From an uncultured Bacteroidales bacterium (lineage in GTDB: Bacteria; Bacteroidota; Bacteroidia; Bacteroidales; UBA932): 23,324 bases of DNA. Below are positions 1 through 23,324 of the stretch, in pieces (the stretch's first letter is position 1; each line of letters begins with the position of its first letter). The notes beneath the pieces were generated by a model. It did no database searches. It was not told where the DNA came from and was given only the letters and a program-made list of their open reading frames with translations. A program made the position numbers and the translations under genes. The stretch covers positions 1-23,324 of the forward strand of contig CAMOKK010000005.1 in assembly GCA_946617545.1 (NCBI GenBank). The letters run 5' to 3'.

Positions 1-100
1 GGTCGATGTCGTTGAACAGGAGGTTTCCGTCCACTACCATGAATTCGTCCTGGGGGAAGTCGAAGGTCTGGTCAATTAGGTCGATGTACTTGTTTTTCAT
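1..100 (-). CDS. PLP-dependent decarboxylase, probable arginine decarboxylase family (N-terminal fragment)
   Basis: Only the first 33 codons are in the window; the gene runs off the left edge. The ATG is at 100-98. The visible start, MKNKYIDLIDQTFDFPQDEF, and the following ..NLLFNDID.. resemble, from memory, the start of the roughly 460-residue fold-III PLP decarboxylases of Bacteroidota annotated as arginine or diaminopimelate-type decarboxylases (polyamine synthesis). None of the catalytic residues, such as the PLP lysine, can be seen here, so the assignment rests on N-terminal similarity alone. It is divergent from tamL, with a good -7 element at 125-132 giving a leader of roughly 20 nt. 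Confidence 0.5.
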   Translation of the reverse strand, partial: MKNKYIDLIDQTFDFPQDEFMVVDGNLLFNDID

Positions 101-124
101 CAGCTTTTATGGGGTTTAATCGTG

Positions 125-132
125 CAAATATA
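125..132 (-). promoter_or_regulatory. -7 promoter element for the minus-strand decarboxylase gene
   Basis: Reads TATATTTG on the minus strand, a match to the Bacteroidota -7 consensus TAnnTTTG. Start of transcription is expected about 4 nt further on, near 121, about 20 nt before the ATG at 100. No convincing TTTG box is seen 19-21 bp upstream. Confidence 0.6.
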
Positions 133-144
133 CGCAAAAAGTGT

Positions 145-152
145 TACATTTG
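145..152 (+). promoter_or_regulatory. -7 promoter element for tamL
   Basis: Reads TACATTTG, a match to TAnnTTTG. It ends only 5 nt before the tamL ATG at 158, so transcription should start at or within 2 nt of the start codon, giving a leaderless or nearly leaderless mRNA. It lies 12 bp from the divergent -7 element at 125-132, so the two promoters probably compete for polymerase. Confidence 0.55.
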
Positions 153-157
153 TGAGA

Positions 158-2338
158 ATGTACGCCAGGAAAGTCATATTTATCTTTCTGCTTGCTGCGG
201 GTCTTGCGGCCTGCAGCACCACACGCTCGCTCTCGGAAGGGGAGTACCTGCTGAGAAAGAACACCATTGTGGCCGATGACCCCTCGTTCCAGGTATCCAC
301 GCTGGGCTCCTATATCGGCCATAAACCCAATTCCTATGTTCTGGGGGTGAACCCGCTGCTGTCCGTGTACAACTGGAGCGGGGACGGCTCCACGCCCTTC
401 CGGCGCTTTCTGAGGAAGATAGGCTCCCAACCCGTCATCTACGACCCCGAGAAGGTGAGCCAGGGTGTGGCCAACCTGCAGAACCACCTGCAATACATCG
501 GCTTTTACGGCTCCCAGGTGGAGAGCAAGGTGGACGTAAAGAAGAAGAAAGCTTATGTAACGTATTCGGTAAAGCTTGGCAAACGCTACAAAATCAGCGA
601 AATAGAATACGATATTCCCGACTACGGAAGCTTCTCGCAAGAATTCGCGCAGGACCTTCCCAACAGCACCTTGGCTGCCGGAGACTTCCTCTCGGAGGAA
701 GCCTTGGAAAAGGAGGCGGAGCGTTCATCGGCCTATTTCAGGACCATCGGCTACTACGGCTTCACCAAGTCGTTCTATGTCTTTGAGGCCGATACGCTGG
801 CCCGGGACGGCACCGTCCGCCTCAAGGAGACCATCCGGGACTATGCCCTGGGAGACAGCCCTTCATCGGCCCGGATGCACCGGAAATTCCATTTGGGAGA
901 GGTGACCATCACGCATCCGGAAAAGCCCGTCATCCGTACTTCCACCCTGGAGAACCTGAATATCCTGCGCCCGGGGCAACGATACAACGAGGAGGATATC
1001 AACACCAATTACAGCCGCTTTTCTTCCGTGGGCATGCTCACGGGCGTGAACATAGAACTGAATCCCGTCACGGACACCACGGTGAATTGCAACATCTCCC
1101 TGCGTTCTTCCCGGCTGCAGGGCTTCAAGGTGAACCTGGAAGCATCCGTGAACTCTACGGGCCTTATCGGCGTGTCGCCGCAGCTCACGTACTACCACCG
1201 GAATATCTTCCACGGAGGAGAGCAGTTCAACCTGGGCCTCACCGGCAACTTCCAGTTCCAACCCAGGACCAAGGCCCATACCACGGAACTCAACGTCTCC
1301 ACGACGCTTCGCTTCCCCAAGTTCATCGGCCTGCCCAACCGCGTTTTCAAAGGGCCCAATCTGCCGCGCACGGATGTGACGGCGGCCTTCACCTATCAGG
1401 ACAGGCCGGAATTCCGCCGCACGGTCATTTCCACCGCCTTTACGTATAACGGACGCATCGGGAATAACCTGTTTTACCAGCTTTCTCCGCTCAGGCTTAA
1501 TGTGACCCACCTGTACAACATGGACCTGGATTTCATGACTAAACTCTTGAAAACCAACCCCTTTGTATTCATGGCATACAATGACCGCTTTGACCTGGGG
1601 GTAAGTTCCATGCTTTATTACACCACCAACTCGGCGGCCGTGCCGCAGACGCCTTATCATTATGCGCGCCTGGCTGTCGATTTGTCCGGTAACTTCCTGA
1701 GCCTGTTCAACAAACTTCTCCCGCAGAAAGACAATCAACGCTTGATATGGCAAACGCCCTATGCCCAATATGTCCGCCTGGACCTCAATCTGGGAAAGGT
1801 GTTCCGCTTTGGAAAGGAAGACAGGCAGGCCCTGGCCCTGCACTGGCAGAGCGGCGCCGCCTACGCCTACGGCAATTCCGCTTCCGTTCCGGTGGAAAAA
1901 CAATTTTATGCCGGCGGAGCCATGTCCATGCGTGGCTGGCAAGCCCGTGCGCTGGGCCCCGGCACCTCCTCGGAAACCTACGGCTTTGCCATTCCCAGTC
2001 AGATAGGAGAGATAAAACTGGAAGCCAATGTAGAGTATCGCTTTCCGCTCGTTTCCAAACTGGAAGGGGCCCTCTTCGTGGACGCCGGCAATATCTGGGA
2101 TTTTACCGAAAGCGAAATCGACCAAGGAGCGAAATTCAGTCTCAAAACCCTTCCGGAAAGCATTGCCATGGACTGGGGCTTCGGTTTCCGCCTTAACCTG
2201 AACCTGATTCTCATCCGCCTGGATATGGGTATCCGTCTCCGGGACCCTGCCCGCCCCAAGGGAGAGCGCTGGGTTCCCACGAACGAGTGGCTAAACGGCA
2301 ACTACGCAGTCCATTTCGGCGTGGGATATCCGTTCTAA
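158..2338 (+). CDS. tamL: TamA/BamA-like outer-membrane lipoprotein (TamL type)
   Basis: A 726-residue Omp85-superfamily protein. The N-terminus has a lipoprotein signal: basic start (MYARK), hydrophobic stretch, lipobox L-A-A-C with Cys19. POTRA-like alternating strand/helix sequence covers about residues 50-330. The C-terminal half is a 16-strand-type barrel, with the Omp85 loop-6 signature GG-x-MSMRGW near residues 585-594 (the variable-RGF/Y/W motif) and a C-terminal GYPF ending in aromatic Phe. A lipidated TamA relative is characteristic of Bacteroidota (TamL), where it works with TamB in outer-membrane assembly or lipid traffic; tamB is not in this window. I chose ATG 158 rather than the upstream 122 because 122 is a GTG lying before the promoter, and 158 starts a proper signal peptide. 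The stop codon overlaps the stop of convergent rarA. Confidence 0.88.
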   Translation: MYARKVIFIFLLAAGLAACSTTRSLSEGEYLLRKNTIVADDPSFQVSTLGSYIGHKPNSYVLGVNPLLSVYNWSGDGSTPFRRFLRKIGSQPVIYDPEKVSQGVANLQNHLQYIGFYGSQVESKVDVKKKKAYVTYSVKLGKRYKISEIEYDIPDYGSFSQEFAQDLPNSTLAAGDFLSEEALEKEAERSSAYFRTIGYYGFTKSFYVFEADTLARDGTVRLKETIRDYALGDSPSSARMHRKFHLGEVTITHPEKPVIRTSTLENLNILRPGQRYNEEDINTNYSRFSSVGMLTGVNIELNPVTDTTVNCNISLRSSRLQGFKVNLEASVNSTGLIGVSPQLTYYHRNIFHGGEQFNLGLTGNFQFQPRTKAHTTELNVSTTLRFPKFIGLPNRVFKGPNLPRTDVTAAFTYQDRPEFRRTVISTAFTYNGRIGNNLFYQLSPLRLNVTHLYNMDLDFMTKLLKTNPFVFMAYNDRFDLGVSSMLYYTTNSAAVPQTPYHYARLAVDLSGNFLSLFNKLLPQKDNQRLIWQTPYAQYVRLDLNLGKVFRFGKEDRQALALHWQSGAAYAYGNSASVPVEKQFYAGGAMSMRGWQARALGPGTSSETYGFAIPSQIGEIKLEANVEYRFPLVSKLEGALFVDAGNIWDFTESEIDQGAKFSLKTLPESIAMDWGFGFRLNLNLILIRLDMGIRLRDPARPKGERWVPTNEWLNGNYAVHFGVGYPF

Positions 2339-3636
2339 CCCTTAGGATAATATTTGGGCCAGCAGGCCTCCAAATAGGCTTTAAGGATGTCTTCGTGCCT
2401 GTTTTTGGCCGGCTCATAGAAAACCGTTCCCCTCAGGGCGTCCGGCATGAACTCCATGTCTACGAAGTGCCCGGGATAGTCGTGGGCATACTTGTATCCG
2501 TCGGAGTAATTGAGTTCTTTCATGAGCTGCGTGGGCGCATTGCGGATGGGGAGGGGAACCGGCTGGTTGCCGGACTGTTTCACCTCTGCCAAGGCCTTTT
2601 CCAGGGCCATGTAGGAAGCGTTGCTCTTGGGAGAGGAGGCCAGGTAGACGGTGGTCTCGGCCAGGGGAATCCGGCCTTCCGGCATCCCTATCTTGGACAC
2701 CACCTCAAAGCAGGCATTGGCCAGCAGCAGGGCATTGGGATTGGCCAGCCCCACGTCTTCGGACGCGCTCAGGCAAAGGCGCCGGGCAATGAAAAGCGGG
2801 TCTTCGCCGCCGTCAATCATGCGGGCCAGGTAGTAGATGGCCGCGTTGGGATCGCTTCCCCGGATGCTCTTGATAAAGGCCGATATGATGTCGTAGTGCA
2901 TCTCGCCGTCCTTGTCATAGATGGCCATGTTTTCCTGGACGGAAGAAGTGACCGTCTGGTTGTCAATTACAACAGGGGACTTGCCGGCTTGTGCATCCAC
3001 CACCAATTCCAATACGTTGAGCAGTTTGCGGGCATCTCCGCCGCTGTAACGCATGAGGGCGTCGCTTTCCTTCAGCTCTATCTTCTTTTCCTTCAGCAGG
3101 ACATCCTCCTTCAGGGCCCGGTCCAGGAGGATTTGCAAATCGGCCTTTTCCAGCGGTTTCAGAACAAAGACCTGGCAGCGGGACAGAAGGGGAGTGATAA
3201 CCTCGAAGGAAGGGTTTTCCGTGGTGGCTCCCACCAACACGATGGTGCCGTTCTCCACCGCTCCCAGAAGGGCGTCCTGCTGGGCTTTATTGAAACGGTG
3301 GATTTCGTCGATGAACAGGATGGGGGCTCCCTTCTGCTGGAAAAGACCGTTCCCGCGGGCCTTGTCAAAGACTTCCCGGACATCCTTTACCCCGGCCGTG
3401 ACAGCGCTGAGGGTAAAGAAATCCCGGTCCAACGTCTGGGCGATGATATGGGCCAGGGTGGTTTTTCCCACACCGGGAGGGCCCCAGAGAATAAAGGAAC
3501 TTAGGTTCCCGCTCTCTATCATCTTCCTGAGGATACAGCCCTCTCCCACCAGATGCCGCTGGCCAACATACTGGTCCAACGTGGAGGGTCTGAGCCGCTC
3601 AGGGAGCGGAGGAAGCATCTGGGAAGAGGCCGACAT
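2335..3636 (-). CDS. rarA: Replication-associated recombination protein RarA (MgsA), AAA+ ATPase
   Basis: A 433-residue clamp-loader-like AAA+ ATPase acting at stalled replication forks and gaps. Walker A GPPGVGKT is at residues 52-59, Walker B LFIDEIH at 106-112, sensor 1 GATTEN at 135-140, arginine finger region LLSRC at 149-153, and sensor 2 GGDAR at 198-202. The C-terminal part carries the typical RarA tetramerisation region, with ARMIDGGEDPLFIARRL and the tail ELNYSDGYKYAHDYPGHF. Length is normal for the family. The ATG directly abuts the TAA of the upstream acyltransferase (TAAATG), so the two are co-transcribed and probably translationally coupled. Its TAG stop overlaps the TAA of convergent tamL within the four bases CTAA. 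Confidence 0.96.
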   Translation of the reverse strand: MSASSQMLPPLPERLRPSTLDQYVGQRHLVGEGCILRKMIESGNLSSFILWGPPGVGKTTLAHIIAQTLDRDFFTLSAVTAGVKDVREVFDKARGNGLFQQKGAPILFIDEIHRFNKAQQDALLGAVENGTIVLVGATTENPSFEVITPLLSRCQVFVLKPLEKADLQILLDRALKEDVLLKEKKIELKESDALMRYSGGDARKLLNVLELVVDAQAGKSPVVIDNQTVTSSVQENMAIYDKDGEMHYDIISAFIKSIRGSDPNAAIYYLARMIDGGEDPLFIARRLCLSASEDVGLANPNALLLANACFEVVSKIGMPEGRIPLAETTVYLASSPKSNASYMALEKALAEVKQSGNQPVPLPIRNAPTQLMKELNYSDGYKYAHDYPGHFVDMEFMPDALRGTVFYEPAKNRHEDILKAYLEACWPKYYPKG

Positions 3637-4767
3637 TTAGATTTCCTTGGAAAAAACCCTGCGGCGGCGCTTGAAATCTTTCCGGTATATATTCCAAATG
3701 TTCTGCACCTTGGTGTTGGTTTCCATCTCGGCGTTGGATTCTCCGTACTGGAAACCACCCGCAATGAGGTTGGGAATAATCTCGTTGAAGAGCATGGCAT
3801 GCACCCCGCGGTTCTGGTATTCCGGGTCTACGGCTATGAGCATGAGCTCCAGGGCTTCCTCGTGCTTGATGTACAGGGATTTGAGAAGATACCACCAGCC
3901 CAGCGGGAACAGGTAGCCGCGGCTCTTTTGGACGGCATGGACAATGGAGGGCATGGTAAGGGCCATGGCAATGAGTCTGCCCTCCGCGTCCTCTACCAGT
4001 GTGACGTATTTGAAGTTCAGCACGCCCAAAAACGCGTCTATGTAGTATTCTACCACATCCGGGGGGAAAACGGTAAAATCGTACAGTTTGCTGTAGGTAC
4101 GGTTAATCAGGTCAAAAAACTTCTGCCCATAGTTTTCCTTCCTTATCACCTTCCTGCTAATCTTGCGGATATGGAGATTATAACGCTCGGCGATGAGGGC
4201 GGCAGCGCGGCTCACCTTGTCCGGAACGGCATCGGGCACATAAATCCGGTACTCTAACCAGTCATTGGCCTTTCCAAAGCCCATAGCTTCGAAATGCTCT
4301 CCGTAATAAGGATAGTTGTATTTGAGCATGAAGGAAGAGATATCGTCGAATCCTTCCACCACGCAGCCTTCATTGTCAAAATCCGTAAAGCCCAGGGGGC
4401 CGCTGATCTGCGTCATGCCATGCTCCTTTCCGAAGGCAATCACCGCCTCTATCAAAGCCTGGGAGACCTCCTTGTCATCGATGAAATCCATCCAGCCGAA
4501 ACGAACCTCCGCATGGTCCCAGTCCCGGTTGGCAATATCATTGATGATGGCGATGACCCGGCCGGCTACTTTCCCGTCCTTGTAGGCCAGGAATTTGCGG
4601 CTCTTGCTGTATTTTCCCATGGGATTGCGGGTTTCGTCCAGCGTGGCCAGTTCATCCTGATAAAGATTGGGAACGTAGTAAGGACAGCCTTTGTACAAGT
4701 CCAGCGGGAACTTGACAAAAGCCTTCAGGTCGGCCTTGGTTTCTACGGTCTTTATGCTTACAGACAT
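3637..4767 (-). CDS. GNAT-fold N-acyltransferase-like protein (YghO-like)
   Basis: A 376-residue protein of a family common in Bacteroidota and related, from memory, to Escherichia coli YghO. The acyl-CoA-binding GNAT signature is near the C-terminus: ELMLIAVDPEYQNRGVHAML, containing the Q/R-x-x-G-x-x loop. An additional N-terminal GNAT-like half covers roughly residues 1-190 (..KFLAYKDGKVAGRVIAI..), suggesting a tandem fold. The substrate is unknown. It is the first gene of a two-gene unit with rarA, to which it is joined with no spacer. It has its own -7 element at 4792-4799, behind the terminator of the preceding lipoprotein gene. The functional class is fairly certain; the reaction is not. 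Confidence 0.75.
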   Translation of the reverse strand: MSVSIKTVETKADLKAFVKFPLDLYKGCPYYVPNLYQDELATLDETRNPMGKYSKSRKFLAYKDGKVAGRVIAIINDIANRDWDHAEVRFGWMDFIDDKEVSQALIEAVIAFGKEHGMTQISGPLGFTDFDNEGCVVEGFDDISSFMLKYNYPYYGEHFEAMGFGKANDWLEYRIYVPDAVPDKVSRAAALIAERYNLHIRKISRKVIRKENYGQKFFDLINRTYSKLYDFTVFPPDVVEYYIDAFLGVLNFKYVTLVEDAEGRLIAMALTMPSIVHAVQKSRGYLFPLGWWYLLKSLYIKHEEALELMLIAVDPEYQNRGVHAMLFNEIIPNLIAGGFQYGESNAEMETNTKVQNIWNIYRKDFKRRRRVFSKEI

Positions 4768-4791
4768 ATTTTAGGTTTTAGTTACAACTGA

Positions 4792-4799
4792 CAAATATA
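4792..4799 (-). promoter_or_regulatory. -7 promoter element for the YghO-like gene and rarA
   Basis: Minus-strand TATATTTG, matching TAnnTTTG. Transcription should start near 4788, about 20 nt upstream of the ATG at 4767. It lies directly downstream of the intrinsic terminator at 4821-4853, consistent with a new unit starting here. Confidence 0.65.
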
Positions 4800-4820
4800 C
4801 GCATTTTTACTCAAATAGAG

Positions 4821-4853
4821 TAAAAAAAACCGCTCCCTGCAAAAGGGAACGGT
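4821..4853 (-). terminator. Intrinsic terminator after the lipoprotein gene
   Basis: On the minus strand a 9-bp stem, ACCGTTCCC with GGGAGCGGT (one U-G wobble), closes a 7-nt loop and is followed by eight T residues (positions 4829-4822). It lies about 22 nt past the stop codon at 4875 and separates the outer-membrane protein/lipoprotein unit from the YghO-like/rarA unit. Confidence 0.9.
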
Positions 4854-4874
4854 CTTTGTACAAGTAAAAAGGAG

Positions 4875-5750
4875 TTATTTGACCTCCGTAAGGGAAATGT
4901 TCAGAGTAGCGGAATAGGGGACTTCGTTGTAAACCAGGCTGGCGGCAGCATCAATGATGCAAGTATTGCCGGAAAAACTCAGGGTACCGGAAATCTTTCC
5001 TCCGGAGAGGACGGGGAAGTCTCCCTCGGACAGAATAAAGGTGAAATTGCTTCCGTTCAGACTGAAGGAACCGTAAAAAGGGTCCACAGAGGCAAACTCC
5101 ACCACAAAGGAACCGGCGGAAGTCATGCAGATTTCCTTCACGTTATACTTGGAAATCTTCTCCAGGTCTTCATCCGAAATTTCCAGTCCGATACGCTTGG
5201 CGAAATCGGCAAATTCCTTCAGGTCCAGCTTGTTGAACATCTTGTCTCCCTCGACGGTATTCCCATCCTTGGTTTTACCGGAAATGCCGATGATAATCTT
5301 GGAGATGCCCCAGTTGCGGCAGGCATTCACGGCCGTCTGGTCCTTGGCGGAAGGACGGTTGATGGTGGCCGGAACCTGAATGGGGGAGCCGCCGGCGGAA
5401 GAGGGGTTGATGGTGACTTGGTTGCCATCAATCTTCAGGCTGCCCAGGCCGTCCAGGGTGAAGGTTCCGTTGGCATAGGTATATTTGCCATACAGGATAT
5501 TGGCACCGGCAGAAGCCTTGGACGTGACATATTCGGCAATATTGACATATTCGGCAATATAACGGCTGGATTCCGTTAGCTCGACAGACTGGAAGGCATA
5601 GGTGCCAATCTGCACGGGCTCGGAGAATTTGATTACCTGGGCCAGTTCCTGAGTAGCCGGAGCCTCCGGAGTTGCGGAATTATCCTTGTTGTTGCAGGAA
5701 ACGGCCAGCAGAGCGGCCAGTCCCATTACATAAACGAGAACTTTCTTCAT
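4875..5750 (-). CDS. Putative lipoprotein of unknown function
   Basis: A 291-residue secreted lipoprotein. The signal peptide is MKKVLVYVMGLAALLAVSC, with lipobox L-A-V-S-C and lipidated Cys19, followed by a short low-complexity linker (N, D, T, P, E). The rest is predicted mostly beta, rich in G, S and T, with phrases such as GKISGTLSFSGNTCIID near the C-terminus. I recognise no domain. Residues around 64-75 contain the tandem repeat IAEYVN/IAEYVT, produced by an 18-bp direct repeat at 5526-5561. It lies 12 bp after the barrel protein gene, shares its promoter at 6591-6598, and ends at a strong terminator, so the two form a closed two-gene unit. The product may sit on the same membrane as the barrel and interact with it, but this is inference. 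Confidence 0.8.
   Translation of the reverse strand: MKKVLVYVMGLAALLAVSCNNKDNSATPEAPATQELAQVIKFSEPVQIGTYAFQSVELTESSRYIAEYVNIAEYVTSKASAGANILYGKYTYANGTFTLDGLGSLKIDGNQVTINPSSAGGSPIQVPATINRPSAKDQTAVNACRNWGISKIIIGISGKTKDGNTVEGDKMFNKLDLKEFADFAKRIGLEISDEDLEKISKYNVKEICMTSAGSFVVEFASVDPFYGSFSLNGSNFTFILSEGDFPVLSGGKISGTLSFSGNTCIIDAAASLVYNEVPYSATLNISLTEVK
5526..5561 (-). repeat. Tandem 18-bp direct repeat inside the lipoprotein gene
   Basis: The units 5526-5543 and 5544-5561 are identical at 17 of 18 positions (only the last base differs) and in frame, encoding IAEYVN and IAEYVT. The near identity suggests recent duplication by replication slippage. Confidence 0.9.
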
Positions 5751-5762
5751 AGCTATAACAGT

Positions 5763-6557
5763 TTAGAATAAACGTACGAACACATTCAACTTGAGCATGG
5801 GCAAAACCGGGATGCCGGCAATTTTATCCACCCAGCCATTGTCTAACTGACGGCCATTCTCGTCGGTGAGCGCTTTGCTGGTAACAATCACAGGCTCGGC
5901 CTTTCCTTCCAGGTTCACATAATTGTAAGACTGAATCTTCATTCCTCCGGTGATGAGGACACCCATGTCAAAGGTAACCCTTACACGGCTTCCGGGCTTG
6001 ATGGCACGGCCAAAGCCGACGCCCACGTAGGGGACCACCGACCCAATCTTCATCTTCGCATCCAAATCTACAAAGCCTTTCGGATCCGTAGATATCTTGA
6101 GCTGATTATAGGCGATGGCCAGGGTGGCATAGTCGGCCGGATTCAGGACCTTGCTCAAATCTGTCTGGGTGTGCAGGAATTTTCCGCTTCCGAAATAAGC
6201 GCCCACCGTGAAATGAAAAGGCGTGGTCTTTCCCGGAAAAATATCGAATAGAAGTTTTCCGGAACCTCCTTTCCACATAGTGGCCGACAAAGGGGTCTTG
6301 TCCAGATTCTTAACTTGACCACCAACCTCTACGGAGCCCAGATTGACATCCTGCTTGTGCGTGTAAGGGAAAATGGAGTAGCCGGCGTGAGCCTGGACAT
6401 AGGGAGAAATGGGAAGAGCTGCCTCTATCCCGATGCCGTCCAGCCCCAGCGTAACGCCTAAAGCAAGATGGTTGGCCATTTGACTGTCTTGAGCCCGGGA
6501 GGTGAAAGAACCTGCGGACAGGGCGACAGCCAGAATAAAGGTTAAAGTTTTTCTCAT
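5763..6557 (-). CDS. Small outer-membrane beta-barrel protein
   Basis: A 264-residue exported protein. The Sec signal peptide is MRKTLTFILAVALSAGSFTSRA, with a likely cut after SRA before QDSQ. The mature part has alternating hydrophobic/polar strands, many Gly and aromatic residues (VPYVGVGFGRAI, FHFTVGAYFGSG), and ends with the strand LKLNVFVRLF, whose C-terminal Phe is typical of outer-membrane barrels. An 8- to 12-strand barrel is plausible from its size. I cannot name a specific family. It is the first gene of a unit with the downstream lipoprotein, under the promoter at 6591-6598. Confidence 0.78.
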   Translation of the reverse strand: MRKTLTFILAVALSAGSFTSRAQDSQMANHLALGVTLGLDGIGIEAALPISPYVQAHAGYSIFPYTHKQDVNLGSVEVGGQVKNLDKTPLSATMWKGGSGKLLFDIFPGKTTPFHFTVGAYFGSGKFLHTQTDLSKVLNPADYATLAIAYNQLKISTDPKGFVDLDAKMKIGSVVPYVGVGFGRAIKPGSRVRVTFDMGVLITGGMKIQSYNYVNLEGKAEPVIVTSKALTDENGRQLDNGWVDKIAGIPVLPMLKLNVFVRLF

Positions 6558-6590
6558 GATGGTTATGTTAATGATTGATAGTTCTACTTA

Positions 6591-6598
6591 CAAAGATA
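6591..6598 (-). promoter_or_regulatory. -7 promoter element for the barrel protein and lipoprotein unit
   Basis: Minus-strand TATCTTTG, matching TAnnTTTG, with ATTG (3 of 4 bases of the TTTG box) 19 bp upstream at 6618-6621. The upstream box lies inside the 3' end of the antiporter gene. Transcription should begin near 6587, about 30 nt before the ATG at 6557. Confidence 0.65.
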
Positions 6599-6606
6599 AA
6601 GATAAA

Positions 6607-7563
6607 TCACAAATTTACAATGAGCCAGGCCATATAAGCCACCCAAATCAGCAGAAAAATCACGCCATCCAGCCTGTCCAGCATATTCTTTTTGCCCACA
6701 AAGCAGGAAGAGAGCACAACCAAAGCGCTCAAAAGGAGCACTCCCAGGTCTATCATGGAAATACCCGCAAAGGAAAGGGGATGGATAAGGGCCGAGCCTC
6801 CCAGAATCAGGAGAACGTTGAAGATATTGGAGCCGATGATGTTTCCCAGGGCCAGCTGACCCTTCTTTTTGACGGCGGCCGCCACGCAGGTGGCCAGCTC
6901 GGGCATGGAAGTGCCGCCAGCCAGGATGGTGATGGCGATGAACTTGTCGCTTACGCCCAGGGCGCGGGCAATACCGGTGGCGGAATCCACGAAGAGCTTG
7001 CCGCCGAACACCAGGCCGGCCAGACCGCCCAGAATCATCAGCAAGGCCAGCCAAATCTTCATCGGAGGGGTGTCATCGGCCTTCTGTTCCTGCGGCTTGC
7101 CGGAAGAAAAAGCCTGCCATATATAGAGGACAAACACGAGCAGGAGGATGCCTCCGTCCCAGCGGGAAAGCCCGTCGGCCCCGATGCCGAAAAGGGTGCT
7201 CTTGAATCCCAGCAAAACCAGCAGCGCCACCGTGAAGATGTTCATGGGAATGTCTTTCCGGCGGTTTTCCGGGGTAATGGCCATGGGGAGAATAAGGGCC
7301 GTGAGCCCCAGGATGAGCAGGGTATTGAAGATATTGGAGCCAATCACGTTGCCCACGGAAATATCGGCATTGCCTTCAAAAGCGCCGATGAAGCTCACCA
7401 CCATCTCCGGGGCCGATGTGCCCATCCCCACGATGGTAAGGCCGATCACAAACTCACTGAGCCCGAAACGGCGGGCGACGGCCGATGCCCCTTCTACCAG
7501 ATAATCGGCCCCGAACACGACGAGGGCCAGCCCAAGGAGCAAAAGCAGAATCTGAACTAACAT
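6607..7563 (-). CDS. Calcium/sodium antiporter, CaCA family (YrbG-like)
   Basis: A 318-residue inner-membrane antiporter with the inverted duplicated architecture of the CaCA family. Alpha-1 repeat: GTSAPE at residues 48-53 and GNVIGSNIFN at 71-80. Alpha-2 repeat: GGTSMPEL at about 214-221 and GNIIGSNIFN at about 239-248. About ten hydrophobic segments are split by a short charged central loop (SSGKPQEQKADDTPP). The family exchanges Ca2+ for Na+ or H+; ion choice cannot be told from sequence. It is transcribed alone from a -7 element at 7587-7594, divergent from the lipoprotein/M6 pair. No terminator is evident before the next gene's promoter, which overlaps its 3' end. Confidence 0.92.
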   Translation of the reverse strand: MLVQILLLLLGLALVVFGADYLVEGASAVARRFGLSEFVIGLTIVGMGTSAPEMVVSFIGAFEGNADISVGNVIGSNIFNTLLILGLTALILPMAITPENRRKDIPMNIFTVALLVLLGFKSTLFGIGADGLSRWDGGILLLVFVLYIWQAFSSGKPQEQKADDTPPMKIWLALLMILGGLAGLVFGGKLFVDSATGIARALGVSDKFIAITILAGGTSMPELATCVAAAVKKKGQLALGNIIGSNIFNVLLILGGSALIHPLSFAGISMIDLGVLLLSALVVLSSCFVGKKNMLDRLDGVIFLLIWVAYMAWLIVNL

Positions 7564-7586
7564 TTCAAACCTTTTGTTTTACCCTG

Positions 7587-7594
7587 CAAAATTA
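7587..7594 (-). promoter_or_regulatory. -7 promoter element for the Ca/Na antiporter
   Basis: Minus-strand TAATTTTG, matching TAnnTTTG. Start of transcription is expected near 7583, about 20 nt before the ATG at 7563. It faces away from the plus-strand -7 element at 7616-7623. Confidence 0.6.
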
Positions 7595-7615
7595 GCAATT
7601 CTTGGAGAAATTATC

Positions 7616-7623
7616 TACATTTG
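7616..7623 (+). promoter_or_regulatory. -7 promoter element for the lipoprotein/M6 protease unit
   Basis: Reads TACATTTG, the same octamer as in front of tamL. It ends 3 nt before the GTG at 7627, so the mRNA probably begins at the start codon (leaderless). The 63-bp region 7564-7626 thus holds two divergent promoters. Confidence 0.55.
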
Positions 7624-7626
7624 TAT

Positions 7627-8070
7627 GTGCTGAAACCTTTCTTAAACATCGCGGCCCTGCTGGGGGCCTTGCTGCTTGTGACAGCCTGCCCGCCCAAGCC
7701 GGAGCCTTACCGGCCTCCGGAGCCCGAACCGGAAGACCCTGTGCTGGCCGTCACCGTTCCGGGAGCCTATGGCGTTTCCGGAGGAAACCAGGTATACAAT
7801 CCGGACCGGCACCAGCTCTCCGTACTGGAATGCCCGGACGGAACGCAGCTCTTCCGGCTCATCGACGTAGGGGAGAGAAAGGTGCTCAGCATCGGGAACC
7901 TGCCCGTCACCCTGCAGAAGGGAAAAGAACTTAAGCTGGATTACCGGGTGATGGTGAATGGTTACACTCTCCAGTCCCAGACCTACGAGAATGTGGAAGT
8001 GCTCAAAGTCACCTCCCAGATGATTTGGCTCAAAAAAGATGAGGGCACCTATTTTGTCTTGAAGAGGTAG
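7627..8070 (+). CDS. Small lipoprotein with proline-rich linker
   Basis: A 147-residue lipoprotein. The signal peptide MLKPFLNIAALLGALLLVTAC has lipobox L-V-T-A-C and lipidated Cys21. A proline/glutamate-rich tether (PPKPEPYRPPEPEPEDP) is followed by a compact beta-type domain of about 105 residues starting VPGAYGVSGG and ending GTYFVLKR. Small lipoproteins with this GAYG..GG start and W-L near the end recur in Bacteroidales as I remember them, but no function is known to me. I chose GTG 7627, since TTG 7621 lies inside the -7 element and the ATG at 7625 is out of frame. It is followed, in the same frame, by TAG, one codon, and the ATG of the M6 protease, so the two are co-transcribed. A role as partner, anchor or inhibitor of the protease is speculation. 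Confidence 0.72.
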   Translation: MLKPFLNIAALLGALLLVTACPPKPEPYRPPEPEPEDPVLAVTVPGAYGVSGGNQVYNPDRHQLSVLECPDGTQLFRLIDVGERKVLSIGNLPVTLQKGKELKLDYRVMVNGYTLQSQTYENVEVLKVTSQMIWLKKDEGTYFVLKR

Positions 8071-8073
8071 GGT

Positions 8074-10293
8074 ATGTGGAGTTTTCTGACATCTATCCTG
8101 CTGCTGGCAGAAACAGTGCATATTCCCGTGATTCTGCTGGAGTTCAGCGACGTTCATTTCACGCTGGAGAATCCGGCCGGGCATTTTACGGAACGGCTCA
8201 ATGGATCCCGCTCTGTCCGGGAATACTATGTAGACAATTCCGGGGGCCGATTTGAGCCCGTTTTCGATATCTATGGCCCCGTCACACTGGACAAAAAAAT
8301 GGCCTGGTACGGAAAAGATATCTTTTCCGGCGGGGCAAGGATTGACGACATGAGGCCGGAGCAGGCCCTCCTGGACGCCTGCGGGATGCTGGACGGGGAA
8401 GTGGACTTTTCCGTCTACGACAAAGATGCCGACGGCATCATAGACCTCTGCATCTTTTATTTTGCCGGATATGACCAGGCCCAGGGAGGGCCGGCCGATG
8501 CCCTCTGGGCCCATCACTGGAACATCCAGGACAGCGAGCAGGAAGCCCTTCGGGATATCAGCTTCGACGAGGTTAGGCCGGGCGCCTATTTTTGCGGCTC
8601 GGAACTCTCCGGCGGCAGCGGGAGCAAGCCCTCCGGTATCGGCCCCACCTGTCACGAGCTGGGGCATACCCTGGAACTGCCGGACTTTTATGATGTAAAC
8701 GGAGCCGCCGACGGCTTTGCCGGGGGCCTTTACGACTTTTCCCTGATGTGTCGGGGCCTGTACAACAACGACGGCCATACGCCCCCGCATCTGAATGCCC
8801 TGGAGCGCTTCCTGTTGGGCTGGCTGGAAGACATTCCGGAATTGCCCGAAGGTGAAGTGGTCTTGGAGGCCGTCCAGAAAGGCCAGGCCTACCGCATTTC
8901 CACTGAAACGGAAGGGGAGTTTTTCCTCTTGGAAGCCCGCGACGGCACGTCCTGGGACCATCCGCTCCCGGAAGGGCTTGTGGTTTACCATGTAGACCAG
9001 TCGGAGCGGCTGGTAGGGGAGTTTCCGGCCCGGGAGCTCTGGACAGGCTGGCGAGCCCATAACATCCTCAATAACTCCGGAACCCATCCCTGCTTCTATC
9101 TCATTCCGTCGGCCGATCCCACGTCCCTCCATTATCCCTCCGCCTTCAATGCATCGGCCCTGGTGTTCCCGGGCAGCGTAAAGCGTCTTTTCTACGACCC
9201 GGTAGACTGGGAGGGGAATTTTACGGATACCCAGCTCACCACCATCGAATTCCAGGACGGGAAGGCCTCCTTCCGCGTCCTCAAGGGCAAAGGGGCCCAT
9301 ATAGACGGAGTGGTGCGCAATTCGGCCGGAAAGCCCGTGGCCGATGCTCGCGTGGCCGTGGAAGGCCATTCCCCGGAGGTTCTGACAGACAGCCGGGGCT
9401 TCTTCCTGCTTCCCATAGACAAGGCAGGGGATTACAGCCTGCAAATCTCCAAAAACGGCTATTTGCCGCTGACGGTATCAGCCGGGGTGCCGGAAGGAAC
9501 CCGGATGCTTTGTCTCTCTTTAGAGCTCAATACGCCGGGCGAGGCTTCCCACAGCACCCTTCAGAAGTTCGAACCATCCTTGGAGGCCGGCAGTTTTCCG
9601 GAAGAATCGGCCTTGGGAGCCGTGCGTTTTATGGCCGAAGAACTGAAAAATCACGGCGGAGAGCGCCTGCAGGAGCTTACTTGCTATCCTTACATTTCCT
9701 CCAAGGAGCAGGAAATAGGGGACATGTACGTCATCGTAGACTTCGGCCCCCTGCGCGTATTGTCCAAAAAGGTGGATAATCCCGTTCTGGGAGAGTTCCG
9801 TCCGGTGGTAGTGGATCTTACGGAAGAGAACATCCGCATTCCGGAAGGGATAGACGTCTATGTGGGCTACGGCTTCGAGAAAGCGCCCGGAAACACCCCT
9901 TTGGGCATAGTAAAGCCCGGGACGGAAGGAAACAGCTACTGGAGCGGTTTCTCGCTGGAGCGTTCAGACTGGAAAGAGCTTTCCTGGGATGGCGGATACA
10001 TGGATCTTATGCTCAGTGCGGAGATTGCAGAAGTACCGGGGCCCTCCCTGGAACAGTTGGGCTATGTCTACATTGATCCGGGGCAGGGGAGTTACCAAAG
10101 CGGGGACCTCTTTACGCCGCAGCTGCGGAGTCCGGAATACATTAAAATCAAGGCGGTCCAATGGGAATGGGACGGCAAGGAGCTCAAAACGGCGTCTTTC
10201 AGGCTGAACAAGGGAGACCACCAGCTGGTGGCCCGCATCGAGTACGAAGACGGACGGAAAGAAAAGCTGGGAACCCGCGTAAAAGTGAACTAA
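8074..10293 (+). CDS. M6-family (immune inhibitor A-like) metalloprotease with carboxypeptidase-regulatory-like domain
   Basis: A 739-residue secreted zinc protease. The catalytic domain spans about residues 16-400: zinc motif CHELGHTLELPDFYD with His194, Glu195, His198 and Asp204, and a Met-turn region LMCRGLYNNDGHTPPHLNALE from about 223, all typical of M6. A CarboxypepD_reg-like beta domain (IDGVVRNSAGKPVADARV..) covers about 410-470. The roughly 270 residues after it are not recognised. Oddities: the Gly normally seven residues after the first zinc His in metzincins is Glu201; there is no pro-region, because the conserved VHIPVILLEFSD begins at about residue 15; and the signal-like N-terminus MWSFLTSILLLA has no positive charge and no clear cleavage site. 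An AGAGG sequence 7 nt before ATG 8074 supports separate initiation. The stop overlaps that of convergent rlmD. Confidence 0.87.
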   Translation: MWSFLTSILLLAETVHIPVILLEFSDVHFTLENPAGHFTERLNGSRSVREYYVDNSGGRFEPVFDIYGPVTLDKKMAWYGKDIFSGGARIDDMRPEQALLDACGMLDGEVDFSVYDKDADGIIDLCIFYFAGYDQAQGGPADALWAHHWNIQDSEQEALRDISFDEVRPGAYFCGSELSGGSGSKPSGIGPTCHELGHTLELPDFYDVNGAADGFAGGLYDFSLMCRGLYNNDGHTPPHLNALERFLLGWLEDIPELPEGEVVLEAVQKGQAYRISTETEGEFFLLEARDGTSWDHPLPEGLVVYHVDQSERLVGEFPARELWTGWRAHNILNNSGTHPCFYLIPSADPTSLHYPSAFNASALVFPGSVKRLFYDPVDWEGNFTDTQLTTIEFQDGKASFRVLKGKGAHIDGVVRNSAGKPVADARVAVEGHSPEVLTDSRGFFLLPIDKAGDYSLQISKNGYLPLTVSAGVPEGTRMLCLSLELNTPGEASHSTLQKFEPSLEAGSFPEESALGAVRFMAEELKNHGGERLQELTCYPYISSKEQEIGDMYVIVDFGPLRVLSKKVDNPVLGEFRPVVVDLTEENIRIPEGIDVYVGYGFEKAPGNTPLGIVKPGTEGNSYWSGFSLERSDWKELSWDGGYMDLMLSAEIAEVPGPSLEQLGYVYIDPGQGSYQSGDLFTPQLRSPEYIKIKAVQWEWDGKELKTASFRLNKGDHQLVARIEYEDGRKEKLGTRVKVN

Positions 10294-11696
10294 CGCCGTT
10301 TCAGGGCCACGACATTCTCCACATGCATGGTGTGGGGGAACATGTCTACCGGCTGAACGGCCGTAATCTCATAATCCCGGCACAGGATGGCCAGGTCACG
10401 GGCCTGGGAAGCCGGATTGCAGCTTACATACACCATTCTTTCAGGGGCGGCGTTCAGGATTACCTGCGCCACGTCCGGATGAATGCCGGCACGGGGAGGG
10501 TCCAGGATAATGACATCCGGACGGCCGTGCTCTGCGATAAAGGCGTCGTTCAGGACGTCCTTCATGTCTCCGGCAAAGAAGTCGCAATTGGTGATTCCAT
10601 TGGCATCGGCATTTAATCTTGCATCTTCAATGGCCTCCGGAACATACTCTATACCAATCACTTTGGCTGCCTTCGCACTCACAAACTGGGCGATGGTGCC
10701 GGTACCCGTATAAAGGTCATAAACCAGCTCGTTGCCGCTGAGCGCGGCAAATTCCCGCGCTACGCTGTACAGGCGGTAGGCCTGGCGGGAATTGGTCTGG
10801 TAGAAAGACTTGGGGCCAATCTTGAAACGCAGGCCCTCCATTTCCTCATAAATGGCATCTTCTCCATGATAGAGGACAGGGGACTGGTCTGCTATGGAAT
10901 CGTTCAATTTCTCGTTGATTACGTAGTAAAGACTGGTAATCTGGGGGAATTCCTTCACCAGGGCATCCAGAAGGGCCGTCCGCTTTTCTTTCTCCTCCCG
11001 GGCAAAGACCAGGATGAGCATGAAATCTCCCTTTTCGGTGCTTCTGACAAAGACGTTCCGGAAAAAGCCGTGATTCTCCCGTATATTGTAGAACTCACAG
11101 CCGTTTTCAAGGCAGAAACGCTTGATAAACAGACGGATAGCGTTTGAAGGCTCCTTCTGGAGATGGCACTGTTCAATATCCAGCACCTTGTCAAAGAATT
11201 TACCCACATGGAAGCCCAGGGCCATCCGGTCCTTGTCTGTAAGGGTATTAGGGTCCTCGTCTTTCAGGAGCCAACGGCTGCAAGAAGCACTGAATTCCAA
11301 TTTGTTACGATAGTAACGGGTGGCCTCGGAGGGGAGTGTCGGCCTAATTTCCGGCACCTCCAGATGGCCGATTCTCACCAACTGGTCTTCCACCTGCTGC
11401 CGCTTGGCTTCCAGCTGCATCTCGTAGGGAAGAGGCTGCCATCGGCAACCGCCACAAACGCCAAAATGCTTGCAGAAAGGCTCCAGACGATGCTCGGAGG
11501 GCTTTACAATGCGCTTGATAAAGCCTTCCATGTAATTCTTTTTCTTCTTGTACACCTGGATGTCCACCACGTCTCCGGGAACGGCGAAATCTACAAAAAC
11601 TACCATCCCGTCCACGTGGGTGAGCGCTTTGCCTTCTGCGGCTACCGCTTCGATGGTGACACCTTCGAGAATGAGGTCTATCCTTCTTTTGCCCAT
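10290..11696 (-). CDS. rlmD: 23S rRNA (uracil-C5)-methyltransferase, RlmD/RumA family
   Basis: A 468-residue SAM-dependent RNA m5U methyltransferase. An N-terminal TRAM-like domain covers about residues 1-65. Iron-sulfur cluster cysteines follow in the pattern C-x5-C-x2-C (FCKHFGVCGGC, about 75-84), with the probable fourth Cys in IEQCHLQ. The C-terminal Rossmann domain has the SAM loop DLYTGTGTIAQ, the DPPRAG motif and the catalytic cysteine in VSCNP. The family modifies U1939 (RlmD) or U747 (RlmC) of 23S rRNA, or U54 of tRNA; the TRAM domain and cluster favour RlmD, but the exact target needs testing. I chose ATG 11696 rather than TTG 11702, since the latter lies inside the dif-like site. 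The TAG stop overlaps the M6 protease TAA. It is probably read with the upstream acyltransferase gene. Confidence 0.92.
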   Translation of the reverse strand: MGKRRIDLILEGVTIEAVAAEGKALTHVDGMVVFVDFAVPGDVVDIQVYKKKKNYMEGFIKRIVKPSEHRLEPFCKHFGVCGGCRWQPLPYEMQLEAKRQQVEDQLVRIGHLEVPEIRPTLPSEATRYYRNKLEFSASCSRWLLKDEDPNTLTDKDRMALGFHVGKFFDKVLDIEQCHLQKEPSNAIRLFIKRFCLENGCEFYNIRENHGFFRNVFVRSTEKGDFMLILVFAREEKEKRTALLDALVKEFPQITSLYYVINEKLNDSIADQSPVLYHGEDAIYEEMEGLRFKIGPKSFYQTNSRQAYRLYSVAREFAALSGNELVYDLYTGTGTIAQFVSAKAAKVIGIEYVPEAIEDARLNADANGITNCDFFAGDMKDVLNDAFIAEHGRPDVIILDPPRAGIHPDVAQVILNAAPERMVYVSCNPASQARDLAILCRDYEITAVQPVDMFPHTMHVENVVALKRR

Positions 11697-11701
11697 CGGC
11701 A

Positions 11702-11729
11702 AGTTAACATAATATAAATTGTGTAACTA
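11702..11729 (-). other. Candidate chromosomal dif site (XerC/XerD recombination site)
   Basis: Read on the minus strand, this 28-bp stretch splits into an 11-bp arm TAGTTACACAA, a 6-bp centre TTTATA and an 11-bp arm TTATGTTAACT. The last arm matches the E. coli XerD arm TTATGTTAAAT at 10 of 11 positions and the centre matches TGTATA at 5 of 6. The XerC-side arm, always the more variable one, keeps the conserved final A-x-A-A pattern but otherwise matches poorly (4 of 11). The site fills the gap between the acyltransferase stop (its TAG is the first three bases) and the rlmD start. Supported by motif only; whole-genome tests are needed. Confidence 0.5.
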
Positions 11730-12869
11730 AACGAACTTCTGCTTGTTCGCAACCGGATTGCTGTAGATATGCAGCAAAATGTCCTGCAATTCCTTCTGGT
11801 CCAGCGTGGTTTCCACCAATTTGAGCTGACCGGCAATATACTCGCGGAAAGCTTCCATATCCGCAGCGTCATAATGGTCGGCATACATGGTGGTGTCGTT
11901 TACCCAGTCATAGGCCATATAATTGGTCTTCCAAAGTTTGTAACCCTGGATGACGCGACGGTCCACGGCATAACGCATCTTGGCGTAACGCTCATTTTTG
12001 TCATACCGGGCGGCTTCCTCGATTTCTTCCCGGGTTATGGGTGCGTCGATATTCAGATGAACGTGGCCTTTAGGCTGCTTGATACCCAGAATAATGCTCT
12101 CCAGGTCCTCCATTTCGCGTTTTACGTACTTCTGGCTGCGGGAAATGAGGAGCTCGCGGGCCTTCATGATGTCGCAAGGCTCGTATTCGTAGGAAATGCT
12201 GAGCGGCAGAATGTTCACTTCCAGGAAATTCTCCACGAAATCCTTGGTCCCGCTCATGTCCACCATCTTCAAAAGGCCCTGCTCGGTAATGTCCGTGCCG
12301 TCTTTCGTACGCCCCTGACGCTGTGCAATCCAGACGGAACTGCGGCCGGACGTAATGCTTTCACGGATGTATTTGGACAGACGCTGGGAAGAAAGATACA
12401 GCTCCCGGGCCGATATTCCGCGGATTACCTTGACCATTCTGTTGGAGCGGATAAGCAGCTCTACCGACTTCTGTTTGAGGAGGTTATCCCCTACGCAAAT
12501 TTCCGTTGTAGGCAAGTTGTTCTGCATCAGAACTACCTGGACAATAGCCGGATCCAAAATAATGTCCCGGTGGTTGGACATCGCCAGGTACTTTCCACGC
12601 TGGTTCAGTATGTTTTCCAGGCCCACGTAGGTAAAATCCGTCATGGTGGTGGAGATAATCCACTCGATGGCCTTGCTCATAACCACATGCTGGAATTCAT
12701 CTACGGTATGGATGTTCCTGAGTATCTCTGAAAGGAAACTGGCCGGTTTGTCCGGGAAAACCAAGCGGGAAATCCAGGGCGTATTGGGATGGTTGGCCAA
12801 ACGGTTCAGGGCAGCATCGGCTTCCTGGTCATTGAAGGGAGCAATATCCTCGAATTCTGTCAGATCCAT
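11727..12869 (-). CDS. Glycerol-phosphate/lysophospholipid acyltransferase-like protein
   Basis: A 380-residue protein with the PlsB/PlsC-type acyltransferase core. Acceptor motif I appears as MSNHRDIILDP (about residues 97-107), followed by a VGDNLL segment, an IRSNRMVKVIRG segment with basic residues typical of block II, a WIAQRQGRTKDG segment (about 190-201), equivalent to block III, and an ILPLSISYEY strand. The spacing in block I is H-x5-D rather than H-x4-D. No membrane-spanning segment is obvious. It probably transfers acyl chains to glycerol-3-phosphate or a lysophospholipid for envelope lipid synthesis. I chose ATG 12869 because the longer frame would start at a TTG inside the -7 element at 12891-12898. 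It is followed by rlmD across the dif-like gap. Confidence 0.8.
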   Translation of the reverse strand: MDLTEFEDIAPFNDQEADAALNRLANHPNTPWISRLVFPDKPASFLSEILRNIHTVDEFQHVVMSKAIEWIISTTMTDFTYVGLENILNQRGKYLAMSNHRDIILDPAIVQVVLMQNNLPTTEICVGDNLLKQKSVELLIRSNRMVKVIRGISARELYLSSQRLSKYIRESITSGRSSVWIAQRQGRTKDGTDITEQGLLKMVDMSGTKDFVENFLEVNILPLSISYEYEPCDIMKARELLISRSQKYVKREMEDLESIILGIKQPKGHVHLNIDAPITREEIEEAARYDKNERYAKMRYAVDRRVIQGYKLWKTNYMAYDWVNDTTMYADHYDAADMEAFREYIAGQLKLVETTLDQKELQDILLHIYSNPVANKQKFV

Positions 12870-12890
12870 AATCTTGTCTTTATTGCCGCA

Positions 12891-12898
12891 CAAAGATA
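12891..12898 (-). promoter_or_regulatory. -7 promoter element for the acyltransferase/rlmD unit
   Basis: Minus-strand TATCTTTG, matching TAnnTTTG, in the short gap after queA. Transcription should start near 12887, giving a leader of about 18 nt before ATG 12869. It rules out the upstream TTG as start codon. Confidence 0.62.
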
Positions 12899-12919
12899 CG
12901 AAATAAATCGGAGAAAGCC

Positions 12920-14128
12920 TTACACTCTTTCCAACAAAGAGCTGTCTCCATAGCTAAGGAACCTAAAGTTATGCTTTAATGCATAATCGTAAATAGTTCG
13001 CCAATCGCCATTTACAAAAGCAGAAACAAGTAAAATAAGGGTGCTTTCAGGCTGATGAAAATTGGTCAGAAGTTTGTCTACCAGACGGAAACGGAAACCG
13101 GGAACAATGATAATACGGGTTCCGGCCACCAGATAATCAAGCCCCTGCTTGTCCAAATAGGCCCAAATGGCCTTCAAGGCCTCCTGGGTGGAGTAAGGAT
13201 ACTCCCGCTCATAGGGAGCCCACTGGCCGACATCCTCCGGCGCTCCCCTCTCAATACAGCTTACACCAACATAATAAAGGGATTCCAAAGTACGCACAGA
13301 AGTAGTTCCTACGGCCAAAAGGGGGCTTTTTTTATTTGCCAGACGCTCAATCAAAGACTTGGATACCACAAACGGCTCCCTGTGCATGGGATGCTCGGAG
13401 ACCAGGGAACTTTTTACCGGCAAGAAAGTACCGGCCCCAACATGCAGGCACACGGTTTCCATCTGCACTCCCCTCTCCTTCAGACGGTTAAGGACATCTT
13501 CCGTAAAATGAAGGCCGGCCGTCGGGGCCGCCACGGACCCCCTGATATGTGCATAAACAGTCTGATAACGCCTGATATCCACTTCCTCCGACTCTCTGTT
13601 CAGATATGGAGGGATAGGAACACTCCCAGCCTGCTCCAGGACTTTGGAGAACGGCAAAGAATTGTTCCACGAGAACTTGACCAGTCCTGTCTTTCCGTCT
13701 CTTCCTACCAACTCTGCCTTCAGGTCCAAAGAATCCAATTCCGGGGCCGAAAGTGGATTATAAAGGTGTAGTATGTCTCCCTTCCATTTTTTGGCGTTTC
13801 CAAGGACGCATTTCCAGACACATTCGGAATCCGCCGCAAATGCAAGATTGTACTCCGAGGGAGTCAGCGGCTCCAAACAAAAGATTTCAATCTGGGCTCC
13901 GGTCTCTCTCTGGAAATGCATGCGGGCAGGTACCACTTTGGTATCATTGAAAACCATGAGAGTCTCTTCACTGAGAAGAGCGGGCAATTCACGAAAAACT
14001 TTTTCTTCAATTTTCCCATCCTTATAGTGAAGGAGTTTGGAAGCATCTCGCTGTTCAAGCGGATATTTGGCTATTCGATCGTCTGATAGCGGATAAGAAT
14101 AATCTTCTATGTGTATTTCTGGTATCAT
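12920..14128 (-). CDS. queA: S-adenosylmethionine:tRNA ribosyltransferase-isomerase QueA
   Basis: A 402-residue enzyme of queuosine synthesis: it transfers the ribosyl part of SAM to preQ1 in position 34 of tRNAs with GUN anticodons, giving epoxyqueuosine. Family signatures are clear: MVFNDTKVVPAR (about 58-69), SVAAPTAGLHFT, CLHVGAGTFLPV, AVGTTSVRTLES and the C-terminal NFHQPESTLILLVSAF. At about 400 residues it is longer than the E. coli form (about 356), as is usual in Bacteroidales. It has its own promoter at 14151-14158, whose start site is overlapped by one of the TTCA-N6-TGAA dyads (14136-14151), so it may be controlled by the XRE regulator encoded on the other side of the gap. No other queuosine gene and no preQ1 riboswitch is visible here. 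Confidence 0.97.
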   Translation of the reverse strand: MIPEIHIEDYSYPLSDDRIAKYPLEQRDASKLLHYKDGKIEEKVFRELPALLSEETLMVFNDTKVVPARMHFQRETGAQIEIFCLEPLTPSEYNLAFAADSECVWKCVLGNAKKWKGDILHLYNPLSAPELDSLDLKAELVGRDGKTGLVKFSWNNSLPFSKVLEQAGSVPIPPYLNRESEEVDIRRYQTVYAHIRGSVAAPTAGLHFTEDVLNRLKERGVQMETVCLHVGAGTFLPVKSSLVSEHPMHREPFVVSKSLIERLANKKSPLLAVGTTSVRTLESLYYVGVSCIERGAPEDVGQWAPYEREYPYSTQEALKAIWAYLDKQGLDYLVAGTRIIIVPGFRFRLVDKLLTNFHQPESTLILLVSAFVNGDWRTIYDYALKHNFRFLSYGDSSLLERV

Positions 14129-14135
14129 TGCGAGA

Positions 14136-14151
14136 ATTCAATATTTTGAAC
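14136..14151 (-). promoter_or_regulatory. Operator-like dyad A, over the queA transcription start
   Basis: Minus strand reads G-TTCA-AAATAT-TGAA-T, a TTCA-N6-TGAA dyad. It overlaps the last base of the queA -7 element and covers roughly -4 to +11 of the predicted start site, a position where a bound repressor would block initiation. Confidence 0.6.
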
Positions 14152-14158
14152 AAAGGTA
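14151..14158 (-). promoter_or_regulatory. -7 promoter element for queA
   Basis: Minus-strand TACCTTTG, matching TAnnTTTG. Transcription is expected near 14147, about 19 nt before ATG 14128. Its downstream edge touches operator-like dyad A. Confidence 0.65.
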
Positions 14159-14214
14159 CAGATTTTATCCCAGATATCGAAATTTAGTCACACGGCTACT
14201 CCAGATACTGTTTT

Positions 14215-14230
14215 GTTCACAAAAATGAAA
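14215..14230 (+). promoter_or_regulatory. Operator-like dyad B
   Basis: Reads G-TTCA-CAAAAA-TGAA-A. It agrees with dyad C (read on the other strand) at 15 of 16 positions, so B and C also form a long inverted repeat with an 18-nt spacer. Confidence 0.65.
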
Positions 14231-14248
14231 TTCAAATTTCAAACCATG

Positions 14249-14264
14249 TTTCATATTTGTGAAC
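14249..14264 (-). promoter_or_regulatory. Operator-like dyad C
   Basis: Minus strand reads G-TTCA-CAAATA-TGAA-A. It differs from dyad B at one position. Centre-to-centre distance is 34 bp to B and 27 bp to D. Confidence 0.65.
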
Positions 14265-14275
14265 TATATTCATCT

Positions 14276-14291
14276 GTTCAGAAAATTGAAA
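14276..14291 (+). promoter_or_regulatory. Operator-like dyad D
   Basis: Reads G-TTCA-GAAAAT-TGAA-A, matching dyad B at 14 of 16 positions. Confidence 0.65.
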
Positions 14292-14411
14292 ATAAGCGTG
14301 CTAAAATTAGATAATAAAATTCGATTATTAATTATTATGTTGTGTTATATACTTCTAAATCAATAATTTATTAAATCAAAACTAAAGTTTAACTAAATAA
14401 AATATATAACA

Positions 14412-14461
14412 GGAGGTAACTTCTATCCATGCAAAATTGCTATTATATGATGAATTTATGA
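14412..14461 (+). other. Perfect Shine-Dalgarno with a 10-codon open frame
   Basis: GGAGGT, fully complementary to the 3' end of 16S rRNA, is at 14412-14417, 11 nt before an ATG at 14429 that opens the frame MQNCYYMMNL and stops at TGA 14459-14461. No other gene in this window has such a strong site. It could be a leader peptide, a relic, or chance; no promoter was found just upstream. Confidence 0.25.
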
Positions 14462-14569
14462 TGCTATCATGATTAATTTCAGCTATTTATTCGTATTATC
14501 TAAAGTATAGCTTCGCATATTTAAACTTCGAAATCAGCGTTTTTCTGTTATTCGCCCTCAAAAATTCGT

Positions 14570-14600
14570 TTTGCAGTCTAAAAAAATTGTTTTATTTTTG
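14570..14600 (+). promoter_or_regulatory. Full consensus promoter for the XRE regulator unit
   Basis: TTTG at 14570-14573, exactly 19 bp, then TATTTTTG at 14593-14600: the complete Bacteroidota -33/-7 arrangement and the best promoter in the window. The expected start is near 14604, so operator-like dyad E (14611-14626) lies just downstream at about +7 to +22. Confidence 0.8.
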
Positions 14601-14610
14601 TGGTGTTAAT

Positions 14611-14626
14611 GTTCAGAAATATGAAT
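14611..14626 (+). promoter_or_regulatory. Operator-like dyad E, over the regulator start codon
   Basis: Reads G-TTCA-GAAATA-TGAA-T, matching dyad C (minus strand) at 14 of 16 positions. It includes the ATG at 14621 and begins at the last base of the ATG at 14609, fitting autorepression of the XRE gene. Confidence 0.6.
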
Positions 14627-14983
14627 CGCAGGCTTTTACAGTTCTTACAAGCTGAAAACATTACCCAGACTCAGCTGGCCGATACCCTCTCTGTCGCAAG
14701 AGGAAGCGTATCCAATATTTTAGCAGGAAGAAACAAGCCCGGCTATGATTTTTTGGAGAGCCTCATTCTTCACTATCCCAATCTGAACTTGGAATGGCTC
14801 CTAAGCGGAAAAGGCAAAATGTACCATGACCAGGATAAAGTCGAAGCCTCCGGAAAAGAGGATGACTCCCCCATACAACTGGATCTGTTTTCGCCACAAA
14901 AGCAGGCTCCGTCACGGGAAGTATCCAAAATAATGGTCTTCTACTCTGACAAAACCTTCCAGGAATTCCATCCAAGCGAATAA
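14621..14983 (+). CDS. XRE/Cro-CI-type helix-turn-helix regulator
   Basis: A 120-residue DNA-binding protein. The N-terminal five-helix XRE domain covers about residues 1-65: the turn and recognition helix lie in TQTQLADTLSVARGSVSNIL (about 15-34), then AGRNKPGYDFLESLILHYPN and the LEWLLSGKGKMY segment often seen in Bacteroidales relatives. A charged linker is followed by the C-terminal motif SKIMVFYSDKTFQEFHP; I recall similar KIM-hydrophobic-F-S-D-x-T-F tails in Bacteroides XRE proteins. There is no S24 peptidase domain. ATG 14621 is chosen; in-frame ATG 14609 would add four residues and leave almost no leader. Dyad E on the start codon suggests autoregulation; dyad A suggests control of queA. 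Codon use resembles its neighbours downstream. Confidence 0.87.
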   Translation: MNRRLLQFLQAENITQTQLADTLSVARGSVSNILAGRNKPGYDFLESLILHYPNLNLEWLLSGKGKMYHDQDKVEASGKEDDSPIQLDLFSPQKQAPSREVSKIMVFYSDKTFQEFHPSE

Positions 14984-14988
14984 TTTGT

Positions 14989-14996
14989 TAAATTTG
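14989..14996 (+). promoter_or_regulatory. -7 promoter element for the PyrD-like/cinA pair
   Basis: Reads TAAATTTG, matching TAnnTTTG, 6 bp after the regulator stop. Transcription would start near 15000, about 20 nt before ATG 15021. No TTTG box is seen upstream, so this may supplement read-through from the regulator promoter. Confidence 0.5.
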
Positions 14997-15020
14997 CAGC
15001 GTATTACAAGCTACGCTGCT

Positions 15021-15662
15021 ATGTCCTTCATTTGTTTTCGCAAGAAAAAAGCCCTGGATATACATTGCCTCGGGCTGGAATTCAAGAATCCCATCGGCAT
15101 TCGGGATCTTTCTATGGGCAGCCGGGCCGGATTTATGACACTGACACAGCCCGAGGACCGTATTCTGGATTGGATTTTGAAGGTTCAGGAGCATAGAAAC
15201 AAAACTGTTTTAGCCATCAACGTTTCATCAGACCTGGCCAAGACCTTTTCGCTCGTCTACGATTTCTCGGACCTTATCATCATAGATCCCGACGGAGACC
15301 ATGGAATAGACTCCCCCGACATCTCCGACACTTCGGTTCTCCTGGATGAGATTGTGAGTCTCCGGTTGTGTTATGAACGCTACACACCCATCGCCTTCAG
15401 GCTCTCTCACGGCCATACTCCGGACGAAATCGAAGAGCTTGTAAACCATTGCCGCCTTTCAGGCATCGACGCCATCGTGGCTCCAGGAGCAAAGAAGGTG
15501 GCTCACATCATAGAAATGACCCAGGGCCGACTGCCCGTTATAGGAGAGGCCGGCTCGCAGGAAGAGGCCCTGGAATGTCTGAATGCCGGAGCCAGCCTGG
15601 TAGAAACCACTTTGGGCCCCATCGGCCTCACCAAACTGATTAAAACTTTATCCCAAAAATGA
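15021..15662 (+). CDS. Degenerate dihydroorotate-dehydrogenase-like TIM-barrel protein
   Basis: A 213-residue protein resembling a shortened class-2 PyrD (normally about 330-350). Visible likenesses: LGLEFKNPIG near the start (compare L-F-K-N-P-V-G in PyrD), the internal AINVSSD strand, the pattern SGIDAIVAPG, and the C-terminal phosphate-binding region RLPVIGEAGSQEEALECLNAGASLVE. Missing: the membrane-binding N-terminus, the G-F-D-K-N-G loop, the N-x-S-S-P-N-T-P segment with the catalytic serine (here IIIDPDGDHGID), the FMN-contacting Lys of V-K-I-A-P-D (here FRLSHG) and the N-T of A-T-N-T (here APG). It is unlikely to oxidise dihydroorotate; it may bind a phosphorylated ligand. ATG 15021 is chosen because the longer TTG frame starts before the -7 element. 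Its TGA overlaps the cinA ATG by four bases (ATGA). Confidence 0.6.
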   Translation: MSFICFRKKKALDIHCLGLEFKNPIGIRDLSMGSRAGFMTLTQPEDRILDWILKVQEHRNKTVLAINVSSDLAKTFSLVYDFSDLIIIDPDGDHGIDSPDISDTSVLLDEIVSLRLCYERYTPIAFRLSHGHTPDEIEELVNHCRLSGIDAIVAPGAKKVAHIIEMTQGRLPVIGEAGSQEEALECLNAGASLVETTLGPIGLTKLIKTLSQK

Positions 15663-16918
15663 AATATGCATCCATCGTCACCATCGGTGATGAAATCCTC
15701 ATCGGGCAGGTGCTGGACACCAATTCCAGGGAACTGGCCCGCAGTCTGGAGGAAATAGGCATCCATGTGAGCCGTATGCTTTCCATTTCCGACAATGCCC
15801 AAGATATCTCGGAAACCCTTATCCGGGAGCTCTCAAGCCACGACATCGTCATCACTACCGGAGGGCTGGGCCCCACCAAGGACGACATAACAAAAGGAGT
15901 TCTGGCCACACTCAGCGGCAGCCGCAAAATGGTGTCCCATCCCGGTCAGCTGAAGAAGGTTCACGAAATCCTGCAGAGCCGGGGACTGGATGTGCTTCCC
16001 ATCAATATCGCCCAGGCCGATGTCCCTGAAACGGCGGAAGTCATTGTAAATGAGCTTGGAACGGCGCCCATCATGGTTTTCCGGAATATCAAGGGCGGCG
16101 GAACGCTCTATTCCCTTCCCGGCGTTCCTCACGAGGCGGTCGGGGCCATTCCGGCCATCCTGGAAGACATCCGTAAACACCAGGAAATCAACAGCATCCT
16201 CCATAAGAACGTCATGGTGTACGGGATAGCGGAAAGCGCCCTTTCCGAACTCATCACTCCCTGGGAAGACGCCCTCCCCAAGGATATGCACCTGGCCTAT
16301 CTGCCCAATCCCCTGACCGGCATCCGGCTCCGCCTTTCATGCTACGGTGGAAAGCCGGAAGAGAACGGCCGCCGGATGGAGGAGCAACTGGCCGCCCTCA
16401 AGGAGATTCTGGGAGAGCTTGTCTATGCCGAAGCAGATTCTTCCCTGGAAGAAGAGCTGGGCAGGCTTCTCAAACAGCATGGATTCACCCTCTCTGCAGC
16501 CGAGTCCTGCACAGGCGGAGAAATTGCCCATCTCATTACATCGGTAGCCGGCTCATCGGCCTATTTCCTGGGCTCCGTCACCTCCTACGCCATTTCCGTC
16601 AAGGAAAAGGTGCTGGGAGTTCCGGCCGATACCATCCAAAAATACGGGGTGGTAAGTTCCCAGGTGGCGGCAGCCATGGCGGAGGGAGTGAGAAAACTCA
16701 CCGGCAGCGATTACTCCGTTGCCACCACCGGCCTGGCCGGACCGGGCGGAGATGAATTCAATCCGGTGGGAACGGTGTGGATTGGAGTGGCCACGCCCCG
16801 CTCTACCTATACCGTAAAATACTGCTACAAGAACGACCGGAAACGCAATATCGAGCGCTTTGCAGCCTCTGCCCTGAACTTTTTGCGCTTGAAGCTAATT
16901 TCCGAGCTAACTTATTGA
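15659..16918 (+). CDS. cinA: CinA, competence/damage-inducible protein with NMN-deamidase-type C-terminal domain
   Basis: A 419-residue two-domain CinA. The N-terminal MoCF-biosynthesis-like domain (COG1058) includes SIVTIGDEILIGQVLDTNS at the start and TTGGLGPTKDDIT at about 66-78, and in characterised relatives hydrolyses ADP-ribose. The C-terminal domain (about 265-419) carries SAAESCTGGEIAHLIT, TSYAISVKEKVLGV, YGVVSSQVA and ATTGLAGPGG, the hallmarks of PncC-type NMN deamidases, which recycle nicotinamide mononucleotide. Length is normal. Translation is coupled to the PyrD-like gene by the ATGA overlap. It is followed by a perfect 20-bp palindrome. In some bacteria cinA belongs to a DNA-damage or competence regulon; here the regulator next to it is an XRE protein. 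Confidence 0.95.
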   Translation: MKYASIVTIGDEILIGQVLDTNSRELARSLEEIGIHVSRMLSISDNAQDISETLIRELSSHDIVITTGGLGPTKDDITKGVLATLSGSRKMVSHPGQLKKVHEILQSRGLDVLPINIAQADVPETAEVIVNELGTAPIMVFRNIKGGGTLYSLPGVPHEAVGAIPAILEDIRKHQEINSILHKNVMVYGIAESALSELITPWEDALPKDMHLAYLPNPLTGIRLRLSCYGGKPEENGRRMEEQLAALKEILGELVYAEADSSLEEELGRLLKQHGFTLSAAESCTGGEIAHLITSVAGSSAYFLGSVTSYAISVKEKVLGVPADTIQKYGVVSSQVAAAMAEGVRKLTGSDYSVATTGLAGPGGDEFNPVGTVWIGVATPRSTYTVKYCYKNDRKRNIERFAASALNFLRLKLISELTY

Positions 16919-16925
16919 TATAAAT

Positions 16926-16972
16926 AATATGAAACAAATATGTTAATAACCGTAACATATTTGTTTCATATT
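16926..16972. repeat. Perfect 20-bp AT-rich inverted repeat, possible bidirectional terminator
   Basis: The arms 16926-16945 and 16953-16972 are exact reverse complements and enclose the 7-nt loop ATAACCG. The stem has only four G/C pairs. It lies between convergent cinA and the dipeptidase gene, where a two-way terminator is expected, but no run of T follows it on either strand. The 7-bp sequence GAGCTAA occurs on both sides (16904-16910 and 16983-16989). Confidence 0.8.
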
Positions 16973-16987
16973 CTAAAAAACTGAGCT

Positions 16988-17010
16988 AAAGTGCTTATTC
17001 AGCGCACTTT
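16988..17010 (-). terminator. Weak hairpin at the end of the dipeptidase gene
   Basis: A 7-bp stem (AAAGTGC with GCACTTT, loop 9 nt) spans the dipeptidase stop codon on the minus strand and is followed, 7 nt later, by six T residues (16980-16975). The gap before the T run makes it a poor intrinsic terminator by itself; it may act with the palindrome just beyond. Confidence 0.4.
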
Positions 17011-18077
17011 GACACGCGCTCCCACACGGCCATCAAATTTCCGCCCATAAGCTGGTCTATCTGACTCCGGGAATAAGCGCGGTGCTCCAGCTCCTCTATG
17101 AGTGCCGGTGTCTTGGAAACGTTTTCCAGCCCTTCCGGCGGAACCAGGATGCCGTCAAAATCGGAGCCGATTCCCACATGGTCGATGCCCGCCCAGCGGA
17201 CGGCATGGTCAATATGATCGGCAATCTCTTTTACGCCCGGCCGATGGATTTGCGCCATTAACCTTTCCTGCATCCGGTTCCATGCATTCACTTTGGCGGG
17301 GTTGGAAGGCTCCCGGATGAACTCCGCTTCCACGGCTTCCGCCTCATCCATCAAGGCTGCCTCCCCGGGGCGGGTGGCAAACTCATCACTCAGGAAAGCA
17401 GGATAATAATTGATGCCCACATAACCGCCTTTCTCCCCCAGGGCCTGCAGCATTTCGTCCGTGAGGTTCCGCCGGTGGGAGCAAAGAGCCCGGCAGCAGG
17501 AGTGAGTGGCCACCACCGGCGCTTCCGAAAGCCGGATGCAATCCCAAAATGTTTTGTCGGAAGCATGGGAGAGGTCTATCATCATCCCCAGGGCATTCAT
17601 TTCCCTCACCACTTCCCTTCCGAAAGGGCTCAGGCCGCCCCAGCGCTTGGCTTCAGCGGCAGAATCGGCAATGGCGTTATCTCCGTTATGGGTAAGCGTC
17701 ACATAACTGACCCCCAAGCGATAAAACGTCCTCAGAAGAGACAGGGACTCCTGAATGGGAGAACCGTTCTCCATCCCCATGAAAATGGAAAAGATACCCT
17801 CCTCCCTGTTCCGGGCGGCTTCCTCGGGAGAAAACGTCACGGCAGCATAGTCCGGGTTGGCATCGGCCGCATCATAAACGGCCGACAGCATTTCCAGAGC
17901 ATAACGGGTAGCGCTGTCCGGCGCCATCTCCGCAGGAGTGTAGAGGGCGAAGAAGGCTCCGTCCACGCCTCCGGCCTTGAGTTTCGGGAAATCCACGTGT
18001 GCGTGCGGATTGTCAATCCCCAGGTTCCGCAGCCTGATCAGCTGGGACGGGGTGTCCATATGCGAATCGTAAATCAT
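16995..18077 (-). CDS. Membrane dipeptidase, peptidase family M19
   Basis: A 360-residue zinc dipeptidase related to renal dipeptidase. Metal-site motifs appear in order: DSHMDTP (residues 4-10, the H-x-D pair), GMENG (bridging Glu, normally G-x-E-G), LTHN, MIDLSHAS (metal His), VATHS (metal His) and GIDHVGIGSDFDG (conserved Asp), ending with MGGNLMAVW. No signal peptide is present, so it is probably cytoplasmic, hydrolysing dipeptides, possibly including D-amino-acid-containing ones from peptidoglycan. ATG 18077 is chosen because it overlaps the ABC-F TGA as ATGA; longer frames run backwards into that gene. It is the last gene of the valS-thioesterase-tat-ABC-F operon. Confidence 0.92.
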   Translation of the reverse strand: MIYDSHMDTPSQLIRLRNLGIDNPHAHVDFPKLKAGGVDGAFFALYTPAEMAPDSATRYALEMLSAVYDAADANPDYAAVTFSPEEAARNREEGIFSIFMGMENGSPIQESLSLLRTFYRLGVSYVTLTHNGDNAIADSAAEAKRWGGLSPFGREVVREMNALGMMIDLSHASDKTFWDCIRLSEAPVVATHSCCRALCSHRRNLTDEMLQALGEKGGYVGINYYPAFLSDEFATRPGEAALMDEAEAVEAEFIREPSNPAKVNAWNRMQERLMAQIHRPGVKEIADHIDHAVRWAGIDHVGIGSDFDGILVPPEGLENVSKTPALIEELEHRAYSRSQIDQLMGGNLMAVWERVSKCAE

Positions 18078-19999
18078 TGTTCCAATTGCTCCATAAGGGT
18101 GGTCCACTCATCCGTATCGGCCTCCAGAGCCATCTTCAGCTCCAGATACTCACGGGTGAGCTCCATGATATCGTCTTTTTCGGAAGGATTGGCCAGCAGA
18201 GCCTCAATCTCCCCCATCCGGCTTTCCCGCCCGGCAATCTCCTTCTCTAAGAAATCCACCCGGTTCTTGAGCTTCCGCTGCTCTTTGGAGAGAACCTTTT
18301 GAGTCTGAAAATTCTTGGCCGATTCTTTCTCTATAACAGGCTTTTGCTGCATTTGACTTGTAGTATTCCTTTCAAGCTCCTGCAGGGATTCCAGCTTCCG
18401 TTTCTCTAAGAATTCCTGCACACTGCCCAAATGCTCCTTAACCCGGCCGTCCCGAAATTCATACAGTTTGTCCACCAGACCGTCCAGGAAATCACGGTCG
18501 TGCGAAACCACAATCAACGTGCCGTCAAAGGACTGGAGCGCCTGCTTCAGAACATCCTTGGAGCGGATATCCATGTGGTTGGTAGGTTCATCCAAGGCCA
18601 GGACATTATAAGGGGAAAGCATCAGCTTGGCCATCCCCAAGCGGGCCCGTTCCCCACCGCTGAGTACACTCACCTTCTTGTCGATATCCTCTCCTTTGAA
18701 AAGGAAGGCCCCCAGGATATCTCTGAGCTTAGTGCGGATATCCCCCACCGCTATCCGGTCCAAGGTACCGAAAACGGTCTCCGAGGGGTCCAGAATGTCT
18801 TCCTGATTCTGGGCATAATAGCCGATATGGACATTGTGCCCCAGGCGGGCCTCTCCGGAAATGGGCTCCAGTTCCCGCATAATCACCCGCATCAGTGTAG
18901 TCTTTCCTTCCCCATTCCGGCCGATCAGTGCCACCTTCTCCCCTCTTTTTATCTCAATCTGCGCATCGGAGAAAACTACTTTTTGCGGGTAGCCAACCTT
19001 TAAGTCAACGCCCTTAAACACCACATCACCAGAACGTTGCGCAGGAGGAAATTTTAATGAAAGCCGGGCATTGTCCGTCTCGTCAATCTCAATTCTTTCC
19101 AGCTTCTCCAGGGCCTTGATACGAGACTGCACCTGGTTGCTCTTGGTGGGCTTGTAACGGAAGCGGTTAATGAAATCCTCCGTCTTCTCTATCATCCGCT
19201 GCTGGTTCTCATAAGCCGCCGTCTGCTGGGCCATCCGCTCTGCACGGAGAGTTACATACTGGCTATAGGGAACTTTATAGTCATGAACATGTCCCAGCAA
19301 AATTTCCACCGTGCGTGTGGTAACATTATCCAGGAACTTCCGGTCATGGGACACCAGCAGCACCGAACCGCGGTAATTCTTCAGATAATCCTCAAACCAT
19401 TCGATGGATTCGATGTCCAGGTGATTGGTGGGCTCATCTAAAAGCAGCACATCCGGGGCCGACAAGAGAATCTTGGCCAGCTCGATGCGCATGTTCCAGC
19501 CCTGGGAGAAGGTTTCCGTGTTGCGGTCCAACTCATCGGCCTTGAACCCCAGGCCCAGGAGGACCTTTTGCGCCTGGGCCTCCGGGGAGAGTCCGGATTC
19601 CAGTGCCAAGGTGTCATTTATTTCATTCAAGCGTTCAATTAATCTTGCGTATCCGCTTGAATCATAATCTGTTCTATTCGCAAGTTCATCCGTAATCCGC
19701 TGCAGTTCAACCTCCATCGTCTTCAAATGATCGAAGACGGAAAGGACTTCCTGCATCACCGAATGCCCCTTATGATGTTCCATCACCTGGGGCAGATAAC
19801 CAATCCGGATTCCGGACGGCTTTTCAATGCTGCCGGAAGTGGGGGCCTGTTCCCCGGTAATCAGTTTCATCAGGGTGGACTTGCCGGCCCCGTTCTTTCC
19901 CACCAGGCCAATCTTATCCTGCTCGGAAATGTGGAAATTGATTCCGTCCAGCAGGACATAGCCGCCGAAGGCCACCGTTACATTGCTTACAGTAATCAT
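18074..19999 (-). CDS. ABC-F family ATPase (ribosome-associated type)
   Basis: A 641-residue soluble protein with two ATP-binding cassettes and no membrane domain. NBD1: Walker A GKNGAGKST (34-42), signature FSQGWNMRIELAK (about 163), Walker B LLLDEPTNHLDI. A basic linker rich in R, K and Q (RYKPTKSNQVQSRIKAL) corresponds to the interdomain P-site tRNA motif. NBD2: Walker A GRNGEGKTT (about 360-368), signature LSGGERARLGMAK, LALDEPTNHMDI. A C-terminal coiled coil follows (about 540-641; KEQRKLKNRVDFLEKEIAGRE). Such proteins act on ribosomes; subfamily (Uup/YdiF-like) is uncertain, and nothing points specifically to antibiotic resistance. NBD1 has Gln in place of a signature Gly, possibly a lineage trait. 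Its ATG overlaps the tatC TGA and its TGA overlaps the dipeptidase ATG. Confidence 0.93.
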   Translation of the reverse strand: MITVSNVTVAFGGYVLLDGINFHISEQDKIGLVGKNGAGKSTLMKLITGEQAPTSGSIEKPSGIRIGYLPQVMEHHKGHSVMQEVLSVFDHLKTMEVELQRITDELANRTDYDSSGYARLIERLNEINDTLALESGLSPEAQAQKVLLGLGFKADELDRNTETFSQGWNMRIELAKILLSAPDVLLLDEPTNHLDIESIEWFEDYLKNYRGSVLLVSHDRKFLDNVTTRTVEILLGHVHDYKVPYSQYVTLRAERMAQQTAAYENQQRMIEKTEDFINRFRYKPTKSNQVQSRIKALEKLERIEIDETDNARLSLKFPPAQRSGDVVFKGVDLKVGYPQKVVFSDAQIEIKRGEKVALIGRNGEGKTTLMRVIMRELEPISGEARLGHNVHIGYYAQNQEDILDPSETVFGTLDRIAVGDIRTKLRDILGAFLFKGEDIDKKVSVLSGGERARLGMAKLMLSPYNVLALDEPTNHMDIRSKDVLKQALQSFDGTLIVVSHDRDFLDGLVDKLYEFRDGRVKEHLGSVQEFLEKRKLESLQELERNTTSQMQQKPVIEKESAKNFQTQKVLSKEQRKLKNRVDFLEKEIAGRESRMGEIEALLANPSEKDDIMELTREYLELKMALEADTDEWTTLMEQLEQ

Positions 20000-20733
20000 T
20001 CCGTGCCCTCCTCCTCCGGTTTACGGCAAAGCAGGATGGACAGCTCGAAGAGGCCATACAGAGGAATGGCCAGAACGAACATGGAAAAAGGGTCGCTTGG
20101 TGTAATGAAAGCCGCTAATATTAAGATAATTACAAATGCGTATTTACGCCACTGCTTCAAGTTATCCCGCGTCACAACCCCCAAACTGCTCAGGACCAGA
20201 ATCACGGTAGGAAATTCAAACAGGATGCCTATCAGGAACACCATGGAGGTGAAAAGCGACATATAGGAGCTCAGGGAAATGGTATTCACCACGGCATCGC
20301 TGACGGAAAAATTCACAAAGAACATCAAACACACCGGCAACACCACAAAATAGCCCACAGCCACCCCCAGATAGAAAAGGAGGGAAGACAGGCCGAAAGC
20401 CTTCCTCACCGCCTTCTTCTCGTTTTCATAGAGAGCCGGAGCAATAAACTTCCAAATTTCCCAGACCACATAAGGGAAGGCCACCACCAGGCCGCACAGC
20501 ATAGCCACCTTCAGGTAGAAGAAGAACTGGGCCGACAAGTCGATGTTAATCAAATCCATGGAAAACTCCAGCCCCGGCAGCCGATACAGAGGAAAGTCTG
20601 CTCTCGTGGGCCAGAAAACAGCCTGAAAAAGTGGCTTGGGGAATGCCAGGAATACAATGGAAGCCAAACCTACGCCCAGCACCGAATGGAACAACGTTCC
20701 TCTCAGTGCCTCAATGTGGTCCCAGAAGGACAT
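19996..20733 (-). CDS. tatC: Twin-arginine translocase subunit TatC
   Basis: A 245-residue inner-membrane protein, the substrate-receptor subunit of the Tat system that exports folded proteins. It opens MSFWDHIEALRGTLF, the typical cytoplasmic N-terminus with the E-x-L-R element, followed by six hydrophobic segments. The conserved FPYVVWEIWKFIAPALYENE region is at about 98-117, and FEFPTVILVLSSLG and AAFITPSDPFSMFVLAIPLY follow later. ATG 20733 is preferred over an upstream alternative start, because the extra residues are just the tatA end in another frame; a GAAGGA sequence lies upstream. It follows tatA by 22 nt. The stop overlaps the ABC-F start (ATGA). No tatB is seen; a TatA/TatC-only system is usual in this phylum. 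Confidence 0.96.
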   Translation of the reverse strand: MSFWDHIEALRGTLFHSVLGVGLASIVFLAFPKPLFQAVFWPTRADFPLYRLPGLEFSMDLINIDLSAQFFFYLKVAMLCGLVVAFPYVVWEIWKFIAPALYENEKKAVRKAFGLSSLLFYLGVAVGYFVVLPVCLMFFVNFSVSDAVVNTISLSSYMSLFTSMVFLIGILFEFPTVILVLSSLGVVTRDNLKQWRKYAFVIILILAAFITPSDPFSMFVLAIPLYGLFELSILLCRKPEEEGTE

Positions 20734-20755
20734 CTCTGTGTCCTTCCCTTCCAAA

Positions 20756-20953
20756 CTACTTGTTCTCGTCCTTGTTGTAGTTCTCGTCCTTGAGTTCTTT
20801 CTCCACCTCATTCATTCCCTCTTTGAAACTCTTAACGCCCTTGCCTACTCCCTTCATGAGTTCGGGAATCTTCTTTCCGCCAAACAGGAGAACAACCACA
20901 GCCACGATGGCCACAATCTCCCAGGTTCCAAGCATCATCGGATAAATAAGCAT
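20756..20953 (-). CDS. tatA: Twin-arginine translocase subunit TatA
   Basis: A 65-residue protein with the TatA layout: a short periplasmic N-terminus, one transmembrane helix [20 protein letters not shown] (about 10-29) with Glu in the helix and the F-G hinge, the amphipathic helix [19 protein letters not shown], and a charged tail ([17 protein letters not shown]). It forms the pore-building subunit of the Tat pathway. It sits 5 nt after the thioesterase stop and 22 nt before tatC. Starts at 20938 or 20935 are possible but would leave few residues before the helix. Confidence 0.95.
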
Positions 20954-20958
20954 AATTG

Positions 20959-21372
20959 TTAAAGATTTAGTTTTTCCTCAAAAAGTTTCACAACAGGCTC
21001 CGGGCAGCGCGTCGGCATGAAAGTCTCCTTGTTCAGGAAACCAAGGATTACGGTTCCCTCGGCACAAAGGACTCCGTCCTGGTTGTAAACCGCCTGCCCA
21101 ATGACCATTTTGGCCATGGGAACTTTGTTCACCTCGGCCGTGGCGGTGAGCACATCTCCCATCCGGGCGGGATGCCGGAAGTGACATTCCACGGACACGA
21201 TGGGAACCAGAACGCCCAGCTCGGCTTCGCACTTTTCAATCGGGAAACCCAGCTGAACCATCATCTCGTCCCGGGCTATTTCGAAATAGCGGATGTAATT
21301 GGAGTGGTGAACCACTGCCATTTGATCCGTTTCGTAGTACCGGACAGGAAAAGATGTCTTAAATACAGCCAT
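20959..21372 (-). CDS. Acyl-CoA thioesterase, hot-dog fold, YbgC/FcbC-like
   Basis: A 137-residue single hot-dog-domain thioesterase. The active-site segment [20 protein letters not shown] has the conserved Asp16, followed by FEIARDEMM on the central helix. The later [23 protein letters not shown] and [21 protein letters not shown] strands are typical of the family. It hydrolyses acyl-CoA (or 4-hydroxybenzoyl-CoA-like) thioesters; chain preference cannot be told. It lies 33 nt after valS and 5 nt before tatA in the same direction, so it is probably in one operon. The AT-rich gap upstream has no full TAnnTTTG match. Confidence 0.9.
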
Positions 21373-21405
21373 AACAAAAATGTTATAATAATAAACAATT
21401 TTGTT

Positions 21406-23324
21406 TTAATTAGCCTTTTTCAACGATTTAATTTTCGCTTCAAGACTTTCAATCTTGGAAAGGGCATCGGCCTCCTTTTTGCGCTCGTTCTCAATGACGG
21501 CAGCCGGAGCATTGGCCACGAAGCGCTCGTTGGAGAGTTTCGCCCTCACGCCCTGCAGGAATTTCTGCTGATGCTCCAGGTCCTTTTGTGCTTTTTCAAT
21601 CTCTTGTTCGGCATTCACAAGGCCCTCCAGTTTCACAAAGAATTCCTGGGTGCGAACCATGAATCCAACGCCCTGGGCATCCCCAAACTCCCCTGCCATT
21701 TCCACCTCTACGCCGGCCATCTTCTCCAGGATGGGAAGACAAGGGAACGTGCTTCCCTTGATGAGCAGATGAAGCGTCTCCTTGGGAGCGATGTTCCGCT
21801 GGCTGCGAACGGCCCGCACGGCGTTAACCGTCTCGGCCGTCCACTGGAAATCCTCCAGCACCTTGACATCGTAGGCTTGTGCCTTGGGGGTGGGAGCATA
21901 CATGATGGTCTCCCCTTCCTTCCGCTCGGCAATGTCCTGCCAAAGTTCTTCCGTAATGAAAGGCATCACCGGATGGATGAGTTTCAGGAGAGACTCGAAG
22001 AAAGACAGCGTAGCCTTATATGTTTCCGGATCCACGGGCTGGCCGAAGGCCGGTTTGATGGCCTCCAGATACCAGGAGCAGTAATCGTCCCAGAACAGTT
22101 TATAAATGGTCATGAGCGCATCGGAGATGCGGAATTTGCTGTAATGGTCTTCCACCTGGGCCACGGCTTCCGAGAGCTTGGCCTCGAACCATTCAATCGC
22201 CAGTTTGGCGGCGGGCGTCTGAGCCACGGAGGCATCCACGGCAAAGCCCTTCACCAGACGGTAGCTGTTCCAAATCTTATTACAGAAAGCGGCGCCCTGC
22301 TTAATCTGGGCCTCGTCATAGAAAATGTCGTTGCCGGCACTGGAGCAAAGAAGCATGCCGATTCGCACGGCATCGGCCCCATAATTCTCAATCAAGTCGA
22401 GGGGGTTCGGAGAATTTCCAAGGGTCTTCGACATTTTTCGGCCAATTTTGTCCCTCACGATGCCCGTGAAATACACATTGGAGAAGGGTTCCTTGCCCAT
22501 GAACTCCTCACCGGCCATAATCATGCGGGCCACCCAGAAGAAGATGATGTCCGGGCCCGTCACCAGGTCGTTGGTGGGGTAATAATAGGCCAGATCCTTA
22601 TTCGGTTTGTGCTCCGGATGCCCGGGCTTCTCAGGATCAAAGACCGAGATGGGCCAGAGCCAGGAACTGAACCAAGTATCCAGCACATCCTCATCTTGAC
22701 GAAGGTCTTCCGCCTTGATAGAAGGATTCTTAGCCTGCGCAGCCTTAAGCGCTTCTTCAGCTGACGCTTCTACCACGAACGACCCGTCCGGCAGGTAATA
22801 TGCGGGTATCCGCTGGCCCCACCACAGCTGGCGGGAGATACACCAGTCACGGGCATTTTCCATCCAGTGACGGTAGGTATTCACATATTTTTCCGGTATG
22901 AACTGGGTACGGCCGCTCTCCACGGTTTCCAGCGCCATGGCAGCCAGCTTATCCATCTTCAGGAACCACTGGGCACTGAGTTTGGGCTCAATCACGGCGT
23001 CCGTACGCTCGGAATAGCCCACCGGAGAAATGTACTCCTCCGTCTTTACCAGGTTGCCGGCTTCCTCCAGCATCTTGGCAATCTTCTTCCGGGCCACAAA
23101 ACGGTCCTCGCCCACCAGAATCTGCGCCTTCTCGTTCAGTTTTCCATGGTCGTCGATAATCTCCAGCACCGGAAGATTGTGCCTGAGGCCGATTTCATAG
23201 TCGTGTACATCATGGGCCGGCGTCACTTTCAGGCAGCCGGTACCGAAGTCCATCTCCACGTAATCGTCCTCGATAACGGGGATTTCCCTGTTAATCAGCG
23301 GAATCAGCACCTTCTTTCCCTTCA
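21406..23324 (-). CDS. valS: Valyl-tRNA synthetase (C-terminal part, 5' end outside the window)
   Basis: The open frame continues to the right edge; about 639 codons are visible and the N-terminus with the HIGH motif is missing. The visible part starts inside the CP1 editing domain (KGKKVLIPLINREIPVIEDD, MDFGTGCLKVTPAHD with the editing Asp). The catalytic core follows: RHWMENARDWCISRQLWWGQ, DVLDTWFSSWLWP, and the class I signature as KIGRKMSKTLGNS (KMSKT instead of KMSKS, which I believe is common in Bacteroidota). Next come the anticodon-binding helical domain and a C-terminal coiled-coil arm (VNAEQEIEKAQKDLEHQQKF .. KIESLEAKIKSLKKAN) that contacts tRNA. It is the first visible gene of the operon through the M19 dipeptidase. 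Confidence 0.97.
   Translation of the reverse strand, partial: KGKKVLIPLINREIPVIEDDYVEMDFGTGCLKVTPAHDVHDYEIGLRHNLPVLEIIDDHGKLNEKAQILVGEDRFVARKKIAKMLEEAGNLVKTEEYISPVGYSERTDAVIEPKLSAQWFLKMDKLAAMALETVESGRTQFIPEKYVNTYRHWMENARDWCISRQLWWGQRIPAYYLPDGSFVVEASAEEALKAAQAKNPSIKAEDLRQDEDVLDTWFSSWLWPISVFDPEKPGHPEHKPNKDLAYYYPTNDLVTGPDIIFFWVARMIMAGEEFMGKEPFSNVYFTGIVRDKIGRKMSKTLGNSPNPLDLIENYGADAVRIGMLLCSSAGNDIFYDEAQIKQGAAFCNKIWNSYRLVKGFAVDASVAQTPAAKLAIEWFEAKLSEAVAQVEDHYSKFRISDALMTIYKLFWDDYCSWYLEAIKPAFGQPVDPETYKATLSFFESLLKLIHPVMPFITEELWQDIAERKEGETIMYAPTPKAQAYDVKVLEDFQWTAETVNAVRAVRSQRNIAPKETLHLLIKGSTFPCLPILEKMAGVEVEMAGEFGDAQGVGFMVRTQEFFVKLEGLVNAEQEIEKAQKDLEHQQKFLQGVRAKLSNERFVANAPAAVIENERKKEADALSKIESLEAKIKSLKKAN

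What the first reader, a model, noticed from the sequence alone, without database searches (positions are those of the whole stretch)
14136..14626. Five-copy operator-like array TTCA-N6-TGAA linking queA to an XRE regulator
Five dyads of the form TTCA-N6-TGAA lie within 491 bp, at 14136-14151, 14215-14230, 14249-14264, 14276-14291 and 14611-14626. In each the same strand also has a flanking G before TTCA and A or T after TGAA, and the centre is A-rich. Pairwise identity among dyads B-E is 12-15 of 16. An 8-base fixed pattern should turn up well under once in such a stretch. One copy covers the predicted queA transcription start, one covers the start codon of the XRE gene, and three cluster between. 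The natural reading is that the XRE protein binds these sites, represses itself and queA, and loops or oligomerises over the cluster. A dedicated repressor acting on queuosine-tRNA synthesis together with a PyrD-like/CinA unit is not something I know to be described.
Basis: partly seen in the sequence, partly recalled or inferred. Interest (0 to 1): 0.75.

Follow-up and report, generated by a model that had tools for sequence, protein, structure and literature searches.

The report
Self-regulating operator array beside queA
The gap between a tRNA-modification gene and a small regulator gene in a rumen bacterium holds a real, evolutionarily conserved set of binding sites that the regulator most likely uses to control itself and probably its neighbour; the mechanism is of a familiar type, but this family of regulators looks undescribed.

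Summary
In detail: five TTCA-N6-TGAA dyads in the queA-XRE gap; shuffles of the gap give a mean of 0.04, never more than 1. Close relatives keep the array at nearly the same offsets, dyad D excepted. In the rest of the family the site becomes TTTACA-NN-TGTAAA: 99 sites at up to one mismatch to TTYACANNTGTRAA against 1.5 expected in 59 gaps, two of them the same locus. In 28 loci of other families queA was not seen beside the XRE, yet 25 have such sites. So the site follows the XRE gene. The TTCA form goes with His32-to-Asn in the recognition helix.

Family-wide the sites form two clusters, at queA and at XRE; between them stand two direct repeats that fit the E. coli IHF consensus. Best reading: an autorepressor with local operators, probably acting on queA too, perhaps by looping. 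XRE binding is well supported by comparison; queA control and looping are inferred. No wide regulon was seen. The PyrD-like gene is a shrunken pyrD.

In passing: the family's dif site lies at 11702-11729; the locus is terminus-proximal.

The parts
14137..14150 (.). Dyad A, TTCAATATTTTGAA, directly beside the queA -7 box, over the predicted queA start of transcription
   Evidence: exact in 8 of 8 close loci at this offset
14151..14158 (-). Predicted queA -7 box TACCTTTG (Bacteroidota type TAnnTTTG; consensus recalled)
   Evidence: sequence; CAAAnnTA within 80 bp of queA in 48 of 59 gaps
14216..14229 (.). Dyad B, TTCACAAAAATGAA
   Evidence: exact in 6 of 8 close loci; TTTACAnnTGTRAA-like at the aligned place in many sister loci
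14250..14263 (.). Dyad C, TTCATATTTGTGAA
   Evidence: exact in 6 of 8 close loci
14277..14290 (.). Dyad D, TTCAGAAAATTGAA; weakly conserved
   Evidence: exact in 3 of 8 close loci at this offset; no invariant half-site column
14300..14306 (+). Conserved GCTAAAA box, in some sister loci half of an inverted repeat TTTTAGCA-N-TGCTAAAA; role unknown
   Evidence: alignment
14358..14370 (+). Direct repeat 1, AATCAATAATTTA; fits IHF consensus WATCARNNNNTTR exactly; candidate DNA-bending site
   Evidence: exact consensus at this place in 24 of 30 genus loci; consensus read in PMC9820253
14477..14489 (+). Direct repeat 2, TTTCAGCTATTTA; one mismatch to the IHF consensus; about 119 bp after repeat 1
   Evidence: exact consensus at this place in 13 of 30 genus loci
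14570..14573 (+). Predicted XRE -33 box TTTG (consensus recalled)
   Evidence: sequence; aligned
14593..14600 (+). Predicted XRE -7 box TATTTTTG
   Evidence: TAnnTTTG within 45 nt of the start in 59 of 59 gaps
14612..14625 (.). Dyad E, TTCAGAAATATGAA, over the XRE start codon (ATG 14621)
   Evidence: exact in 9 of 9 close loci
14621..14983 (+). XRE regulator, 120 aa: HTH domain, disordered linker, C-terminal beta hairpin; Asn32 in the recognition helix
   Evidence: Pfam HTH_3 and Phage_CI_repr over cut-off; model pLDDT 80.4
12920..14128 (-). queA, 402 aa, divergent neighbour
   Evidence: NCBIfam NF001140 and TIGR00113 over cut-off; beside XRE in 28 of 29 family loci L017-L045 and 29 of 30 of L046-L075, L053 being cut by the contig end
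14985..15662 (+). PyrD-like remnant, 225 aa from a TTG (213 aa from an internal ATG)
   Evidence: DHO_dh below cut-off; 340-388 aa frame at the same place in 29 of 29 loci L017-L045
15659..16918 (+). cinA, 419 aa
   Evidence: Pfam CinA, MoCF_biosynth, CinA_KH over cut-off

Best explanation
The array is the operator set of the XRE protein encoded next to it. A dimer binds each 14-bp palindrome: TTTACA-NN-TGTAAA in the family at large, TTCA-N6-TGAA in the window's clade, where Asn replaces His at recognition-helix residue 32. Binding at the XRE promoter and start codon represses XRE itself. Binding at the queA end, in this clade right beside the queA -7 box (dyad A), most likely represses the divergent queA. 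The two clusters may be held together by a loop, helped by a bending protein of the HU/IHF class at two direct repeats between them. Control is local, not a wide regulon. Shown from sequence: array, conservation, association with XRE, promoter overlap, two-cluster layout. Inferred: XRE binding (about 0.85), self-repression (about 0.8), queA control (about 0.55), looping (about 0.3). Unknown: the signal; nothing here ties it to queuosine.
For: Array far above chance. Offsets kept in close loci: A 8 of 8, B 6 of 8, C 6 of 8, E 9 of 9; half-site columns invariant in 23 of 36 against 27% of gap columns, matched by 2 of 492 shifts. Family: 99 sites against 1.5 expected in 59 gaps, consensus derived from these gaps. 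Other families, not used to derive it: 49 sites in 25 of 28 loci against 0.58, queA in none of the 28 stretches held. In 18 genomes I chose, 10 of 27 exact sites lie in XRE gaps; reversed control 11 in all (with XRE places). Asn32 loci (9): mean 3.6 exact TTCA-N6-TGAA, 0 exact TTACANNTGTAA; His loci (48): 0.04 and 0.73. Outside the close clade (51 gaps) 92 of 213 sites start 20-199 bp from queA, 114 of 213 within 80 bp of XRE. IHF consensus between them: 41 on the + strand, 4 on the -, 2.4 expected, in 30 genus loci.
Against: No binding or expression data. The His/Asn link rests on one informative event: L058 has Asn but no exact site of either form. Dyad D is not conserved. Part of the family signal at -30 overlaps the -7 box. 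Three of 28 other-family loci have no site. Queue-side sites outside the clade lie upstream of the queA promoter, so they could serve XRE alone or activate queA. The IHF fit was noticed after seeing the repeats, is weaker in other family loci (16, 2, 2.8 expected) and unclear in other families (10 on +, 6 on -, 2.6 expected).
Confidence: 0.7

Rival explanations
1. Autoregulation only: all sites, also those near queA, serve to repress XRE (as auxiliary operators); queA is a bystander.
For: In 28 loci of other families XRE carries the sites without queA in view. Outside the close clade queA-side sites lie mostly upstream of the queA -7 box.
Against: Dyad A beside the queA -7 box, exact in 8 of 8 close loci, is badly placed for anything but queA control; the queA-XRE pairing is kept in 28 of 29 family loci.
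Confidence: 0.3
2. The dyads are sites of some other regulator, and XRE is an unrelated neighbour.
For: No binding data. CopR/CopY operators have the inner letters TACANNTGTA (PMC7253601, search listing with the start of its abstract only).
Against: Sites follow XRE into other families and to a second XRE copy in G020; they change with an XRE recognition-helix residue.
Confidence: 0.07
3. The XRE-DNA complex is part of terminus biology (fork barrier or terminus organiser, Tus/RTP/MatP-like), autoregulated as tus and rtp are (recalled).
For: The locus lies at or near the + to - GC-skew switch in three single-contig genomes; dif is 2.9 kb away in the window and 3-136 kb away in the 30 genomes with both on one contig.
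Against: Sites are symmetric and essentially confined to this gap, whereas Ter and matS sites are many and spread; distance to dif varies widely, at least 135 kb in G040; they overlap promoters. In other families proximity to the terminus was tested only in G279, weakly.
Confidence: 0.04
4. An RNA element (riboswitch or hairpins) rather than DNA operators.
For: Gap of nearly constant length (440-547 bp in 58 of 59 gaps, 762 in L041); preQ1 riboswitches control queuosine genes elsewhere (recalled).
Against: No Rfam family at gathering score in window, L048, L050, L060, L017; the gap alone gives only two sub-threshold eukaryotic families. Dyad arms are 4 bp and A/T-rich and lie at or upstream of predicted starts.
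Confidence: 0.02

Closest known systems
Autoregulated XRE/Cro-CI-type repressors with several operators (SinR, 434 Cro/CI, C proteins; HigA-type antitoxins)
   Same: HTH fold (best PDB matches SinR, 434 Cro, P2 C, HigA, all E above 0.001); palindromic sites over the own promoter and a divergent promoter; C-terminal part likely for oligomerisation (inferred)
   Different: Own C-terminal hairpin motif with no hit of its own; no toxin, phage or methylase neighbour; queA/pyrD/cinA neighbourhood; site TTTACA-NN-TGTAAA
Repression loops with architectural proteins (gal repressosome with HU; recalled)
   Same: Two operator clusters flanking two candidate bend sites
   Different: No evidence yet of bridging or of bending-protein binding; different protein family
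CopR/CopY operator TACANNTGTA (PMC7253601, listing and start of abstract only)
   Same: Inner ten letters of the family site
   Different: Protein family differs (CopY is of the BlaI/MecI type, recalled); resemblance taken as chance or convergence
Tus/TerB and RTP/TerI systems (recalled)
   Same: Small DNA-binding protein, autoregulated, gene near the terminus
   Different: Symmetric sites in a single gap, no spread of polar sites seen

Membership tests
XRE / HTH_3 regulators | HTH_3-type DNA-binding domain over the curated cut-off | tested here: met
   PF01381 26.6 bits against 23; PF07022 28.3 against 22; HTH_19 28.6 misses its cut-off of 30.2
XRE / HTH_3 regulators | Binds the palindromes | not testable with these tools
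   comparative support only
Phage CI/LexA-type repressors | C-terminal S24 peptidase-type domain | tested here: not met
   120 aa; after residue 70 a low-confidence linker and a short hairpin; Pfam listed only HTH families
Toxin-antitoxin antitoxin (HigA) | HigA family model and a toxin partner | tested here: not met
   TIGR02607 16.7 bits against 47.7; next genes are pyrD-like and cinA
Repression loop / repressosome | Two operator clusters with sparse sites between | tested here: met
   92 and 114 of 213 sites in the two end zones, 51 gaps outside the close clade
Repression loop / repressosome | Bridging by the repressor, bending protein bound between | not testable with these tools
   consensus fit only
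Queuosine-responsive control | Known preQ1 riboswitch or response to queuosine | tested here: inconclusive
   no Rfam match; ligand of XRE not tested
Fork-trap or terminus organiser (Tus/RTP/MatP) | Many sites spread over the terminus region | tested here: not met
   sites essentially confined to the gap
dif site (noticed at 11702-11729) | One copy per genome near the GC-skew switch, XerD arm like TTATGTTAAAT | tested here: met
   exactly one in 48 of 51 family genomes, 0 of 29 others; skew in three genomes; arm letters recalled

The most novel reading that the evidence does not exclude
A conserved nucleoprotein switch of Bacteroidales: an XRE protein bound to two operator clusters and an IHF-like bender at two repeats fold the queA-XRE gap, close to dif, into a loop that couples tRNA modification, and possibly the state of the replication terminus, to the level of the regulator.
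Probability: 0.08. Interest if true: 0.8.

Novelty: new variant of a known kind. Interest (0 to 1): 0.5.

Why it matters
It gives a DNA motif, a candidate specificity residue and an architecture for an XRE group with matches (E<=0.001, paralogs included) in 127 of 149 genomes sampled from the order, on which five paper searches returned nothing. If queA control is real, it is a protein repressor on a queuosine gene, testable at mapped sites. The natural His32/Asn32 difference with matching sites is a ready specificity experiment. The dif site places the locus at the chromosome terminus of this family.

Tried and rejected
Wide regulon: not seen with these patterns; the own genome is only 57% complete, so absence there is partial. 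Exact TTCA-N6-TGAA in all relatives: absent from nearly all loci outside the close clade (exceptions one site each in L066 and L073), which looked like refutation until the alignment showed the changed form. Replication origin in the gap, considered for its constant length and bend-like repeats: rejected, as GC skew runs + to - there and 12 of 12 16S genes in four single-contig genomes are read toward the XRE on their arm, with dnaA about 300-340 kb away in three. The skew is noisy, with stray pieces of opposite sign in G077 and G003; in G279 the XRE place is the best of six matches and the origin was taken as its antipode. dif inside the gap (CATAA-N7-TTATG box): rejected, dif is at 11702-11729. 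RNA element. Defence or phage gene: PADLOC and PHROGs matches are at HTH level. Short ORF after AGGAGG near 14413: not conserved.

Rows dropped or repeated: L053 (contig begins 63 bp before XRE) and L039 (queA not in view) are out of the gap sets; L076-L079 are not orthologous. L040 and L080 are the same locus, so 59 gaps are 58; L024/L025 and L028/L030/L034 are close kin. In one search the regex left 11 proteins unscored: 7 read His by eye (L037, L070, L095, L097, L099, L100, L107), 4 are L076-L079. Three rows (L113, L115, L116) were off-centre and are ignored.

Full report
What is there. Five TTCA-N6-TGAA dyads lie at the stated places between queA (-) and an XRE gene (+); a sixth copy lies inside queA. 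Chance does not make them: 5 against a mean of 0.042 in 5000 shuffles of the gap, and 1 of 1000 shuffles has any 4-base dyad of any spacing reaching 5.

Genome. The window is contig 5 of a 57% complete MAG, and its XRE is the only match there. TTCA-N6-TGAA occurs 52 times against 13 for the reversed pattern. Of the 50 listed only the five array copies have an A/T-rich centre (at most one G or C). Of 15 sites examined in context, the 10 outside the array lie in open frames of 400 codons or more.

Close relatives. The one scan of genome contigs gave 35 loci. In the eight closest (L046-L053, XRE 76-93% identical) dyads recur at nearly the same distances from the XRE start (-484, -405, -371, -344, -9). 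Exact copies, window counted: A 8 of 8, B 6 of 8, C 6 of 8, D 3 of 8, E 9 of 9; L053 shows only E because its contig ends. Half-site columns are invariant in 23 of 36 cases, gap columns in 27%; 2 of 492 shifts of the pattern do as well. E is partly coding, so its conservation is partly that of the protein.

Wider family. At lower identity the exact pattern is gone, but for single copies in L066 and L073; the alignment shows its successor, TTTACAnnTGTRAA, at B and near the XRE promoter. With TTYACANNTGTRAA, derived from these gaps, 59 gaps (58 distinct) hold 99 sites at up to one mismatch against 1.5 expected, 241 against 19.4 at up to two. Distances between sites peak at 24 and 48 bp. Part of the signal at -30 comes from overlap with the -7 box. 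Three gaps have no site even at two mismatches: L055, L075, L042.

Wider order. 127 of 149 sampled genomes have an XRE match at E<=0.001, paralogs included. In the 28 best-scoring loci from other families (L081-L108) tblastn found no queA in the stretch held (up to about 1.5 kb on each side, some shorter), while 25 of 28 have at least one site at up to one mismatch within 600 bp, 49 sites against 0.58 from single-base shuffles. These loci were not used to derive the consensus and are the best test that the site belongs to XRE. A PyrD-type frame follows XRE in 11 of the 28 by eye.

Rarity. In 18 family genomes that I chose, exact TTYACANNTGTRAA occurs 27 times against 11 for the reversed control; five genomes have none. 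Set against the XRE places, five of the 27 lie in the C68 gap of G020, one 79 bp before its second XRE on C165, and the only exact site of G040, G057, G021 and G043 is in its XRE gap: 10 of 27. In the window's genome, with one mismatch, 9 sites equal the control's 8.

Recognition helix. Window, L046-L053 and L058 read SVSN(32)IL; the other orthologs read His at that place (72 scored His, 10 Asn, 7 more His by eye). The 9 Asn loci with a full gap average 3.6 exact TTCA-N6-TGAA and 0 exact TTACANNTGTAA; the 48 scored His loci 0.04 and 0.73. On a QueA tree of 34 rows the label needs two changes in every bootstrap tree, though strongly supported branches alone force only one. L058's gap has no exact site of either form. 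So there is one informative event: a strong hint, not proof.

Layout. A TAnnTTTG box lies within 45 nt of the XRE start in 59 of 59 gaps, mostly at -28; a queA-ward box within 80 bp in 48 of 59. In the 51 gaps outside the close clade, 92 of 213 sites start 20-199 bp from the queA start and 114 within 80 bp of XRE. Dyad A beside the queA -7 box is a feature of the close clade. Between the groups stand two direct repeats of AATCAGTTATTTA type at about -263 and -145. A longer form of the repeat was found four times in nine genomes, in three of them, and all four have the letters of gap copies in L049, L050 and L051: it is not dispersed. It fits the IHF consensus WATCARNNNNTTR (passages read in PMC9820253). 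In 30 genus loci the exact consensus occurs 41 times on the + strand, 4 on the -, 2.4 expected; 24 loci have it at the first place, 13 at the second. In 29 other family loci: 16, 2 and 2.8, with 6 and 6. In other families it is not clearly enriched: 10, 6 and 2.6. I noticed the fit after seeing the repeats; it is a lead.

Protein. HTH_3/CI-type domain, low-confidence linker, and a C-terminal hairpin (residues 104-107 and 113-116) with a conserved KI-VFY-D-TF-E motif. Fold matches are ordinary HTH proteins, none at E<=0.001. By sequence the PDB gave a CI repressor at E 0.018 and a designed protein at 0.08. Of 777 homologs, 120 listed, the given names say only XRE-family or helix-turn-helix regulator.

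Neighbours. queA beside XRE: 28 of 29 loci L017-L045 and 29 of 30 of L046-L075. The frame after XRE is 340-388 aa in 29 of 29 loci L017-L045; in L046-L069, where my filter found one of this kind, it is 197-233 aa; it found none in L056, L057, L061, L065 (cut) and L070, a doubtful 111 aa in L066, and cinA directly in L071. A strong DHO_dh match (E<1e-70) exists in 7 of the 15 genomes behind those loci (G297-G302, G306), on another contig than the XRE locus in the three that I could check (G298, G299, G300); 6 of 20 genomes searched have no match, G000 among them. XRE and array outlived pyrD here, so pyrD is unlikely to be their reason in this clade.

Terminus. In G077, G010 and G003, 20-kb samples show GC skew turning from + to - at or near the XRE locus, with some noise. 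On the arm they lie on, 12 of 12 16S genes in four genomes are read toward it. A dif-like 28-mer lies at 11702-11729; its 23-bp core is identical in 14 related loci, inverted in L058, and occurs, with up to 3 mismatches, exactly once in 48 of 51 family genomes, 0 of 29 others, control pattern 2 hits. In 30 genomes with both on one contig dif and XRE are about 3-136 kb apart; in 17 they lie on different contigs, with at least 135 kb between them in G040. PMC3025954 reports dif near the skew switch and predicts dif in 19 of 19 Bacteroidetes (passages read). I see no direct tie to the operators.

Literature. Five searches on queuosine, queA, DHODH or pyrD with XRE, repressor or regulator terms returned no paper; a search for the half-site letters with Bacteroides gave 53 papers, 15 listed, none on this site by title. 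Most subscription papers are not held, so absence is weak.

Verdict. The array is real and is most likely the XRE protein's own operator set. Control of queA and looping are inferences with the tests given.

Noticed in passing
window 11702-11729 (-): Candidate dif site TAGTTACACAATTTATATTATGTTAACT between the acyltransferase and rlmD genes; core found exactly once in 48 of 51 family genomes, inverted in L058.
   Followed up: yes
G077, G010, G003 around the XRE locus: GC skew turns from + to - at or near the XRE locus and 16S genes are read toward it: terminus-proximal locus.
   Followed up: partly
window 14985-15662: pyrD beside XRE has shrunk to about 213-225 aa in this clade and is gone in L071; 340-388 aa in 29 of 29 loci L017-L045.
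   Followed up: partly
window 14300-14306 and following bases; L054, L057, L061, L062: GCTAAAA box, part of an inverted repeat in some sisters, followed by CATAA-N7-TTATG-like dyads; unexplained.
   Followed up: no
upstream of XRE in many of L046-L071: Recurrent CTCCCCTA/CTATCCCC-type run roughly 60-110 bp before the XRE start; unexplained.
   Followed up: no
window 14621-14980, C-terminus; XRE orthologs: C-terminal motif KI-VFY-D-TF-E shared by XRE orthologs across the order, modelled as a beta hairpin; function unknown.
   Followed up: partly
G020 C68 and C165: Two XRE copies in one genome, with five exact TTTACANNTGTAAA sites before one and one before the other.
   Followed up: no
window 14412-14460: AGGAGG followed by a short ATG frame inside the gap; not conserved in relatives.
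   Followed up: partly
G077, G010, G003: dnaA lies neither at the XRE locus nor at the - to + skew switch.
   Followed up: no
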